From NCBI RefSeq assembly GCF_000282895.1, contig NZ_ALBQ01000018.1:62001-126000 (forward strand): DNA of 64,000 bases, written 5' to 3'. Shown here in pieces: positions 1 to 64,000 of this stretch. How positions within the stretch are numbered: the first letter of the stretch is position 1; the number at the start of each line of letters is the position of its first letter. Both the position numbers and the translations under genes were made by a program. The notes below the pieces were generated by a model, which was not told where the DNA came from, did not search any database, and worked only from the letters and a program-made list of their open reading frames with translations. Source of the stretch: Sphingomonas sp. ATCC 31555 (lineage in GTDB: Bacteria > Pseudomonadota > Alphaproteobacteria > Sphingomonadales > Sphingomonadaceae).

Positions 1-189
1 CCGTGGACTAAGCGTATACGGGTGGGCGGCACGCCTGCCAAAATTGCCGGGCGGGCCGATCCGACGGAACCTAGCGGGCCGCCCAGCGGATCGCATTGGC
101 GAGAATGCGCCGATATGTCGGATCGTTATACGCTTCGGGCGTGTGGCCCAACGCGGAATAGAAGATGCGACCTTTGGACGACGGATTGA
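1..189 (+). CDS. Possible 3' end of a hexapeptide-repeat acyltransferase (partial)
   Basis: Frame 1 from the window edge reads a peptide containing VGGTPAKIAGRADP, which resembles the C-terminal end of left-handed beta-helix acetyltransferases (typical ending VGGxPAKxIG). The frame stays open to a TGA at 187-189, so it would overlap the convergent ThuA-like gene by about 120 bases, which is longer than usual. The real gene may end in another frame or carry a frameshift. The N-terminal part lies outside the window, so this call rests on one short motif. Confidence 0.25.
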   Translation, partial: PWTKRIRVGGTPAKIAGRADPTEPSGPPSGSHWRECADMSDRYTLRACGPTRNRRCDLWTTD

Positions 190-865
190 TCCAGATCACC
201 GGGTGTACGCCCATCATCAGCTTCGCGCCGGGACGGTAACTCGCTTCATCGACCCGCGCGAGCACGGTCATGCCACGCGCGGCGGGATTCGCATCAAAGG
301 AATACCATTCATCGACCGGCGTCCAAGGCAGCTTCACGCCCGCCATGATCGGATGGCCTGGCCGATCGACGACGATCCACGCCGGCTGTAGATGGTCGGC
401 GCCTCCCGGATGCCCGGTAAACGTCGTGCCAATCACCATCTTCTTGTACCAGGCATCGGTATGGCTGTTATCGCCAGCCGCATGCAACGCCACCACGCCG
501 CCACCACGCGCGACGAAGCGGGCTAGTGCGGCGCGCTGGTCTGCGGTGAGGAAGTCCCCGCTGGCGCTGTTGAGAACGACCACGGAGAAGTGATGCAATT
601 GTTCGTCGTTGAAGACCGCGGCGTTTTCCGTGACGAAGCTCGCGCGGCCCAGGTCGCGTGCGATATCCGTGAGCACCATGTTCGAGTGCGGTATATGCTC
701 GATATGTCGCCAACCATTGGTCTTCGAAACGATCAACACCCCACGCTGCAATCCCGCAGGAAGCACAGGCGCTACGGCATCGTAGGTGGGCGCGGGCTGG
801 TGCAGATCCGGCGCCGCCTGTGCCATTGTTAGAAACGCCGCCAACACCAGCATCTTACGCATCAT
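71..865 (-). CDS. ThuA-like domain protein, exported
   Basis: A protein of about 264 residues starting MMRKMLVLAAFLTMAQA, a Sec-type signal peptide. The start at 865 is preferred over one seven codons upstream because AGGAG lies at the right distance before it. The mature part has the ThuA/glutamine-amidotransferase-like fold signatures: VLIVSKTNGWRH near the N-terminus, VVVLNSASGDFL, GGGVVALHAAGD in the centre, and a C-terminal IFYSALGHTPEAY. ThuA-like proteins are linked to sugar (trehalose and other glycoside) metabolism, but the reaction is not established for most members. The substrate cannot be told from this context. Confidence 0.85.
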   Translation of the reverse strand: MMRKMLVLAAFLTMAQAAPDLHQPAPTYDAVAPVLPAGLQRGVLIVSKTNGWRHIEHIPHSNMVLTDIARDLGRASFVTENAAVFNDEQLHHFSVVVLNSASGDFLTADQRAALARFVARGGGVVALHAAGDNSHTDAWYKKMVIGTTFTGHPGGADHLQPAWIVVDRPGHPIMAGVKLPWTPVDEWYSFDANPAARGMTVLARVDEASYRPGAKLMMGVHPVIWINPSSKGRIFYSALGHTPEAYNDPTYRRILANAIRWAAR

Positions 866-996
866 GCAATCTCCTGGCGTCTCCATAGCGAGGATGGATG
901 GACGAAGCGAGCAGGTGTCGACGGACCACCCTCATCGCCGGCACCCACGATGCCCACCCGATCCTTTTTCTGCGGCGGAGGGCACGGAAACGTCCG

Positions 997-2061
997 CTAG
1001 CCCCCCTTCTGCGCTGCAGGCACGATGTCCTCGGCCAGGAGACGATGCAGCGCCGCGATATGGTCGCCGTCTCGCGCGCCGTTCGGATCGGAGATCATCA
1101 CGACGGTAAGCCGCAGATCGGGCACCACATACAGCATCTGCCCGCCATAGCCCCAGGCGAAGCGCACCGGATGCCCAGCCGCCTCTCCGATGAACCAGCC
1201 ATAGCCATATTGGCCACCGCTCCATGGAGAGATGGTGCGCGGCGTCCAGCTCCGCTCTATCCAAGACGCAGACAGGATCCTCCTGCCGTTCGAGACGCCG
1301 CCAAGCCGGTAAAGTTCGCCAATACGGGCCAGTGCCCGCGGCGACAGGCGCATCTCGTTGCCGCCGAAGTAGATGCCCTGCGGATCGGCGGGCCAGGCGG
1401 GTATCGAGATACCGAGTGGCTCCCCCAACCACGCTCTGGCCAATTGCAGTGTACTCCTTCCCGAGGCTCGGGTGAGCATCGCCGAGAGCAGGTGCGTGTT
1501 GCCGGTGGAATACAGCATACGGCCCCCTGGCTCATCGACGAACGGCCGCGACAGCGCCGACCTGACCCAGTTCGAGCTCGACACCCACCTGCCGTAGAAT
1601 TCGCCCGATGTGCGCTCGAGCCCGGCCTGCATCGACAACAGATTGCCCACGGTAAGATGCGCGAGCCGCGGATCTGGATTGGCTGGAGCCTCGCTGCGCA
1701 ATACCGAGAGGACCGGTTGCTCCACCCCCGTGAGCACACCGCGATCGATGGCGATGCCGACCAGCGCGGACAGCACGGATTTCGACGCCGACTTGATGTT
1801 GACCGGCTGATCGAGCGGCGGACCGCCGTTGAAGCGGTGTTCGGCGAGCGGCTGCCCGTCGCGGAGTACCAGGAGCGCTCGGAGACGCGGCAGCCGCTGG
1901 GCAGCCGACACGGTCCCCGTCATGGTCTCCGCATCCAGGCCCTGCGTCGGCACTGCCAAGCGCGGATCGGATGCGGTTTGCTCGGCCGGTATCGGATCGA
2001 CCGGTGCTGCATTGCAGCCGCAAGCCAACAGTGGCGGGAGCAGGAGAGGCGACCACCTCAC
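997..2061 (-). CDS. Beta-lactamase-family serine hydrolase (class C/PBP type), lipoprotein
   Basis: A 354-residue protein with a short hydrophobic N-terminus ending in a lipobox-like LLAC (Cys14), so probably lipid-anchored. The catalytic SxxK motif is S91-A-S-K94 followed by SVLSALVG. The second motif is YSTGN in place of the usual Y-S/A-N. The C-terminal part GYGWFIGEAAGHPVRFAWGYGGQ matches the GYGW...G-x-GGQ region of EstB/AmpC-like hydrolases. This family covers esterases, D-aminopeptidases and PBP-like enzymes, so true beta-lactam hydrolysis should not be assumed. It overlaps the upstream hydrolase gene by four bases (ATGA), suggesting coupled translation. Confidence 0.85.
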   Translation of the reverse strand: MRWSPLLLPPLLACGCNAAPVDPIPAEQTASDPRLAVPTQGLDAETMTGTVSAAQRLPRLRALLVLRDGQPLAEHRFNGGPPLDQPVNIKSASKSVLSALVGIAIDRGVLTGVEQPVLSVLRSEAPANPDPRLAHLTVGNLLSMQAGLERTSGEFYGRWVSSSNWVRSALSRPFVDEPGGRMLYSTGNTHLLSAMLTRASGRSTLQLARAWLGEPLGISIPAWPADPQGIYFGGNEMRLSPRALARIGELYRLGGVSNGRRILSASWIERSWTPRTISPWSGGQYGYGWFIGEAAGHPVRFAWGYGGQMLYVVPDLRLTVVMISDPNGARDGDHIAALHRLLAEDIVPAAQKGG

Positions 2062-3062
2062 GCAGCGATTGCCGCTTCCAACGTCTGCAGGAAGCGCGAG
2101 GGCGCCTCTACCTGCGGCGCGTGGCCAAGATCCTCAAGGCGGATCAGCCGTGCCCCCGGGATGCGACTTACTGCATCCTCGGCAGCCTGCGGCACGGTGC
2201 GTACCCGACTGCGCAGATCGGGGGGGGCGCTGCTCGCCCGGAAGGCCGTTTGATCCTGCCCGCCGATGATAAGCGTAACAGGCATCGCCAAACGCGGCAG
2301 TTCGGCCGCGACCGGCTGAGTCTGGATCATGTCGGAGAGCCGCGCCTGCGCATCGCGGACGATATCCCCGTCGGAACTCGCATATTGGCCCGCCAGCATC
2401 GCCACCCAACGGTCATAGGCGGGACGCCAGTCGCCATGGTAATAATTGCGTCGCTGATAGGCTTTGATCGAGGTCGCATCGGTTCTGGCTTCCTCAGCCC
2501 GCAACGTGCCGATGTCGGCATAGGGCACCCCTTCCGCCAGCGTGTCGTTGAGACCGAGCGGGTTAACCAGCACGAGCTTGGCGACCTGCCCCGGATGCGA
2601 CAGCGCAAACCTTGTCGCTAGGATTCCGCCGGTAGAGTGCCCGACAAGGATCACCTTGCCCGTTCCGGCTCGCTCCAACAGCCTCTTGGTCAGTTCGGCC
2701 ATGGCGTGGAAGCTGTACTGATAGCCTTCCGGTTTGGAAGATTTGCAGAAACCGATTTGATCGGGTGCGATCACCCGGAAGCCCGCCTCCGTCAGCCCCA
2801 GCGCGGTTTCATGCCATGTCGCCGCGCAGAAATTCTTGCCGTGCAGCAGGACAATCGTCGCGTCCTTCGCAGTGCCTTTGGCGGGCAAATCCAGATAGGC
2901 CATGCGGATGGGCCGGCCCTGCGACGAAGCTTCAAACCATCGAACTGGCGCCGGATACTCGAACCGCTCAAGATTGGCGCCGAGAGGCGCGGTCTGTGCC
3001 GTGCAAAGCGTGCTCCACAGCGCGGACGATGCGATTGCGGCGATACGGACAAAGCGGATCAT
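2058..3062 (-). CDS. Alpha/beta hydrolase, exported
   Basis: A 334-residue protein with a signal peptide (MIRFVRIAAIASSALWSTLCTAQ). The alpha/beta hydrolase fold is clear: oxyanion region VLLHGKNFCAATW, nucleophile elbow GHSTGG, and the catalytic His in LGHAPQVEAP near the C-terminus. The acid is probably in the GGQDQT segment. It is the first gene of a two-gene unit with the beta-lactamase-like gene (4-base overlap). A periplasmic esterase or epoxide-hydrolase-like role is possible, but the substrate is unknown. The region upstream of its start is the chromosomal flank of the integrated element. Confidence 0.85.
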   Translation of the reverse strand: MIRFVRIAAIASSALWSTLCTAQTAPLGANLERFEYPAPVRWFEASSQGRPIRMAYLDLPAKGTAKDATIVLLHGKNFCAATWHETALGLTEAGFRVIAPDQIGFCKSSKPEGYQYSFHAMAELTKRLLERAGTGKVILVGHSTGGILATRFALSHPGQVAKLVLVNPLGLNDTLAEGVPYADIGTLRAEEARTDATSIKAYQRRNYYHGDWRPAYDRWVAMLAGQYASSDGDIVRDAQARLSDMIQTQPVAAELPRLAMPVTLIIGGQDQTAFRASSAPPDLRSRVRTVPQAAEDAVSRIPGARLIRLEDLGHAPQVEAPSRFLQTLEAAIAA

Positions 3063-3231
3063 CCAGCTGCAACGACCCGCCGGCGGGAGGGGTCCATGGT
3101 GCGATGCTGCAGTTGGTGAACGTACGGCCGCCGCTACGCGCTATGCGCCGGCAGCAAGGAGCGGCGCCTTACCCGTCGCGCACGACGACGAACGCGCGAT
3201 GCCGTAGTGAAGAGCGCGATAGCGACAGAAA

Positions 3232-3249
3232 CTGGCTGGGGCGGGAGGA
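3232..3249. repeat. attL core: 18 bp direct repeat of the tRNA-Gln 3' end
   Basis: CTGGCTGGGGCGGGAGGA, identical to 10912-10929. It covers the CCA end, discriminator, 3' acceptor strand and the start of the T arm of tRNA-Gln. The match stops at 3250, where the tRNA body is absent, as expected of a displaced 3' fragment. Confidence 0.88.
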
Positions 3250-3314
3250 GACGGAGCGGAGGGCCAATCAAGGCATTGAGGTGGAAGGATTTGCTTGCAA
3301 TTTCGTGGGTTACG

Positions 3315-3350
3315 CCCCACAAACCTGCCCCACAAACCTGCCCCACACGA
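3315..3350. repeat. Left 36 bp subterminal repeat (candidate integrase arm sites)
   Basis: Two tandem copies of the 13-mer CCCCACAAACCTG followed by CCCCACACGA. All 36 bases recur identically and in the same orientation at 10829-10864. It lies 65 bp inside attL and ends 18 bp before the integrase start codon. Integrase N-terminal domains bind such short repeats, so arm-type sites are the natural reading. Binding here would also sit over the int promoter/leader. Confidence 0.75.
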
Positions 3351-3368
3351 CCTTCAGGAGCCCCGTAA

Positions 3369-4802
3369 ATGGCCTCGATCCGCGCCCGCCACAATCGCTT
3401 TGAAGCGAAGGTGCGGGTGCCCCTAGCCCACCGGGAGGCCCACGATGGCCGGGAGTTCCTCTACCGCACCCTGACCGCCACCAGCCGGAAGGTCGCGCAG
3501 GTCGAAGCCGACGCATGGGAAGCGAGCCTGCGGGTGCAATGGGCAGAACGCGACGGCTTGACGCAGGATGCCCTTGTGAACCTCCGCCGGGTCTACGAGC
3601 AGACCTTGGCCGAAGCCACTGGCGGCAAGTTCGCGGTGCTTGCAGATGGCGTGGACCCGGTCCAGACCGGCATTGATCACGAGATTGAACGCATCGCGGA
3701 CGCTATTCCCGAGGACGACGACCCTGCCCCGGTCAACGCGGCGAAGCTGGCGGCGCTGAATGACGCAAGGACGGTGCTGGCCGGGCGAAAGCCTCCGGTC
3801 CGCCGGGAGTTCGAGCCGTCGTTCTCGCAGCTGGCGTCGGATTACATGAAGCTCTGGAAGACCCAAACCGGCCTCAAGGAGACCAACACCGAGCAGCAGA
3901 AGAACGCCACGTTCCAGCTGTTTGCGGGGTATTGGAAGGATCGTCCTATCCGGCAGATCGGCAGGCCCGATGCGGCCCGGTTCATGGATGCGCTGCGCCA
4001 TCTGGACCCAGCATGGGCGCGGTCGGCGGCGGCCCGGAAGCTGTCGTGGGACGACCTCCTGCGCACCTTCGGCGACCGCCCTAAGGGACTGTCGGACGCC
4101 ACTCGGAACCGCCATGCGGCAACGCTTGGGGCGCTATGGGAATGGGCGAGTGAGCGCGGGTATGCCGAGGGCCGCAACCCATTCAGCGGTCATCGCGCCC
4201 GGCTCCGCAACGGGGTGAACGTGAAGGGCTATCGGCCATGGGAGCCGGAGGAGCTGGCCCGCTTGTTTCATCCCGGTCCCAAGCGCTCGGACCTGCGGGA
4301 AGTGATGATGGTCGCGCTGTTCAGCGGCATGCGCCTGGACGAGATCGCAGGGTTGACGTGGGGGCGGCTGAAGGAGGTCGAGGGCATCCCCGTGTTCGAC
4401 ATCCGCGACGCGAAGACACCAGCGGGCAACCGCCTAGTGCCGGTGCATCCGCAGCTGAAGTGGTTGCTTGATCGGGATCGCGGGGCCGCCGACGCACGTA
4501 TCTGGTCAACGTTCAACCCAGAGGGGCCCGGCAAGAAGGCCGGAGCCGATGCCGGGCGCGAGTTCACCCGGTTTAAGCAGTCGCTCGGCTTCACCGAACG
4601 CTGTGCCGCCTTCCACTCCTTCCGGAAGAACGCGGTTGCGCAGTGGGAAGCCGCGAGCATACCGGAGACCGAAGTTGCCCAGATTGTCGGCCACGAGAAA
4701 AGGGGCATCACGTTCGGCGTCTATGGCGGTGGCGTATCGCTGCAACGGCGGTATGAAATCGTCGCGAAGCTCGCCTATCCGCAAGTGATCGGCGTCTGGT
4801 GA
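3369..4802 (+). CDS. int: Tyrosine recombinase/integrase
   Basis: A 477-residue phage-type integrase. The N-terminal 140 residues are the probable arm-binding and linker region, residues about 148-265 the SAM-like core-binding domain, and 290-470 the catalytic domain. All catalytic residues are visible: R322 (FSGMRLDEIAGL), K349, H416 and R419 (HSFRK), H442 (VGHEK) and nucleophile Y452. The start at 3369 has CAGGAG upstream. It lies next to attL and presumably excises and integrates this element at tRNA-Gln. No excisionase is recognised nearby. Confidence 0.95.
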   Translation: MASIRARHNRFEAKVRVPLAHREAHDGREFLYRTLTATSRKVAQVEADAWEASLRVQWAERDGLTQDALVNLRRVYEQTLAEATGGKFAVLADGVDPVQTGIDHEIERIADAIPEDDDPAPVNAAKLAALNDARTVLAGRKPPVRREFEPSFSQLASDYMKLWKTQTGLKETNTEQQKNATFQLFAGYWKDRPIRQIGRPDAARFMDALRHLDPAWARSAAARKLSWDDLLRTFGDRPKGLSDATRNRHAATLGALWEWASERGYAEGRNPFSGHRARLRNGVNVKGYRPWEPEELARLFHPGPKRSDLREVMMVALFSGMRLDEIAGLTWGRLKEVEGIPVFDIRDAKTPAGNRLVPVHPQLKWLLDRDRGAADARIWSTFNPEGPGKKAGADAGREFTRFKQSLGFTERCAAFHSFRKNAVAQWEAASIPETEVAQIVGHEKRGITFGVYGGGVSLQRRYEIVAKLAYPQVIGVW

Positions 4803-5023
4803 AGCGCGCCGATCTCCCTAGATTGTTTGAAGGGAGCTTCGCCTCCTCCATGGTCCTGATCTCCCGCCCCGGCCCGTTCAAGCTGATCCAGCGGCGCAAC
4901 AAGCCGAAGGCCAGGAGCGCGCTCGGGATGCACCAGCCGCCTCTGTGTAGATCGGACCGACACAGACGAACGTAGCGTCGTGCGGCTCTCTGAGGAACTT
5001 TTCTTCCCGCTTTGCAGCACGGC

Positions 5024-5048
5024 TCAACCTTAATCGGATTAAGGTTGA
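5024..5048. promoter_or_regulatory. Perfect 12 bp-arm dyad in the element
   Basis: TCAACCTTAATC, one base, then GATTAAGGTTGA: a perfect inverted repeat with AT-rich centre and no T-run after it. This is the shape of a repressor operator rather than a terminator. It lies 220 bp behind the integrase, and no regulator gene for it is recognised in the element. Confidence 0.5.
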
Positions 5049-5162
5049 AGCGAGAAGTGAAGCGGCCCCCTGAAAACTTTTGAGGGTCACCCTGTCTACG
5101 ATACAGGGGCGCTGCTTAGGAGCGGGCCGCCTATCATCGGCTCTGCCAGAGCCAGCGGGCGA

Positions 5163-5243
5163 CCATGCCGATTATCCCTCACTCTTGGAGGGTGTGGTAA
5201 CTAGGTATAGGAATGACCTTCAAGATTCCCGAAGGTATCCTCC
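5163..5243 (+). repeat. Duplicated module, copy 1
   Basis: Starts with a 28 bp segment (5163-5190) that matches 5324-5351 with one mismatch and ends with GAAGGTATCCTCC, which resembles the end of copy 2. From the ATG inside it the peptide MPIIPHSWRVW can be read. There is a short hairpin ACCTTC/GAAGGT. Function unknown. Confidence 0.5.
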
Positions 5244-5323
5244 AGCTGCTCCGCAGGTTCCCCGCGAGTGCGCCTGTCAGTCCAGACCTCCTCCATGCCC
5301 ACCGCTGTGGCCGGGTGTCGGGC

Positions 5324-5411
5324 CCATGCCGATTAACCCTCACTCTTGGAGAAGGGAAACCGTAAGTGTTCACTGTCAGTGGAACTGCAGGTTCCTGAAG
5401 GTCCATCCTCC
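5324..5411 (+). repeat. Duplicated module, copy 2
   Basis: Starts with the 28 bp segment shared with copy 1, has a diverged middle, and ends with GAAGGTCCATCCTCC. The ATG at 5326 opens a 30-codon frame beginning MPINPHSWRRETV and ending at TAA 5416-5418. The shared start MPI-I/N-PHSWR suggests either short peptides or a conserved RNA. Confidence 0.5.
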
Positions 5412-5729
5412 TTACTAATCCCACCTAGAATCTCACCGTAAGACCCTCGGTTGGTCCGTTCGGGGAGGACGATGGATCGGCAGACCCACCGTCCACCCTC
5501 CGCCCCCTCCAGTTTCCATCGGCCGACCTCTCGCCTGCCCCGCAGGTGATCGACGGTCGCTGCGCGGGTCCGGTCATCTGTGGCGGGGGCCGGACCCGCA
5601 TGCCCTTCTCACCGCCTCGCCCATCCCCTTTCCCGATTCCGGCTCGCAAGCCGGACCGGCGATGCTGCCCAGCGTCGCCCCTGCCACCGCTGCGCAAGCA
5701 GCCCGTTCAACCCAAAGAGACCTACCGCC

Positions 5730-6500
5730 ATGTCCGATACGACCACCAACGGTTCCTTCGCCGTCGACGGCACGGAGTCGACGTTCACCGCCACGACTGC
5801 CGATTACACGCTGACGCCCGACGAGGAGGCGTTGGTCGCCGGGATCGAAGACCTCGACCCCATCGACTCCATCCCCTCGCCCGTCGTCGCCACCGGCGAC
5901 ACCTCCCGGTTCGCCATCGTTCCGCCTGTCACCGCGTTGCCGCCTGCCCTGCAGGAATACGTCCGGCAACAGCTGGTCGGCATCCCGCAAGAGCGCCTCG
6001 CCGAAGCGGAGCGCGGCGCAATCCTTGTCGCCATGCGCAAGAACGCGCTGGAGCTTCGGGTCAAGCAGGGCGCGGGCCCCGGTGCCACGCCGTACGCGCG
6101 AGAGCTTCTGGACATCTCGCGGGCCATCTACGACCTCGAACGCGAGTTCGACACCATCAGCGCCCAGCTGGCGGAGGTCGACCGCTACGAGACCGACACG
6201 GACCCGGTGACCGGCGCAGCGTCGCCCCGCCCGGTCTATGCCGTCGATGGCCAGCGTCGCCGGGCCCTGGAACAGCGGCTGGCCCAGATCACCTATGAGA
6301 TCAGCCTCAAGGACGGTGAAGAGGGCCGCCGCCGTCTCGCCAAGGCCAAGAAGGAAACCGCAGAGTTCCTGAAGGCCCAGCGCGACCAGCTGGCCGAGGA
6401 CGCGGAGGCGAGGGCCATGGCCGAGCAGATGAACCGGGAAGCCCGGATCAAGGCCAAAGCCGAGATGTACGCCAAACACAACCGCTCCAGCCTTGGCTAA
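5730..6500 (+). CDS. Unrecognised coiled-coil protein of the element
   Basis: A 256-residue protein starting MSDTTTNG. AAAGAGA lies upstream of this ATG, which fits better than starts further upstream. The first 75 residues are acidic and Thr/Asp-rich, the middle (ALPPALQEYVRQQLVGIP) may be helical, and from about residue 110 on there are long charged helices, ending in a Lys/Arg/Glu-rich coiled coil (residues about 190-250). I cannot assign a family. It is the first of a run of same-strand cargo genes with unknown products. Confidence 0.7.
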   Translation: MSDTTTNGSFAVDGTESTFTATTADYTLTPDEEALVAGIEDLDPIDSIPSPVVATGDTSRFAIVPPVTALPPALQEYVRQQLVGIPQERLAEAERGAILVAMRKNALELRVKQGAGPGATPYARELLDISRAIYDLEREFDTISAQLAEVDRYETDTDPVTGAASPRPVYAVDGQRRRALEQRLAQITYEISLKDGEEGRRRLAKAKKETAEFLKAQRDQLAEDAEARAMAEQMNREARIKAKAEMYAKHNRSSLG

Positions 6501-6557
6501 CGCCATGCGCAATGCGTTCGTCTGGTCGGCGCTTTGGCTTGCGATGGCCTGCCTCTG

Positions 6558-6866
6558 ATGGCCCGCTACTCCTCCCGCGAACGCCGCTGGTACGGTCGCC
6601 GGTTCACGCCGCTGCACCAGCCGGTTACCGAGCCGGACGACCGCGAATGGCACACGCAACTGCCGAATGGCATGCTTGTGGTCGAGTTCGGCAACCCCGT
6701 CCGTCGCTTGCCCTGCGAACCCCAGCCGGTGCTTGTGAAGGGCTCCCTCGGAGCCGCGAAGGCAACGCCGGAGCCCTCCTCCGCAGAGGCCGCAACGCCT
6801 CCGTCTGATTGCAGCAAGTCGACGCAGGACCCCCGTGAGTGGAAGCCCGGCCTCGGTCGGGACTGA
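6558..6866 (+). CDS. Small hypothetical protein of the element
   Basis: About 102 residues starting MARYSSRERRWYGRRF. The N-terminal half is basic and aromatic (HQPVTEPDDREWHTQLPNG) and the C-terminal half is Pro/Ala/Ser-rich and probably disordered. An alternative in-frame ATG lies eight codons upstream (6534). Neither start has a strong ribosome binding site. It sits between two same-strand cargo genes. No family recognised. Confidence 0.5.
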   Translation: MARYSSRERRWYGRRFTPLHQPVTEPDDREWHTQLPNGMLVVEFGNPVRRLPCEPQPVLVKGSLGAAKATPEPSSAEAATPPSDCSKSTQDPREWKPGLGRD

Positions 6867-6946
6867 TCCTCGACACCATCAACCATTGATCCTCCCCGCT
6901 CTGCCTCCGGGGAGGGTCGCCCATCAACTTGAGGCACCACGAGAGC

Positions 6947-7225
6947 ATGACCGCCACACCACGCCCATCCGAGGCCCACGCCTCCCCCGCCACCCGCGAC
7001 GATGCCATTGCGGCTATGTGCCGCGAATGCATTTACGACGACCTTGAGCCCGGCACGTGGCGCGAACAGTGCGCCGCCTGCACGGTGACCGCCTGTCCGC
7101 TTTACGCCTTCCGCCCGGTTCCCGACGTCCGCCTGCACGGCCGCCGCCTGTCCCGCGAGGACGCCGCAGCGCACGTGCGGGCCAAGCTTGCGGGCATCCG
7201 CCGGACGTCGCCGCAAGCGGCCTGA
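6947..7225 (+). CDS. Small cysteine-rich protein of a phage-associated type
   Basis: A 92-residue protein with a compact cysteine cluster C25-x2-C28 ... C42-x2-C45-x4-C50 in the context CRECIYDDLEPGTWREQ and CAACTVTACPLYAFRP. I recognise this pattern from small proteins encoded in many prophages and islands, where the cysteines probably bind a metal. The function of that group is not established. The start at 6947 is chosen because upstream codons are outside the conserved part. Confidence 0.72.
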   Translation: MTATPRPSEAHASPATRDDAIAAMCRECIYDDLEPGTWREQCAACTVTACPLYAFRPVPDVRLHGRRLSREDAAAHVRAKLAGIRRTSPQAA

Positions 7226-7362
7226 AACGAGCGCCAATCACCAGCCGCCGCTGGTGATTCAGCAGATCGCGGCTGGCTCAGGCCCGATAGCCCCACACAA
7301 TCGACACCCCCGCCTGATCACCAGTGTACAGCGGGGGTGCCCCACCTCAACAGCAGGGCCAC

Positions 7363-8145
7363 ATGCCTGACGAGAAGTATTGTTCGGGGTGCGGACAGAC
7401 CCTCCCCGCATCCGCCTTTTATGCGCGGAAGAGTGGTAAGCTCTCCAGCCGGTGCAAGAAATGCGTTTCGGCGTCCAACTCGGCGCGGGAGCGCGCACAG
7501 ACCGCCGCCCGCAATGCTGACCCGGAAGTCATCCGCGCTCGCCAGCAGCATGCCGAAAGGGTGCGACGGGAACGGGAGGCCCGCGAGTTAGCCCGCCGGA
7601 TCGCTCGCGAAGCCGCCCGAGCCGAAGCGAAGGCACGCGCCGAGATCCGCGCCGCCTCTCGCGTCAAGACCGGGGCCAAGCTCAAGGGCAACCGCCGCAA
7701 GGCAGTCCAGCCGGTCTCCCCGGAGGAAATGACGGCGAACCGCGACCGGGTTGATTACCTCCTCCTGCTTCTGTCCGACCGCCACCCGACCGAACAGATT
7801 GCAACCGAGCAGTCCTGGAACGCGGCGTATGCCGAGGTGGACCGCCTCTGGTACGTGTCGGGGGACCGCGAGTGCGTCACCTGTCATCGGCGGGTCGCTC
7901 CCACCGAGATGCTGCCCCCGATGCCCGGCAACGGTCGCCCCGGCATGTGCCGCCCGTGCGCAGCGTATGCCGAAGAAGAGAACCACCGCCGCACCTTCGG
8001 TCCGCTCATCGGCCCCCTTCAGTCCCGCCGCAAGCTGCGGATGCTGGACGGGACGTGGATCACGTTGGGCGAACTCGCCCGCCGACACCGCGTCCGCACC
8101 CAAGGCCGTCCCTTCACCACCGCCTCACCGGCGCTCGCCGCCTGA
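7363..8145 (+). CDS. Hypothetical protein with two paired-cysteine (zinc-ribbon-like) modules
   Basis: A 260-residue protein. The N-terminal module has C7-x2-C10 and C31-x2-C34 around LPASAFYARKSGKLSSR, typical of the zinc ribbon found in phage HNH-associated proteins. Residues about 38-115 are a highly charged Arg/Ala/Glu helix. The C-terminal part has a second four-cysteine set, C171-x2-C174 and C196-x2-C199. No HNH catalytic motif is visible. A nucleic-acid-binding role is an inference from the zinc modules and the basic helix. The gene ends 24 bases before the next small gene. Confidence 0.72.
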   Translation: MPDEKYCSGCGQTLPASAFYARKSGKLSSRCKKCVSASNSARERAQTAARNADPEVIRARQQHAERVRREREARELARRIAREAARAEAKARAEIRAASRVKTGAKLKGNRRKAVQPVSPEEMTANRDRVDYLLLLLSDRHPTEQIATEQSWNAAYAEVDRLWYVSGDRECVTCHRRVAPTEMLPPMPGNGRPGMCRPCAAYAEEENHRRTFGPLIGPLQSRRKLRMLDGTWITLGELARRHRVRTQGRPFTTASPALAA

Positions 8146-8169
8146 CCCCACCACATCTGGAGCATCCAC

Positions 8170-8361
8170 ATGGCCTCTGCCCTGTTCGACGACATTCACG
8201 CCACCGCCCGCTTCCCGCTTGCCGCCACCGTCGCGGCGTTGAGTGCGCCAACGGATCCCCGCAGGCACGACTTGGCGCGGCGCGCGTCCGCCATCGCACA
8301 CCAGCAGGGCTATGACGAAGCGACCGAGGCCCTACGCGCCCGAGCCGCAAGGGCACATTGA
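8170..8361 (+). CDS. Small hypothetical protein of the element
   Basis: A 63-residue, mostly helical, Ala/Arg-rich protein (MASALFDDIHATARFPLAA...). GGAG lies a few bases upstream of the start, and the gene follows the zinc-ribbon gene by 24 bases, so both are probably co-transcribed. No family recognised. Confidence 0.6.
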   Translation: MASALFDDIHATARFPLAATVAALSAPTDPRRHDLARRASAIAHQQGYDEATEALRARAARAH

Positions 8362-8481
8362 GAGGGAGGGCGCGCGCGAAATAGCAAACGCCCGCTGTCG
8401 GGGATGCGCGAATGTCTGAGAATGGGTGGTTAGCTGCCGTTCCGCTTTAGGTCAGCACAAAGTGGATAGCAGACAGTCTGC

Positions 8482-8895
8482 ATGTTACGTCGGGTCATGC
8501 TCCCCGTTCTCCTCCTCGCTGCATCCGCCATCGCCTCATCATCACAGGAACCGTCAAAAGAGCAGCTTCATTCTGCGATCTGGGCGGACCTTCAGCTGAA
8601 CGCGATGATTGGCAACGGCAATTGGCCTGCCTCGCTCTGGTATCAGGCAGGGAGCGACACCGCTCCCGACCTGCACATTCAGGATTTGACCTGCACCAAG
8701 GAAGGCTCACAGCAGCGTTGCTCGTTCAACCTGCATCGCGACGGGGGCCCTAAAACGGTGTTGGGCGAATCTGCCGCCGCCGACCTGGCTTGCTCCGCCT
8801 CTTTCTTCGCTGACGGCGAAGGCTGGTCTGTGGTGCATACACCTCCGCGTCATGCGGGTCACAGCGTGACCTCTATGCGGTGCAAGGCCGTATAG
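8482..8895 (+). CDS. Secreted hypothetical protein of the element
   Basis: A 137-residue protein with a clear signal peptide (MLRRVMLPVLLLAASAIASS) and four cysteines in the mature part (C at about 70, 78, 104 and 133), which could form disulfides in the periplasm. It starts 120 bases after the previous gene and probably has its own promoter in that gap. Not recognised. A secreted product on an island with an abortive-infection gene may act at the envelope, but that is speculation. Confidence 0.65.
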   Translation: MLRRVMLPVLLLAASAIASSSQEPSKEQLHSAIWADLQLNAMIGNGNWPASLWYQAGSDTAPDLHIQDLTCTKEGSQQRCSFNLHRDGGPKTVLGESAAADLACSASFFADGEGWSVVHTPPRHAGHSVTSMRCKAV

Positions 8896-9267
8896 CGCCA
8901 AACGTCCGGTATTCGGCGCCGTCGATTGCACGTGAATGTCGGCGCTTGGGGCGATTGCGGTCATTCGGCAATCGTAGGTCTACTGCCCAGTTTTGGCGCA
9001 GAAATCCGAAGCGCCATATCGCTCCTGACGATTGTCGCTTCCCCCCGTCGGGGGGCCACATCCATAGCAGCCGCCTTCTACGCACGGTGGCCCTAGCTCT
9101 GCGGTAGCCTGGCTCGTGCACCCTTCGCGACGCCCCGGCGGGATCAGCCGCCGCCTGCATGGCTCAGAAGGTGTAACCTGCGCGCTAGGCGCAGAAGATA
9201 TCTTGACGACCAAAGTGAGCTATGGATATGAGCTAGCCAACAGCCACCCCTAACTTCCGAGCCACCC
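8896..9267. other. Intergenic stretch with a hairpin and repeat-like sequence
   Basis: No convincing gene. The segment around 8930-8970 (AATGTCGGCGCTTGGGGCGA followed by TTGCGGTCATTCGGC) resembles short intergenic repeats I have seen in other alphaproteobacterial genomes. A C6/G6 hairpin lies at 9041-9055. The last 60 bases should hold the promoter of the serine recombinase. Confidence 0.45.
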
Positions 9268-9849
9268 ATGTCGCACCGCATCGCCTACTACCGCGTCTCG
9301 ACCACCGACCAGTCCATCGAAGCCCAGCGAGCCGCCATGGGTGGCCCGTTCGATCAGGAGTTCTCGGACGAGGGCGTTAGCGGCGGGGTGCTGGCCACCG
9401 ACCGCCCCGGCTTCGCTGCGATGCTGGCAGCGCTCCGCAAGGGCGACACGCTCCACGTCTACGCGGTCGACCGCCTCGGGCGCGATGCCATCGACGTGCA
9501 GACCACCGTCCGTGACCTTCTGGCCAAGGGTGTGACCCTGCACGTTCACGGCATCGGCCCCATCGGTGAAGGCGTGGGCGAGATCATCATCGCCGTCCTG
9601 GCCCAGATGGCCGCCATGGAGCGCCGCAGGATCGCCGAGCGCACCGAAGCGGGCCGTATAGCCGCCCGGAAGGCACTTGCGGAGACCGGCAGGACGCACC
9701 GGGGCAAGGAGAGCCTTGGGCGTCCCTATGCGGCTGACGCAGCTGCGGTGCGAGAATGGCGGAAGGCGCAAAGCGCCAGCATCGCCGCGACGGCCCAGCA
9801 TTTCGGTCTCTCGGCTGCGACGGTAAAGCGGTACTGCGCGGCGGGATGA
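9268..9849 (+). CDS. Serine recombinase (resolvase/invertase family)
   Basis: A 193-residue small serine recombinase. The nucleophile serine is S11 in YYRVSTTDQS. The conserved DRLGRD segment is at about residues 66-71 and the region around LAQMAAMERRRIAERTEAG is the dimer helix. The C-terminal 45 residues contain a Hin-type helix-turn-helix (SIAATAQHFGLSAATVKRYC). Length matches Hin/Gin/resolvases (180-200), not the large serine integrases. It may resolve dimers or invert a segment of the element, but I see no obvious pair of crossover sites. Confidence 0.92.
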   Translation: MSHRIAYYRVSTTDQSIEAQRAAMGGPFDQEFSDEGVSGGVLATDRPGFAAMLAALRKGDTLHVYAVDRLGRDAIDVQTTVRDLLAKGVTLHVHGIGPIGEGVGEIIIAVLAQMAAMERRRIAERTEAGRIAARKALAETGRTHRGKESLGRPYAADAAAVREWRKAQSASIAATAQHFGLSAATVKRYCAAG

Positions 9850-9952
9850 CTTGCTTCCGCTTTGCCCTGCTTTTTTCGGAGCGGCATGATACAGCACCCC
9901 TATGAAATTCTTAGCCCCCCTCCCAAACACATCGGGCGGGGGTAGCGTTCGA

Positions 9953-10735
9953 CTATCCCCCGCTGTCGAGGCGGTGCGCTGCCGTCTCAACCAGATAGAG
10001 CGCCATGGAACCCGCAAGGTTCACGACCAAGTGTGCGTGCCGCTCTGCGATCCTAACGGGCCGCTTCCCTTTGCCGTGCGCGTCGCCAAGCCGATTTCGG
10101 ATTGCACCGATGCCTTCAACAACCGTGACGCAACCGCCAAGCAGCTGTTTGAAGACCTGTTCGGTGTGCTGGGACGGGGCAAGGTTCAGCTTTTCGGCCG
10201 TGAGGCGATAGAGTTTCGGCAGATCGTCCCCTGCTCGGTAAAGGGGATCGTCATCCGTGAACTCGTCCAGAATATGCATGCACACGCTTTCAAGCAGCGT
10301 CCGCGCAGATGTAACCGCTCCCTCCGCATCGCCCGCACACCTAGAGAGCGCCTTCTCCCACACCCTGCCAACCTCGGCTGCGTCGTGACTGTTGAGCCTG
10401 TCTGAGATGAGGTCCGCCGTCGGACTCCCTCGCATCTCCAGCCGCTCCAACAGCGGGGCAAACTGCTCGCGTAAGAACGTCCGACGCTCTGCGTAGGAGG
10501 AGTACTCCGCTTTGATGAACTGCCAGAAATCGTCTGGGGACTGACATGTTCTCACGAATCTTGGCAGCAAGTCGCTCAAGGACGGGTTTTGCATCAGTTC
10601 CGCGCGGAGAACGCGGTACACGTTGTGATCGATAGTTCCGCCCGTCGCCTGCGACACCAAGCCGAGCCGGAGCGCCAACACCCGCTCAACCGGGTCAGAG
10701 GGCAAAGCCTCAACGGGATCAGGAAGGTCAAACAT
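9953..10735 (-). CDS. Abortive infection family protein (Abi C-terminal domain)
   Basis: About 260 residues from the chosen start MFDLPDPVEAL, which has GGAG six bases before it. Longer starts at 10753 or 10822 are possible, and the longest frame runs into the arm repeat. The C-terminal half matches the Abi_C-type domain: SARTLLESVCMHILDE, DDLPKLYRLTAEKLNLAPSQ, HTEQVFKQLLGG and RNRLGDAHGKGK, with conserved Arg, His and Lys. Members are found on mobile islands and some act in abortive phage defence. The mechanism is not established for most. Its place next to the tRNA end of the island, transcribed against the other cargo, fits a self-contained defence module. Confidence 0.85.
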   Translation of the reverse strand: MFDLPDPVEALPSDPVERVLALRLGLVSQATGGTIDHNVYRVLRAELMQNPSLSDLLPRFVRTCQSPDDFWQFIKAEYSSYAERRTFLREQFAPLLERLEMRGSPTADLISDRLNSHDAAEVGRVWEKALSRCAGDAEGAVTSARTLLESVCMHILDEFTDDDPLYRAGDDLPKLYRLTAEKLNLAPSQHTEQVFKQLLGGCVTVVEGIGAIRNRLGDAHGKGKRPVRIAERHAHLVVNLAGSMALYLVETAAHRLDSGG

Positions 10736-10828
10736 GGCCCGCTCCACAACCATGATTCGATTGCCGACGGGAGGTTGTACCTCGTCCCGCGAATCGGCGA
10801 AGGTTGAGGCGCGCGAAGTCATGCCCGC

Positions 10829-10864
10829 CCCCACAAACCTGCCCCACAAACCTGCCCCACACGA
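10829..10864. repeat. Right 36 bp subterminal repeat (candidate integrase arm sites)
   Basis: Identical in all 36 bases and orientation to 3315-3350, 47 bp inside attR. It lies just upstream of the abortive-infection gene, so protein bound here could also affect that gene. Confidence 0.75.
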
Positions 10865-10911
10865 GGCCAATTTTAGGCGCTAACGACTTGAGAAAACTCG
10901 ATTTTTGGTTT

Positions 10912-10929
10912 CTGGCTGGGGCGGGAGGA
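10912..10929. repeat. attR core: 18 bp repeat inside tRNA-Gln
   Basis: CTGGCTGGGGCGGGAGGA, identical to 3232-3249. It forms the 3' end of the intact tRNA gene, so integration leaves a functional tRNA. Confidence 0.88.
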
Positions 10930-10987
10930 TTCGAACCTCCGAATGACGGTACCAAAAACCGTTGCCTTACCACTTGGCGACGCCCCA
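10913..10987 (-). tRNA. tRNA-Gln (anticodon TTG)
   Basis: A 75-base cloverleaf on the minus strand. The acceptor stem TGGGGCG/CGCCCCA is perfect, followed by discriminator G and an encoded CCA. The D arm is GCCAAGTGGTAAGGC, the anticodon arm ACGGT-TTTTGGT-ACCGT with anticodon TTG at 10953-10955, and the T arm is GGAGGTTCGAATCCTCC. It is the integration target of the element on its left. Confidence 0.97.
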
Positions 10988-11010
10988 ACGGGAAGCGGGC
11001 TTATAGAGCC

Positions 11011-12111
11011 TCAGAACAGACGTTCAAGCCATCCGTGCGGATCCGGCGCAACCCCGCGCTGAATTCCAACCAGCTGCTCGCGCAGCCGTTCTGTGAGCAG
11101 GCCGGGTCCGCCATTGCCGATTTGGAATTCAAGGCCGCTGCCGCGCACCGCCCCGATCGGCGTCACCACCGCGGCGGTGCCGCAGGCAAAGGCTTCGCGC
11201 AGACGGCCGCTCTTGGCATCGTCGCGCCACTGCTCGATTGCATAGCGCTCCTCGCGAACCGTCACGCCGGCGTCGCGAGCCAGAGTGAGCAGCGATTCGC
11301 GGGTTATGCCGGGCAGGATCGTGCCCGACAGCGGGGGCGTGGAGATCGAGCCGTCGTCGAACACGAAGAACACGTTCATGCCGCCGAGTTCCTCGACATA
11401 GCGATTCTCGACCGCGTCGAGGAACACCACCTGGTCGCAGCCCTGGCGGATCGCTTCGGCCTGGGCGACCAGGCTACCGGCATAGTTGCCGCCACATTTG
11501 GCCGCGCCCGTGCCGCCCGGCGCCGCGCGGGTATAATGATCGGACACCCAGAGCGTCACCGACGGCGCGCCGCCCTTGAAATAAGCGCCCGCCGGCGAGG
11601 CGATGACGAGGTAGAGATACTCGCTGGCAGGCTTCACCCCCAGAAAGGTCTCGCTCGCGAACATGAAGGGGCGGAGGTACAGGGAAGCCCCCTCGCCTTC
11701 CGGAATCCAGTCGCGATCCGCCTTCACCAGTTCGCGGATCGAGGCGAGGAACAGTTCCTCCGGCAGTGGTGCCATCGCCATGCGCTCGGCCGATTCGCGG
11801 AAGCGGCGGGCATTCTCACCCGGGCGGAACAGCGCGGCGCCGCCATTCGGCAGACGATAGGCCTTGAGGCCCTCGAAAATCTCCTGCGCATAATGAAGCA
11901 CCGCGCAGGCCGGGTCGATCTGAAGCGGCGCATAAGGCTGGATGCGCGCGCCGTGCCACCCCTTGTCCGCGGAGTAGCGGATTACTGCCATATGATCGGT
12001 GAAGGTCTTGCCGAAGCCGGGATTGGCGAGAATCGCCCCACGCTCATCGCAGGTGCGCGGGCTGGCATGGGCCTCGAATTCGAAATCCAGGATCGTCGCG
12101 TCTTCCATCAC
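11011..12111 (-). CDS. ilvE: Branched-chain amino acid aminotransferase
   Basis: A 366-residue fold-type IV PLP aminotransferase that interconverts Leu, Ile and Val with their 2-oxo acids, using glutamate. Signatures: YAPLQIDPACAVLHYAQEIFEGLKAYR, FRPGENARRFRESAERMAMAP, the PLP lysine in GAAKCGGNYAGSL, and EELGGMNVFFVFDDG. Its length matches the long (BCAT2-like) type. The gene is divergent from a MarR regulator with 66 bases between. A sigma-70-like TTGACC, 17 bases, TAGTCC lies upstream of its start on the minus strand. Confidence 0.95.
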   Translation of the reverse strand: MMEDATILDFEFEAHASPRTCDERGAILANPGFGKTFTDHMAVIRYSADKGWHGARIQPYAPLQIDPACAVLHYAQEIFEGLKAYRLPNGGAALFRPGENARRFRESAERMAMAPLPEELFLASIRELVKADRDWIPEGEGASLYLRPFMFASETFLGVKPASEYLYLVIASPAGAYFKGGAPSVTLWVSDHYTRAAPGGTGAAKCGGNYAGSLVAQAEAIRQGCDQVVFLDAVENRYVEELGGMNVFFVFDDGSISTPPLSGTILPGITRESLLTLARDAGVTVREERYAIEQWRDDAKSGRLREAFACGTAAVVTPIGAVRGSGLEFQIGNGGPGLLTERLREQLVGIQRGVAPDPHGWLERLF

Positions 12112-12177
12112 TCGGTCTTTCTCGTCCCCAGAGCCTCGGGTTGCGCAGGACTAGGCGCGGTGGCAGAAACGGTCAAC
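12112..12177. promoter_or_regulatory. Shared ilvE/marR divergent promoter region
   Basis: 66 bases between divergent starts. On the minus strand TTGACC and TAGTCC with 17 bp spacing could drive ilvE; the TTGACC overlaps the marR start region. A MarR protein binding here could control both genes. Confidence 0.4.
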
Positions 12178-12663
12178 ATGGCTGCCCCAATTCCTGCGTC
12201 TCCCCTCTTTCTGCGCGAACCCGAAATCCGGCGCGGGATCGAGCTGCTGTATTTCGGCTATTCGCATCTTACCCGCTCGATCGACGACGGGCTGGCGCGC
12301 CAGGGGCTGGGCCGCGCGCATCACCGCGCACTCTATTTCATCGCCCGCAAGCCCGATCTGACGGTGAGCGAGCTGCTGTCGTTGCTGGCGATCACCAAAC
12401 AGTCGCTGGGTCGGGTGCTGGGTGAGTTGGCGGAGCGCGGGCTCGTCGAAACGCGAGCGGGCACGCGCGATCGGCGCCAGCGGCTGTTGCGGCTTACTGA
12501 GGCGGGCACCAGGCTCGAATCAGACCTGTTCGAGGCGTTGCGCGAAAAAATGGCCGGCGCCTATTCCAGCGCCGGCCAGGGAGCCGTTGGGGGGTTCTGG
12601 GCCGTTCTCGAGGGGCTGATGCCCGAGGAGGAGCGCGGCCGGGCCGCGACGCTGGGGCGCTGA
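12178..12663 (+). CDS. MarR-family transcriptional regulator
   Basis: A 161-residue winged-helix regulator. The DNA-binding part is LTVSELLSLLAITKQSLGRVLGELAERGLVETRAGTRDRRQRLLRLTEAG, with the MarR wing motif DRRQRLLRLT. The ATG at 12178 is used; a GTG six codons upstream (12160) is possible. The ligand is unknown. Its divergent neighbour ilvE is the obvious candidate target besides itself. Confidence 0.88.
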   Translation: MAAPIPASPLFLREPEIRRGIELLYFGYSHLTRSIDDGLARQGLGRAHHRALYFIARKPDLTVSELLSLLAITKQSLGRVLGELAERGLVETRAGTRDRRQRLLRLTEAGTRLESDLFEALREKMAGAYSSAGQGAVGGFWAVLEGLMPEEERGRAATLGR

Positions 12664-12684
12664 AGCCCACAGCGCCGCCGGTGT

Positions 12685-13302
12685 TCAGGCTACCTTGAAG
12701 CCTTCCTTGTTCATTGCGAGCGTGAGCGTCTTGTTCTTTTCTTCGCTCAGCTGGGCGCGGAGTTCGGGGAACAGCTGATCCTCCTCCTCGCGCATGTGCT
12801 TTTCCAGCGCCGCGCGGAATTCCTTTACCTTCTCCAGCCACTTGGGCGAGGTACTGGGCATGTTCTCCAGTTCGTAGAGAAACTGCTTCACATAACCATG
12901 CTCGGCGTTCAGTTCGTCGGCCGCTTCCGTCTTCCCGGCTTCGCGGAGCGCCGGGTAGATGACGTTCTCTTCCTCGATAGCATGCTTCACCAGCGCGTGC
13001 TTGATATGCGCGAGCAGCATGTTGCGGCGAATGGTCGCCTTTTCGTCGGTCGCTTCCAGCGCGTCGAACGCCTTGAGCACTGCCTTGTGCTCGGCCTTCA
13101 GTGCATCATCCCAATTGCCGGCGAGCGCGCTCGGCGCCTGCACCGCCGCCTTGCGGCCAAGCATCGCGAGCAGCCCCAGGGCCGCACCACCTGCTACCGC
13201 GCCGGCAATCACGCCTACGCTGGCGCCGCTGCTCGCCTTTGCGGTGTCCTTGCCGCTAGTCTTGGTATTGCGCTTGGTTTCGCCTTCGGTCGTCGTAGCC
13301 AT
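12685..13302 (-). CDS. Hemerythrin HHE-domain protein with membrane-like N-terminus
   Basis: A 205-residue protein. Residues about 28-48 (GVIAGAVAGGAALGLLAML) form one hydrophobic segment. From residue 65 on there is a four-helix hemerythrin domain with spaced His/Glu ligands: EHKAVLKAF, HIKHALVKHAIEEENVIYP, AEHGYVKQ and EKHMREEEDQLFPEL. Such proteins bind a di-iron centre and are tied to oxygen, NO or iron sensing. An EcfG-type promoter is visible upstream, so expression in general stress is likely. Confidence 0.88.
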   Translation of the reverse strand: MATTTEGETKRNTKTSGKDTAKASSGASVGVIAGAVAGGAALGLLAMLGRKAAVQAPSALAGNWDDALKAEHKAVLKAFDALEATDEKATIRRNMLLAHIKHALVKHAIEEENVIYPALREAGKTEAADELNAEHGYVKQFLYELENMPSTSPKWLEKVKEFRAALEKHMREEEDQLFPELRAQLSEEKNKTLTLAMNKEGFKVA

Positions 13303-13336
13303 GTCAGCCTCCGTCGATACGTGAATCGGAAGGCTT

Positions 13337-13361
13337 AACCGCTGGGAATTGCAGGCGTTCC
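13337..13361 (-). promoter_or_regulatory. EcfG-type general stress promoter of the hemerythrin gene
   Basis: On the minus strand GGAAC (13361-13357), 16 bases, GGTT (13340-13337). The alphaproteobacterial EcfG consensus is GGAAC, 16-17 bases, CGTT. The site lies about 35 bases before the start codon at 13302. Confidence 0.55.
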
Positions 13362-13374
13362 GTAGGCGGTGGCG

Positions 13375-14181
13375 CTATTTGCGCGCTTCGGCCGCCATTT
13401 CGGCGTTACGCCGCGCCGATGCGGCAAGCGTCTCGCGCAGCAGTGCCCGCAACGCCTCGCCACGATCCAGAACGTTAAGCCCCTCGCGCGTCGATCCGCC
13501 GGGGCTGGCGACTCGATCCGCCAACACCGCCGGGCTTTCATCGGCGGCCGCCGCCATTAGACCCGAGCCTTCGACCGTGGCCAGCGCAAGTCGCTGCGCC
13601 TGATCCGCGGGCAGGCCCAGTGCTGCACCCGCTTCGGCTAGCGCGTCGACGAAGCGGAAGACGAAGCCGGGGCCGCAGCCGGCGAGTGCGGTCAGCGCAT
13701 CGAGCATGGTCTCGCTCGGCACCCATTCGACCAGGCCAAGCGGCTGCATCAGCGTCTCGGCGGCGTCGCGCGCCTCGGCATCGTCGCTCTGCGTAGTGAG
13801 GCCGACAACGCCCTTTCCGATCGCAACGGGCAGGTTGGGCATCGCGCGCACCACGGTCTGCGCGCCCAGCGCCTCTGCAAGGGTGGCAACTTCCACGCCC
13901 GCGAGAATCGACACGAGCAGCGGCACGCCCGATACGCTAGGTGCGAGCAGCGGCGCCACGATGTGCAGCTGCTGCGGCTTTACCGCGAGCACAACCGTCG
14001 TGGGCCGTTCGCCCTCGGGCGGTTTGGGTACGTGCCGCACGCCTTCGGGAAGCACCGGGTTGCCCGAATCGATCACGGTGATCGCGGCCGGATCGATCCC
14101 TGCTCCGGCCCAGCGTCGAAGCATCGCGCCGCCCATATTGCCGGCGCCAACCAACCAGATCCGATCCAACAATGTGGTCAT
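13375..14181 (-). CDS. proC: Pyrroline-5-carboxylate reductase
   Basis: A 268-residue NAD(P)-dependent enzyme for the last step of proline synthesis. The N-terminal Rossmann motif is IWLVGAGNMGGAMLRRW. The ProC signature lies near the C-terminus (residues about 215-240: LAGCGPGFVFRFVDALAEAG, then SPGGSTREGLNVL). The start at 14181 gives the usual length; the open frame upstream of it has no family similarity. It follows the ybjN gene by eight bases and is probably co-transcribed with it. Confidence 0.95.
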   Translation of the reverse strand: MTTLLDRIWLVGAGNMGGAMLRRWAGAGIDPAAITVIDSGNPVLPEGVRHVPKPPEGERPTTVVLAVKPQQLHIVAPLLAPSVSGVPLLVSILAGVEVATLAEALGAQTVVRAMPNLPVAIGKGVVGLTTQSDDAEARDAAETLMQPLGLVEWVPSETMLDALTALAGCGPGFVFRFVDALAEAGAALGLPADQAQRLALATVEGSGLMAAAADESPAVLADRVASPGGSTREGLNVLDRGEALRALLRETLAASARRNAEMAAEARK

Positions 14182-14189
14182 TGCCTGCC

Positions 14190-14699
14190 TCAGGCCTCGC
14201 CTTGCGTCTCGATCAGCGCGGCGGCGATCGCCTCGCTCGGCGTCTTTCCGCCCCACAATACAAACTGGAATACGGGATAGAAGCGCTCGCACTCGTCGAC
14301 TGCGCTTTCCACCAGCAGTTCGGCCTGGGCGAGCGTGAGCGCCGCGCCCTCCTCGCCGTCGATCAGTGCGGCGTGGCGGAACAGCAGGATGCCGGTGGAC
14401 GACCAGAGTTCGAAATGGCCGATCCACAGCTGTTCGTTGACCAATCCTATCGTTTCATAGACAAGTCCGCGCCGCTCCTCGGGCACGCGCACGTCCGGGA
14501 AGGCCATGAACTGCAGTACGCCATCGTCTTCGCGCCAGATCGCGCGGAGTTCATATTGGGTCCAGCTGCCCTTTACCTTGGCTACAACTTCATCTTCTTC
14601 GCGCTCATGCGTCCAGCCATGGGCGGCGAAATAGGTTTCGAGCATGTCGATGGGCGCAGCCGCGTCGCGGTCGAATTCCGCCTCGTCTAGCATGCCCAT
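14190..14699 (-). CDS. YbjN domain-containing protein
   Basis: A 169-residue protein with the YbjN fold signature: PIDMLETYFAAHGWTHEREEDEVVAKVKGSW, YELRAIWREDDGVLQFMAFPD and GHFELWSSTGILLFRHAAL. YbjN-like proteins resemble type III secretion chaperones in fold and affect motility and stress traits in other bacteria. The biochemical role is unknown. The start MGMLDEAEF is used, with alternatives two codons in or further upstream. Confidence 0.82.
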   Translation of the reverse strand: MGMLDEAEFDRDAAAPIDMLETYFAAHGWTHEREEDEVVAKVKGSWTQYELRAIWREDDGVLQFMAFPDVRVPEERRGLVYETIGLVNEQLWIGHFELWSSTGILLFRHAALIDGEEGAALTLAQAELLVESAVDECERFYPVFQFVLWGGKTPSEAIAAALIETQGEA

Positions 14700-14811
14700 T
14701 CCGTTCCCGATCGTGTAGCCATGTCCGCTAGTGCCAAGCACGCGGACGGGGCACAAGCTTGCGCCTGCGCCCCGCCGCCAAAAGCTGTGGACAAGGAAAG
14801 ATCAGCCGACG

Positions 14812-15093
14812 TCACGCATTCCCTTGCGGCGTTTCCATCGGACCGGCAGCACCGAGTTTGGCTTCCAGCGCATCGAGGCGCGCCTTCAGCGCATCGGCCT
14901 CGTCACGCGCGGCGGCAGCCATCGCCTTCACCGCCTCAAATTCATCGCGGGCCACGAAATCGAGGCCGCCGATCCACTCGCGAGCGCGTTCGCGCGCGCC
15001 GGCCTCGGCCTCACGCGCGACGCCGGCAAAGGTACCCGCGGCGCCATTCACCATCTTCACTAGATCGTCGAACAGGCGATTGTCGGTCTGCAT
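14812..15093 (-). CDS. ubiK: Ubiquinone biosynthesis accessory factor UbiK family
   Basis: A 93-residue helical protein: MQTDNRLFDDLVKMVNGAAG at the N-terminus and a C-terminal coiled coil (ARDEADALKARLDALEAKLG). This is the BMFP/YqiC layout. UbiK binds UbiJ and helps aerobic ubiquinone synthesis in E. coli. Start at 15093 removes a spurious N-terminal extension. It sits 16 bases downstream of tspO on the same strand. Confidence 0.85.
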   Translation of the reverse strand: MQTDNRLFDDLVKMVNGAAGTFAGVAREAEAGARERAREWIGGLDFVARDEFEAVKAMAAAARDEADALKARLDALEAKLGAAGPMETPQGNA

Positions 15094-15109
15094 GTCAAAT
15101 ATGTCCCAC

Positions 15110-15673
15110 TCAAAGCGTATCGCTGCTGATTTGGGCACCCGCGGCGCCAGATGCAATGTTTTCTGCATCCGGATTGAGATCGCGGACCTGCGAAAACAGC
15201 ACGCTGGCGAAACATACCCAGGCGAGGTAGGGCAACAGCATCAGCCCCGCGAGGCGCCGCACGCGCCAGAACGCGACCATCGTCACCGCCACCAGAACGG
15301 CCAGCGCGATGATTACGATCAGTGCCAGATCGATCATATGGAAACGGAAGAAGATCGGCGACCAGGCGAGGTTCACCGCGAGCTGGACCACGAACAGCAG
15401 GATCGCCGCGCCTCGCCCCCGCGCGCCCCGCGCGCTCAGCACTAGCGCAAGCGCCAGGCCCATCAGCGCGTAGAGGATCGTCCAGACGATCGGGAAGGCG
15501 ATGTTCGGCGGCTGGATCGCGGGCTTGACGAGGGTCTGGAACCAAGGGTTCTCATCCCCACCCGGCGCCACCATCGCCGATCCGAAACCGAGCAGCACCA
15601 CCAACGGCACCGTCACCAGCGCGCGGAGCCAGAAGCCACGGCGCAGTTGCGCCTTCGATGCCAGTGCGTTCAC
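15110..15673 (-). CDS. tspO: TspO/MBR family membrane protein
   Basis: A 187-residue protein with five transmembrane helices and the family signatures NPWFQTLVKPAIQPPNIAFPIVWTILYALMG and QLAVNLAWSPIFFRFH. TspO proteins bind tetrapyrroles and, in related alphaproteobacteria, modulate photosynthesis or stress genes. The N-terminal about 20 residues are positively charged before the first helix. Confidence 0.92.
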   Translation of the reverse strand: MNALASKAQLRRGFWLRALVTVPLVVLLGFGSAMVAPGGDENPWFQTLVKPAIQPPNIAFPIVWTILYALMGLALALVLSARGARGRGAAILLFVVQLAVNLAWSPIFFRFHMIDLALIVIIALAVLVAVTMVAFWRVRRLAGLMLLPYLAWVCFASVLFSQVRDLNPDAENIASGAAGAQISSDTL

Positions 15674-15858
15674 GCAATCTCCCCATTTGCTGGGCGTAGG
15701 CGCCCGTCAATGGCTGCGACCTAGGCGATCGGCGCGCGAATGAGAAGGTGCCGGCGCAGGCAATGGAAAGCGGAGGAGTCGCTCGGGCTGCTCCAAGCTT
15801 TTCCCAACCCCCGATCTGCCCGATTGTCAGCGCGTATCCCCTTCGTCTAGCCGGAGCC

Positions 15859-16632
15859 ATGCACCTCACTGCCGAAATGCTCGCCTTTCTGCTCTTCGTC
15901 GCCTTTCTTGCCGGTTGCATCGACGCGATGGCTGGGGGTGGCGGCTTGCTGACGATACCGGCACTGCTCACCGCGGGAGTGCCGCCGGTGGCAGCGCTCG
16001 CGACCAACAAGCTGCAGAGCATGATCGGCACCGGATCGGCGGTGCTGGCCTTCCTGCGGGCCGGTCGCGTCGATGTTCGCGGCTTCGCCATTCCCGCATT
16101 AGGCGCCTTTATGGGATCCGCGCTGGGGGCGACGATGGTACAGCGGATCGATCCTGGCTTCCTGGCCGGGTTCGTGCCCATCCTTCTTCTCGCCATGGGC
16201 TGCTATTTCCTGCTCGCGCCGAAGATGAGCGAGGCCGATCGCCACGCCCGATTGGACCGCTGGGGCATTGCCGCGGTATGCGCAGCCATCGGCTTCTACG
16301 ACGGGTTTTTCGGGCCCGGTACGGGATCGTTCCTGACGATGGCACTGGTTGCATTGGGCGGCTTAGGCCTAGTGCGCGCCATCGCGAACACCAAGTTTCT
16401 AAACCTCGCCACCAATCTCGCCGGGCTGCTAGCGATGATCGCCGGGGGGAAGGTCTTGTGGCTGCTCGGCTTTGGCATGGCCGCCGCGAATGTGTGCGGC
16501 AATCAGCTCGGCGCCTGGTGCGCGATCCGCTTCGGCGGTAAAGGAGTCCGCCCCTTGCTGGTAGTGATGTCGTTCGCGCTGACGATCAAGCTGCTGGCCG
16601 ATGCGAAGAACCCGCTATGGCAATGGCTCTAG
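15859..16632 (+). CDS. TSUP family membrane transporter (TauE/SafE)
   Basis: A 257-residue protein with about eight transmembrane helices. The signature AGCIDAMAGGGGLLTIPALL near residue 20 and the second-half GFYDGFFGPGTGSFLTMALV are typical of sulfite/organosulfur exporters of the TauE/SafE (DUF81) type. The start at 15859 is chosen because the upstream extension is not membrane-like. The last 18 bases overlap the convergent tlyA coding end. Confidence 0.92.
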   Translation: MHLTAEMLAFLLFVAFLAGCIDAMAGGGGLLTIPALLTAGVPPVAALATNKLQSMIGTGSAVLAFLRAGRVDVRGFAIPALGAFMGSALGATMVQRIDPGFLAGFVPILLLAMGCYFLLAPKMSEADRHARLDRWGIAAVCAAIGFYDGFFGPGTGSFLTMALVALGGLGLVRAIANTKFLNLATNLAGLLAMIAGGKVLWLLGFGMAAANVCGNQLGAWCAIRFGGKGVRPLLVVMSFALTIKLLADAKNPLWQWL

Positions 16633-17361
16633 GCGCACCGCCCCGATCAGGAACTCCACATTGCCCTCCGGCCCGGTGATCGGGCTGCGCGTCACGCCCA
16701 ACACCTGCCAGCCTTTGCCTTCCAGCCACGCCGTCACCTCGGCGCAGACGCGCTCGTGCACAGCGGAGTCGCGGACCACCCCGCCCTTGCCGACTTCCTC
16801 GCGCCCCGCCTCGAACTGCGGCTTGATCAGCGCCGCCAGCCGCGCGCCCGGCCGGGTGAAGCCCAGCGGTACGTCCAGCACCTTGGCGAGGCTGATGAAG
16901 CTCGCGTCGCACACTACTACGTCGATCGGCTCGGGAATGTGAGCAGGCGTCAGGATGCGCGCACTGGTCTGTTCGTGGACTACCACCCGCTCGTCCTGCC
17001 GCAGCTTCCAGGCAAGTTGGTTGGTGCCGCTGTCCACCGCGTAGACACGCGCAGCGCCGCCCGTCAGCAGCACATCGGTGAACCCGCCGGTCGAGGACCC
17101 GACATCGATTGCCACCACGCCGGTCACGTCCCAGCCGAAATGCTCGAACGCATGGGCAAGCTTGATGCCGCCACGCGAGACCCAAGGATGATCGCGCCCG
17201 CGCACCTCCACGCCTGCATCTTCGGCGAGCATCTGGCCCGCCTTCTCGATCTTGCGCTCGCCGGTGAAGGCTAGCCCGGCCATGATGAGCGCCTGCGCCC
17301 GCGTGCGGCTCTCGGCGAGCCCGCGGTCGACGAGCAGTTGATCGGCGCGAAGCTTTGCCAT
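16615..17361 (-). CDS. tlyA: TlyA family rRNA 2'-O-methyltransferase
   Basis: A 248-residue protein. The N-terminal S4 domain (RADQLLVDRGLAESRTRAQALIMAG, residues 4-60) is followed by a FtsJ-like Rossmann methyltransferase with the SAM-binding loop AIDVGSSTGGFTDVLL and the catalytic-type K in LAALIKPQFEAGR. TlyA methylates ribosomal RNA (C1409 of 16S and, in type II enzymes, C1920 of 23S). The start MAKLRADQ at 17361 gives the family length; the open frame runs much further upstream without similarity. Confidence 0.93.
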   Translation of the reverse strand: MAKLRADQLLVDRGLAESRTRAQALIMAGLAFTGERKIEKAGQMLAEDAGVEVRGRDHPWVSRGGIKLAHAFEHFGWDVTGVVAIDVGSSTGGFTDVLLTGGAARVYAVDSGTNQLAWKLRQDERVVVHEQTSARILTPAHIPEPIDVVVCDASFISLAKVLDVPLGFTRPGARLAALIKPQFEAGREEVGKGGVVRDSAVHERVCAEVTAWLEGKGWQVLGVTRSPITGPEGNVEFLIGAVRLEPLP

Positions 17362-17487
17362 GCCATCCTTTAGGCGCGGGTCACGCCCCGGCGCAACTGC
17401 TCCTCCACTGGTCGCACCTGTATTGCCTATCAGAACAGTGGGAATTATGTCGGAGGTCCGGCCAGTCCCTCCCGAGGAGAGGATAAC

Positions 17488-18210
17488 ATGACGATCTTTT
17501 CGCCGCTCGATGATCGCTCGCCGATCATCCTTACCGTACCCGGCCTCGGCGGCTCCGGTCCGTCGCACTGGCAGACGCTGTGGGAGCAATCGCGGCCCGA
17601 CACCCGCCGAGTCGAACTGGGCATGTGGGATACGCCGCATCGCAATGCGTGGGTGACCAAGCTCGACCAGGCAATCCGGGGTGCGCAGGCGCCGGTAGTG
17701 CTCGCCGCGCACAGCCTGGGATGTCTGGCGGTGGCCTGGTGGGCTGCGCTCGCGGGCCAGACCTTCGGCACGCCAGTTGCCGGCGCATTGCTGGTCGCGC
17801 CGGCTGATGTTGATCGCGATGCCGCCCCTGCGGAACTGCACGCTTTCCGCCCGACGCCTACTTCGCCTTTGCCCTTTCCCTCGATCGTCGTGGCCAGTAG
17901 CGACGATCCCTGGATCGCGGCCGATCGCGCGGCCGATCTGGCGCGCCGCTGGGGCAGCCTGTTCATTGATGCCGGGCCGCAGGGGCACCTCAACGCCGCG
18001 AGCGGGATCGGCTGGTGGGAAGACGGCCAGGCGTTGCTCGATCGCGTGCTCGACGTCGCTTCGGAGCGGACCGGCGGCGTCCGAACCGCCGCAGAGGCCC
18101 GCTCTCTGCTGGCGATTCACGCCACTGACGCTGCACAGGCCCATTATCTTGGCCGTCCGCAACGATTGAAAGCCGAAAATCCGACGAAATCATTCGAAGC
18201 CCGCTGGTAA
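17488..18210 (+). CDS. RBBP9/YdeN family alpha/beta hydrolase
   Basis: A 240-residue serine hydrolase: TVPGLGGSGPSHWQTLWEQ at the N-terminus, nucleophile elbow AAHSLGCLAV, the acid region VVASSDDPWIA and the His in GPQGHLNAASGIGWW. These match the RBBP9/YdeN family, whose bacterial substrates are unknown. A strong ribosome binding site (GAGGAGAGGA) precedes the start. The C-terminal 40 residues are variable. Confidence 0.88.
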   Translation: MTIFSPLDDRSPIILTVPGLGGSGPSHWQTLWEQSRPDTRRVELGMWDTPHRNAWVTKLDQAIRGAQAPVVLAAHSLGCLAVAWWAALAGQTFGTPVAGALLVAPADVDRDAAPAELHAFRPTPTSPLPFPSIVVASSDDPWIAADRAADLARRWGSLFIDAGPQGHLNAASGIGWWEDGQALLDRVLDVASERTGGVRTAAEARSLLAIHATDAAQAHYLGRPQRLKAENPTKSFEARW

Positions 18211-18496
18211 CATTCGAGGAGATAATCTATAGTAATGTGCATGGGCATGGCCGGGTGACGTACCCTAGAGCGACACCCGGCCTACCCTTTCGCGCTGCAC
18301 TATACTGCGCCGAAGCGATGTGACGCACCGCGCATCCGTGCTTGCATATTTTGCAACTACCTTCTGTGCCGCAAACCCATCCATTGGCGCACAGCTTTGT
18401 CTGCAAAGACGCTCGCGCTGTGGCGATGAACGCCGGCCGTGCAATCGCAAACAAATTACGCGATGATATGTTGTACCTTCGCCCAGGGGTGTCTAT
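18211..18496. other. Intergenic region between hydrolase and merC-like genes
   Basis: 286 bases with no convincing gene on either strand. It holds a 9 bp-arm hairpin at 18249-18282 and, near 18463-18480, the half-site GATATGTT that may belong to a Zur box. Confidence 0.5.
18249..18282. terminator. Hairpin, possible terminator after the hydrolase gene
   Basis: GGCCGGGTG, 16-base loop, CACCCGGCC, then TACCCTTT. The arms are perfect but the T-run is short, so termination is plausible rather than certain. Confidence 0.4.
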
Positions 18497-18889
18497 ATGC
18501 CGCCCATGTCGCTGACTCCCCCCATCGCTCATCGCGCCGCAATGGACGGGACCCTGGATCGGATTGCGATCGGGATCAGCGGGTTGTGCGTGATCCATTG
18601 TGTCGCGACGACGGTGCTGCTCACGCTGCTTTCCTCGGCCGGCGCGCTCCTCGATCCGCATATCCATGAAGTTGGTCTGGCGCTCGCTATTGCGGTGGGC
18701 GTGTTCGGATTGGGCCGCGGTATCCTCCACCATGGCATGATGGCGCCGGCGGTCATCGGATCCTTTGGCTTGGGCATCATGGCCGGCGCGCTGTCGCTGC
18801 CGCATGGCGGGTTCGAAACCTTCTGGACGCTCGTCGGCGTGTCGTTGGTAGCGCTGGGTCACGAGCTGAATCGCCGTGCGGGCTGCTGA
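18497..18889 (+). CDS. MerC domain membrane protein
   Basis: A 130-residue protein with four transmembrane helices. The MerC signature is the paired-cysteine region GISGLCVIHCVATTVLLTLL in the first helix, with metal-binding histidines in HIHEVG and ILHHGMM. MerC proteins take up Hg(II) in mer operons, but there are no mer genes here. The adjacent Zur-type regulator suggests zinc or another divalent metal. AGGGG precedes the ATG at 18497. Confidence 0.85.
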   Translation: MPPMSLTPPIAHRAAMDGTLDRIAIGISGLCVIHCVATTVLLTLLSSAGALLDPHIHEVGLALAIAVGVFGLGRGILHHGMMAPAVIGSFGLGIMAGALSLPHGGFETFWTLVGVSLVALGHELNRRAGC

Positions 18890-18953
18890 ACCCTCGCTGT
18901 TCGCGCAAACCCCGCCGCTTGCCGGAGATAGGCACAGGCCTTAAATCCAGTTC

Positions 18954-19418
18954 ATGTCCGCGCATCATCATAATCATCACGAGCATCACGGCTCAGCCTT
19001 GACCAAAGCCGCCCAGACTCGTCTGGAACAGGCTGGCGAACAGTGGACGGCGATGCGCGAGCGCGTGTTCGAGGCGCTGGCAGGCTTCGACAAGCCCGCC
19101 TCGGCCTATGACATCGCCGAAGCGGTCTCCAAGGCCGAAGGGCGCCGGGTCGCGGCCAACAGCGTGTATCGCATCCTCGACCTCTTCGTCGGGTCGAACC
19201 TCGCGCGGCGGGTGGAAAGTGCCAATGCCTATGTCGCGAATGCCCATCCGGAATGCCTGCACGATTGTATTTTCCTCGTGTGCGATAGCTGCGGCCAGAC
19301 CACCCATATCGACGATGACAGCATCACCAAGAATGTTCGTTCTGCCGCCGAACATGCCGGATTTTCACCCGTGCGCCCGGTGATCGAGGTGCGCGGCAAG
19401 TGCGGCAAGTGCGACTGA
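18954..19418 (+). CDS. zur: Fur-family regulator, probably Zur
   Basis: A 154-residue Fur-type repressor. The N-terminus is histidine-rich (MSAHHHNHHEHHG), then a winged helix (residues about 20-95: DIAEAVSKAEGRRVAANSVYRILDLF), and the dimer domain with structural zinc cysteines CDSC and CGKC at the very end. The His-rich tail and the MerC-like neighbour point to a zinc-sensing Zur rather than an iron-sensing Fur, but this is inference. Confidence 0.85.
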   Translation: MSAHHHNHHEHHGSALTKAAQTRLEQAGEQWTAMRERVFEALAGFDKPASAYDIAEAVSKAEGRRVAANSVYRILDLFVGSNLARRVESANAYVANAHPECLHDCIFLVCDSCGQTTHIDDDSITKNVRSAAEHAGFSPVRPVIEVRGKCGKCD

Positions 19419-19469
19419 CCTGCCCATTTGACCGTTCGACTTGGGCGTAACACTGCGCTAACAAACACC

Positions 19470-21395
19470 ATGGCTGACCTACCCAAGACGCCGCTGCTCG
19501 ACACGATCGACACGCCGCAGGACCTCCGGAAGCTCGCGCCTGCCCAGCTTCGCCAGCTGGCAGATGAACTTCGAACCGAAACCATCAGCGCTGTGGGTAC
19601 CACAGGGGGCCATCTCGGCTCCGGCCTCGGCGTGGTCGAGCTGACCGTGGCGATCCACTATGTGTTCGACACGCCCGACGATCGCCTGATCTGGGATGTC
19701 GGCCACCAATGCTATCCGCACAAGATACTCACCGGACGACGCGATCGGATCCGCACAATCCGCCAGGGCGGCGGCCTCTCGGGCTTCACCAAGCGCAGCG
19801 AGAGCGAATATGATCCGTTCGGCGCCGCGCACTCGTCGACCTCGATCTCTGCCGCACTCGGCTTCGCTATCGCCAACAAGCTGAACGAGGCGCCCGGCAA
19901 GGCGATCGCGGTGATCGGCGACGGCGCGATGAGCGCCGGCATGGCCTATGAGGCGATGAACAACGCCGAGGCCGCCGGCAATCGTCTGGTCGTGATCCTC
20001 AATGACAACGACATGTCGATCGCGCCGCCGGTGGGCGGGCTTTCGGCTTATCTTGCGCGCCTCATTTCCTCTTCCGAATATATGGGCCTGCGCAGCCTGG
20101 CCCGCCGGGTGACGCAGAAAGTGTCGCGCCGCCTCACCGCCGCCGCCGGCAAGGCGGAGGAATTCGCCCGCGGCATGGCGACGGGTGGCACGTTGTTCGA
20201 GGAACTTGGCTTTTATTATGTCGGCCCGATCGACGGCCATAACCTCGAACATCTGATCCCGGTGCTCGAAAATGTTCGCGATGCCGAGCACGGCCCGATC
20301 CTCGTCCATGTCGTCACCAAGAAGGGCAAGGGCTATGCCCCGGCCGAGAAGGCGGCGGACAAGTATCACGGCGTCCAGAAGTTCGACGTGATCACCGGCG
20401 CCCAGGCCAAGGCTCCGCCAGGACCGCCCGCCTATACCAAGGTCTTCGCCGACGCACTGATCGCCGAGGGCGAACGCGATCCCGCCGTGTGTGCGATCAC
20501 CGCGGCAATGCCTTCGGGCACCGGCCTCGACAAGTTCCAGGCGATGTTCCCTACACGCACCTTCGACGTGGGCATCGCTGAGCAGCACGCCGTCACTTTC
20601 GCGGCGGGGCTTGCGGCACAAGGGATGCGGCCGTTCTGTGCGATCTATTCCACCTTCCTGCAGCGCGCCTATGATCAGGTTGTGCACGATGTGGCGATCC
20701 AGAACCTGCCGGTCCGCTTTGCGATCGATCGGGCCGGGCTGGTAGGGGCCGACGGCGCGACACATGCGGGCAGCTTCGACGTGACCTATCTCGCCAGCCT
20801 GCCCAATTTCGTGGTGATGGCGGCGGCGGACGAAGTCGAACTCGTCCACATGACCCACACCGCCGCAATGCACGATAGTGGCCCGATCGCGCTGCGCTAC
20901 CCGCGCGGCAACGGCGTCGGCCTGGAGCTGCCCAAGGTTCCCGAACGGCTGGCGATCGGCAAGGGCCGCGTGGTGCGAGAGGGCAAGAAGGTGGCTATCC
21001 TGTCGCTCGGCACCCGCCTTGCGGAAGCACTCAAGGCCGCCGACACGCTCGATGCGAAGGGTCTGTCCACAACCGTGGCCGATCTGCGCTTTGCCAAGCC
21101 GCTTGACGAAGAACTGATCCGCCGCCTGCTCACCACCCACGAAGTGGCGGTGACGATTGAGGAAGGCGCCATCGGCGGCCTCGGCGCGCATGTGCTGACG
21201 CTCGCCAGCGACACTGGCCTGATCGACGCGGGCCTCAAGCTGCGCACCATGCGCCTGCCGGACGTGTTCCAGGACCAGGACAAGCCCGAGAAGCAGTATG
21301 ACGAGGCGGGGCTGAACGCCGCGCATATCGTCGACACGGTGCTCAAGGCGCTCCGCTACAACGAGGCCGAACTGGCCGACGGCGTGCGGGCGTAA
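19470..21395 (+). CDS. dxs: 1-deoxy-D-xylulose-5-phosphate synthase
   Basis: A 641-residue thiamine-diphosphate enzyme that joins pyruvate and glyceraldehyde 3-phosphate as the first step of the MEP isoprenoid pathway. Visible signatures: [22 protein letters not shown], the ThDP-binding [17 protein letters not shown]...NDNDMSI, and the second-domain [16 protein letters not shown], then [14 protein letters not shown] and [18 protein letters not shown]. The ATG at 19470 gives the usual N-terminus. A perfect hairpin follows its stop. Confidence 0.97.
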
Positions 21396-21401
21396 GGAAT
21401 T

Positions 21402-21434
21402 CCAAGATCCTCCCCGACACGGGGAGGATCTTGG
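21402..21434. terminator. Strong hairpin after dxs
   Basis: A perfect 14 bp stem (CCAAGATCCTCCCC / GGGGAGGATCTTGG) with loop GACAC, six bases after the dxs stop. There is no T-run, so it may stop RNA decay or terminate with Rho. Similar GGGGAGGATC hairpins are frequent between sphingomonad genes. Confidence 0.6.
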
Positions 21435-21457
21435 GTTGATCCCACCTTGCACCTTCA

Positions 21458-21485
21458 ACATGCACATGCCATGTACATGCACATG
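21458..21485. promoter_or_regulatory. Direct repeat at the start of the ribbon-helix-helix gene (candidate operator)
   Basis: ACATGCACATG occurs at 21458-21468 and again at 21475-21485, separated by CCATGT. The repeats overlap the possible start codons (ATG at 21471, 21477 and 21483). Ribbon-helix-helix proteins often bind such tandem short repeats in their own promoter. Confidence 0.45.
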
Positions 21486-21854
21486 GCCACGCAGCTTCCA
21501 GAGACTCGCTCCAGCCGTGTCGTCGTGCTGGTATCGCCCGAGGAAAAGCGGCGCATTTCCGCCAATGCGGAAGCGGCGGACATGACGGTCAGCGACTTCA
21601 TGCGCACCGCTGCCGAACGCTATACCGAACCCACCGACGCCGAGATGGCGCTGATGCGCGACCTGCTTGCCCAGCTCGAACAGGCCAATGCCCGCACGGA
21701 CGCGGCCTTCGCCCAACTTGAAGCCGCGCGCACTGCCGCCGCGCAGTTCGACGAGGACGCCTATCGCGCCGAAGTTCGCGAGCAGCTGCTGGCCGACTCA
21801 TCGATCAATTGGGACGCACTCTCCGCCGCACTGTCGGGCTGGGCGCGCCAGTGA
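21483..21854 (+). CDS. Small ribbon-helix-helix-like protein
   Basis: About 123 residues from the chosen start MATQLPETRSS; in-frame starts exist at 21471, 21477 and as TTG at 21447. The segment RVVVLVSPEEKRRISANAEA followed by ADMTVSDFMRTAAERY looks like a CopG/MobC-type ribbon-helix-helix. The rest is a charged helix with EQANARTDAAFAQLEAARTAAAQ. The stop codon overlaps the GTG start of the next gene. It could be an antitoxin-like or autoregulatory DNA-binding protein. Confidence 0.68.
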   Translation: MATQLPETRSSRVVVLVSPEEKRRISANAEAADMTVSDFMRTAAERYTEPTDAEMALMRDLLAQLEQANARTDAAFAQLEAARTAAAQFDEDAYRAEVREQLLADSSINWDALSAALSGWARQ

Positions 21855-22075
21855 GCTTCTGGACCGACGCGTTACGCGCCCTGCAGCAGGTTGCGCTCCT
21901 CCAGCACAAGGTCGAGCAGGCCTTGGCCACCGCCGACGAAGCCCGCCGCCACTCGATTGAGACGCGCGAGCGAGTGATCCGCCTGGAGACGCTGATCGAC
22001 ATCGCGATGAAGCGTCAGCCCGCGGCACCGCCGGCGCTCCCGGCCCTTCCCGAAAGTCCACAAGCCGGCAGCTAG
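21851..22075 (+). CDS. Small coiled-coil protein coupled to the ribbon-helix-helix gene
   Basis: A 74-residue protein starting at GTG 21851 within the GTGA overlap with the previous stop, so translation is probably coupled. Sequence MSFWTDALRALQQVALLQHK, then a coiled coil (VEQALATADEARRHSIETRERVIRLETLIDIAM) and a Pro/Ala tail. Not recognised. The pair resembles a two-gene regulatory unit, but no toxin motif is visible. Confidence 0.6.
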   Translation: MSFWTDALRALQQVALLQHKVEQALATADEARRHSIETRERVIRLETLIDIAMKRQPAAPPALPALPESPQAGS

Positions 22076-22117
22076 CGCCCGCTTCCCCGAGCGCGTACAT
22101 CGCGGTACGTGCTGAAA

Positions 22118-23146
22118 ATGAACCTGCGCCCTCTCACCGCCCGCCCCCGTGCTCTCGCGCACTGGCTGTTCGTCGTCGCCGCGATGATCGTCGCAATGGT
22201 CGTGGTCGGGGGCATCACCCGCCTGACCGAATCCGGCCTGTCGATCACCGAATGGAAGCCGATCTCAGGCATCGTGCCCCCGCTGAACGACGCGCAGTGG
22301 CAGGCCGAGTTCGAGCATTACAAACAGATCGGCCAGTATCAGCAGCTCAATCAGGGCATGACGCTCGCCGGCTTCAAGGCAATTTTCTTCTGGGAGTATG
22401 TCCACCGCCTGCTGGGCCGGCTGATCGGCATGGCGTTCGCGCTGCCGCTGCTGTGGTTCTGGGTCCGTAAGCAGATCCCGCAGGGCTATGGCTGGCGCTT
22501 GGTCGCGCTGCTGGCGCTGGGCGGGCTGCAGGGCGCGTTCGGCTGGTGGATGGTCAAGTCCGGGCTCAACCACACCCGCACCTCGGTCAGCCATTTCTGG
22601 CTGGCGACCCATTTGATGACCGCGCTGTTTACGCTCGGCGGCATCGTCTGGACGATGCTCGATCTGCGCGCGCTCGCCGCCAACCATGCCGCGCGCCCGG
22701 CACGGCTGACCGGGCTCGGCGCGAGCGTGCTGGTGCTGCTCGCGATCCAGCTCTTCTACGGCGCACTGGTCGCCGGACTCGATGCCGGGCTGGTCACCAA
22801 TCAGTGGCCGCTGATGAACGACCGCTTCTTTCCCGGAGTTAGCCAGCTGGGTGAGAGTCCGCTCCATGCGGCGCTCTACGACCCCGCCATTGTCCACTTC
22901 ATCCATCGCTGGTGGGCCTGGGTTGCCGTCGTGGGGCTGATCGTCCTCGCCCGCAAGGCACGCGCCGCCGGAGATCGCCGCGCTTCGATCGCGATCCATT
23001 CGGCATTCGGCATCCAGATCCTGCTCGGGATTGCCACGGTGATGACCGGCGTGAACCTCCACCTCGCCGCCACCCACCAGCTGGTCGGTGCGCTGCTGGT
23101 CTGCGCCACCGTATGGGGCGTCCACGCCATCGGCCGCGCCCGGTGA
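22118..23146 (+). CDS. ctaA: Heme A synthase (COX15/CtaA family)
   Basis: About 342 residues with eight transmembrane helices. The enzyme oxidises heme O to heme A for cytochrome oxidase. Signatures: GGITRLTESGLSITEWKPISG, conserved heme ligand histidines in FWEYVHRLLGR, LNHTRTSVSHFWLATHL, VHFIHRWWAW and LHLAATHQLVGA. This is the type without the N-terminal Cys pair of CtaA from Gram-positives. ATG 22118 is chosen; a GTG at 22109 is possible. The stop overlaps cutA by four bases. Confidence 0.95.
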   Translation: MNLRPLTARPRALAHWLFVVAAMIVAMVVVGGITRLTESGLSITEWKPISGIVPPLNDAQWQAEFEHYKQIGQYQQLNQGMTLAGFKAIFFWEYVHRLLGRLIGMAFALPLLWFWVRKQIPQGYGWRLVALLALGGLQGAFGWWMVKSGLNHTRTSVSHFWLATHLMTALFTLGGIVWTMLDLRALAANHAARPARLTGLGASVLVLLAIQLFYGALVAGLDAGLVTNQWPLMNDRFFPGVSQLGESPLHAALYDPAIVHFIHRWWAWVAVVGLIVLARKARAAGDRRASIAIHSAFGIQILLGIATVMTGVNLHLAATHQLVGALLVCATVWGVHAIGRAR

Positions 23147-23457
23147 GCGACACCGCCCTGCTCTACGTCACCTTCGCCAGCCGCGCCGATGCAGAGCGGG
23201 TGGCGGAGACGATGCTGGCGGAGCGGCTCGCCGCCTGCGTCAACATCCTCGCGCCGTGCACCTCGATCTATCGGTGGCAGGGCGGCATCGAGCGCGGCGA
23301 GGAAGTGCCCGCGCTGTTCAAGACCCGCCCCGCCCTAGCACTGCGCCTGCGCGAGCGGATCGCGGCACTCCACGACTATGACCTGCCGGTCATCGAACAG
23401 TGGCCGGTGGAAGCGGGCAATGTCGTCGCCCGCTGGATCGCCGACGAGACGCGCTGA
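23143..23457 (+). CDS. cutA: Divalent cation tolerance protein CutA
   Basis: A 104-residue trimeric PII-like protein linked to copper tolerance. Signatures: [49 protein letters not shown] and [14 protein letters not shown]. It starts at GTG 23143 inside the GTGA overlap with ctaA, so the two are translated together. The coupling to a heme/copper oxidase assembly gene fits a metal-handling role. Confidence 0.92.
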
Positions 23458-23593
23458 ACCTACAGGTATCATTTTACCCGTCAGCAAACCCACGCATTTC
23501 TTGACTTTCACGCCCCTTATCGTCATTGGGGCATCGAACGCGCTGCCGGGGACGGTGGCGCGTCTGCATTTCCTACGTGAAAGGTCACAGGCC

Positions 23594-24073
23594 ATGAAGG
23601 CGCTGATGAAGACCACCAAGTCGGCCAAGCCGGCCGAGGTGGAGAAGAAGTGGCACATCGTCGACGCCGAAGGGCTCGTCGTCGGTCGTGCAGCGGTGGT
23701 GATCGCGAACGTCCTGCGCGGCAAGCACAAGACCAGCTTCACCCCGCACGTCGACTGCGGTGACAATGTCATCGTGATCAACGCGGACAAGATCCGTTTC
23801 ACCGGCAAGAAGCTCGGCCAGAAGGTGTACTACAAGCACACCGGCTATGCGGGCGGCATCAAGGGCATCACCGCCGCCAAGGTTCTCGAGGGCCGCTTCC
23901 CGGAGCGCGTTCTGGAGAAGGCCGTAGAGCGCATGATCCCGCGCGGCCCGCTCGGCCGCCAGCAGATGCGCAACCTGCGCATCTTCGCCGGTTCGGAGCA
24001 TCCGCATGAAGCTCAGAACCCCGAGGTTCTCGACATCGCCGGCATGAGCCGCAAGAACAAGGTGGGTGCATAA
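23594..24073 (+). CDS. rplM: 50S ribosomal protein L13
   Basis: A 159-residue L13. Signatures: [49 protein letters not shown] and [34 protein letters not shown] 23594 is used; the frame is open further upstream without similarity. TTGACT at 23501-23506 may be the -35 box of the rplM-rpsI promoter, and the leader contains a short GCCCC/GGGGC hairpin. The stop overlaps rpsI by one base (TAATG). Confidence 0.97.
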
Positions 24074-24642
24074 TGTCTGACAACCGCCAGTCGCTTTCCG
24101 ACCTGGGCGCAGCGCTGGGCCAGCAGCCCGCCGCGCCGACCGAAGGCCAGACCGCAGCTCCGGCTGCTGCCGCCGCTGCCGACGCCTATCTCGCCGGCCA
24201 GATCGACGAGCCGGCCGCCCCGACCACGCCGCTGCGCGCGCAGGAGCTGGACCAGTATGGCCGCGCCTATGCCACCGGCCGTCGTAAGGACGCCGTGGCC
24301 CGCGTGTGGCTGAAGCCGGGCACCGGCAAGATCACGATCAACGGTCGTGACCAGGAAATTTATTTCGCGCGTCCCACGCTGCGTCTCGTCATCAACCAGC
24401 CGTTCGGTGTCGCCGAGCGTGAGGGCCAGTATGACGTGATCTGCACCGTCAAGGGCGGTGGTCTGTCGGGCCAGGCCGGTGCCGTGAAGCACGGCATCTC
24501 GCAGGCGCTGACCAAGTATGAGCCGGTGCTGCGCGCGCCGGTGAAGAAGGCCGGCTTCCTCACCCGCGACAGCCGTGCCGTCGAGCGTAAGAAGTACGGC
24601 AAGGCGAAGGCCCGCCGCAGCTTCCAGTTCTCGAAGCGCTAA
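24073..24642 (+). CDS. rpsI: 30S ribosomal protein S9, N-terminally extended
   Basis: A 189-residue S9. The conserved core starts near residue 63 ([26 protein letters not shown]) and ends with the S9 tail [11 protein letters not shown] that reaches the ribosomal P site. The first 60 residues are an Ala/Pro/Gln-rich extension absent from E. coli S9 (130 residues). Extensions of this kind are seen in alphaproteobacteria. Co-transcribed with rplM and followed by a terminator. Confidence 0.97.
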
Positions 24643-24669
24643 GCGTCTCGGCTTCGGCCAGGGAACTAG

Positions 24670-24698
24670 GGGCGGTCCGGCAACGGGCCGCCCTTTTT
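24670..24698 (+). terminator. Rho-independent terminator of rplM-rpsI
   Basis: GGGCGGTCC, loop GGCAAC, GGGCCGCCC with one G-U pair, followed by five Ts. It lies 28 bases after the rpsI stop. Confidence 0.88.
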
Positions 24699-24706
24699 CG
24701 TTCACT

Positions 24707-25453
24707 TCACAGCGCGACGCTGGGTTCGCCCAGGAAGCGGGCACGCGTCGAAAAGCTGGCTCCGTCCACCGTGATCTCGTTGAACGACGGGGGCTTTTCC
24801 CGGGTGCGTTCGGACAGCGTACCGGCGCCGATCAGCCGCACGACTCGGTCGCGCATCCGATGTTCGATGTCGAAGGGATCATGGACGTGCCCGGTCAGCA
24901 CGGCGTGGGCACCCGCCTGCGACAAGGCGGCCAGCGCCTCCGCGCCGTTGCGCGTACGGGAGGTGCCGCGCGTCCCCGCCTCGATCAGCGGATGATGGGC
25001 GGCAACGAAGATCAAGTCGCCTTCCGGTACCGCCTCCGCCAGCGCCAACGATTTCTGCAACGCCCGTGTGCTGACATGGCCCTTGGACCAGTTGGTGCGG
25101 AACTGGAACCGTGCCGTCGTCTTCAGCGGCACCACCGATACACCGCGCACGTCGAGCGGCCGTTCGATCACGCGCTCCAGCGTCCGATAGCGGCGATATG
25201 GCGTGGTGAGCCTTGCGAGCGGGTTGAAATAGGGAAGGTCATGGTTCCCCACCTCCACCGTCATAGGAACGCCCAGCCCCTCCAGCCATTCGGAAGCCGC
25301 GGCGAATTCGTGCGATCGCGCCCGCATGGTAAGGTCCCCGGTCATGATGATGGCCGCAGGCCGCTCCTCGCGCACCTTGGCCTCGAACCAGTCGAGCGCC
25401 GCCTGGTCCTCCCGCCCGAAATGGATATCGCTGACGTGGAACAAGCGAGTCAT
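24707..25453 (-). CDS. Metallophosphoesterase
   Basis: A 248-residue calcineurin-like phosphoesterase. All metal motifs are visible: SDIHFG (D-x-H), GDLT, GNHD, HHPL and GHVH. Closest in layout to small cyclic-nucleotide or lipid phosphoesterases. The four-base overlap with the upstream lipid kinase gene suggests the two act on related membrane phospholipid phosphates, but the substrate is unknown. Confidence 0.9.
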   Translation of the reverse strand: MTRLFHVSDIHFGREDQAALDWFEAKVREERPAAIIMTGDLTMRARSHEFAAASEWLEGLGVPMTVEVGNHDLPYFNPLARLTTPYRRYRTLERVIERPLDVRGVSVVPLKTTARFQFRTNWSKGHVSTRALQKSLALAEAVPEGDLIFVAAHHPLIEAGTRGTSRTRNGAEALAALSQAGAHAVLTGHVHDPFDIEHRMRDRVVRLIGAGTLSERTREKPPSFNEITVDGASFSTRARFLGEPSVAL

Positions 25454-26292
25454 GCGGCGATCGCCTCCGTTCGCGTGGCAAGAAAGGTTTCCAGGCTACG
25501 TCCCGCGCGAATGCGCGTGCCGCTGTCGAGCGTCACCGGTTCACCATCGAACAGCGCCAGGACGGGGCGGGTTTCGCGCACGCCCAGGTGCTCGGTCTTG
25601 CGTTCCACCACCGCCTGGGCGGCGACCCAGTCGCCGGTCATCCACTCCCAGCCGAGTTCGACGATCGATCGCCAATCGCGCGCATCCACCGCGGCGACCT
25701 CCAGCCCTTCCAGTGTAGGACTGACGAACACCGCCTGATAGCGGTCCCGCATCCCGGCCACACCCTCGATGCGGACACCCCGGCGATGGAAGGTGTTCCG
25801 CCAGGCACCGCGCACGGCGGCGATCAGCCGCCCCAGCCTGCCGCTCCGCACCGCCTCGCGCGCGCGGAACCAGGTCGCGGCAGGCCCCAGGATTAGCCCG
25901 ACGAACGCTCGATGCTCACCCGCGATGACATAGGGCAGCGCCACCCGCCGATCGCATCCATGTGCGGCGTGGATAATCTTGTGCGGATCGGTTTCATCGT
26001 GGAGCGCCTTGGCAAGCAGGTTCATCGTCCCGCCCGGCAGGATCAGGAAGGCGCCCTCCCATTCGGCAAGCGCCCGCAGCGCCGCGTTGATCGTGCCATC
26101 GCCTGCGAACAGCACCACGGTATCCACGCCCGCAGCATCGAGCGCGGCCCCTTCAGGCAGCGCGTCGGCTGGAAAGCGGGTGCGGCCCGCCAGAGTCAGG
26201 CCACGCTCCTCGAACACCGCTTCCAGTGCATCGCATTTCGCCTGGGAAGTGGTGCCCGAATTCGGATTGGTGATGAACCAGAGAGTCTTCAT
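25450..26292 (-). CDS. Diacylglycerol kinase-like lipid kinase
   Basis: A 280-residue protein of the DAGK catalytic-domain (YegS/BmrU/sphingosine kinase) family: WFITNPNSGTT at the N-terminus, FAGDGTINAALRAL with the GGDGT-type motif as AGDGT, and LPGGTMNLLAKALHD. In a sphingomonad, sphingolipid or diacylglycerol substrates are both conceivable. It overlaps the downstream phosphoesterase gene by four bases. Confidence 0.88.
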   Translation of the reverse strand: MKTLWFITNPNSGTTSQAKCDALEAVFEERGLTLAGRTRFPADALPEGAALDAAGVDTVVLFAGDGTINAALRALAEWEGAFLILPGGTMNLLAKALHDETDPHKIIHAAHGCDRRVALPYVIAGEHRAFVGLILGPAATWFRAREAVRSGRLGRLIAAVRGAWRNTFHRRGVRIEGVAGMRDRYQAVFVSPTLEGLEVAAVDARDWRSIVELGWEWMTGDWVAAQAVVERKTEHLGVRETRPVLALFDGEPVTLDSGTRIRAGRSLETFLATRTEAIAA

Positions 26293-26355
26293 GTGCGCTC
26301 GGAACGCTTGAAAACGGATTTCGTCGCGCCGTTCCGAGGCAAAGGCCGCCGCCTG

Positions 26356-27129
26356 CTAGCGGCCCTGGAACATCGGACTGCGCTTCGCAAGAAACGCAGC
26401 GATGGCTTCGCGGCAGTCCTCGGTCTTGGAAGCGATGCTCTGGTGCGCCGCTTCGATCTCCATCGTCTCCGCCAGCGTGCCCGTCAGTGCCGCTGCCACC
26501 TGCTTGCGGATCAGGCCCAATGCCACGGTGGGCATCGCGGCCAGCTTGGCGGCCAGGCCCTGTGCTGATTCGAGCAGCGCGACATCGTCCATCACGCGCG
26601 TGATCAGCCCGGCGGCCAGTGCCTCATCGGCAGGCAACCGTTCGCCGAGCAGGGCCATTTCCAGAAGCTTGGCCCGCCCCGCCGCCTTGCCGATCAACCA
26701 GGTCGCGCCCGCATCCGGCACTAGCCCGATATTCGCGAAGGCGAGCAGCAGATAGGCGGATCGCGCCATCACCACGATGTCTGCGGCTAGCGCGATCGAT
26801 GCGCCTGCACCGGCCGCTGCGCCGTTCACCGCCGCCACGATCGGGATCGGCAGGTCCGCCATCGTCTGGATCACAGGATGGTAATGCTGGCGCAGCGATT
26901 CGCCCGAATCGCGCATGCCGACGCTGGCGACCAAATCCGCGCCGGCGCAGAACGCGCGCCCCTCTCCGGTAAGCAGGATCGCACGCGCCCCCTCGTCGGC
27001 CGCTTGCCGTAGCGTCTCCGCCAGCAGGTCCAGCATGTCCGGCGTCAGCGCGTTCAACCGATCGGGGCGATTCAGCCGAACAATGGCGACATCGCCATTC
27101 CTGGAAAGCAGCACCGATGCGTCCGACAT
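26356..27129 (-). CDS. Enoyl-CoA hydratase/isomerase family protein
   Basis: A 257-residue crotonase-fold protein. Oxyanion-hole motifs: GRAFCAGADL and AAVNGAAAGAGASIALAAD. The catalytic-type residues after it (IGLVPDAGATWLIGKAAG) resemble PaaG-type isomerases, where Asp replaces one hydratase Glu. The start MSDAS at 27129 has GGGAG upstream. It may act in phenylacetate or fatty acid breakdown; no pathway neighbours confirm this. Confidence 0.88.
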   Translation of the reverse strand: MSDASVLLSRNGDVAIVRLNRPDRLNALTPDMLDLLAETLRQAADEGARAILLTGEGRAFCAGADLVASVGMRDSGESLRQHYHPVIQTMADLPIPIVAAVNGAAAGAGASIALAADIVVMARSAYLLLAFANIGLVPDAGATWLIGKAAGRAKLLEMALLGERLPADEALAAGLITRVMDDVALLESAQGLAAKLAAMPTVALGLIRKQVAAALTGTLAETMEIEAAHQSIASKTEDCREAIAAFLAKRSPMFQGR

Positions 27130-27217
27130 CCTCGTTTCTCCCATTTTCTGGAAATGGGATGCCTCGCCCTCTACCGCCACGCAACTCCATCGATGCGGCA
27201 GCGCGGAGGCAGCGGTC

Positions 27218-28438
27218 TCAAAGCTCTTTCAGCACCACCGCCGGATCGGCCAGCTGCGCCGGGTCCGCCACGATCCCCTCGGTCACCAGGCGGCGGCCTT
27301 GAACATAATCTCGGGTGGCGTTGACGCAATCGAGCGCGATCACCCGCCCGCCACGCAGATAGAGCACCGAAAAGGATCGCGCGGCCGGATCACCGCGGAT
27401 CACCGTCGCATCATGGCCGATCGAAAGGCCCACGGTCTGCAGCTTCAGGTCATATTGGTTCGACCAGAACCACGGCACCGCGTCATAGTGCGCGTCGTGG
27501 CCGGTGAGCAGCTTGGCCACGACGTTCGCTTGGTCGTTCGCATTCTGCACGGATTCGAGGCGGATCTCCGCGCCGTCTGCGTAGCGGTTCACATGCAAGG
27601 CGCAGTCGCCGATCGCGAACACGTCGGGAAGGCTGGTGCGGCATTGGGCGTCGACCCGCACGCCATTGCCCCCGTCCGCGCCCGCCTCCAGCAGCGGCGC
27701 GACTTCCGGAACAATGCCGATACCGACGATCACCAGATCCGCCGGCAGCGTTTCGCCATTTGCGAGGCGTACGCCGCAGACGCGGCCGTCCTGACCGTCG
27801 AGGCAGTCGACCAGCGCCCCCATTCGAAGCTCCACGCCATGAGCGCGATGCTCCGCTTCGTAGAAGCTGGATAGCGACGCGCCGGCCACGCGGGCAAGCA
27901 CACGGTCCATTGCCTCCAGAACGACGACATGCTTGCCCTGCTTGGTCAGCGCCGCAGCCGCCTCCAGCCCGATATAACCGCCGCCGATCACCACCACATG
28001 TTGGGCTGCCGAAAGCTCGGCGAGCAGCTGGTCCACATCCCGGCGCGTGCGGACGGCATGGACGCCGACAAGGTCGTGGCCGCTGCAGGAAAGCCGGCGC
28101 GGGCTGCCGCCGGCAGCCCAGACCAGATTGCCATAGCCGATCTCGCGCCCCTCAGCGTCCCGCACGGTCTTCGCTGCTGGGTCGACGGCGACGATACGCC
28201 GGCCCGGAACCATGGTTATGGCGCGCTCCGCCCAGAAGGCGGCCGGACGGATCAAAATGCGTTCGAAGCTCTTCTCGCCTGCCAGATAATCCTTGGAAAG
28301 CGGCGGCCGTTCATAGGGAAGTTCGGCTTCCTCGCCGACCATCGCCAGCGTGCCCGTAAACCCAGCCTGGCGCAGCGCGATCGCGCATTGGGCACCGGCA
28401 TGGCCACTGCCGACGATCAGCACATCAAAACGTTCCAA
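27218..28438 (-). CDS. FAD-dependent ferredoxin/rubredoxin-type reductase
   Basis: A 406-residue NAD(P)H- and FAD-binding reductase. FAD motif [17 protein letters not shown] at the N-terminus, PPLSKDYL after it, the NAD motif [16 protein letters not shown] near residue 150 and the second FAD contact [15 protein letters not shown]. It resembles the reductases that feed P450 or Rieske oxygenases through a ferredoxin. No ferredoxin gene is adjacent. A long palindrome lies 22 bases upstream of its start. Confidence 0.9.
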
Positions 28439-28459
28439 GTCAGTCCCCTCCCGTACCTC

Positions 28460-28494
28460 AGTCTATATTGCTATGCACCATAGCAATATAGACT
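28460..28494. promoter_or_regulatory. 16 bp-arm perfect palindrome upstream of the reductase gene
   Basis: AGTCTATATTGCTATG, loop CAC, CATAGCAATATAGACT. AT-rich in a GC-rich setting, centred 39 bases upstream of the reductase start. It looks like an operator for a dimeric regulator overlapping the promoter. It could also form a strong hairpin in RNA. Confidence 0.65.
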
Positions 28495-28617
28495 TGGCCG
28501 GCAAGTCGACCGGCCGATCCGGCGACCCCCGCCGTTTGAACCGCCTAGACCGTCTTATTCTGCCGGTCGACTCCTCCGGGATCGATCCGGATGAAAGCCG
28601 GCTGCGCCCTACGGAGG

Positions 28618-30066
28618 TCAGAACCGGAAGCTCAACCAACCTGCGACGAAGTCCGAATTGGAATAGCCCGCGTTGCGCAGGCCCGGACCCGCCATGAGAT
28701 GTTCGTACCGGCCGGTGAAGGATAGTCTCGGCGTAATCGCCCACACCGCCTGCAGGCGGGCGACGTCCGCGGTATGGGCTCCGCGGACATTCTGCGTTCC
28801 TGGAAAAGGCTGGCCGCTCGCCCGATAGACGGCGTCGTGCACGTTCGCCCGCCAGGCACGTTGATATTCGGTGCTCAGCCGCAGCTTGGGCGTAGGCGAG
28901 AAGGCAAAGGTCGGCGCCACTGCCACCAGGTTGCTGGGGGTCAGGAACAGGCCGTAGCTGTAGTAGATGTTGTTGCCGAACGGGGCATAGGCGTTGCGCA
29001 GTTTGCCATCGCCATAGCCACCGCCGCCGCTCGCATAATCGGTGTGGAAGCCGATCCGTGGGGCTGTCTTGCCGCTCCCCAGTCGGACATTTTGCGCAAA
29101 AAAGGCGTGCCAGGCGTCAATCCGCTGGTCGAGGAAATGGCCCCATTGATGGTTGACGGACCAGTCGAGGGAGATGGGGCCTGCCTCGCCCCAGAAGTGC
29201 GTGCCAAGATAATAGCGGGTCGCCGGACCGATCCTGCCGCCCCAGGTGCCGACCTTGTTGCGTCGACGCCAGAAAAATGGGTCGAAATAGAGCTTGGCGT
29301 TACCGGTCAGCGCCTTGGGCACGACGAAACCCAGCGTCACGCCGGAGAAGCGACGCGCCGGATCGATCACGTCGTCATCGGCGCCCAGGTCGCCATATTG
29401 GGTCGGCTTCAGGTCGAACAGATCGACGCGCATCGTGTTCGATCGCGCCCATAACCGCAGACCGTTCAGCGTGTAGCGGATGGTGTTGTTGTCCCGTTGC
29501 GACACGAGCAGATTTGGCCCGTCGACGAACTCTTGGCGGCCATAGCGCGCGCCGATCGCGATGCCGCCCACCTCCCCCTTTGCTTCGGCGAACAGCTGCT
29601 GCACGGCGATGCGGTTGCGCAGCGTCGCAGCGGGCGCGCCGAGCTCGACCCCGGTGATGCCGCCATGCGCGATCTCGCCATAGACGCGCAGATGCTCGCC
29701 GATATGCAGGTCCGCGCCGCCGAACAGCCGGACGATGTCCTGCCGTTGGGCGCGGACCTCGCGCAAATTGGGATTGGTGGTGTGGTTCACCCGCAGCCGC
29801 GCCTCGCCCGAAAGCGTCACATAGACATCGCCGCCGGGCGTGAGCTTCACGCATTTCAAGGCGTCGATGGGATCGTCGCGCTTGGCGGGATCGCACATCG
29901 CGCGCCAATCCTCCGCCCAGCGCGACAGGTTGTAGCCGCCATTTGTTGCGCCGTCCCCGGCGGCCGCGGCGGGATAGGCGGCACCCTTGTCGATCGTCTG
30001 GGCGGCGGCGGGGATCGCCAGGGCGAGCGCGGGGGTGGCGCCCAGGGCGCGAAGCAGAAACTGCAT
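28618..30066 (-). CDS. Alginate-export-type outer membrane porin
   Basis: A 482-residue protein with a signal peptide (LALAIPAAAQ) and a beta-barrel ending in aromatic Phe (AGWLSFRF), the usual C-terminal residue for barrel assembly. The signature GEARLRVNH...RVYGEIAHGG and the charged barrel strands match the alginate-export porin family, which passes anionic sugars or organic acids. It follows the DctA-type symporter gene by 11 bases, so the pair is likely one operon that carries a substrate across both membranes. Confidence 0.88.
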   Translation of the reverse strand: MQFLLRALGATPALALAIPAAAQTIDKGAAYPAAAAGDGATNGGYNLSRWAEDWRAMCDPAKRDDPIDALKCVKLTPGGDVYVTLSGEARLRVNHTTNPNLREVRAQRQDIVRLFGGADLHIGEHLRVYGEIAHGGITGVELGAPAATLRNRIAVQQLFAEAKGEVGGIAIGARYGRQEFVDGPNLLVSQRDNNTIRYTLNGLRLWARSNTMRVDLFDLKPTQYGDLGADDDVIDPARRFSGVTLGFVVPKALTGNAKLYFDPFFWRRRNKVGTWGGRIGPATRYYLGTHFWGEAGPISLDWSVNHQWGHFLDQRIDAWHAFFAQNVRLGSGKTAPRIGFHTDYASGGGGYGDGKLRNAYAPFGNNIYYSYGLFLTPSNLVAVAPTFAFSPTPKLRLSTEYQRAWRANVHDAVYRASGQPFPGTQNVRGAHTADVARLQAVWAITPRLSFTGRYEHLMAGPGLRNAGYSNSDFVAGWLSFRF

Positions 30067-30077
30067 GGAGGCGCTCT

Positions 30078-31430
30078 TTACTCGGCCGGTACGGCGTCGG
30101 CGGGGAGCTGGTCGACGCGCGTCGCGGTGCCGCGGAGCGCCGCATCGAGCGCGGTGCGGTCCAGACGGCCTTCCCAGCGCGACACGACCACCGTCGCCAC
30201 GGCATTACCGATGAAGTTGGTCAGGCTGCGGCATTCGGACATGAATCGGTCGACCCCCAGGATCAGCGCCATCCCGGCGAGCGGCACGCTGGGCACGATC
30301 GACAGCGTCGCCGCCAGCGTGATGAAGCCGGCCCCGGTCACCCCGGCCGCCCCCTTGGAAGACAGCATCGCCACGCCGAGCAGCAGCAGCTGCTGCCCGA
30401 TCGACAGATCCACCCCGGTTGCCTGCGCGATGAACAAGGCGGCAAGCGTCATGTAGATGTTGGTGCCATCTAGGTTGAAGGAATAGCCGGTCGGCACCAC
30501 CAGCCCGACGATCGTCTTGGGGCAGCCCGCCCGCTCCATCTTTTCGATCAGCGAGGGCAGCGCGCTTTCCGACGAAGACGTGCCGAGCACCAGCAGCAGC
30601 TCGGCCTTCAGATAGCCGATCAGCCGGAAAATCGAGAAGCCGGCGAGCGCAGACACGGTGCCGAGCACCACCACCACGAACAGCGCCGAGGTCAGGTAGA
30701 AGGTGCCGACCAGCATGGCGAGGTTGGCGAGCGTCCCGACGCCGTACTTGCCCACGGTGAACGCCATGGCGCCGAACGCACCGATGGGCGCCGCCTTCAT
30801 CAGGATCGCGACGACCTTGAACATCGCCAGCGATACATCCTCCAGCGCGCCAACGATCCGCTCGCCGCGATCGCCGATCAGGGCCAGGCCGATGCCGAAC
30901 AGGATCGCGACGAACAGCGTCTGCAGGATGTTGCCGCCGGTCATTGCCGACAGGAAGGTGTCGGGGATGATGCCCAGCATGAAGCCGACAAGCGTGCTTT
31001 CATGCGCCTTGGCGGCATAGTCCGCTACCTTGCCCGCATCGAGCGAGGCGGGATCGATGTTGAGCCCGGCACCCGGCCGCACGACATTGGCCACTACCAT
31101 GCCGACGACGAGCGCCAGGGTGGAAAAGAACAGGAAATAGGCGAACGCCTTCGCCGCCACCCGCCCCACCGCCGCCAGATCGCGCATGCCCGCAATGCCG
31201 GTCACGATCGTCAGGAAGATCACCGGCGCGATGATCATCTTCACCAGCTTGATGAATGCATCGCCCAGGGGCTTCAGCGCCTCGCCGGTGCCCGGCGCAT
31301 AATGGCCGACCAGCACGCCGGCCACGATCGCGATCAGTACCCAGACATAGAGGTGCCGATACCAGGCACGCCGCTCGGGCAGCGGGGAATCGCCAGATGC
31401 GGCTGGGGGATCGACAGCGATACGTACCAT
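30078..31430 (-). CDS. dctA: Dicarboxylate/amino acid:cation symporter (DctA type)
   Basis: A 450-residue DAACS/SLC1-type symporter with eight transmembrane helices and two re-entrant loops: [24 protein letters not shown], the serine-rich HP1 loop [31 protein letters not shown] and [20 protein letters not shown]. DctA imports succinate, fumarate and malate. It is divergent from a DctB/DctD pair and upstream of the porin gene, which together form one transport and sensing unit. Confidence 0.93.
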
Positions 31431-31583
31431 GATGTCCTCTCCGTTCGCCCCGGTGCTTGCCGATAGGCTGGATCGCGCAAGCTTGCCCTCTCCATCGGCG
31501 CGGACGAAGCCCTACCACGTCCCCATTTTTCTATCTCTTTATCAAATACTTAGAGGGATTTCGCACCAAATGCTGCGTCAGAA

Positions 31584-33338
31584 ATGACACAAGCCCCAAG
31601 GCCCGATGTGCAAGAACTTGCACATTGTGGAGCGGCGTCGGATAGCCGGGACGTGAAGAAGGGCGAATCAACTTCGGGCTGGCGCTTCTGGACGATCGCG
31701 GCGCTTATCGGCGCGGTGCTGGCGCTGGCCGCGGGGTGGCTCAGTGGCGAACGGGCGCGCGAAAGCCTGGTCGCGGGCACCCGCACCGGCGCCCAGCTCC
31801 GCGCCGCGTTGCTCGACAGCGAGATTGCGCGCTTCCGGCTGCTGCCCCTGGCGCTGAGCGATGATCGCGACGTCGTCGCCGCGCTGGCGGGCGGCCCCGC
31901 ACGGCCGCTGAACGAGAAGCTGGAACGGCTGGCGCGAACCACCGGCGCCGCCGCCATCTACCTAATCGCGCCGGGCGGTCGCACGCTGGCGGCCAGCAAC
32001 TGGCGCTCGCCGCAAAGCTTCGTCGGATCGGATTACCGCTTTCGCCGCTACTTCCGCGAAGCGAGCAGCAAGGGCGAAGCGCGGCAGTTCGCGCTCGGCA
32101 CCGTCAGCCGTCATTCTGGCCTGTACCTCGCGCGGCGCACGGCCGCATCGGGGGTGATCGTGGTCAAGCTGGAGTTCGACTCGGTCGAATCCGCCTGGCA
32201 GCGCGCCGGCGGCGCCACCTATGTGGAGGATCCGGCCGGACTGGTACTGGTGGCGAGCAAGCCCGAGTGGCGCTTCGCGGTAGCCCGGCCGATCCTTCCC
32301 GCCACGCTTGCTTGGCTTCGCAGGGAGGCCGCCCTGCCCGCCTCCTCGGCGCCGCTCCTGCTGCCGCCGGTCGGGCATGACCAGGTCGCGGCGGCGGTAG
32401 CGACAGCGCAGCCCGGCTGGCGCCTTTCGCTGCGTCGGCCGATTGGCCCTGCCGTGCGTGCCGCGCAGCGCACCGCGGCGCTGAGCACGCTGATGGGCGT
32501 GCTGGCTCTCGCCGCGCTGGTCTGGAGCCTGCGCCAGCGCGCGACGCTCGCCCGCCGTCGTACTGCCGAGCTGGAAGCGGCCGTCGCGGAACGGACGGCG
32601 GCGCTGCGGCGCGAGATCGAAGAGCGCACCCAGCTGGAAGCCCGCGCCGCCGAACTGCGCGAAGGGCTCCGCCAGGCCAATCGCCTCGCCACGCTCGGCC
32701 AGGTCACTGCGAGCGTCGCCCACGAAACCGCTCAGCCGGTCGCCGCCATCCGCACCTATGCAGAAACCAGCGTGACGCTGCTAGAGCGCGGTGCGGTCGA
32801 TCTGGTACGCGACAATCTCGATACGATCCGCCGCCTGAGCGACCGCATCGGCACGGTGACCGCGCAGCTGCGCGGCTTTTCCCGCCGACGTCCGGGCGAG
32901 ATCCGCGCCTTGCCGCTGGCCGAGGCCGTCGACGGCGCGCTGCTGATCCTGAAGGAGCAATTGCGTCCGATCCGGCTGGAACGATCGCCGTTCGATCCGA
33001 ACCTGCTGGTGCTGGGCGGCCGGGTGCGCCTGGAGCAAGTGTTTGTAAACCTGCTGCAGAACGCCGTCGAGGCACTGGCTGGCCAGCCCGATCCCGCAAT
33101 CACGCTGTCCGTGCTGCCGGCCGAGAACGATGTCGTAGTCCGCATCTGTGATAATGGCCCGGGCATCGCGCCCGAAATCGCAGCCCGCCTGTTCACGCCC
33201 TTCGCCACGAGCCGCAGCACCGGCCTCGGCCTGGGGCTGGTGATCGCGAGCGACATCATGACCGATCTCGGCGGTTCGCTGCGCTGGATGCCCGACATGC
33301 CGGGCGCCTGCTTCGAGCTTGCGTTGCGCCGCGCATGA
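31584..33338 (+). CDS. dctB: DctB-like sensor histidine kinase
   Basis: Up to 584 residues. TM1 is at about 33-52 (WTIAALIGAVLALAAGWLSG), then a periplasmic PAS-like sensor domain to about 295, TM2 (LSTLMGVLALAALVWSL), a coiled linker and the kinase core: H-box LGQVTASVAHETAQPVAAIRTY, N-box VFVNLLQNAVEAL and G-boxes DNGPGIAPEI and STGLGLGLVIA. Start uncertain: 31584 has no good ribosome binding site, and a GTG at codon 24 (31653) would keep TM1 and leave the palindrome outside the gene. It overlaps dctD by four bases. Confidence 0.9.
   Translation: MTQAPRPDVQELAHCGAASDSRDVKKGESTSGWRFWTIAALIGAVLALAAGWLSGERARESLVAGTRTGAQLRAALLDSEIARFRLLPLALSDDRDVVAALAGGPARPLNEKLERLARTTGAAAIYLIAPGGRTLAASNWRSPQSFVGSDYRFRRYFREASSKGEARQFALGTVSRHSGLYLARRTAASGVIVVKLEFDSVESAWQRAGGATYVEDPAGLVLVASKPEWRFAVARPILPATLAWLRREAALPASSAPLLLPPVGHDQVAAAVATAQPGWRLSLRRPIGPAVRAAQRTAALSTLMGVLALAALVWSLRQRATLARRRTAELEAAVAERTAALRREIEERTQLEARAAELREGLRQANRLATLGQVTASVAHETAQPVAAIRTYAETSVTLLERGAVDLVRDNLDTIRRLSDRIGTVTAQLRGFSRRRPGEIRALPLAEAVDGALLILKEQLRPIRLERSPFDPNLLVLGGRVRLEQVFVNLLQNAVEALAGQPDPAITLSVLPAENDVVVRICDNGPGIAPEIAARLFTPFATSRSTGLGLGLVIASDIMTDLGGSLRWMPDMPGACFELALRRA
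31606..31625. promoter_or_regulatory. Palindrome, candidate DctD operator
   Basis: ATGTGCAAG AA CTTGCACAT, a perfect 9 bp-arm dyad in the dctA/dctB control region. It lies inside the first codons of the longest dctB frame, which suggests that the real dctB start is later. NtrC/DctD-type proteins bind dyads of this size. Confidence 0.5.
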
Positions 33339-34603
33339 GCGTGCCGGTCGCTCTGGTAGACGACGATGCCGATCTCCGCGCGGCGTTGACGCAATTGCTC
33401 GTGTTGGCCGGTCACACTGTCCTGCCCTTCCCAGATGCGGCCGCCGCGCTGGCAGCGATAGATGCCGATTTTGCCGGCGTCGTCGTCAGCGACGTGCGGA
33501 TGCCGGGCATGTCGGGCGTCGACTTCTTCCACCGGCTGCGCGCCGTGGATCCCGAACTCCCCGTGATCCTGATGACCGGGCATGGCGATGTCGCCATGGC
33601 TGTGGAAGCGATCAAGGCCGGTGCCTGGGATTTCCTGACCAAGCCTTTCGCCGGCGAAGCGCTGGCGGCGGCGCTGCAGCGCGCCGGCACCGCGCGCACC
33701 CTGGCGCTGGAGAACCGCAGGCTGCGGGCTGCCGCCGGCGAGGCGGATGTTGCACTGATCGGCGAATCACCCGCGATCCGCCGGCTGCGTGAGATGATTC
33801 CGCTGCTGGCGGATGCAGCGCTCGATCTGACCGTGGAGGGGGCGACCGGCACCGGCAAGGAACTATACGCCAGGCTGGTGCACCGCGCCGGCCGCCGCGG
33901 CCGCCACCGGTTCCAGTTGTTCGATTGCGCGATGGCGCCGCCTACGATCGTCGACCGCGAGCTCTTCGCGCGCGGCGGCATCCTCGCCCGCGCCGACCGA
34001 GGTACGCTGTTCCTCGACAATCTCCACCTCGCCGAACCCGCGCTCCAGCATCGGCTCGCCCAGTTCGCCGAGACGCGGACGGTCGCAACCGATCAACGCG
34101 ATCCCGATCCCGTCGACGTACGGATCATCGCGACGATCGCCGAGGGCGCCGCGTCGGCGGTGCCACCGTCGCTGTACCATCGCCTGGCGGGCGTCCCGCT
34201 GCGGATGCCGGCTCTGGCCGAGCGACGCGAGGACGTGCCGCTGCTGTTCGCCCATTTTGCCGTTCAGGCGGCAGAGCGGCATCGCCGGCCGGCCCCGGCG
34301 CTATCGGCAGCGGCGCACGCGGCGGCGGAGCGGGACTGGCCAGGGAACGTCCGCGAACTGGAGCTGGCAGCGGAGCGGTTCGTGCTGGGGCTCGACATGA
34401 CGTCTGATACAGGAGCAGCAGAGGGGCAGGCAACGCTGCCCGAGCGGCTGGAGGCGTTCGAGCGCGCTGCGATCCTGGACGCCATCGCTGTCGCGCAGGG
34501 CGAAATCAACGTCGCGATCGCCGCGCTCGGCCTGCCGCGCAAGACCTTCTACTATCGCGTGAAGCGGCTGGGGATCGATCTGCGCAGCGCGCGGGGGCGA
34601 TAG
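33335..34603 (+). CDS. dctD: DctD-like response regulator with a degenerate AAA+ domain
   Basis: A 422-residue NtrC-type regulator. Receiver domain with phospho-acceptor D53 (VVSDVRMPGMSG), T81 and K103. AAA+ domain from about 140: Walker A is GATGTGKE (169-176), but the ELFG...GAFTGA loop is shortened to ELFARGGILARADRG (209-223), so the GAFTGA motif that contacts sigma-54 is absent, and the Walker B motif reads FLDN instead of FLDE. The Fis-type helix-turn-helix is intact (AAILDAIAVAQGEINVAIAALGLPRKTFYYRVKRL). It probably binds DNA but cannot be a normal sigma-54 activator. Confidence 0.9.
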   Translation: MSVPVALVDDDADLRAALTQLLVLAGHTVLPFPDAAAALAAIDADFAGVVVSDVRMPGMSGVDFFHRLRAVDPELPVILMTGHGDVAMAVEAIKAGAWDFLTKPFAGEALAAALQRAGTARTLALENRRLRAAAGEADVALIGESPAIRRLREMIPLLADAALDLTVEGATGTGKELYARLVHRAGRRGRHRFQLFDCAMAPPTIVDRELFARGGILARADRGTLFLDNLHLAEPALQHRLAQFAETRTVATDQRDPDPVDVRIIATIAEGAASAVPPSLYHRLAGVPLRMPALAERREDVPLLFAHFAVQAAERHRRPAPALSAAAHAAAERDWPGNVRELELAAERFVLGLDMTSDTGAAEGQATLPERLEAFERAAILDAIAVAQGEINVAIAALGLPRKTFYYRVKRLGIDLRSARGR

Positions 34604-34614
34604 GCGAGCATGCG

Positions 34615-34651
34615 AAAAGGCGCCCGCTGCCCCGTGCAGCGAGCGCCCTTT
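34615..34651. terminator. Bidirectional hairpin between dctD and the glycine-zipper gene
   Basis: GGCGCCCGCTGC, loop CCCGT, GCAGCGAGCGCC with one mismatch, flanked by AAAA on the left and TTT on the right. It can serve both convergent genes. Confidence 0.65.
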
Positions 34652-34667
34652 GCGTCAGGCCAGGCAA

Positions 34668-35078
34668 TCAGCGGCCGCCGCGGCAATCGCCGCCGTCCAC
34701 CGCGCGTCCGGCCAGCGCGCCAACGCCTGCACCGATGATGGTACCGGTGCCGCTGCGGCGATAGGAGCTGCCGCGGCCAATTTCGCCGCCGAGCAGGCCG
34801 CCGGCGATCGCACCTAGGATCGTGCCGGTGGTGCCGTCGCTGCAGCGCTGGCGATAGTTGCGGTCGCGATAGGCATAGCGCGGACCGTCGCCACGATAGT
34901 CGCGGTACTGACGATAATCGCGCACGTCCCGATATTCGCGGTAATCGCCACGATAATCACGGTCGTAGCGGCTATAGCCGTCGCGATAGCCATAATCTTG
35001 GGCAGCTGCCGGAACCGCGGCAACCGTTCCGGAAATCAGCGTGGCTACCATGGTGGCGCCGATCAGAAACTTCTTCAT
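34668..35078 (-). CDS. Glycine-zipper 2TM protein with a Tyr/Arg/Asp repeat
   Basis: A 136-residue exported protein with signal peptide MKKFLIGATMVATLISGTVAAVPAAAQ. Then a 45-residue low-complexity tract of Y, R and D (DYRGDYREYRDVRDYRQ and similar). The C-terminal glycine zipper is GTILGAIAGGLLGGEIG and GTIIGAGVGALAGRAVDGG. Such proteins insert into the envelope. A second protein of the same type is at 49483-50010, sharing DGTTG before the zipper. Confidence 0.82.
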   Translation of the reverse strand: MKKFLIGATMVATLISGTVAAVPAAAQDYGYRDGYSRYDRDYRGDYREYRDVRDYRQYRDYRGDGPRYAYRDRNYRQRCSDGTTGTILGAIAGGLLGGEIGRGSSYRRSGTGTIIGAGVGALAGRAVDGGDCRGGR

Positions 35079-35196
35079 CTTCTCGTCTCCTCGCGGGGCG
35101 CTTGTGCCGCCGTCTGAAGCCTGATTCGCATATTTCAGATGTTGCGAGCCTGAATGCGCTCGTTAGCTCGCGTTCATCCCAGCGCGGGGCCGTTGC

Positions 35197-35221
35197 GGAA
35201 CCAGAAGGTTTCGACATCGTT
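35197..35221 (+). promoter_or_regulatory. EcfG-type general stress promoter
   Basis: GGAAC (35197-35201), 16 bases, CGTT (35218-35221): exact match to the EcfG consensus. The start codon of the next gene follows at 35249, giving a leader of about 20 bases with AGGAGGA in it. Confidence 0.68.
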
Positions 35222-35248
35222 CCGCTTTCAACAGGAGGAATTCCGCCC

Positions 35249-35476
35249 ATGCACGATTTCGGTATCCGGCGCGCGTTGGAGAGCGTTCGCCTGGTCTATC
35301 GCCCGCGCGAGACGAATCTTTGCCCAGGCTGCGGCCAGTCGCACTGGATGATAGGGCGGATGACCGCAGAGTGCGCCCATTGCGGCACCGCGCTGCCGCT
35401 GCACGCCGGTGCCTCGGGGGGACACAGCGCCCTTAGCAGTCGCGCTGCCAATGGCAGCTCCCCGCTGGCCGCATGA
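35249..35476 (+). CDS. Small zinc-ribbon-like protein
   Basis: A 75-residue protein with two cysteine pairs, CPGC and CAHC, in NLCPGCGQSHWMIGRMTAECAHCGTALPL, a treble-clef-like zinc site. A strong AGGAGGA lies nine bases before ATG 35249. It overlaps the next gene by four bases (ATGA). The EcfG-type promoter upstream suggests a stress-induced mini-operon. Not recognised beyond the zinc motif. Confidence 0.75.
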   Translation: MHDFGIRRALESVRLVYRPRETNLCPGCGQSHWMIGRMTAECAHCGTALPLHAGASGGHSALSSRAANGSSPLAA

Positions 35477-35763
35477 CGAGTATCGCCTCCACCACGCCGA
35501 TCGAGCGGATTGCGCGCGTGATCGCCGCCGAAATGCTCAGCCCAAATGCGGAAGGTTCCGGCGACCTCGGTCGACCGGTGAGCGAGGTCGTCGACACGAT
35601 CTGGCCGCGCGAAACCGAGCGTGCTCTTGCGGTCCTGCGCACCCTGCGCGAGCCCACGCCCACGATGATCCGGGCCGGGGAAGCAGCTGGCACCGACCCG
35701 GCGCACATCTGGAGCGCGATGGTGAACGCCGCGATCGCCGAACGCCCAGCTACCGACGGCTGA
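35473..35763 (+). CDS. Small hypothetical protein coupled to the zinc-ribbon gene
   Basis: A 96-residue helical protein (MTSIASTTPIERIARVIAAE...). It starts inside the ATGA overlap with the zinc-ribbon gene, so both are translated together. The segment SEVVDTIWPRETERALAVLRTLREPTPTMIRAG is the most distinctive part. Not assigned to a family. General stress expression is inferred from the shared promoter. Confidence 0.72.
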   Translation: MTSIASTTPIERIARVIAAEMLSPNAEGSGDLGRPVSEVVDTIWPRETERALAVLRTLREPTPTMIRAGEAAGTDPAHIWSAMVNAAIAERPATDG

Positions 35764-35811
35764 GCATTCCAGCGGTTTGTTCGGGCCGCAGCTTTCGCTA
35801 TGGGCAGTGGC

Positions 35812-37248
35812 ATGCATGATGCCCCGCTCACCCTGTACAACTCGCTTTCCCGTTCGCTCGAGCCGTTCCGGCCGCTGGATCCTGAAAAGGGCGTGCGCGT
35901 CTATTCGTGCGGGCCGACGGTGTACAACTATGCCCATCTCGGCAATTTGCGCGCTTATGTGTTCACCGACACGCTGAGCCGGGTGCTGCGGTGGAAGGGC
36001 TATCCGCTCACCCATGTCATCAACATCACCGATGTCGGCCATCTGACGTCGGATGCCGATGCGGGCGATGACAAGATGGAAGCGGCCGCGCGCGCCCAGG
36101 CCAAGAGCATCTGGGACATTGCCGCGCATTACACCGCGGCGTTCAAGCAGAATATCCGCGATCTCAACATCGACGAGCCATCGCGCTGGTCGGTAGCTAC
36201 CGATCATATCCAGCAGATGATCGCCTTTGCGGAGAAGATCGCGCCGCAGCATTGCTACGAGCTGGAGTCGGGCCTTTATTTCGACGTCTCGACCGTGCCG
36301 GAATATGGCCGCCTCGCGGGCGCGGCCGATGATGCGGCGGAAGGGCGAATCGACCCGGTGGATGGCAAGCGCCACCCGCAGGATTTTGCGATCTGGCGCA
36401 AATCGCCCCCGGGCGAGCAACGCCAAATGGAGTGGGAGTCGCCCTGGGGGCGGGGTGCGCCGGGCTGGCATCTCGAATGCTCGGTGATGAGCATCCAGTA
36501 CCTGGGTGCTCCGTTCGACATCCACACTGGCGGCATCGATCATCGCGAGATCCACCATCCGAACGAAATCGCGCAGAACCAGGCCTATTGCGGCTGCGGC
36601 GACAGCGGCGCGAAATTCTGGATGCACAACAACTTCCTCGTCGATCGCAGTGGGAAGATGTCGAAGTCGAAGGGCGGCTTCACCACGTTGCAGTCGCTGA
36701 TCGATGCGGGCGTGCATCCCCTCGCCTACCGCCTGCTGTGCCTCCAGGCGCAGTATCGCAGCGAGCTGGAGTTCTCCGCCGACAATGTGGCGGCGGCACT
36801 CACGCGCCTGAAGCGGCTGGTGATGACGGTGACGGCGCTGAAGGCACGGGCCGACGGCGAGGGAACGGTGCCGGCGGCATGGCTCGAGCGGTTGGACGCG
36901 GCGGTTTCGGACGATCTCAACACTCCCAAGGCACTACCGGTGCTTGACGAAATGTTGGCGGACAAGCGCACCTCGCCGGCCGATCGGCTGGCCGCGCTGG
37001 CCGAGTTCGACAAGGTGCTGGGCCTGCGGCTGACCGATCTGACGCGCGAGGAACTGCGCGTACGGCCCAAGGGCGCGACGATCACGCCCGAAGAGATTGG
37101 CGACCTGCTGGTCGAGCGCAAGGAAGCGCGGGTGGTGAAGGATTTCCAGCGATCGGACCGGATACGCGACGAGCTGATGGCAGCGGGGATCGACGTGATG
37201 GACGGGGATCCGCTGGGGTGGGACTGGAAGCCTGCGCTGCAGGGCTGA
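35812..37248 (+). CDS. cysS: Cysteinyl-tRNA synthetase
   Basis: A 478-residue class I synthetase. Zinc and HIGH-type region: VYSCGPTVYNYAHLGNLRAYVFTD (C and HLGN). Zinc ligands further on in GWHLECSVMS and GGIDHREIHHPNE. The KMSKS loop is GKMSKSKGG and the tRNA-binding DALR-type domain follows. ATG 35812 (MHDAPLTLYNS) is chosen; an in-frame ATG four codons upstream (35800) is possible. Convergent with the AmpG-like gene through a hairpin that covers both stop codons. Confidence 0.96.
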   Translation: MHDAPLTLYNSLSRSLEPFRPLDPEKGVRVYSCGPTVYNYAHLGNLRAYVFTDTLSRVLRWKGYPLTHVINITDVGHLTSDADAGDDKMEAAARAQAKSIWDIAAHYTAAFKQNIRDLNIDEPSRWSVATDHIQQMIAFAEKIAPQHCYELESGLYFDVSTVPEYGRLAGAADDAAEGRIDPVDGKRHPQDFAIWRKSPPGEQRQMEWESPWGRGAPGWHLECSVMSIQYLGAPFDIHTGGIDHREIHHPNEIAQNQAYCGCGDSGAKFWMHNNFLVDRSGKMSKSKGGFTTLQSLIDAGVHPLAYRLLCLQAQYRSELEFSADNVAAALTRLKRLVMTVTALKARADGEGTVPAAWLERLDAAVSDDLNTPKALPVLDEMLADKRTSPADRLAALAEFDKVLGLRLTDLTREELRVRPKGATITPEEIGDLLVERKEARVVKDFQRSDRIRDELMAAGIDVMDGDPLGWDWKPALQG

Positions 37249-37265
37249 GCCGTACGCTCAGCCCT
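37241..37265. terminator. Bidirectional hairpin covering the cysS and ampG-like stop codons
   Basis: AGGGCTGAGC, loop CGTAC, GCTCAGCCCT: a perfect 10 bp stem. It includes the TGA of cysS (37246-37248) and, on the other strand, the TGA of the AmpG-like gene (37258-37260). No T-run. Confidence 0.6.
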
Positions 37266-39015
37266 CCTGCCCCGCGCTCCCGATCGAGCGATCGACCAGC
37301 CCGGTGCGCATCATCCACCAATAGAGCGCAACGCCGGGCAGCGCGATCAGGGTGGTGAACAGGTAGAAGTCGATATAGCCCATCGCCTTGATCAGGCTGC
37401 CCGCCGTCGTGCCGGTGACGAACCGGCCGACGATGCTGGCCCCGGCGGAGATCAGGGCGTATTGCGCGGCGGTGAAGCGCAGGTCGGTGAGCGCCGAGAA
37501 ATAGGCGATCACCACGACACCGCCGATGCCGCTGGCGATGTTCTCGAAACCGATCGCCGCGGCCATGCCGATATTCGAATGCCCCGCAGCCGCGAGCCCG
37601 GCAAAGCTCAGGTTCGAAACCGCCATCAGCACCAGACTGAGCATCACCGATCGCTTCATCCCCATGCGGGCATAGAGCATGCCCCCGAGGAAGATGCCGA
37701 GCATATAGGCGAGAAAGCCCAGCGAGACGTCGTAAAAGGCGATCTCGTCGTTGCTGAATCCCAGATCGTTGAACAACAGGCGGAAGGTCAGGTTGGCTAG
37801 CGTGTCACCGATCTTGTGCACCACGATGAACAGCAGCACGATCAGCGCGCCTTCGCGGGCGAAGAACTGGACGAACGGCCTCCAGATCGCAGCGGCGACG
37901 GTGGCGATGCTGCGCCGTTCGGCCGGCTCGCGGCGGCGTTCGGGTTCGCCGACGATCAGGCCGGTGAGGATCGCCGGCAGCGCGAACACGGCGCAAGCGC
38001 CATAGCCGAGCGCCCACCCTGAGCGTCCCGCGACGACCAGCGCGATCGCCCCCGCCGCGACCGATCCGATCCGCCATCCATATTGCGACATGCCAGATCC
38101 GTAGCCGAGTTCATGCGGCTGCAGCACTTCGATGCGGTACCCATCGATCACAACATCATAACTGGCGCCCGCCCCGCCCATCAACACCGCCGCGGTCACG
38201 GTGGGCCAGATATTCGCTGGGTCCGGTACCACCAGCGCCAGGTTAATTGTCGCTGCAACCACCAGGGCACCGGCAACGATCAGCCAGGAGACGCGCTGCC
38301 CCAGCCGGCCGAGCAACGGGATCGGCACACTATCGACGATCCACGCCCATAGGAACTTGAAGTTGTACACCAGGATGGCGAGCGTGAAGGCCGTTACGGT
38401 AGACTTGTCGATCCCGGTCTGCGCCAGCCGCGTGGTAAGCGTCGCGCCGATCATGGCGAAGGGGAAGCCGGAGGAGACACCGAGCGCGAAGGATGCCAGC
38501 GGGCCCTTTGCGAAATAGGGCTGCACCCCGTCCGGCAGTTCGCTGCGCCAGTCCGCAGGCGCAGCCTTCCGGGCAAGCACGAACGCCGCGATCAACGCCG
38601 CCAGCGCCGCCGCGGCGCCCCAGCCAAGCGACAGCGTCGCGCCCTTGAGCGTCTTGGGCGGCGACAGCACGGGAAACAGCGTCGCAAGCACCAGCACGAC
38701 AGCCCCCACGGCGCTGCCCGCCATCAACAGGCTCGCGCCCGCTCTACCGCGCAATGCCAGACTCAATCCCAAGGCGAGCGCGATTGCGAGCAGGCCGAGT
38801 ATGAACGTCATTGAAGGCGGAAGCGCCGCGGCTCCGTTGCTCGACCCGGCGACGAAAGCATAGCCGGCCACTGGCGAGGCACCGCCGCCGGGCAGCAGCA
38901 TGTATGCCCAGGGCGCCAGCAGCAGGAGCAGCGCGGCGGTAACCATCAGCTGGGCGAGCGGGATCAGCGGCGTTCCCCCGCCGGGGCGAAGATTTGGTGC
39001 TTGTTCGTTGGCCAT
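37258..39015 (-). CDS. ampG: AmpG-type muropeptide permease (MFS)
   Basis: A 585-residue MFS transporter. The MFS part starts near residue 165 (YFAKGPLASFALGVSSGFPFAMIGATLTTRLAQTGIDKSTVTAF) and contains the AmpG-like segments QDVVIDGYR-type (YDVVIDGYRIEVL) and YALISAGASIVGRF...GYIDFYLFTTLIALPG. It has an extra N-terminal region of about 160 residues with four predicted transmembrane segments. AmpG imports anhydromuropeptides from cell-wall turnover for recycling. Confidence 0.88.
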   Translation of the reverse strand: MANEQAPNLRPGGGTPLIPLAQLMVTAALLLLLAPWAYMLLPGGGASPVAGYAFVAGSSNGAAALPPSMTFILGLLAIALALGLSLALRGRAGASLLMAGSAVGAVVLVLATLFPVLSPPKTLKGATLSLGWGAAAALAALIAAFVLARKAAPADWRSELPDGVQPYFAKGPLASFALGVSSGFPFAMIGATLTTRLAQTGIDKSTVTAFTLAILVYNFKFLWAWIVDSVPIPLLGRLGQRVSWLIVAGALVVAATINLALVVPDPANIWPTVTAAVLMGGAGASYDVVIDGYRIEVLQPHELGYGSGMSQYGWRIGSVAAGAIALVVAGRSGWALGYGACAVFALPAILTGLIVGEPERRREPAERRSIATVAAAIWRPFVQFFAREGALIVLLFIVVHKIGDTLANLTFRLLFNDLGFSNDEIAFYDVSLGFLAYMLGIFLGGMLYARMGMKRSVMLSLVLMAVSNLSFAGLAAAGHSNIGMAAAIGFENIASGIGGVVVIAYFSALTDLRFTAAQYALISAGASIVGRFVTGTTAGSLIKAMGYIDFYLFTTLIALPGVALYWWMMRTGLVDRSIGSAGQEG

Positions 39016-39055
39016 TCGGGGAGGAAACTAGCCGAAAATTCGGGAGAGGATAGCC

Positions 39056-40249
39056 ATGAACGCACCTACCGAAGGTCAACGCGCGCTGGCCGCAGCGCTG
39101 ACCAGGGGCGTCGACGCCGATCGCGCGCCGATCACTCATGTGAAGGCCAGCGCCTACACCTCCCTTGAGCGCTTCACGGCGGAACAGGCCGCCATCTTCC
39201 AGCGCGCGCCACTGGTGTTGGCGCCATCTGCATTGCTGCCCAACCCGGGCTCGGCGATCCCGCACGACGGGTTTGGCAAGCCGCTGCTGCTCACGCGCGA
39301 CGCGCAGGGCGTCGCACGGGTGTTTCTCAACGTCTGCCAGCATCGCGGCACCCGACTGGTGGAAGGATGCGAGACAGTAAAGGCGAATCGCCTCGTCTGT
39401 CCCTATCATGCCTGGAGCTACACGCTGGACGGCCGCCTCGCCGGTCTGCCGCGCGCCGATGCGTTCCCGGAGCTTAACCGGGCAGACTATGCGCTGCGCC
39501 CGCTGCCCACGCACGAAGCAGGTGGCCTGATCTGGTTCGCCTTCGACGCTGCGGCGGATTTCGCCCATGCCGACGCCTTGGCGCAGGACTTCGCCGCGTT
39601 CGACCTTGCCGGCCAGTATTGCTTTCGCCGCCGCATGCATCGTGTGGCCGCCAACTGGAAGCTGGTGATGGATGCGTTTCTGGAAAGCTATCATATCCAG
39701 CGGCTTCACGCCGAAACCATCGCAGGGTTCTTCCACGACGGTGTCTCGGCCGCCGATCGGATCGGCCCGCATCAGCGCTCCGCCGTCGGCCGAACCGCGA
39801 GCCTTGCCGAACTCGCGGCGCAGGACTGGCCTACACTGCGAGGGGCGATAACCTATACCTATCAGATGTTTCCCGGAGCGGTGCTGGCGGTGAGCCCCGA
39901 CTATATAAACCTGATGGTGCTGATGCCGCAGGCGGTCGACCAGGTGCTGGTTGAGAACTTCATGCTGATCCCCGCGCCGCCCGCAAGCGAGAAAGCGCGG
40001 GACCATTGGGAGCGAAGTTGGCACTTGCTCGACGAGGGCGTATTCGCGGGCGAGGATTTCCGTGCGTGCGAACTCGGCCAGCAGGGCCTCGCCGCAGGCG
40101 CGGTCGAGCACGTCACGCTCGGCAGTCTCGAACAAGGGGTGCGGCACTTCCACGACGTGGTCGAAGCCTGGCTCACTCGCGCCGACGCGTCGGAAAAAAG
40201 CGCCGTATTCCCTTTCCGGCAGGCTGCCGTTCAGAATTCGGCGCTATAG
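39056..40249 (+). CDS. Rieske-type aromatic ring-hydroxylating oxygenase, alpha subunit
   Basis: A 397-residue oxygenase. The Rieske [2Fe-2S] ligands are CQH (C-x-H) and CPYH (C-x2-H) in CQHRGTRLVEGCE...RLVCPYHAWSYTLDG. The mononuclear iron site is DAFLESYHIQRLH with two histidines, completed by an acidic residue further on. It resembles choline- or carnitine-type and PAH-type oxygenases; the substrate cannot be deduced. No beta subunit or ferredoxin is adjacent. The nearest reductase of the right type is at 27218-28438. Confidence 0.88.
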   Translation: MNAPTEGQRALAAALTRGVDADRAPITHVKASAYTSLERFTAEQAAIFQRAPLVLAPSALLPNPGSAIPHDGFGKPLLLTRDAQGVARVFLNVCQHRGTRLVEGCETVKANRLVCPYHAWSYTLDGRLAGLPRADAFPELNRADYALRPLPTHEAGGLIWFAFDAAADFAHADALAQDFAAFDLAGQYCFRRRMHRVAANWKLVMDAFLESYHIQRLHAETIAGFFHDGVSAADRIGPHQRSAVGRTASLAELAAQDWPTLRGAITYTYQMFPGAVLAVSPDYINLMVLMPQAVDQVLVENFMLIPAPPASEKARDHWERSWHLLDEGVFAGEDFRACELGQQGLAAGAVEHVTLGSLEQGVRHFHDVVEAWLTRADASEKSAVFPFRQAAVQNSAL

Positions 40250-40276
40250 TCGGGTCATCGAGAAAAGGAGTATCCC

Positions 40277-40408
40277 ATGCCCCGTTCCACTAGCCGCAGC
40301 ATCGCCCGCCCCCAGCCGGCTTCGCCTTCGGAAGCGGTCGCGCGGCTGGCCGTGCTCGCATCGGTCTTCGCGTGGGCGGGCGTAGTCGTGGAGTTGTTCC
40401 TCCACTAA
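40277..40408 (+). CDS. Small single-span membrane protein
   Basis: A 43-residue protein (MPRSTSRSIARPQPASPSEA, then ARLAVLASVFAWAGVVVELFLH). The basic N-terminus and a C-terminal hydrophobic segment of about 20 residues suggest one membrane helix. AAAGGAG lies six bases before the ATG. Its stop overlaps the convergent response regulator end by four bases. No family recognised. Confidence 0.6.
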   Translation: MPRSTSRSIARPQPASPSEAVARLAVLASVFAWAGVVVELFLH

Positions 40409-40842
40409 CCGCTCGGATCGAGGAACAGACTGAAGCTGTGCGGCAGTCGTTTGGGTGCCGCGCCGCCGCTCAACACCGAGTCGATCGCGTCTATCGCCGC
40501 TAGCAGATCGCGCTGAGGATAGGGTTTGCCCAGACAGCCGGCGGCAAGCGCCCGTGCGTCCGCCGGGCAATTGCCGGTCACGAACAGCACTGGCAGCCCT
40601 CGCGCATAAGCGGCCCGTGCCACCTCCACGCCGCTTCCATCGGAAAGGCGGATGTCTGCAAGCACCAGATCGAGCGGCGCTCCCGCCTCCACGATCCGAG
40701 TCGCGTCGACGACTGAATCCACCGTGGCGACGATGGTGAAGCCCGACTCGCGGAGGAAATGCTCGGTATCGAACGCCACTAACGGCTCGTCCTCCACCAC
40801 GAGCAGGTGTTCGATCCGCCGCTTTTTCCTCCCGAACAACAT
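40405..40842 (-). CDS. Single-domain response regulator
   Basis: A 145-residue CheY-like receiver: acidic pair in LLVVEDEPLVAFDTEHFL, phospho-acceptor Asp in LVLADIRLSDGSG, Thr in VLFVTGNCP and Lys in CLGKPYPQRDLLAAI. No output domain. It resembles the regulator Sma0114/CpdR-like receivers of alphaproteobacteria that act without DNA binding. No kinase is adjacent. ATG 40842 is preferred over a TTG at 40857. Confidence 0.87.
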   Translation of the reverse strand: MLFGRKKRRIEHLLVVEDEPLVAFDTEHFLRESGFTIVATVDSVVDATRIVEAGAPLDLVLADIRLSDGSGVEVARAAYARGLPVLFVTGNCPADARALAAGCLGKPYPQRDLLAAIDAIDSVLSGGAAPKRLPHSFSLFLDPSG

Positions 40843-40949
40843 TCGTTCCGGCCCCAAATCAAAGTCTTGCCCGTGCGCCTAACGCGCAACTTACCTTCGC
40901 GCACCGTATAAATTTTTGCTCGGCGAAGCATAATCGCTATATCGCCGCG

Positions 40950-42437
40950 GTGTCTGTATCCACTCCCCCGAAAACGGCGGGCGCGTCCCAGCGTATCGCC
41001 AAGCTTCTCGCCCGCGCCGGCATCGCCTCGCGCCGCGAAATCGAACGCATGATTGCCGAGGGCCGCGTCGCCCTCAACGGCACCGTTCTCGATACCCCTG
41101 CAACCCTGCTCAACTCGCTTCACGGCGTCACGGTCGATGGCCAGCCGGTGGCGGAAGCTGCCCCGGCCCGACTGTTCCGCTATCACAAAGCGGCGGGCCT
41201 GCTCACCGCCGAACGCGATTTCACCGGCCGGCCGACCATCTACGATCAAATGCCCGAAGGCTTGCCGCGCGTGATTCCCGTCGGGCGGCTCGATCTCAAT
41301 ACTGAAGGACTGTTGCTGCTCACGACCGACGGTGAGCTGAAGCGTGAGCTCGAGCTGCCGTCCACTGGCGTGGAACGCAGCTATCGCGCCCGCGCATACG
41401 GCCAAGTGAGCCAGGAGCAGCTTGAGGATCTGATGCTCGGCATCGAGATCGAAGGCGTGCGCTATGGCCCTATCAACGCCAATATCGAACGGCGAACCGG
41501 AGCAAATCTCTGGATCGAGATGACGCTGACGGAGGGCAAGAACCGCGAAGTCCGCCGCGTCCTGGAATATCTGGGCCTCCAGGTCAGCCGCCTGATCCGC
41601 ACTCGCTATGGCCCCTTCTTTCTGGGTGACCTGCCGCCCGGCGACGTCGATGAGATCCGCCAAGCGGATCTGATCACCTTCCGCACCGTGCTTTCCAAGC
41701 CGGGCGGCGGCAAGGCTGCGTCGAACCTCCAATTCGCCGTTCGCCAGCGCGTGATCGAGCCGGTAGAGAAGCCGAGTAAGGTGGAGCCAGAGGGCCGTCG
41801 CCGGATCGCAAAACCGGCCGCGGCACCGGCCGCAAAGAAACCCGTTTTCACCCCCCGCGCTACGCCCGAGGCGAAGGCGAAGCCCGGCGCACGAACCCCT
41901 GGCCGGCTTTCCGCACGCGAGGGCACTGCCGATCGGGTTGGCAATCCGGCACGCGCCGGGCGCGCCAAGGCATTCCGGGACAATCGCGAGCCGCGCGAGA
42001 CGCAAGGCATGGAACGCCCCTGGGCCACGCGTGACGATCGCCGCACTCGAGAAGGTACGGAACGCCCGCGCGGAGAGCGGCCACAGCGTAGTGGCCCCGT
42101 TGGAGGCGCAGGCGAGCGTCGCGCTGCGCATCCTCGGGCCGAGGGCGAAGAGCGGCCGGGCAGCTTCCGCTCGCAGCGGACCGGCGGTGAACGTCGGCAC
42201 GACGAGGCGGGACGCCCCAGGGCTGACCGCAGCGAACGCAGCCGCGGCGCACCGTCCTCTCGATCAGGCGAGCCGGAACGGCCACGGAGCGGCCCGCGCA
42301 CGCGTCCCGGCGGTGATAGCGCCGACCGGCCACGGGGCGGACCGCGCCCGCCCCGGCCAGGCGGCGGCGATCACCCGCGCGGCCCGCGTCCGGGCGGTCC
42401 CGGCAAGCCTGCCAGGCCGCCACGGGGGCGCAACTGA
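40950..42437 (+). CDS. rluB: Large-subunit pseudouridine synthase (RluB/RsuA family) with disordered tail
   Basis: A 495-residue protein. S4 domain at residues 13-60 (QRIAKLLARAGIASRREIERMIAEGRVALNG), then the RsuA-type synthase core with catalytic Asp in VGRLDLNTEGLLLLT and the RTRYGPFFLGDLPPGDV segment. From about residue 270 the chain is a 220-residue Arg/Gly/Pro/Glu-rich tail that is almost certainly disordered and RNA-binding. It starts at GTG 40950. Its stop overlaps rsmD by one base. Confidence 0.92.
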   Translation: MSVSTPPKTAGASQRIAKLLARAGIASRREIERMIAEGRVALNGTVLDTPATLLNSLHGVTVDGQPVAEAAPARLFRYHKAAGLLTAERDFTGRPTIYDQMPEGLPRVIPVGRLDLNTEGLLLLTTDGELKRELELPSTGVERSYRARAYGQVSQEQLEDLMLGIEIEGVRYGPINANIERRTGANLWIEMTLTEGKNREVRRVLEYLGLQVSRLIRTRYGPFFLGDLPPGDVDEIRQADLITFRTVLSKPGGGKAASNLQFAVRQRVIEPVEKPSKVEPEGRRRIAKPAAAPAAKKPVFTPRATPEAKAKPGARTPGRLSAREGTADRVGNPARAGRAKAFRDNREPRETQGMERPWATRDDRRTREGTERPRGERPQRSGPVGGAGERRAAHPRAEGEERPGSFRSQRTGGERRHDEAGRPRADRSERSRGAPSSRSGEPERPRSGPRTRPGGDSADRPRGGPRPPRPGGGDHPRGPRPGGPGKPARPPRGRN

Positions 42438-42976
42438 TGCGGATCATCGCTGGTGAATGGCGAGGTCGCCCGCTGCTCGCGCCTAAGGGCGAAACGACTC
42501 GGCCTACGGCAGATCGCACGCGCGAGGCCCTGTTCTCGATGCTCGCCTCGCGCATTGGCAGCTTCGAGGGCCTGGCGGTCGGCGATTTTTTTGCCGGATC
42601 GGGGGCATTGGGCTTGGAAGCCCTGTCGCGGGGGGCGGGCTCGTGCGTGTTCGTTGAGCAGGATCGCGGGGCGCTCGACGTGCTCAAAGCCAATGTCGCA
42701 AAGCTCGGCGCGAAAGGTGCCGATGTGCGGCCTGGATCGGTACTCGCGCTTGGGCCCGCGCGCGCGCCGCTGGATCTGATCATGATGGATCCGCCCTATG
42801 GCACCAGCGCCGGCGCCGTCGCGCTCGACAAGCTCGCACGGCTCGGCTGGACTGCGCCGGGCAGCTGGGTGAGCATCGAGACCGCCTATAACGAGGACGT
42901 GTCGGTCGCCGGCTTCGTCATTGATGTCGAGCGGGTGCATGGCAAGGCAAAGCTCACCCTGCTTCGCCCCGCCTGA
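42437..42976 (+). CDS. rsmD: 16S rRNA (guanine-966 N2) methyltransferase
   Basis: A 179-residue methyltransferase of the N6-adenine/N2-guanine type. It starts MRIIAGEWRGRPLLAPKGETTRPTADRTREALFSML, with SAM-binding DFFAGSGALGLEALSRGA and the catalytic DPPY in IMMDPPYGT. Translation is coupled to the pseudouridine synthase gene (TGATG), so two rRNA-modifying enzymes are made together. Confidence 0.96.
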   Translation: MRIIAGEWRGRPLLAPKGETTRPTADRTREALFSMLASRIGSFEGLAVGDFFAGSGALGLEALSRGAGSCVFVEQDRGALDVLKANVAKLGAKGADVRPGSVLALGPARAPLDLIMMDPPYGTSAGAVALDKLARLGWTAPGSWVSIETAYNEDVSVAGFVIDVERVHGKAKLTLLRPA

Positions 42977-42980
42977 ACAC

Positions 42981-44249
42981 CTAGCGCGTGCTGCACCGCG
43001 TGAGCCAAAGGCCGATCAGGCTGACGCCTGCGGCACCGGCGAGGTACCAGCCGACCATGCCGATGCCACTGTGCTGGACCAGGGTCTCGGCGATCAGCGG
43101 CGTCAGGCCGCCGCCAAGGATCCCGCCCAGGTTAAACGTCACCGAAACGCCGGTGTACCGCACCTGCGCGGGAAACAGGCTGGGCAGCCAGCCGCCGAGC
43201 GGTCCGTACACGAAGCCCATTACGAACAGGCCGGCGACCAGCCACACGAACACCGCGCCCAGCGCCCCCGGCACGAGCAGCACCGGCATTGCCAGGCCCA
43301 GCGGCACCATCGCCATACAGCCCAGCGCTAGCGCCAGTCCCGGCCCGCGCTTGTCCGCCAGCCAGCCGGCGGCCCCGATTCCCAGCGCCATGAACAGGAT
43401 CGCGCCGAGTTCGACGCCCAGAAACGCCCCGCGCGGATAGCCTAGCGTCTTGGTACCAAAGCCGATGGCGAACAGCGTGGCGACGTAGAATAGGGCGAAG
43501 CAGGCGATCGTGCCCAGCGTGCCAGCTAGGGTCGGCCCCAGATGCGAACGGACCAGCACGCCCAGCGGCACCTGCGGCGGAGGCGCATGTTTCGCCGCCT
43601 CGGCAAAGGCGGGCGTTTCGGCGATGCTCAGGCGCACCCAAAGACCCAGCGCGACCAGCCCGGCGCTGGCAAGGAACGGCAGGCGCCAGCCCCAGTCGCG
43701 AAACGCAGCATCGTCCAGGAACGCGCCAAGCAGCAGGAACAAGCCGTTGGCGGCGATGAAGCCGACCGGCGCGCCCAGCGGCGGGAAGCTGCCATAGCGA
43801 TATGCCCAGCCCGTGGGCGCATATTCCACGGCGAGCAGGCTGGCACCGCCCCATTCGCCGCCCAGACCCAGTCCTTGGCCGAAACGCAACAGGCACAGCA
43901 GCAGCGGCGCCACCCAGCCGATCATCGCATGGCTCGGCAGGCAACCGATCAGGACGGTGGAGATTCCCATCAGCATCAGCGAAGCGACAAGAGTCGATTT
44001 GCGCCCAAGTCGATCACCGAAGTGGCCGAACACCAGGCCGCCGAGCGGGCGCGCAAAGAACGCTACGCTGAAGCTGGCATAGGCGGCGAACTGCTGCAGC
44101 CAGGGTTCCTGCGCCGGGAAGAAGAGTGGGCCGAACACAAGCGCGGTCGCCGTGGCGTAGATGTAGAAATCGTAGAACTCAACCGACGTGCCCACCAGGC
44201 TCGCAAACAAAATGCGGCGGTGGGACGCTGGCGCTGCGGCATCGGCCAT
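42981..44249 (-). CDS. MFS transporter, metabolite:H+ symporter type
   Basis: A 422-residue 12-span MFS protein. Start MADAAAPASHRR at 44249 has GGAGG nine bases upstream. The segments LVGTSVEFYDFYIYATATALVFGPLFFP, FGHFGDRLGRKSTL and RFGQGLGLGGEWGGASLLAVEYAP are typical of the MHS family (KgtP, ProP, ShiA), which co-transports organic acids or osmolytes with protons. The substrate is not evident. Confidence 0.92.
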   Translation of the reverse strand: MADAAAPASHRRILFASLVGTSVEFYDFYIYATATALVFGPLFFPAQEPWLQQFAAYASFSVAFFARPLGGLVFGHFGDRLGRKSTLVASLMLMGISTVLIGCLPSHAMIGWVAPLLLCLLRFGQGLGLGGEWGGASLLAVEYAPTGWAYRYGSFPPLGAPVGFIAANGLFLLLGAFLDDAAFRDWGWRLPFLASAGLVALGLWVRLSIAETPAFAEAAKHAPPPQVPLGVLVRSHLGPTLAGTLGTIACFALFYVATLFAIGFGTKTLGYPRGAFLGVELGAILFMALGIGAAGWLADKRGPGLALALGCMAMVPLGLAMPVLLVPGALGAVFVWLVAGLFVMGFVYGPLGGWLPSLFPAQVRYTGVSVTFNLGGILGGGLTPLIAETLVQHSGIGMVGWYLAGAAGVSLIGLWLTRCSTR

Positions 44250-44377
44250 GTGGCATTCCTCCCCGTCGCTTCCCTCCACCGAGCCGACGCGTCGGTCAAG
44301 CGTCGTTCAGCGGACGGAAAGTTTCGGCAGGGTACCGATAGGCCCGCACTCGCTGCACCGGAAATTGGGAGACGGAT

Positions 44378-44551
44378 ATGCGCGAATCGCCGCTGAAACG
44401 ACTGGTTTACGCTACATTTTTCGCCTTGCTCGCAGGCGGACTAGTCGCCTGCTACAATCCCGTCGAGCACGTGAAGGCAGATCTTCGAGCCGATGCCAGC
44501 GGCGTGGGCAACAGCCTGCATTTGGCGTTGCAGGACCTTCTGCACGGGTAA
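44378..44551 (+). CDS. Small lipoprotein-like protein
   Basis: A 57-residue protein (MRESPLKRLVYATFFALLAG, then GLVACYNPVEHVKADLRADA and a short helix). The hydrophobic stretch ends in LVAC, a plausible lipobox with Cys25. GGGAG precedes the ATG. A hairpin follows the stop at once. It may be a tiny entericidin-like envelope protein, but no family is assigned. Confidence 0.6.
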   Translation: MRESPLKRLVYATFFALLAGGLVACYNPVEHVKADLRADASGVGNSLHLALQDLLHG

Positions 44552-44578
44552 GCGGCGGGACAGCCCCCCCGCCGCTTT
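44552..44578. terminator. Hairpin after the small lipoprotein gene
   Basis: GCGGCGGG, loop ACAGCCCC, CCCGCCGC, then TTT. It lies directly behind the stop and before the convergent phosphate transporter end, so it may serve both. Confidence 0.6.
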
Positions 44579-44580
44579 GA

Positions 44581-46221
44581 TCAGTGCAGGCCAAAGGTCC
44601 GCACGGCACTGAGCATCAGCCAGTATAGCCCACCGGCGAGAAGCATCGCGGCGGGAAGTGTGAGCAGCCACGCCAGCGCCAGGTTGCGCAGGGTTCGCGC
44701 CTGCAGTCCGGCCCCGCTCGCCACCGATGCGCCGGCCACGCCGGACGAAAGGATGTGCGTGGTGGATACCGGGAGGCCGAAATGGTCCGCCGCCAGGATC
44801 GTACCGGCGGCCACGATCTCCGCCGAAGCGCCCATGCCATAAGTCATGTGCTGCTTGCCGATCTTCTCGCCCACGGTGACGACGATCCGCTTCCAGCCGA
44901 TCATCGTGCCCAGCCCTAGCGCCAGCGCCACCACGATTTTCACCCAGATCGGGATGAAGCGCGTGCCCGCCTCCAGACTCTTCTGATAGGCTTTGAGCGC
45001 CGACAGTTCGGCCGGCTGAAATGCCGTTTCCTTCTTCAGGGCCAGCCGAGTCGTATCGAGTACAAGATACATGTCGTTGCGAATGTTGGACGTCGCCTCT
45101 GCCGGCACCGCGCGCAGCGAGCCATAGCTGGCAACTCGCGCCGTCAGATGGTGCGACAGCGTTTCAAGCGCCGCGAACACCTTCGGCTCCTCTGCCTTGC
45201 GGAGCTGCAAGGCTTGGGTCAGCGTCGCCCGCGCGGCCGCCGGCGCCAACTGGATGCCGTCGCTGCGGGCATCGAACGCGGCCGTGGCCTGGTTCGCCGT
45301 CTGGACGAAGGCGGGCGTCGAACTCGCCGGTAGTGTGCGGTTCAGAGCATAGGCGGTAGGCGCGCAGCCGATCAGGATCAGCATGATCAGCCCCATGCCC
45401 TTCTGACCGTCGTTGGATCCGTGGCTGAAGGACACGGCGGTGCAGGTGAAGATCAGCACCGCCCGGATGCCTTTGGGCGGCGGGGTGCTGTCCCCCGGCG
45501 CACGATACAGCGTCGGGTTGCGGATGAGCAGCCGCATGACCAGCAACAGCAGCAACGCAGCGGTGAAGCCGATCAGCGGCGCCATCCACAGGCCGGTTAG
45601 CACCTTCTGCGCCTGGCTCCAGTCGACACCGGCCGTGCCGCCCCGCGATCCGGCCGAGATGAGCTGGTTGGCGAACCCGACGCCCAGCACCGATCCAATC
45701 AGCGTGTGGCTGGACGAATTGGGCAGGCCCACATACCAGGTGCCGAGGTTCCAGAGCACCGCCGCGAGCAGCAGCGCAAAGATCATCGCAAAGCCCGGAG
45801 CCGAGCCCACGTTCAAGATCAGATCCACCGGCAGCAGCGTGATGATCGCATAGGCAACCGCTCCGCTGGAGGCCATCACGCCCAGGAAATTGAACACGCC
45901 CGACCAGACGACCGCGAAATGCGCCGGCATCGAATTGGTGTAGATCACGGTAGCGACGGCGTTAGCGGTATCGTGGAATCCGTTCACGAACTCGAAGCCG
46001 AGCGCGATCAGCAACGCCAGCGCGAGGAATAGGAACGCGCCGATCGCGAGTTCTTCGCCCACCCCGCGCGTGTCGGTCAGCACGCTCCAGCCAGCGAAGG
46101 CAAAGCCGCCGACCAGGATCGCTGCGAACAGCAGCTTGGCGAGCGGATGCGTCTGATAGTCGAAGCGGGGACTTCGCGGCGTTTCCGCCTGCGGAGCCTG
46201 TTCCATTGCTAGCGTCGCCAT
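44581..46221 (-). CDS. pitA: Inorganic phosphate transporter (Pit family)
   Basis: A 546-residue PiT/PHO4 transporter. Both family repeats are visible: FEFVNGFHDTANAVATVIYTNSM in the first half and FGLPVSTTHILSSGVAGASVASG in the second, plus PNSSSHTLIGSVLGVGFAN and FSHGSNDGQKGMG. A hydrophilic insert of about 140 residues (about 300-440) separates the halves. It imports metal-phosphate with low affinity. No PhoU-like partner gene is adjacent. Confidence 0.95.
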   Translation of the reverse strand: MATLAMEQAPQAETPRSPRFDYQTHPLAKLLFAAILVGGFAFAGWSVLTDTRGVGEELAIGAFLFLALALLIALGFEFVNGFHDTANAVATVIYTNSMPAHFAVVWSGVFNFLGVMASSGAVAYAIITLLPVDLILNVGSAPGFAMIFALLLAAVLWNLGTWYVGLPNSSSHTLIGSVLGVGFANQLISAGSRGGTAGVDWSQAQKVLTGLWMAPLIGFTAALLLLLVMRLLIRNPTLYRAPGDSTPPPKGIRAVLIFTCTAVSFSHGSNDGQKGMGLIMLILIGCAPTAYALNRTLPASSTPAFVQTANQATAAFDARSDGIQLAPAAARATLTQALQLRKAEEPKVFAALETLSHHLTARVASYGSLRAVPAEATSNIRNDMYLVLDTTRLALKKETAFQPAELSALKAYQKSLEAGTRFIPIWVKIVVALALGLGTMIGWKRIVVTVGEKIGKQHMTYGMGASAEIVAAGTILAADHFGLPVSTTHILSSGVAGASVASGAGLQARTLRNLALAWLLTLPAAMLLAGGLYWLMLSAVRTFGLH

Positions 46222-46284
46222 GATGTTAGCGCCTTTGGAGGGAACGTGTGACAGGAGAATGACGGTTCGGAGCCATCGCGCGGT

Positions 46285-46479
46285 TCAGTCCAAGCACGCG
46301 GTGCGGACGATGCGCACAACCTTGCCGCTGGAGTCGCGCTCTTCCCTGCGATCATTGGTGCAGCGCGGTTGCTGGTCCGCGCCGTCCATGCGCCACGCTG
46401 CAACGGCCGCGACGATCGCGAGCGCCAGCACAAGTGCGAGCCGAATCTTCAGCCGGCGAGAGGGGTTGCGAATTGCCAT
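46285..46479 (-). CDS. Small membrane-anchored hypothetical protein
   Basis: A 64-residue protein: basic N-terminus (MAIRNPSRRLKIR), one hydrophobic span (LALVLALAIVAAVAAW), and a charged periplasmic tail with two cysteines (RCTNDRREERDSSG and TACLD) that could pair. Not recognised. Confidence 0.6.
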   Translation of the reverse strand: MAIRNPSRRLKIRLALVLALAIVAAVAAWRMDGADQQPRCTNDRREERDSSGKVVRIVRTACLD

Positions 46480-46608
46480 AGGTTAGTCTCGCGTCGCCCA
46501 TAGGCTTCGGCTGAAACGGAGGCAATCCACCCCATCAGCGGCCGGATGCGGGCAGAATGCAACTGCGCGCGCTTGCCCCGGCCGCCGCCGTTCCCTAGTT
46601 GTTCGCCA

Positions 46609-48918
46609 ATGTCCCTCCCCACCACTCCCCAGGACGCCCCCTATCTTCATGGGCTCAACGAACCACAGCGCGAGGCCGTGCTGACCACCGAAGGGCCGGT
46701 GCTCGTGCTGGCCGGCGCCGGTACCGGCAAAACGGCGGCGCTCACCGCTCGGCTGGCGCATCTGCTCTGGACGCGGCGCGCCTATCCCTCGGAGATCCTT
46801 GCAGTCACCTTCACCAACCGCGCCGCGCGTGAAATGCGGGAGCGCGTCGGGCGGCTGGTAGGCGAGGCCGTGGAGGGGATGCCGTGGCTAGGCACGTTTC
46901 ACGCGATCGGCGCGAAGATGCTGCGCCGTCACGCGGAGCTCGTCGGCCTGCAGAGCAACTTCACCATTCTGGACACGGACGACCAGCTTAGACTGCTGAA
47001 GCAGCTGATCGTCGCCAACGAGCTGGACGAGAAGCGCTGGCCGGCGCGGCAGCTTGCCGGGCTGATCGACGGGTGGAAGAACCGCGGGCTGGTGCCCGCC
47101 GACATCGATGCCGGCGAATCCGAAGCCTATGCCAATGGCCGCGGCCAATCACTATACACCCAGTACCAGGAACGGCTGCGACTGCTGAATGCCTGCGACT
47201 TCGGCGACCTTCTGCTGCACATGCTGACTATTCTTAAAACGGATCGTGAGGTTCTGGCGCAGTATCAGCAGCGCTTCCGTTACATCATGGTCGACGAATA
47301 TCAGGACACCAACGCCGTCCAGTATCTCTGGCTCCGGCTGCTCGCACAGGAGCGGAAGAACCTTTGCTGCGTGGGCGACGACGATCAGTCGATCTACAGC
47401 TGGCGCGGCGCGCAGGTGGAAAATATCCTAAAGTTTGAAAAGGACTTCCCCGGTGCAGCGGTGATCAAATTGGAGCAGAATTACCGCTCAACGCCGCACA
47501 TCCTAGGCGCCGCATCGGGCGTGATCGCCAACAATGGCGGGCGTCTTGGCAAGACGCTGTGGACCGACGTCGACGTTGGCGAAAAAGTGAAGGTGCTCGG
47601 CGTCTGGGACGGCCCCGAAGAGGCGCGGCGCGTTGGCGAAGAAATCGAAGCACTGCAGCGCGACGGCCTCAGCCTTGATGCGACGGCGATCCTGGTGCGC
47701 GCGCAGCACCAGACGCGCGAGTTTGAAGATCGCTTCATCGCGATCGGCATGTCCTATCGCATCATCGGCGGCTTCCGCTTCTATGAACGGCAGGAAATCC
47801 GCGATGCGCTCGCCTATCTGCGGGTGGTCGCCCAGCCCGCGGACGATCTGGCGTTCGAGCGCATCGTCAACGTGCCCAAACGCGGTCTGGGCGACAAGGC
47901 GCTCGCCAAAGTTCACCAGTTCGCCCGTGCCCAGGGCCTGCCGCTCGCCACGGCTGCCGCACGCATCCTGGATACCGATGAACTGACGCCGCAGGCGCGC
48001 CGCGCGCTCGGCAACCTCATCGGCGACATGGCTCGCTGGCGGAGCATGGGCAATGATCTGCAGCATCCGGATCTTGCCCGCATTATCCTGGACGAGAGCG
48101 GCTATACCGCCATGTGGCAGGCGGATCGCACCGCAGAGGCGGCCGGGCGGTTGGAAAACCTGAACGAACTCGTGCGGGCGATGGAGGAATATGAAAGCCT
48201 TTCCGCTTTCCTTGAGCATGTCAGCCTGGTGATGGACAACGAGGCCGCTGCCGAGGAACCCAAGGTGACGATCATGACGATCCATGCCGCCAAGGGCCTG
48301 GAATTCGACACCGTGTTCCTCGCCGGATGGGAAGAAGGCATTTTCCCGTCGCAGCGCGCGCTGGACGAGGGCGGGCTGGCGAGCCTGGAGGAAGAGCGCC
48401 GCCTGGCCTATGTCGCGATCACGCGCGCACGGCGGCGCGCAATCATCCTCCACGCCGCCAATCGGCGCATTTATGGCCAGTGGACCTCAAGCCTGCCCAG
48501 CCGCTTCGTCGGCGAGTTGCCTCCCGAGCATGTCGAGTCGGAAAGCACGATGAGCGGCGGCGAAAGCCTGTGGCGAGCGAATTGGAGCGAGCGGAGCGAT
48601 CCGTTCGCGGACGTGTCGCGTGGTACCGGGCGCGGACCTGGCTGGCAGCGCGCCGCGGGCGTCGACTTGAAGAATCCCGGCGGCAGCGTCGCGGCCCGCG
48701 GCTTCACTCGCGAACAGCCGCGCGTGCTGGAAAGTCGCGCGTCCGCGGTGAGTTTCGCAGCGAAGCCAAGAACCGATCTGAAGATCGGCCTGCGCGTCTT
48801 TCATCAGAAGTTCGGCTACGGCCTGATCGCCGAAATCGAAGGCAATAAGCTGGAGATCGACTTCGAGCAGGCCGGCCGCAAGCGCGTTATGGACAGCTTC
48901 GTGAGCGTGGAAAGCTGA
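46609..48918 (+). CDS. ATP-dependent DNA helicase, UvrD/PcrA family
   Basis: A 769-residue superfamily 1 helicase for repair and replication restart. Motif I AGAGTGKTAALTARLAHLL, motif Ia TFTNRAAREMRERV, motif II VDEYQDTN, motif III DDDQSIYSWRGA, motif IV LEQNYRSTPHIL, motif V TIMTIHAAKGLEFDTVFL and motif VI EERRLAYVAITRARRRA are all present. The C-terminal 45 residues form the Tudor-like HQKFGYGLIAEIEGNKLEIDF. The start at 46609 is chosen from the family N-terminus. Confidence 0.95.
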   Translation: MSLPTTPQDAPYLHGLNEPQREAVLTTEGPVLVLAGAGTGKTAALTARLAHLLWTRRAYPSEILAVTFTNRAAREMRERVGRLVGEAVEGMPWLGTFHAIGAKMLRRHAELVGLQSNFTILDTDDQLRLLKQLIVANELDEKRWPARQLAGLIDGWKNRGLVPADIDAGESEAYANGRGQSLYTQYQERLRLLNACDFGDLLLHMLTILKTDREVLAQYQQRFRYIMVDEYQDTNAVQYLWLRLLAQERKNLCCVGDDDQSIYSWRGAQVENILKFEKDFPGAAVIKLEQNYRSTPHILGAASGVIANNGGRLGKTLWTDVDVGEKVKVLGVWDGPEEARRVGEEIEALQRDGLSLDATAILVRAQHQTREFEDRFIAIGMSYRIIGGFRFYERQEIRDALAYLRVVAQPADDLAFERIVNVPKRGLGDKALAKVHQFARAQGLPLATAAARILDTDELTPQARRALGNLIGDMARWRSMGNDLQHPDLARIILDESGYTAMWQADRTAEAAGRLENLNELVRAMEEYESLSAFLEHVSLVMDNEAAAEEPKVTIMTIHAAKGLEFDTVFLAGWEEGIFPSQRALDEGGLASLEEERRLAYVAITRARRRAIILHAANRRIYGQWTSSLPSRFVGELPPEHVESESTMSGGESLWRANWSERSDPFADVSRGTGRGPGWQRAAGVDLKNPGGSVAARGFTREQPRVLESRASAVSFAAKPRTDLKIGLRVFHQKFGYGLIAEIEGNKLEIDFEQAGRKRVMDSFVSVES

Positions 48919-48966
48919 TCAAACTTCAGACGAAGTCTGAAACTCACTCCCGAACGGAATTGCGAG

Positions 48967-49308
48967 TCACGCTTGGGGTTCGATCGCCATCAGCGTGACG
49001 CCGGCATATTTCTCCAGTTCCGCGTCGAACAGCGGACTGATGTCGAACGCGCGATCGAGGACGGAGACTTCCCTCAGACCGTCGACCTTGAACGTAGCAA
49101 TCTTCGGCTCGCGCGGCAGCATCCCCTCCCGCGAGACCACCAGCGCATCGGCATAGAGCGAGTCGTTGCGCGTATACAGGATGTGCGGGCCGATAATCAT
49201 GCGCGTGCGATTATACGTCACCTGCAGACAGCGCAGGCGGACGATTCCCTCCAGCACGAAAGGGTTGTTGTTGATCGGGGCTTCAGTCACGGTGTTCGGA
49301 ACGCTCAT
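48967..49308 (-). CDS. Conserved hypothetical protein
   Basis: A 113-residue soluble protein starting MSVPNTVTEAPINNNPFVLEG; an in-frame ATG nine codons upstream is possible. Beta-rich pattern (LRCLQVTYNRTRMIIGPHILY, DALVVSREGMLPREPKIATF). No motif recognised. It sits convergent to the helicase gene with about 50 bases between. Confidence 0.72.
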   Translation of the reverse strand: MSVPNTVTEAPINNNPFVLEGIVRLRCLQVTYNRTRMIIGPHILYTRNDSLYADALVVSREGMLPREPKIATFKVDGLREVSVLDRAFDISPLFDAELEKYAGVTLMAIEPQA

Positions 49309-49482
49309 GGTACAAATATGATACCAATGCTGCATAGCAGCAAGAACAAAGCGCGTCAGCCATGCGTGCCCTCCCCCGCGTTCGTTTCAGTACAGCTTCG
49401 TTCAGCCAGCCTTCACGCGCAAGCCTGGAAGAAGTGCGCGCACCCGGCGTTGTACCGGTACCGCTGATGAAGGAGATTGGAA

Positions 49483-50010
49483 ATGAAGCATTTCGTGGCG
49501 CTTGCCGCTGTGATGGCTGCCGGGCTGTCGATCGCAGCGCCGGCGTCGGCGCAGAACGATCCCCGCTATTCCTCGCCGGAGCAGGAGCGTGCCCGTTTCG
49601 AAGCGGCGCGCGAGCGATTCGATCGCGAATATCGCATTTTCCAGCAGGCCGCCGATCGGTATGCCGACTATAGCGAGTGGCTGGCCCACGCCCCGCCGCC
49701 CCGGGCCGACATTCGCGACGAAGCCGATTGGGATCCCTCCCGCTACTACCGCCCTGGTTCCAGCGAACGCGTGCTGAGTTCGGACGACCGCGTCTATCGC
49801 GGTCAGGACGGCCGCTATTATTGCAAGCGGCCGGATGGCACGACGGGCCTGATCGTCGGCGCGGCCGCGGGCGGCCTGTTCGGCAACGTCATCGCCAGCC
49901 GCCGTTCCAGCACCGTCGGAACGCTGCTGGGCGCAATCGCCGGCGGCGCGATCGGCGCCTCGGTCGACAAGAACAACCAGATGAACAACCAGGATATTCG
50001 CTGCCGTTGA
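49483..50010 (+). CDS. Glycine-zipper 2TM protein
   Basis: A 175-residue exported protein, signal peptide KHFVALAAVMAAGLSIAAPASAQ, start at 49483 with GGAG eight bases upstream. The mature part begins with a charged helix (EQERARFEAARERFDREYRIFQQ) and a tyrosine-rich segment, then DGTTGLIVGAAAGGLFGNVI and GTLLGAIAGGAIGASVDKN, a double glycine zipper. It shares the DGTTG-zipper layout with the protein at 34668-35078. Confidence 0.82.
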   Translation: MKHFVALAAVMAAGLSIAAPASAQNDPRYSSPEQERARFEAARERFDREYRIFQQAADRYADYSEWLAHAPPPRADIRDEADWDPSRYYRPGSSERVLSSDDRVYRGQDGRYYCKRPDGTTGLIVGAAAGGLFGNVIASRRSSTVGTLLGAIAGGAIGASVDKNNQMNNQDIRCR

Positions 50011-50018
50011 TTGGTGCA

Positions 50019-50051
50019 GGGGCCTTACGCGAGATTTTTGCGCGAGGCCCC
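50019..50051 (+). terminator. Hairpin after the glycine-zipper gene
   Basis: GGGGCCT, TA bulge, CGCG, loop AGATTTTTG, CGCG, AGGCCCC. It lies eight bases behind the stop. The T-run is in the loop rather than after the stem, so termination is plausible but not certain. Confidence 0.45.
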
Positions 50052-50242
50052 TTGCGCGAAGCGGCCACGCGCATAAATTGCTAGGTGCGGGACCGGGCCC
50101 CTCTGGCGGCGGCTTCACCTGAAGCCCCGTGATGTCGGACCGCATCGAGTGCGCTCGGTGCAGGTTCGGTGGTGTTCTCCCCCTCCCCGCACCTCCAGTC
50201 TCATCGGGCCACTCGATCGATGCACTTTCATCGAACGGAGCC

Positions 50243-50443
50243 ATGACGATGACGATTGTTGAACGGCTGATCGCAACCCACCGGATGCTGGAACGGGAGA
50301 TCCGCCGCGAACTGCGCCGGCATTTGCCGGATGCGTTCCGCCTCGCCGAACTCAAGAAGCACAAGCTTGCCGTGAAGGATCGCCTCCACCTGTATCTGCC
50401 GGCCCCTGCCGCGCGGCTTGCACTGGTGCCCAGCCGCCGCTGA
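50243..50443 (+). CDS. YdcH/DUF465 family small protein
   Basis: A 66-residue helical protein with the DUF465 core: HRMLEREIRRELRRHLPDAF then LAELKKHKLAVKDRLHLY. Start at 50243 or two codons later (50249); GGAG is at hand for the latter. The family is widespread and of unknown function. A strong hairpin follows. Confidence 0.82.
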   Translation: MTMTIVERLIATHRMLEREIRRELRRHLPDAFRLAELKKHKLAVKDRLHLYLPAPAARLALVPSRR

Positions 50444-50456
50444 CCCGGGCACGGGC

Positions 50457-50484
50457 GGGGACCGTCGCACGCGCGACGGTCCCC
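50457..50484. terminator. Strong hairpin after the ydcH-like gene
   Basis: GGGGACCGTCGC, loop ACGC, GCGACGGTCCCC: perfect 12 bp stem, no T-run. Confidence 0.6.
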
Positions 50485-50582
50485 GCATCTTCCAGCGCCG
50501 GAGCAGCGGCAGCAGGGGGATTATGGCGCGAAAGGGAGTTCCTGGCTGGGAACCCCCAGCCGCTTTATGCACTAAGGCCGCG

Positions 50583-51977
50583 ATGCAAATCGAAGGTCTT
50601 CCCCTGCCCCGCCGCCTGGCCGCTATCGCTGCCGTCTCGTTCGGCGCGGCGCTGGTAGTAATCGACGGGGCCATTGCCACGGTGGCGCTGCCCACCATCG
50701 CCCGCGACCTGCACGTCGAATCCTCCGCAGCGGTGGCGGTGGTAACGATTTATCAGCTCGTGTTGGTGATGCTGCTGCTGCCCTTTTCCGGTCTCGGCAA
50801 CCGCATCGGGCTGAAGCGGCTATATCAGGCCGGGCAAATCGTGTTCACGGTGGCGACGATCCTCTGCTTCTTCGCCAAAAGCCTCCCTTTTCTGCTGATC
50901 GTCCGCGCGGCGCAGGCGGCGGGCGCTGCGGCGGCGCTCAGCGTTTCTTCGGCGCTGGTTCGGCAAATCTATCCTGCCCACCAGCTTGGCCACGGCCTGG
51001 GGGTCAATTCGGTCGTGGTCTCGGTTTCGTCCGCGATCGCGCCTACGCTCGGCGGACTTGTCCTGGGCTTTGGCCCGTGGCCGTGGGTGTTCGCCTCCGC
51101 GGTGCCCTTCGCCATCGCCAGCCTGTTGCTCGGCCGCGCCTTGCCGGACGTGCCGCGCTCCGAAGCGCGGTTCGACGTTCTGGGCGCTGTGCTCTGCGCG
51201 GCGATGTTCGGGTTGGTGATCGGCGGGCTGGAAAGCGCCGTGCACGGGGACAGCCCCGTCGTATCCGCGGCGGTGGTGCTGGCCGGCGTCGCGATCGGTG
51301 TGATTTTCGTTCGTCGCGAACGCGGCGAGGCCGAACCGATCCTGCCCGTCGATCTGCTCGGTCGCCCGGTGCTGGCGCTCTCCACGATCGGCGCCTTCAC
51401 CGCCTTTGTCGCGACGATGAGCATCCTCCTGTCGCTGCCTTTTCGGCTCCAGCACGGCTATGGTTTTGCGCCGTCCGAGGTGGGCGCGGTCATCGCGCCG
51501 TGGCCACTGACGACGATGTTTGTAGCGCCGATGGCGGGATCGCTCTCCGATCGATATCCGGCGGGAGCGCTGGGTGGCATCGGCATGGCGATCGCCATCG
51601 CGGGACTCGTTAGCCTCGCCTTCCTGCCCCACGATCCCAGCTATCTCGACATCGCCTGGCGCATGTCGCTCACCGGAGCGGGCTTCGGCATGTTCCTTTC
51701 GCCCAATGCGCGGCTGATCATCGGCTCCGCCCCCGTCGAGCGGGCAGCGGCGGCCGGCGGCCTTATCTCGACGACGCGGATGGTGGGGCAGACTGCTGGT
51801 GCGACGTTGGTAGCGGCGTTGCTCGCCGCCGGAGTTGGCGCCGGGATGGCGCCCGCGCTCGTCGCCGCGGGGCTGGCACTGATTGCCGGAATCTGCAGCC
51901 TCGCCCGCCTGCGGCCGTCGGTACGCAACCCCGCAAAGGGCGAGGCGACCGAGGCGCAGCCCGCCCGGATGGGGTGA
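50583..51977 (+). CDS. MFS drug/metabolite exporter (DHA2-like)
   Basis: A 464-residue MFS protein with about 14 transmembrane helices. FGAALVVIDGAIATVALPTIARDL is the typical start of the DHA2/EmrB-QacA family, followed by YQLVLVMLLLPFSGLGNRIGLKRLYQ and VRAAQAAGAAAALS. These proteins export drugs or lipophilic compounds by proton antiport. No membrane-fusion partner is adjacent. The start at 50583 is the first Met before the first helix. Confidence 0.88.
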   Translation: MQIEGLPLPRRLAAIAAVSFGAALVVIDGAIATVALPTIARDLHVESSAAVAVVTIYQLVLVMLLLPFSGLGNRIGLKRLYQAGQIVFTVATILCFFAKSLPFLLIVRAAQAAGAAAALSVSSALVRQIYPAHQLGHGLGVNSVVVSVSSAIAPTLGGLVLGFGPWPWVFASAVPFAIASLLLGRALPDVPRSEARFDVLGAVLCAAMFGLVIGGLESAVHGDSPVVSAAVVLAGVAIGVIFVRRERGEAEPILPVDLLGRPVLALSTIGAFTAFVATMSILLSLPFRLQHGYGFAPSEVGAVIAPWPLTTMFVAPMAGSLSDRYPAGALGGIGMAIAIAGLVSLAFLPHDPSYLDIAWRMSLTGAGFGMFLSPNARLIIGSAPVERAAAAGGLISTTRMVGQTAGATLVAALLAAGVGAGMAPALVAAGLALIAGICSLARLRPSVRNPAKGEATEAQPARMG

Positions 51978-52041
51978 AGCTTTACATGCCCCAAACCATT
52001 CGATGATTGCGCGGCGAGCACCTGCGGGCCAAGAGCGCCGC

Positions 52042-53364
52042 ATGGCTCAACATCCTTTCGCCATCGGCAATTTTCGCGCTTATTTCGTCGCCCGGCTCGC
52101 CGCCACGCTCGGGCAGATGGCGATGGTGATCGTGATCGGCTGGCAGGTGTATGACATTGCCCGTCGTTCGATGGGCATCAAGGAAGCGGCGTTTCAGCTC
52201 GGGATGATCGGCGTCGCGCAGTTCCTGCCGCTGCTGTTCCTGTCGCTGTTCGCCGGATGGGTGGCGGATCGGATCGATCGCCGCTGGATCGCACGCGCGG
52301 CAGTTGCGCTGGAGGCGTTTTGCGCGCTTGCGCTCGCATGGCTGACGTGGCGGCACACCATCACCCTGCCCTATTTGTTCGGCATCGCGGCGCTGCTCGG
52401 CGTCGCTCGCGCCTTTGCCAGCCCGGCACTGGGGGCGCTCGCGCCCAATCTGGTGCCGAAAGCGATCCTGCCGACTGCGATCGCGCTCAGCTCGCTTGCC
52501 TGGCAGACCGGAACGGTGATCGGGCCTGCAATGGGCGGCTATCTCTATGCCGCCGAGTCATGGCTTGCGTATGCCGTTTCGGGCGGGCTGTTTCTCGTCT
52601 CGCTGCTCATGCTGTTCCTGATCGGGCCGATCCCGACCGCCGCCCGCAAGTTCACCGGCAGCCCCTGGGCGCAGATGATCGACGGCCTCCGCTATGTCCG
52701 TCGCAACCGGCTGGTATTGGGCGCGATCTCGCTCGACCTGTTCGCGGTGCTGCTCGGCGGCGCGACGGCGATGCTGCCGGTCTATGCCCGCGACATCCTG
52801 CAGGTGGGATCGGAGGGCCTGGGGCACCTTCGCGCGGCCCCTGCGTTGGGTGCGGTGGTGACGGCCCTGTTCTTCTCGTGGCGCCCGCTCAGGACCAATG
52901 TGGGCGTGAAGATGCTGGTCGCGGTCGCCTTGTTCGGCCTGGCGACGGTGGTGTTCGGCGCCGCCGCACCGCTGCTGGTGCCGGTGCTCGGTCCCAAGGC
53001 GGTCGGCACCGACCTTTCGCCCGCGGTGCTGATCTCGCTGGCGGCTCTGTTCGTGCTGGGCGCGGCCGACATGGTCTCGGTGTATGTCCGCCAGTCGCTG
53101 ATCCAGCTCTACACGCCGGACGAGATGCGCGGCCGCGTCGGCGCGGTCTCCACTTTGTTCATTTCCGGCTCCAACGAGCTGGGCGAGGCCGAAAGCGGCT
53201 TCCTCGCCGCGCTGATCGGCCCGGTTGCCGCGGTGATCGGCGGCGGCGTCGGCGCGATCCTTGTCACGGTCCTGTGGTCGAAGCTATTCCCTGAGCTCAA
53301 GCGGGCTCGAACCTTCGATCCCCCGGCCACCCTCGAAGTTCCTCCCAAGGAGATGACGACATGA
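52042..53364 (+). CDS. MFS exporter (MFS_3/EntS-like)
   Basis: A 440-residue protein with twelve transmembrane helices: [47 protein letters not shown] and [19 protein letters not shown] match the EntS-like transporter group. The end overlaps the cysteine synthase start by four bases (ATGA), so the two genes are coupled. This suggests a link between export and cysteine metabolism, but it may be chance operon packing. Confidence 0.87.
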
Positions 53365-54281
53365 AGGCCAATTCGATCCTCGAGACGATCGGCAACACGC
53401 CGCACGTCCGCATCAACAAGCTGTTCCCCGGCGCCGAAGTGTGGATCAAGTCCGAGCGCGCCAACCCCGGCGGCTCGATCAAGGACCGCATCGCGCTGGC
53501 GATGGTCGAGGCGGCCGAGAAGGACGGCAGCCTCCAGCCCGGCGGCACGATCGTCGAGCCTACCAGCGGCAACACCGGCGTCGGCCTGGCGATGGTCGCA
53601 GCGGTGAAGGGCTACAAGCTGATCCTGGTGATGCCCGAGAGCATGTCGCTCGAACGCCGTCGGCTGATGCTCGCCTATGGCGCCACCTTCGATCTCACCC
53701 CGCGCGAAAAGGGCATGAAGGGCGCGATCGAGCGCGCGCTGGAAATCGTCGAGAGCACCCCCGGCGCCTGGATGCCGCAGCAGTTCGAAAACGCTGCGAA
53801 CATCGACGTCCATGTGCGTACCACTGCACAGGAAATCTTGAACGATTTCCGCGACACGTCGATCGGCGTCATCATCACCGGCGTCGGCACCGGCGGGCAC
53901 ATCACCGGCGTCGCCGAGGCGCTGAAGAAGGAATGGCCGAACCTCAAGGTGTTTGCGGTGGAGCCCGAACTGTCGCCGGTGATCTCGGGCGGCCAGCCGG
54001 GTCCGCATCCGATCCAGGGCATCGGCGCCGGCTTCGTGCCGAAGAACCTGCACACCGACGCGATCGACGGGGTGATCAAGGTCGATGCCGCGGTCGCAAA
54101 GGACATGGCGCGCCGCTCGGCCGCCGAAGAGGGTATGCTGGTCGGCATCTCCTCGGGCGGTACGCTCGCCGCGATCCTGCAGAAGCTGCCCGACCTGCCC
54201 GACGGCGTCCGCGTGCTCGGCTTCAACTATGATACCGGCGAGCGCTATCTCAGCGTGCCGGACTTCCTGCCCGAGAGCTGA
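53361..54281 (+). CDS. cysK: Cysteine synthase A
   Basis: A 306-residue PLP enzyme that makes cysteine from O-acetylserine and sulfide. PLP lysine in [19 protein letters not shown], the substrate loop [15 protein letters not shown], the phosphate-binding [15 protein letters not shown] and C-terminal SSGGTLAAI. The start overlaps the upstream MFS gene by four bases. Confidence 0.95.
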
Positions 54282-54313
54282 TCAGAGGTGGAAGGCGCTG
54301 CCCCTCCACCGAC

Positions 54314-54405
54314 ATCCCGGCGAAAGCCGGGATCGATTGGCTTCAACGGCGCGGCTCCTGCCGAACCGGAGGAGATGAATGGATCCCGGCTTTTGCAGGG
54401 ATGAC
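54314..54405. repeat. Palindromic intergenic repeat pair
   Basis: ATCCCGGCGAAAGCCGGGAT (54314-54333) and, 47 bases on, GGATCCCGGCTTTTGCAGGGATG as an inverted, diverged copy. ATCCCGGC/GCCGGGAT hairpin repeats are common between genes in sphingomonads and other alphaproteobacteria. They may stabilise or end the cysK transcript. Confidence 0.6.
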
Positions 54406-54418
54406 AGCGTGTTAGGGC

Positions 54419-55054
54419 CTATTTCTGGGACTTGGGATCAACCGCCGGAGCCTCGGCGGTTCCGTTGTCGGCTGGAGCAGTCGGCGTCTCCGCAGCGACA
54501 GGCAGCGCGACCTGCCCCTCCACCCGCCGGTTCTTCGCCCGCGCCTCGGGATCGTCGCTGCCGTCCGTTTTGGCGTTCGGCACCAGCGCGCGGGTCTCGC
54601 CGAACGCGATCACCGTCATTCGCTCGGCCGGCACGCCCTTCGATAGCAGATAGTCGCGCACCGCCTCGGCCCGCTTGCGCGAGGCAATGAGGTTGTCCCG
54701 GTCATTGCCGCGCGTGTCGGTGTGGCCGCCGATCGTGATCGTACCGCCTGCGGCGGTCGTCGGATTCGCCAGCATCTCGTCGAGCAGCTTGCGTCCAGCA
54801 TCATCCAGCTTCAGCCCCGATCCGCCGAAGGGCACCACAACTTCCAGCGGCTTGAGCTCGGCCTTCTTCGGCTCGTCCGGTACCACCTCCGGGCGCAGGA
54901 TCGATTTGGGCGCCTCGGCAGCGCTGTTGTTCGCCAGCGCATCATCCTCGACGAAAATGCTCCTGTTCTCCGCCGCGGCATTGTCGCCCGGCGCCTCGCG
55001 GGCGTCACAGCCCGCCAGCACCCCCAGGAGCGCCAGCATCGCCCATCTGCTCAT
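54419..55054 (-). CDS. OmpA-family lipoprotein
   Basis: A 211-residue protein. The lipobox LAGC gives lipid-modified Cys16 (LLGVLAGCDAREA). After an acidic linker of about 70 residues comes an OmpA peptidoglycan-binding domain: TITIGGHTDTRGNDRDNLIASRKRAEAVRDYLLSKGVPAERM and NRRVEGQVALPV. It overlaps the upstream antiporter gene by four bases and probably ties the outer membrane to the wall. Confidence 0.9.
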   Translation of the reverse strand: MSRWAMLALLGVLAGCDAREAPGDNAAAENRSIFVEDDALANNSAAEAPKSILRPEVVPDEPKKAELKPLEVVVPFGGSGLKLDDAGRKLLDEMLANPTTAAGGTITIGGHTDTRGNDRDNLIASRKRAEAVRDYLLSKGVPAERMTVIAFGETRALVPNAKTDGSDDPEARAKNRRVEGQVALPVAAETPTAPADNGTAEAPAVDPKSQK

Positions 55055-56865
55055 GCAACCTCCTCCTGAAGCCGTCGCGCCGGCATGGGGGGCACGTACG
55101 AGATGATCGTGTCGCCGGGCTGCGGCGTCGGCCGGCTGGCGTGCGAGAAGAAGCGGAGCATTCCGCTCTTGCGCACCAGCAGCAGCATGTCGGCAGCATC
55201 GGGCAGGTCCGCCTTGGCGGCGTCGAAATCGAACTGCTCGGTCAGGCGGGTCTTGCGGAAGCTCCAGCCCTCGCGATCGCGTTCGACGATTTCCTCGACA
55301 CCGTGGCCGCTGGTAAACAACGCGCGCCCGCGCAGCGATTCCGGCAGGGCGCGAGCATCCTCGTCATCGCCGCCGCTGCCGAGCTGGTAGACATTGTCGC
55401 GGCCCATCTCATGCGCGAATTCGTTGCAGACGAGCGCGTTGTACGCCTCGTTGTCGCTGGTCGCGGCGAGCACCTGGAACTGCGACATGTCCAGCCGATC
55501 CTCGGTAGCTTCTGCCAGGATCTCGCCATGGTAAGTGGGAATTCCGATCTGCCTGGCCGGCCGGAGCCGCTGCCAGCTCGTGTCGCAGATCGTTACCGGC
55601 ACTTCGAGCTGGCGCAACTGCTCCGCCAACGCCAAGCTCCATGGCGTACCGCCCACGATCAGCAGGCCGCGATCCGTCGCGCCCGTAACTTTGAGCAAGC
55701 GTGCGACCGGCCCGATCGAGAAGCCGTGCGCGACGATGGTTACGACGACCACGGCGAAGGAGAGAGTCACCAGGATCGAGCCGTCGCTATAGCCGAGCTT
55801 GTCCAAACGTAGCGCGAAGAGCCCCGAAATAGCCACTGCAACGATACCGCGCGGCGCGATCCAGGCGACCAGCAGTCGCTCGTTCCATGGTACGCGCGTG
55901 AAGGCGAGGCTCGCCAATACGGTGATCGGCCGCACGAGGAACAAGAGTGCCGCAAGGAAGGCGAGAAACCGCCATTCGAACTGACGCAGCACCTCGAAAT
56001 CGAGCGAGGCTGACAGCAGCACGAACACGCCCGAGATCAGCAGGACGGTGACGTTCTCCTTGAACGGATGGATATCCCGCAGCGAATCGAGCCGCATATT
56101 GGCAAGCGCCACGCCCATCACCGTCACCGTGAGCAGCCCGGTTTCCTGCTTGATCAGGTTCGAACCGACGAACACGCCGATCACCGCGACCAGCAACACC
56201 GGCGCTTTCAGGTATTCGGGGACATGGCCGCGCGGAAATGCCCAGCCGATCGCCTTGGCAGCAAGCCAGCCGATCAGACCCGCAACGATGCTGGCAGCGA
56301 GCAGCGACAGGAATACGCTGGCGAGTGTCCCGCCATCGCCCACACGACGCAGATATTCATAGGTGATCAGGCCGCACAGTGCGCCGATCGGATCGTTGAC
56401 GATCGCTTCCCACTTCAGGATCGCCCGTGGCCTCGCCGCGACATTGCTCTGGCGCAGCAGCGGCAGGACCACGGTGGGGCCGGTGACGACCAGAATGCCG
56501 GCGAACAGCGTCGCGACAGGCCACACCAGCCCAGCAGCATAATAGAGCGCGAGGGTACCCAACGCCCAGCCAATCGGCACGCCCAGGAAGACCAGCCGGG
56601 TCACTGCGCCATCGGTGCGCCGCAGCTCGCGGAAGTTGAGGCTGAGGCCGCCTTCAAAGAGGATCAGCGCCACTGCGATCGAGACGATCGGCTCCAGCAG
56701 TTCGCCGAATACGCGCTCGGGGACGATCAGCCCGGTGACCGGCCCTGCCAGCACCCCGGCGACGAGCATCAGTGCGATGGCAGGCCAACCTGTACGCCAG
56801 GCGATCCACTGCGCGCCGATGCCGAGCGCACCGATCAGCGCGATGACGAGCGCGGGTTGATGCAT
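55051..56865 (-). CDS. Cation:proton antiporter (CPA1) with C-terminal TrkA-N domain
   Basis: A 604-residue protein. The first 400 residues are a NhaP/CPA1-type antiporter with about 12 spans (EPIVSIAVALILFEGGLSLN, FAGILVVTGPTVVLPLLRQ, WEAIVNDPIGALCG with the ND pair of CPA1). The cytoplasmic part has a TrkA-N Rossmann domain (GLLIVGGTPWSLALAEQLRQLEVPVTICD) and further regulatory sequence. It would exchange Na+ or K+ for H+ under nucleotide control. Start MHQPALVIAL at 56865 is the Met before the first helix. Confidence 0.92.
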   Translation of the reverse strand: MHQPALVIALIGALGIGAQWIAWRTGWPAIALMLVAGVLAGPVTGLIVPERVFGELLEPIVSIAVALILFEGGLSLNFRELRRTDGAVTRLVFLGVPIGWALGTLALYYAAGLVWPVATLFAGILVVTGPTVVLPLLRQSNVAARPRAILKWEAIVNDPIGALCGLITYEYLRRVGDGGTLASVFLSLLAASIVAGLIGWLAAKAIGWAFPRGHVPEYLKAPVLLVAVIGVFVGSNLIKQETGLLTVTVMGVALANMRLDSLRDIHPFKENVTVLLISGVFVLLSASLDFEVLRQFEWRFLAFLAALLFLVRPITVLASLAFTRVPWNERLLVAWIAPRGIVAVAISGLFALRLDKLGYSDGSILVTLSFAVVVVTIVAHGFSIGPVARLLKVTGATDRGLLIVGGTPWSLALAEQLRQLEVPVTICDTSWQRLRPARQIGIPTYHGEILAEATEDRLDMSQFQVLAATSDNEAYNALVCNEFAHEMGRDNVYQLGSGGDDEDARALPESLRGRALFTSGHGVEEIVERDREGWSFRKTRLTEQFDFDAAKADLPDAADMLLLVRKSGMLRFFSHASRPTPQPGDTIISYVPPMPARRLQEEVA

Positions 56866-57019
56866 TCGGAGAAAATACCTTCCTTCACGCGCCAAGACGA
56901 TGCGCGCCCCATCGCAATACGGCTGCGACACTGGATCGGTTCCGTTTCAGTTGCGGACGAAATCCGGGCTGTTCCCACCTTTGCCGCTTTGGGATAAGGC
57001 CGGCCACCTTCGATCGAGA

Positions 57020-58381
57020 ATGCCACAACCGCCTGTGCCGCCTGATAACCCCACCACCCCGCTTGCCTCCTGGCTCCGCCTGGTTCTCGGCATCGTCACG
57101 CTCGCCGCCCTGGTGGTGCCGACGCTGCTGGTGCTCAATGCGCCCGGCGTGCCGCACCGTCCGCGTCGCGTGCCCCCCGTCGTGCTGCCAGCGCGAGTCG
57201 TGCCCAAGGAGGAGCTGCCGCCGGTAGAGCCGGTCGCGATCGCCAATCTTGCGCCGGAAGATGCGCGGGCGTTCAACGCCTCGATACCCATATCCACCGC
57301 GCCGAACCCGGCGGCTCGCCCTTTCCATCTCACTGGCAGCGCGGCAAGCCAGGAACGCGCAGTCGACTGCCTCGCTGCCGCCGAGATATATGAAGCCGGC
57401 GACGACGCGCTGGGCGAGCGGGCGGTAGCGCAGGTGGTTATCAACCGCGTACGCCATCCGGCTTTCCCCAAGACGGTCTGCGGCGTGGTGTTTCAGGGAT
57501 CGGAGCGGAGCACCGGCTGCCAGTTCACCTTCACCTGTGACGGCGCACTCGCCCGCTGGTCGCCCACCCCCATCGCCTGGACCCGCGCCCGGGAGATTGC
57601 CCGCATGGCGCTGCGCGGCGCAGTGTTCCGCCCCGTGGGGCACGCCACTCACTATCACACCGATTGGGTCGTGCCCTATTGGAGCGCCAGCCTCGACAAG
57701 ATCGTCGCGCTCCACACCCATCTGTTCTTCCGTTGGGCCGGCTGGTGGGGCACGCCGCCCGCCTTCAACCGCGCCTATATCGCCGACGAACCGAACATCG
57801 CGCTGCTCGCGAAACTTTCCCCCGCGCATCAAGGTTCGGCGGATGCAGTCGTCGGTGCTGCCGGGAATCCCGGTGCGACCGGGCTGCTGTTCGACGTGCA
57901 GAAGGCGGCCGCCGCAATCCCGGCCACTGACGTGCCGGCAGCGGTTGCCGGGGATCAGAACGTGTTCCTCGTCACGCTTTCCGAGGACATGCTTCCCGAT
58001 CTCTACCCTGCGCTTGCGCTGCGCACCTGCGGCGACCGCCCGTATTGCAAGTTCATGGCCTGGCTCGATCCGGCGAAAAAACCGGCGCGGCTTCCGCCCA
58101 CCGGTGAACAGGCAGCGGCGATGGCATTCAGCTATTTGCGCGACACGCGGGTGCAATATGTAAAGGCGCTGTGGAACTGTGATCAGTTTCGCCGTCCCAG
58201 CCCCGCCCAGTGCATGCGCCGGCAGCCGCCGCCCGCACCGGTTGCCACGCTGGCACCAGCGCCGAGAGCCGAGCCCGCGCCGCTCGACGGCGTACGGCGC
58301 AAGGCGCCTCCCGCACAGAACAAGGCCGGCGCAGCGGCTCCCGCTGCGCCGGCCTCGCAACTGCCCGCAAGCAGCGATTAG
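57020..58381 (+). CDS. SleB-type cell wall hydrolase
   Basis: A 453-residue protein: one N-terminal membrane anchor (LRLVLGIVTLAALVVPTLLVLN), a Pro-rich linker, then a Hydrolase_2/SleB domain (residues about 145-265: LAAAEIYEAGDDALGERAVAQVVINRVRHPAFPKTVCGVVFQGSERSTGCQFTFTCDG with the catalytic-type Glu after NRV...). The C-terminal 80 residues are Pro/Ala-rich. SleB family members cut peptidoglycan. The last bases overlap the convergent acyl-CoA dehydrogenase stop. Confidence 0.88.
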   Translation: MPQPPVPPDNPTTPLASWLRLVLGIVTLAALVVPTLLVLNAPGVPHRPRRVPPVVLPARVVPKEELPPVEPVAIANLAPEDARAFNASIPISTAPNPAARPFHLTGSAASQERAVDCLAAAEIYEAGDDALGERAVAQVVINRVRHPAFPKTVCGVVFQGSERSTGCQFTFTCDGALARWSPTPIAWTRAREIARMALRGAVFRPVGHATHYHTDWVVPYWSASLDKIVALHTHLFFRWAGWWGTPPAFNRAYIADEPNIALLAKLSPAHQGSADAVVGAAGNPGATGLLFDVQKAAAAIPATDVPAAVAGDQNVFLVTLSEDMLPDLYPALALRTCGDRPYCKFMAWLDPAKKPARLPPTGEQAAAMAFSYLRDTRVQYVKALWNCDQFRRPSPAQCMRRQPPPAPVATLAPAPRAEPAPLDGVRRKAPPAQNKAGAAAPAAPASQLPASSD

Positions 58382-60180
58382 GCGGCCTTGAACATCTCCG
58401 GGTCGAGCGCCATCACCGCTTCGCTACCCGCCTCGATCTTGCGGCGCAGGCCGCTCGCATCGGGGAGGAACCGCTCGGCATAGAAGCGCGCGGTGACCAG
58501 CTTGGCCTCGAGGAAGGCGACATCCTCGGCGCCCTGCGCCAGCGCCTCGCTCGCGGCCTTGGCCATGCGCAGCCACATCAGGCCCAGCGCCACCGTGCCG
58601 GTCAGTTGCATGTAGGGATAGGCACCCGCGCCGACCTCGTTCGGGTTCTTGAAGCCGTTCTGCGCCAGCCACATCGTCGCACCCTGGAGATGCCCCAGCG
58701 CCTTCTCCAGTGCCTCGGCAAAGCCCGCAAGCTTCGCATCCCCCTTGGCCGCGGCGACTTCCTCGCTCACGACACGGAAGAAGGCCTGCACCGCCCGGCC
58801 ACCGTTCAGCGCCAGCTTGCGGCCGACCAGGTCCATCGCCTGTACGCCGTTGGTGCCTTCGTAGATCATCGCGATGCGGGCATCGCGGACATACTGCTCC
58901 ATGCCCCATTCGGCGATATAGCCATGGCCGCCATAGACCTGCTGGCAATCGGTCGCGACCTTGTAGCCGATATCGGTGCCGACGCCCTTGATCACCGGGG
59001 TTAGCAGGCCGATCAGGTCGCCGGCGAGCTGGCGCTCCTCCTCGGTTGCGGCGGCATGTTCCATGTCGACCTGGAGCGCCCCCCACAGGCACAAAGCGCG
59101 TAGTCCCTCGATCTGCGCCTTGGCTTCCATCAGCATGCGGCGGACGTCCGGGTGAACAAACAGCGTGTCCGCCTTCTCGGCCGGCTCCTTCGGACCGGTG
59201 AGCGCGCGGCCCTGACGGCGGTCGCCGGCATATTGGACGGCGTTCTGCATCGCGACTTCGGCGATGCCGAGGCCCTGCAGGCCGACACCCAGCCGCGCGG
59301 CGTTCATCATGATGAACATCGCGGCGAGACCCTTCATCTCCTCGCCGACGAGCCAGCCGGTGGCGCCGTCATAGTTCATCACGCAGGTCGAGTTGGCATG
59401 GATGCCCATCTTGTGCTCGATCGAGCCGCAGCTCACGCCGTTGCGCGCGCCGAGCGAGCCGTCGTCGTTGACCAGGAACTTGGGCACCACGAACAGCGAG
59501 ATGCCCTTGGTGCTGTCCGGCGCGCCCGGGGTCTTGGCCAGCACCAGATGGATGATGTTGCTGGTCAGGTCGTGCTCGCCCGACGAGATGAAGATCTTGG
59601 TGCCGGTGATGCTGTAGGAGCCGTCCGGATTGGGCTCGGCCTTGGTCTTGATGAGGCCCAGATCGGTGCCGCACTGCGGCTCGGTCAGGTTCATCGTGCC
59701 GCCCCATTCGCCCGAGACCATCTTCGGGACGTACTTGGCCTTCTGCTCCTCCGAGCCCTTGACCAGCAGCGCGGCGATCGCGCCATGGGTCAGGCCCGGA
59801 TACATGGCAAAGGCCATGTTCGAGGCGATCATATATTCCTCGAACGCGGTCGCCACGACATGCGGCATCGCCTGGCCGCCATACTCGGCCGGCGCGCTGA
59901 GCGTGCCCCAGCCGCTTTCGACGAACTGCTGATAGGCTTGCTTGAAGCCGTCCGGCGTGGTCACGCTGCCATCGGGGTGGCGGGTGCAGCCCTGCTGGTC
60001 GCCGCTATGATTGATCGGGAACAGCACCTCGGCGACGAACTTGCCGCCTTCCTCCAGCACCGCGTCGACCACGTCGGGCGTCGCTGCCTGGAAGTGCGGC
60101 AGGTTGGTGTAGCGATCGAGCCCGATGACCCGATCCAGAATGAAGCGCGTGTCGCGCACAGGGGCGGTAAACTGCGGCAT
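58378..60180 (-). CDS. Acyl-CoA dehydrogenase (long-chain, FadE-like)
   Basis: A 600-residue FAD acyl-CoA dehydrogenase of the extended type with a C-terminal domain. It starts MPQFTAPVRDTRFIL, a signature of the 600-residue group. The FAD region is GGTMNLTEPQCGTDLGLIKT and the ETF-side region DRRQGRALTG. The catalytic base is expected in the segment YVRDARIAMIYEGTNGVQAMDLVGRKL. Downstream of a MerR-type regulator gene on the same strand, which likely controls it. Confidence 0.94.
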   Translation of the reverse strand: MPQFTAPVRDTRFILDRVIGLDRYTNLPHFQAATPDVVDAVLEEGGKFVAEVLFPINHSGDQQGCTRHPDGSVTTPDGFKQAYQQFVESGWGTLSAPAEYGGQAMPHVVATAFEEYMIASNMAFAMYPGLTHGAIAALLVKGSEEQKAKYVPKMVSGEWGGTMNLTEPQCGTDLGLIKTKAEPNPDGSYSITGTKIFISSGEHDLTSNIIHLVLAKTPGAPDSTKGISLFVVPKFLVNDDGSLGARNGVSCGSIEHKMGIHANSTCVMNYDGATGWLVGEEMKGLAAMFIMMNAARLGVGLQGLGIAEVAMQNAVQYAGDRRQGRALTGPKEPAEKADTLFVHPDVRRMLMEAKAQIEGLRALCLWGALQVDMEHAAATEEERQLAGDLIGLLTPVIKGVGTDIGYKVATDCQQVYGGHGYIAEWGMEQYVRDARIAMIYEGTNGVQAMDLVGRKLALNGGRAVQAFFRVVSEEVAAAKGDAKLAGFAEALEKALGHLQGATMWLAQNGFKNPNEVGAGAYPYMQLTGTVALGLMWLRMAKAASEALAQGAEDVAFLEAKLVTARFYAERFLPDASGLRRKIEAGSEAVMALDPEMFKAA

Positions 60181-60206
60181 TTCAGGTTCCTCAGCGTTCG
60201 TTGTTC

Positions 60207-60635
60207 TTAGTGCTCGTTGTCTTTGCTTTTGATCAGGTCGACGAACTGCGCGAGCTCGGCGATATGCGCATCGATGTCCCGCTTCTGCGCTTCGAGATGG
60301 CGGATGCGGTCCATGCACCGCTCCAGCGTCACCTGGCGCTGGACGCGCCGGCCGTCGCCAAGATCGTAGAGATCGATCATCTCCTTGATCTCGCCCAGGC
60401 TGAAGCCGACGCGCTTGCCGCGCAGGATCCAGGCGAGCCGGGCGCGGTCGCGGTGCGTGTAGATGCGCTGGGTGCCCCGCCGCTCGGGCGAAATCAGCCC
60501 CTCGTCCTCATAGAAGCGTAGCGCGCGCGGCGTAACGCCGAACTCGGCACACAAGTCGGAAATCGAGAAGGCGTCGCGGTCGGGACGCGGTTCGATCGGC
60601 GCCAGGGCCTCGATCGGAAAGGCAGCAGCGGTCAT
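60207..60635 (-). CDS. MerR-family regulator (LiuR-like)
   Basis: A 142-residue MerR protein: SISDLCAEFGVTPRALRFYEDEGLISPERRGTQRIYTHRDRARLAWIL is the DNA-binding domain, followed by GFSLGEIKEMIDLYDLGDG and a coiled coil. This layout is the LiuR/branched-chain or fatty acid type, which senses acyl-CoA. It starts the acyl-CoA dehydrogenase operon. Its promoter appears leaderless: the -10 TACAAA ends seven bases before the ATG. Confidence 0.9.
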   Translation of the reverse strand: MTAAAFPIEALAPIEPRPDRDAFSISDLCAEFGVTPRALRFYEDEGLISPERRGTQRIYTHRDRARLAWILRGKRVGFSLGEIKEMIDLYDLGDGRRVQRQVTLERCMDRIRHLEAQKRDIDAHIAELAQFVDLIKSKDNEH

Positions 60636-60641
60636 GCTGCT

Positions 60642-60671
60642 TTTGTAGTTTCCCTTTACGTGAACGTCAAG
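60642..60671 (-). promoter_or_regulatory. Promoter and operator of the merR-acyl-CoA dehydrogenase operon
   Basis: On the minus strand -35 TTGACG (60670-60665), 17 bases, -10 TACAAA (60647-60642). The dyad CTTGACGT / ACGTAAAG (60654-60671) covers the -35 box with one mismatch between arms. Such ACGT-centred dyads are typical of LiuR-type MerR operators. Confidence 0.6.
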
Positions 60672-60746
60672 TGTGCACCGCTAAATCATGCCCGGTGGTT
60701 GCACGTCTTCGAGACACCCCCCGATGCAGCGGCATCTATCAGACGG

Positions 60747-61244
60747 TCACTCTTCGCAAAGGGGTTGCCCTTTTGCATCGCGCATCGCTCGTGCCTCGGC
60801 CATCGACTCGCCTAGCCGGGTGAACTGCGCGCCTGCGAGCCCTGCCCTGCCCGTGCAAAGCCGCGCGCACGGTGCCGGCACCGCCCCCGGCAGGGCGAGG
60901 TGATCGCCATCGTAACGGGCGGTGAAGCGGCAGGCGTCGGCGGATCCGAGTATCAATTCCAGCCCGTCGGCAGTGCGCCGCACCGACCCCGTCGCGCGGC
61001 AGCCATTCGCCGCGTCATAATCGATGACGATGCCGACCCGGTTCGCCTTCGCCGAAGGGAGGATGCAAAGCCTGTCGGGCCCGCGGGCAAATGCGCCGAA
61101 AATCGCGCGGTTCTGCGGATCGCGCACCAGCCCGCGTTCGATGGCTGCCGTTTCCAAATCGGGCGAGACAGCGGACGTCGGACCGGTGGTAGGCCCGCCG
61201 CATCCGGCAAGTCCCAGCAGCAGCGCCAGAACGCGCCGCTTCAT
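60747..61244 (-). CDS. Hypothetical lipoprotein
   Basis: A 165-residue protein starting [21 protein letters not shown], lipobox LAGC with Cys15. The mature part has three more Cys pairs in spread positions ([38 protein letters not shown]). The start lies in the ATGA overlap with the hisI stop, so it is coupled to hisI. No family recognised. Confidence 0.78.
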
Positions 61245-61603
61245 GCGTCGCGCACCAGCGCTCCCTTCTCGATCCGGCGGTAGAAGCAGCTCAGAGCGCC
61301 CGTGTGGCAGGCTGGGCCGTGCGGCTCGACGCGGAGCCACACCGCATCCTGATCGCAGTCGATCCGTGCCTCGACAAGGTTAAGAAAATGCCCCGAAGTC
61401 TCGCCTTTGGTCCACAACCGGCCGCGGCTGCGCGACCAGAATGTGGCCCTGCCCGTCGACAGCGTCACCGCCAGCGCCTCGGCATTCATATGCGCGAGCA
61501 TCAGCACCTCGCCGGTGCTGGCATGAGTAGCGACGGCGGTGATCAGGCCGTTGGCGTCATATTTCGGGTCGAGCGTGGCGCCCGTTTCACGGATATCGGT
61601 CAC
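61241..61603 (-). CDS. hisI: Phosphoribosyl-AMP cyclohydrolase
   Basis: A 120-residue stand-alone HisI that opens the adenine ring in histidine synthesis. Signatures: [43 protein letters not shown], with metal ligands in [29 protein letters not shown]. It is not fused to HisE. A lipoprotein gene overlaps its stop. Confidence 0.95.
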
Positions 61604-61707
61604 CAGGCAGCCTTAGCGGAATCGGCCGAAGACGTCATCTCCTGATACGACCGGAACCGCAAGCGACAGGTCAGGCTCCGCCTCTTCCGAAGCTGCGAGA
61701 GACGATC

Positions 61708-61956
61708 TCAGTGGTTGCGAATCGCCTTCACCAGCGCCGCCTTGTCCTTGCTCGAACGCCCCTCGATACCGATTTCCTTCGCCTCGTCGTACAGCTCGGC
61801 CTTGCTACGCTGCTCGAGCTTGCCGCCGCCGGCGTCGAGGGAACCATTCGCCTGCGCATTAGCGATCCGCGCCGCCTTCTCTTTCGAGGCGCCTTCCTTC
61901 CGCAGCTTCTCGTACACTGCGTCGTTCTTGATCTGCGAACCGTGGTCCTTCGCCAT
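61708..61956 (-). CDS. Small Rho N-terminal-like protein
   Basis: An 82-residue protein: MAKDHGSQIKNDAVYEKLRKEGASKEKAARIAN at the N-terminus and a C-terminal SAP/Rho-N-like motif RSKAELYDEAKEIGIEGRSSKDKAALVKAIRNH. Proteins of this kind are widespread and often stress-induced. Upstream on the minus strand GGACC, 16 bases, GGTT resembles an EcfG site with one mismatch. Confidence 0.82.
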   Translation of the reverse strand: MAKDHGSQIKNDAVYEKLRKEGASKEKAARIANAQANGSLDAGGGKLEQRSKAELYDEAKEIGIEGRSSKDKAALVKAIRNH

Positions 61957-62058
61957 GTTTCGTCTCCCACTTAAAGGGAAGGTAACCGGCGAATCGGGAA
62001 AATGGTCCTTCGCGGAACGTGGCGCCCCGGACCAGCAGGTCCAGGGCGCATGCGGGAC

Positions 62059-63267
62059 TTACCAGTTCCACATCGTCCCGTCTTCCAGACGAGCGACCGG
62101 CAGATAGGCCGGCTTGTAGGGATATTTCGCCGCCAGTTCCTCGTCGATATCCACACCGTGGCCCGGCGCCTCGCCGCAGAACAGATAGCCCTTGTCGAAG
62201 TGATAATCGTGCGGGAACACTTCATCGGTTTCTTCGGAGTGGCGCATATATTCTTGAATGCCGAAGTTCGGCACCCAGGTATCGAAGTGAAGCGCGCAGC
62301 CCATCGTCACCGGCGACAAATCGGTGGCACCGTGGCAACCGGTGCGCACCTGATACAGGCTGGCCAGATCGGCGAGGCGACGCAGATGCGTCAGACCGCC
62401 GGCGCCCACCACGGTGGCGCGCAGATAGTCGATCAGCTGGTTCTGGATCAGGTCCTTGGCATCCCAGATCGTGTTGAAGATCTCGCCCACGGCCAGCGGG
62501 GTCACGGTGTGCTGGCGAATCAGCTTGAACGCTTCCTGATTTTCGGCTGGCGTCACGTCTTCCAGCCAGAAGAGTTGATAGGGCTCGAGCATCTTGCCCA
62601 GATTCGCGGCTTCCTGCGGCGTATAGCGGTGGTGGCCGTCGTGCAGCAGATGATGGTCGAAGCCATAGGTGACGCGCAGCTTGTCGAACAGCTTGGGTAC
62701 ATAGTTGAGCGCCTTGCGCGTGTCCCAGCCCGTGACGGAAGGGAGCGCAGCATCGGCGGGCTCATAGTAGAGCGTGCCGCGGCCGACGCCATATGCGTCC
62801 TTGATGCCGGGCACGCCGGTCTGGGCGCGGATCGCCTTATAGCCCATGTCGATATACTGGCCGACCGCGTCCACGGTCTGCTCGATATCTGCGCCATTGG
62901 CATGACCATAGACCATCACGCCATCGCGGCTACGGCCGCCTAGCAGCTGGTATACGGGCATGCCCGCCATCTTGCCCTTGATGTCCCACAGCGCCATGTC
63001 GACCGCGGCAATCGCGCGCATGGTCACCGGCCCGCGACGCCAATAGGCACCGCGATACAGATACTGCCAGATATCTTCGATCCGCCGCGGATCCATCCCG
63101 ATCAGGCAGGGTATCACATGATCTTCGAGGTAGGAGACGACCGCCAGCTCTCGGCCATTCAGCGTCCCGTCGCCAATGCCATAGACGCCCTGGTCCGTTT
63201 GGATCTTCAGCGTGACGAAATTGCGGCCCGGGCAGGTCACGATGACCTTGGCCGAAACGATCTTCAT
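62059..63267 (-). CDS. manD: D-mannonate dehydratase (enolase superfamily)
   Basis: A 402-residue mandelate racemase-type protein of the ManD group that dehydrates D-mannonate to 2-keto-3-deoxygluconate in glucuronate breakdown. Signatures: the [11 protein letters not shown] cap, [18 protein letters not shown], the RAQTGVPG catalytic loop, [28 protein letters not shown] and [13 protein letters not shown] with the metal ligand Glu. The ending GTMWNW is typical of ManD. A GH39 gene lies upstream on the same strand, consistent with hemicellulose use. Confidence 0.93.
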
Positions 63268-63296
63268 GGAACAACCCCTGCTAGCAAATCGATCGC

Positions 63297-63353
63297 AAAG
63301 GCCTGACCAATCGCAAAGCGGATGTCAATAGCGCGCAAATTGGCCAGACCGAC
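63297..63353. promoter_or_regulatory. Two related imperfect palindromes upstream of manD
   Basis: 63297-63311 (AAAGGCCTGACCAAT) and 63339-63353 (ATTGGCCAGACCGAC) both resemble ATTGGTCWGACCAAT with three mismatches each, 42 bp apart centre to centre. This is the shape of a GntR-type uronate operator. No regulator gene is in view. Confidence 0.4.
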
Positions 63354-63385
63354 ATCTACCTTAGCTGGATCTGCCTAAGCATTTA

Positions 63386-64000
63386 TCAACGCGCAGGCTC
63401 GATCGTCACCAGCGCAATGTCGTTGGTGGCCAGCGGCAAGCGATAGGCAAGCGTACCACGTCGATCAACGGTTACCACCCGTTCGACTTCGGGCGTGTCG
63501 CGCGTCAGGCTCTGAAGCTGGCTGACTTGCCCGGCGCTCAACGACTTGGGCATGCCCAGGTCGATATAAGCGGAATAGGCGTCATTGTGGCGATAGCCGG
63601 TGCGATTCACCCGCAACCGATAGCGGCCTGGCGCAAGCCCGGAGACGGTAAGTGCCGCGGGTGCCTCTGCTTTGGCCGGGACGATCCGCGTATAGTAGGG
63701 CCGGTTGCTTACGGGCTGCACCGGCTGATGCCAGTCCCACACTAGCGCCACGACCCGTCCACCATCCTTGGCGGCTAGGCTGTAGGTATCGCCGGTCGCC
63801 AGCGCCTGCCCACGCAGCGCGTTAAGATATTTGTAGGCGAACCAGGCCGGCTTGCGGATGCCTTCACGGTTCATCAGCCCGAAGCCGCCATGGAAAGGCG
63901 TGGGCGGTGGGCCGGGTTCTTCGAACAGATCAGTATAGGTCCAGTAGCTCATCGCCTGCACCGAACCCTGCACTGCCTTGAGCTTAGTAAGGATATAGGG
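63386..64000 (-). CDS. C-terminal part of a GH39-type beta-xylosidase (partial)
   Basis: The last 205 codons of a glycoside hydrolase that continues beyond the window edge. The readable part, VQAMSYWTYTDLFEEPGPPPTPFHGGFGLMNREGIRKPAWFAYKYLN, holds the end of the GH39 TIM barrel, and the rest is the C-terminal beta-sandwich (GRVVALVWDWHQP, RYRLRVNRTGYRHNDAYSAYIDLGMP). GH39 enzymes release xylose from xylo-oligosaccharides. Together with manD this suggests glucuronoxylan breakdown. Confidence 0.85.
   Translation of the reverse strand, partial: PYILTKLKAVQGSVQAMSYWTYTDLFEEPGPPPTPFHGGFGLMNREGIRKPAWFAYKYLNALRGQALATGDTYSLAAKDGGRVVALVWDWHQPVQPVSNRPYYTRIVPAKAEAPAALTVSGLAPGRYRLRVNRTGYRHNDAYSAYIDLGMPKSLSAGQVSQLQSLTRDTPEVERVVTVDRRGTLAYRLPLATNDIALVTIEPAR

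Follow-up and report, generated by a model that had tools for sequence, protein, structure and literature searches.

Among the described systems, those closest to the locus studied here are the small satellites of phages. The phage-inducible chromosomal minimalist islands (PICMI) of Vibrionaceae have a core of int, alpA and a primase, reside downstream of fis and use a virulent phage as helper (PMC10803314). Our locus is a 7.7 kb island at positions 3232-10929 of the window, i.e. the whole stretch of 64,000 nucleotides that was analysed. It resembles PICMI in being a small island at the end of a tRNA or other gene, with an integrase, a defence gene, no capsid-remodelling genes and, judged from its sequence, presumably phage-dependent particles. 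It differs in that only the integrase of the PICMI core was found, with neither AlpA nor primase, and in the nature of its helper signals, namely promoters of the T7 class together with a terminase-end box. The PICI/SaPI and P4-like satellites share with the island an integrase, a small size and hotspots of antiviral cargo, but no relative of AlpA/Stl/Rpr, primase, TerS, Sid or Cpm was found in the island; in the nine ORFs searched with Pfam, PHROGs and NCBIfam, no such regulator, no primase or replication gene and no packaging-redirect gene was detected. A different kind of relative is the Caulobacter phage S2B (MN857473), a T7-like phage carrying an integrase. Like the island it has the box, and it encodes homologues of internal virion proteins that occur in some related elements, but it is a full 45.7-kb phage with other promoters and without the proteins P2, P3 and P4 described below.

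The island is likely, in our view, to be a chromosomal satellite of integrase-carrying T7-like (Autographiviridae-type) phages, switched on by the phage polymerase and packaged through the box. To the broader reading, in which the promoter dialect varies between elements according to the clade of the helper, we give slightly less than an even chance. Induction, replication, packaging and transfer of the island are deduced from its sequence: since it carries copies of a T7-type promoter and of the packaging-end box together with an anti-virus gene, it probably wakes and travels upon infection by such a phage. The first-pass annotation had called the segment a phage-satellite-like or defence island of a kind that it could not name. 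The evidence supports this view and narrows it to a satellite-like element that is coupled to T7-like phages and has an anti-phage gene in its cargo slot.

The island is bounded by a perfect 18-bp repeat of the tRNA-Gln 3' end, CTGGCTGGGGCGGGAGGA, as had been annotated, and the tRNA-distal copy (3232-3249, plus strand) and the tRNA-side copy (10912-10929, plus strand) are the only two in the genome of 4,046,117 bases (4.05 Mb). The right copy is the 3' end of the tRNA because ARAGORN places tRNA-Gln(TTG), the integration target, which is kept whole, at 10913-10987 on the minus strand; tRNA was the only known RNA family above threshold in the searched sequence. Just inside each end lies one copy of a perfect 36-bp direct repeat with CCCCACAAACCTG units, an arm-type repeat adjoining the distal core at 3315-3350 and the tRNA-side core at 10829-10864 (both plus strand). 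Arm-like sites are also found near both ends in three related loci (L015, L016 and L017). The earlier annotation had missed this repeat, the two promoter-like sites and the packaging-end box. A repeated 28-mer was also considered as a hairpin and rejected, as the hairpin was visible by eye in one copy and not conserved in others. The segment is led by an integrase, as first described: a tyrosine integrase of 477 aa (3369-4802, plus strand; phrog_1, 2.3e-33; PF00589, 4.8e-05, under its cut-off). Core, arms, tRNA, integrase and the use of the same site in relatives together indicate site-specific integration by the element's own integrase, as in phage satellites, and the integrase would insert the island into the 3' end of tRNA-Gln through the 18-bp core and the arm repeats.

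At an E value of 1e-30, the integrase occurs in 7 of 201 genomes of the same genus, own genome included, and P2 relatives occur in 16 of 397 genomes of the family, again with the own genome. In three other genomes, a relative of the integrase is found at this tRNA-Gln, beside the same neighbouring gene. A recurring order in this family of elements runs from the integrase through the P2-P3-P4 module to the small serine recombinase, the cargo slot and the tRNA. In each of six relatives, similarity to the right flank ends at the tRNA 3' end (window 10911-10913), and 19 kb around this site yielded no element protein in any of them (E 1e-4). The exact empty junction was looked for and not found: the left flank, which occurs elsewhere, lies beside tRNA-Gln in none of the 19 loci checked. 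These six relatives and the integrase count gave no sign of the same genes at a site lacking the 18-bp repeat in close relatives, nor of the segment as ancestral chromosome conserved in all of them.

Upstream of P2, in a GC-poor gap, there are two 23-bp sites with the layout of T7/T3-class promoters, running from -17 to +6 with AATTA, variable bases at -12 to -8, CAC and a GG start. Site 1 (5170-5192, plus strand) scores 29.7 bits and site 2 (5331-5353, plus strand), with one mismatch to AATTAACCCTCACTNNNGG, scores 35.3 bits. The loci in which sites were counted had also served to fit the model, and the window was left out only for the rescoring, which gave 28.7 and 34.7 bits. With up to 3 mismatches allowed, a pattern scan of the whole genome returned only these two sites. 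Counting the window, 20 of 21 loci have the motif ahead of P2, with 54 sites above 11 bits; above 15 bits there are 52 sites in 19 of the 21 P2 loci, the other two having none, whereas 30 dinucleotide shuffles contained 0.17 sites on average and never more than 1. Nine matches that exceed 11 bits are located elsewhere than upstream of P2, and one of the two strong sites in locus L089 is on the opposite strand. The promoter consensus of T3 and K11 consists of AATTA, a variable stretch of five bases, CAC, three bases and GG. The island sites share all of these and differ in having CT[TC] before the start instead of AAA/TAT, and in lying in a bacterial chromosome. When phage consensus sequences were scored with the element-trained model, T3 gave 20.0, K11 19.1, SP6 8.3 and T7 6.6 bits. 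Among 2.9 million IMG/VR contigs, 9 have the same motif, and each of these carries T7-like phage genes. In T7-like phages with integrases it flanks the RNA polymerase gene and sits between the exonuclease and portal genes; the T7-like prophage G226, found only via its RNA polymerase, has sites before and after its polymerase gene as well as between exonuclease and portal. The strict pattern matched only two records among the genome contigs, one probably by chance. A resident helper in the host genome was considered and rejected, as neither PF00940, the family used for the T7-like RNA polymerase, nor PF12236 had a match there.

The second signal is the 26-bp packaging-end box CGCTTCGGATTTCTGCGCCAAAACTG (8988-9013, minus strand), a sequence common to the elements and to T7-like phages past TerL. 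A whole-genome scan with up to 3 mismatches found it nowhere else. It lies upstream of the small serine recombinase, in a single orientation and 257-743 bp away, in 20 of 23 loci with this recombinase, and is absent from the other three. For the phages, the box is located within about 600 bp past TerL in 7 of 9 TerL-bearing sequences, including S2B and G226, which were picked by neither motif. In S2B it is at 263, 4 bp beyond the annotated terminal repeat (1-259). The position of a T7-like packaging site, the terminal-repeat boundary beside TerL, is therefore that of the box in the phages, while the element shares the sequence only. Searching viral contigs by the box alone gave eight contigs. 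All eight carry T7-like genes, and in all of them a promoter site lies 32-43 bases away on the strand of the box; this adjoining promoter has no copy at the box of our island. S2B has the box and no matching promoter (best 13.2 bits), and the jiawei phage has neither motif. A satellite is expected to carry cis signals answering to its helper, and the promoter and box common to T7-like phages may be such signals.

P2 (5730-6500, plus strand, 256 aa) is a conserved element protein with a predicted helical fold and beta hairpin (model pLDDT 85.4), and no relative was found by sequence search in plasmids, phages or viral contigs. No convincing tie to a small terminase or scaffold emerged: fold searches had no match at E 0.001 or better, structural alignment gave middling scores for helical parts only (the G20c small terminase, Z 7.1, stood among many unrelated helical rows), and profile comparison gave 0.2% for the S2B/jiawei scaffold and 0.1% for the ORF before TerL. 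The T7-like prophages in G049 and G556 were dismissed as its source, P2 being absent there. P3 (6558-6866, 102 aa) is conserved beside P2 in a cluster of 8 loci; P4 (6947-7225, 92 aa), rich in cysteine (CxxC...C...C), is conserved in related elements and has distant matches in five Vibrio phage records. They are followed by P5 (7363-8145, 260 aa, cluster C12), a zinc-ribbon protein, and by P6 (8170-8361, 63 aa), an ORF without family; P3 to P6 are all on the plus strand. The small proteins had been described as lacking a known family, and five indeed matched no curated family above cut-off; P5 shows zinc-ribbon/endonuclease-VII-like similarity in PHROGs (phrog_2340 endonuclease, 2.1e-10, residues 3-100). 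The cargo includes a 137-aa protein (8482-8895, plus strand), an ORF without family that, judged by eye, looks like a secreted protein with a signal peptide; a search of related elements did not find it. Both the serine recombinase and the Abi-type protein of the first-pass annotation are present. The former (9268-9849, plus strand, 193 aa; PF00239, 1.5e-29) has a homologue in all seven elements with this integrase family. The latter, an Abi_C/AbiJ-like protein in the cargo slot (9953-10822, minus strand, start codon uncertain), matches PF14355 (8.5e-21), AbiJ in PADLOC (2.1e-20, residues 164-280) and phrog_23253 (9.6e-62). PADLOC found anti-phage cargo in 5 of 9 loci, with other defence systems taking the place of the AbiJ-like one in relatives. 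The reported lack of phage structural, conjugation and recognisable replication genes also held for the nine ORFs scanned (Pfam, PHROGs, PADLOC and NCBIfam), which contain no virion gene, as is expected of a satellite without a full virion gene set.

For the working of the island, we propose the following. In the uninfected host, P2-P6 would be silent because they lie behind T7/T3-class promoters, for which no polymerase was found in the host. Upon infection by a T7-like helper, the single-subunit RNA polymerase of the phage would transcribe P2-P6. The tandem promoters in the GC-poor gap may act as a T7-type origin from which the excised circle replicates; this would account for the lack of a replication gene in the element. 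The box, copied from the terminase end of the helper, would direct island DNA into helper particles, and the serine recombinase may resolve multimers. The interchangeable anti-phage systems in the cargo slot, AbiJ-like here, may protect the host against other phages.

Some of the evidence can be read in other ways. If the islands were decayed T7-like prophages that lost most genes while retaining promoters, packaging end and a few of the late genes, one could account for the T7-like internal virion protein genes in 7 of 21 P2 loci (L015, L022, L086, L088, L090, L092 and L093), for the pair of large internal virion proteins immediately ahead of P2 and P3 in L022 and for the phage antirepressors in L090. 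However, the P2, P3 and P4 models had no match in 12 T7-like phage or prophage sequences, and likewise none in the nine promoter contigs, the seven new box contigs and the G049 and G556 prophages, although P4-like proteins do exist in the five Vibrio phage records. The element of the window has no virion gene. The same gene order and intact frames are seen in many genera, with P2 25-37% identical, and the core genes are under purifying selection, the integrase having a dN/dS of about 0.1 against its relatives. We therefore regard this origin as unlikely.

Slightly less probable still is a defence island of the alarm type, whose promoters only sense infection while P2-P6 harm or block the T7-like phage and nothing is packaged. 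The anti-phage cargo in five of the nine loci and the specificity of the promoters for one polymerase clade would suit it, but a sensor needs neither a packaging-end box nor an integrase conserved with the box, and the cargo gene is on the strand opposite to the promoters. Small size, integrase and cargo would also fit a plain integrative element moved by conjugation with a helper plasmid, the signals being acquired by accident, and L019 and L020, which have a related integrase, lack both promoter and box. We give this very little credence: no relaxase was found among the nine ORFs scanned with Pfam and PHROGs, and both phage signals are retained in most members across genera.

T7-like phages are textbook lytic viruses, and T7 polymerase is a standard laboratory tool. 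In the literature searched, no satellites were found for this bacterial family. If our reading as a satellite is true, T7-like phages have chromosomal parasites which exploit the T7-type polymerase itself, and satellites gain a simple, portable switch that one promoter fusion could test. Minimal islands that lack replication genes would also find an explanation, and satellites could be paired with helpers from sequence through promoter dialect and packaging box. For this bacterial family, the island would represent a new mobile carrier of anti-phage systems.

The first-pass annotation had placed an island at 3232-10929 between two copies of an 18-bp repeat. Both copies (3232-3249 and 10912-10929) were found to be perfect and the sequence occurs twice in the 4.05-Mb genome, the right copy being the 3' end of tRNA-Gln(TTG) (10913-10987, minus strand). 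One copy of a 36-bp perfect direct repeat of CCCCACAAACCTG units lies inside each island end (3315-3350 and 10829-10864), which suggests the arm-site arrangement of a tyrosine integrase. The integrase, serine recombinase and Abi protein claimed earlier were all identified among nine scanned ORFs, the last as Abi_C/AbiJ-like. P5 (7363-8145, plus strand) has zinc-ribbon similarity to phage endonucleases, while the remaining ORFs match nothing, as the claim of unknown cargo had it. Read from its sequence, the anatomy of the island is that of site-specific integration.

The integrase was found at E 1e-30 or better in 7 of 201 same-genus genomes, its own included. Three of the six other loci (L015, L016 and L017) share the tRNA-Gln and the neighbouring gene of the window; L019 has a different tRNA-Gln context, L018 lies at tRNA-Trp, and L020 has a second core copy with no tRNA found. 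All seven integrase-family elements carry the small serine recombinase, and their cargo varies. In six of six relatives (19 kb each) the similarity to the window ends at the tRNA 3' end, and none of the six has any element protein; the exact empty junction was not obtained because the left flank was never found beside tRNA-Gln (19 loci). A conserved gene stands upstream of the tRNA; of 23 loci taken around it, 21 have a tRNA-Gln call. Three integrase relatives without P2 (L016, L019, L020) contain long genes that by eye resemble restriction or other defence genes, and L019 and L020 have neither the promoter motif nor the box described below.

A single-sequence search found relatives of P2 (5730-6500, plus strand) in 5 of 201 same-genus genomes, and a profile search found them in 16 of 397 family genomes, own genome included in both. 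Within 19-kb surroundings, the gene order integrase, P2, P3 (6558-6866), P4 (6947-7225) and small serine recombinase recurs across several genera. Eight P2 elements with a related integrase terminate at a tRNA gene, which is tRNA-Gln in seven (window, L015, L082, L087, L091, L095, L098) and tRNA-Trp in L085; a large serine recombinase gene instead opens L083, L089, L090, L092, L093 and L096. By eye, a gene resembling comM/yifB lies at the far side of L083, L089 and L092. T7-like internal virion protein genes are present in 7 of 21 P2 loci (L015, L022, L086, L088, L090, L092, L093); these are single internal virion (ejection) genes, in some loci with no other virion gene seen. Genome G439 carries two elements, L088 and L090, one with a tyrosine and the other with a large serine integrase gene, and their P2 and P3 are nearly identical. 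The P2 structure model is confident (pLDDT 85.4, pTM 0.72) and mostly helical with one hairpin, and fold searches gave a convincing match in none of the libraries. Estimates of dN/dS put the integrase at about 0.1, the serine recombinase at 0.05-0.17 and the P2 pair L084-L085 at 0.24; they are rough, since several dS values are above 1 and the comparison of the window P2 with its distant L084 counterpart yields 0.59.

A 28-bp repeat in the gap between integrase and P2 yielded a 23-bp motif: [AG]ATTA, five variable bases, CAC, [TC]CT[TC] and GG. The model, fitted on the same loci in which the sites were counted, marks 54 sites above 11 bits within 1.6 kb before P2, spread over 20 of the 21 loci and every one on the P2 strand. 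The reverse strand of these regions has 2 such sites, and 20 mononucleotide shuffles gave a mean of 0.3 and a maximum of 2. Above 15 bits, 52 sites remain in 19 of 21 loci, and 30 dinucleotide shuffles gave a mean of 0.17 and a maximum of 1. Nine extra hits above 11 bits fall outside these regions or on the opposite strand, two of them strong and both in L089; host DNA (207 kb) has 2 hits above 12 bits. When the window was left out of the model, its own sites (5170-5192 and 5331-5353, plus strand) scored 28.7 and 34.7 bits. Promoter sequences of known phages scored 20.0 (T3), 19.1 (K11), 6.6 (T7) and 8.3 bits (SP6). A direct T3 pattern with at most 3 mismatches matched the window twice, both in the integrase-P2 gap, against 0.14 expected, and 1 of 100 shuffles reached 2 matches. 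In the whole own genome the motif (at most 3 mismatches) is confined to the two island places. The GC content of the window cluster is 56% versus 65% for the locus; in other loci this gap varies between nil and clear, and three have a cluster richer in GC than the locus. These comparisons show sites of the T7 promoter class before P2-P6 (P6, 8170-8361), as far as sequence can define them.

Of 2.9 million viral contigs, 9 contain an exact form of the motif; all nine have T7-like phage genes, and two of the whole records behind them contain a single-subunit RNA polymerase. Three contigs (L127, L128, L132) appear to be one phage. For sampling independent of the motif, 397 family genomes were searched for the single-subunit polymerase family PF00940, which matched in 8, 7 of them above cut-off; it was not found in the own genome. 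The G226 prophage has a polymerase that shares 66% identity with the G608 one. Its motif sites precede the polymerase gene, follow it closely as a tandem pair and also occur in the exonuclease-portal interval. The exonuclease-portal interval holds a site in five of five spanning sequences (G226, G608, L126, L131, L133), four of which were chosen by motif, though not by motif position. Among more distant polymerases, no motif above 18 bits was found in G412, G235, G217 (two), G441, G203, Caulobacter phage S2B (45.7 kb, T7-like) or "Mycobacterium phage jiawei"; G539 has one such site, directly before the polymerase gene. In G049 and G556 the T7-like prophages have none above 10 bits. The jiawei polymerase (L139, OR464703) is 52% identical to that of an alphaproteobacterial-type phage contig and its gene order is that of S2B; the Mycobacterium host label is surprising.

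Of 23 loci, 20 have a 26-bp box (consensus CGCTTCGGATTTTTGCGCCAAAACTA) at a distance of 257-743 bp ahead of the small serine recombinase, in a single orientation (8988-9013, minus strand, in the window); L019, L020 and L021 lack it. The box model was built from elements alone and then applied to phages. It matched past the terminase large subunit gene, within about 600 bp, in seven of nine sequences bearing that gene (S2B, G226, G609, L125, L127, L128, L132); jiawei and G235 have the gene with no box past it. Three hits lie elsewhere in the 541 kb of phage sequence: two are weak, and the third reaches 23.4 bits in G412, a sequence in which the gene was not found. The maximum in 207 kb of host DNA was 15.9 bits. 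The S2B box starts at 263, the annotated terminal repeat of that phage being 1-259. With the box as sole query, viral contigs gave eight, L125 and seven new ones, all with T7-like phage genes; L171 shows just an integrase and a small regulator-like protein. The terminase gene adjoins the box in six, and the other two stretches do not include it. All eight also have a promoter site that shares the strand of the box and is 32-43 bases away from it. These promoters are of other dialects (AATTAGTCAG, AATTAGGGCC, AATTAGGCCG, AATTAACACG), and dialects likewise differ between elements. L167 and L169 appear to be one phage. The box-adjoining promoter of L125, L127 and L167-L173 faces into the terminase gene, to which it is antisense, and away from the terminal-repeat side. 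The own genome has the box (at most 3 mismatches) once only, inside the island. By this similarity, the island has a putative packaging-end box in common with the terminase end of T7-like phages.

Between serine recombinase and tRNA, the window carries the AbiJ-like gene. The cargo of nine loci (the window and ten proteins of eight others) was surveyed with PADLOC and Pfam. PADLOC gave hits in five: AbiJ in the window, a type II methylase with a BglII-like endonuclease in L015, a reverse transcriptase in L082, a cyclase with 4TM effector (CBASS) in L089 and PDC-M68B in L021. L098 has an HSDR_N domain only (Pfam), and the proteins of L088, L091 and L092 match neither resource. By these annotations the position is a slot for predicted anti-phage cargo.

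We propose that the element would be silent until a helper supplies its polymerase. P2-P6 would then be expressed during infection, replication would start from the promoters, DNA would be packaged through the box, and the serine recombinase may resolve multimers. The nearest concept is that of the PICMIs, phage-inducible chromosomal minimalist islands of Vibrionaceae, whose core has AlpA and primase (PMC10803314); neither was found among the nine ORFs scanned in this island. The open-access literature searched listed neither a satellite with a T7-like/Autographiviridae helper or single-subunit polymerase nor a Sphingomonas satellite. We regard the island as a probable phage satellite, an element of a known kind, whose putative wiring to a T7-like helper would be new within that literature.
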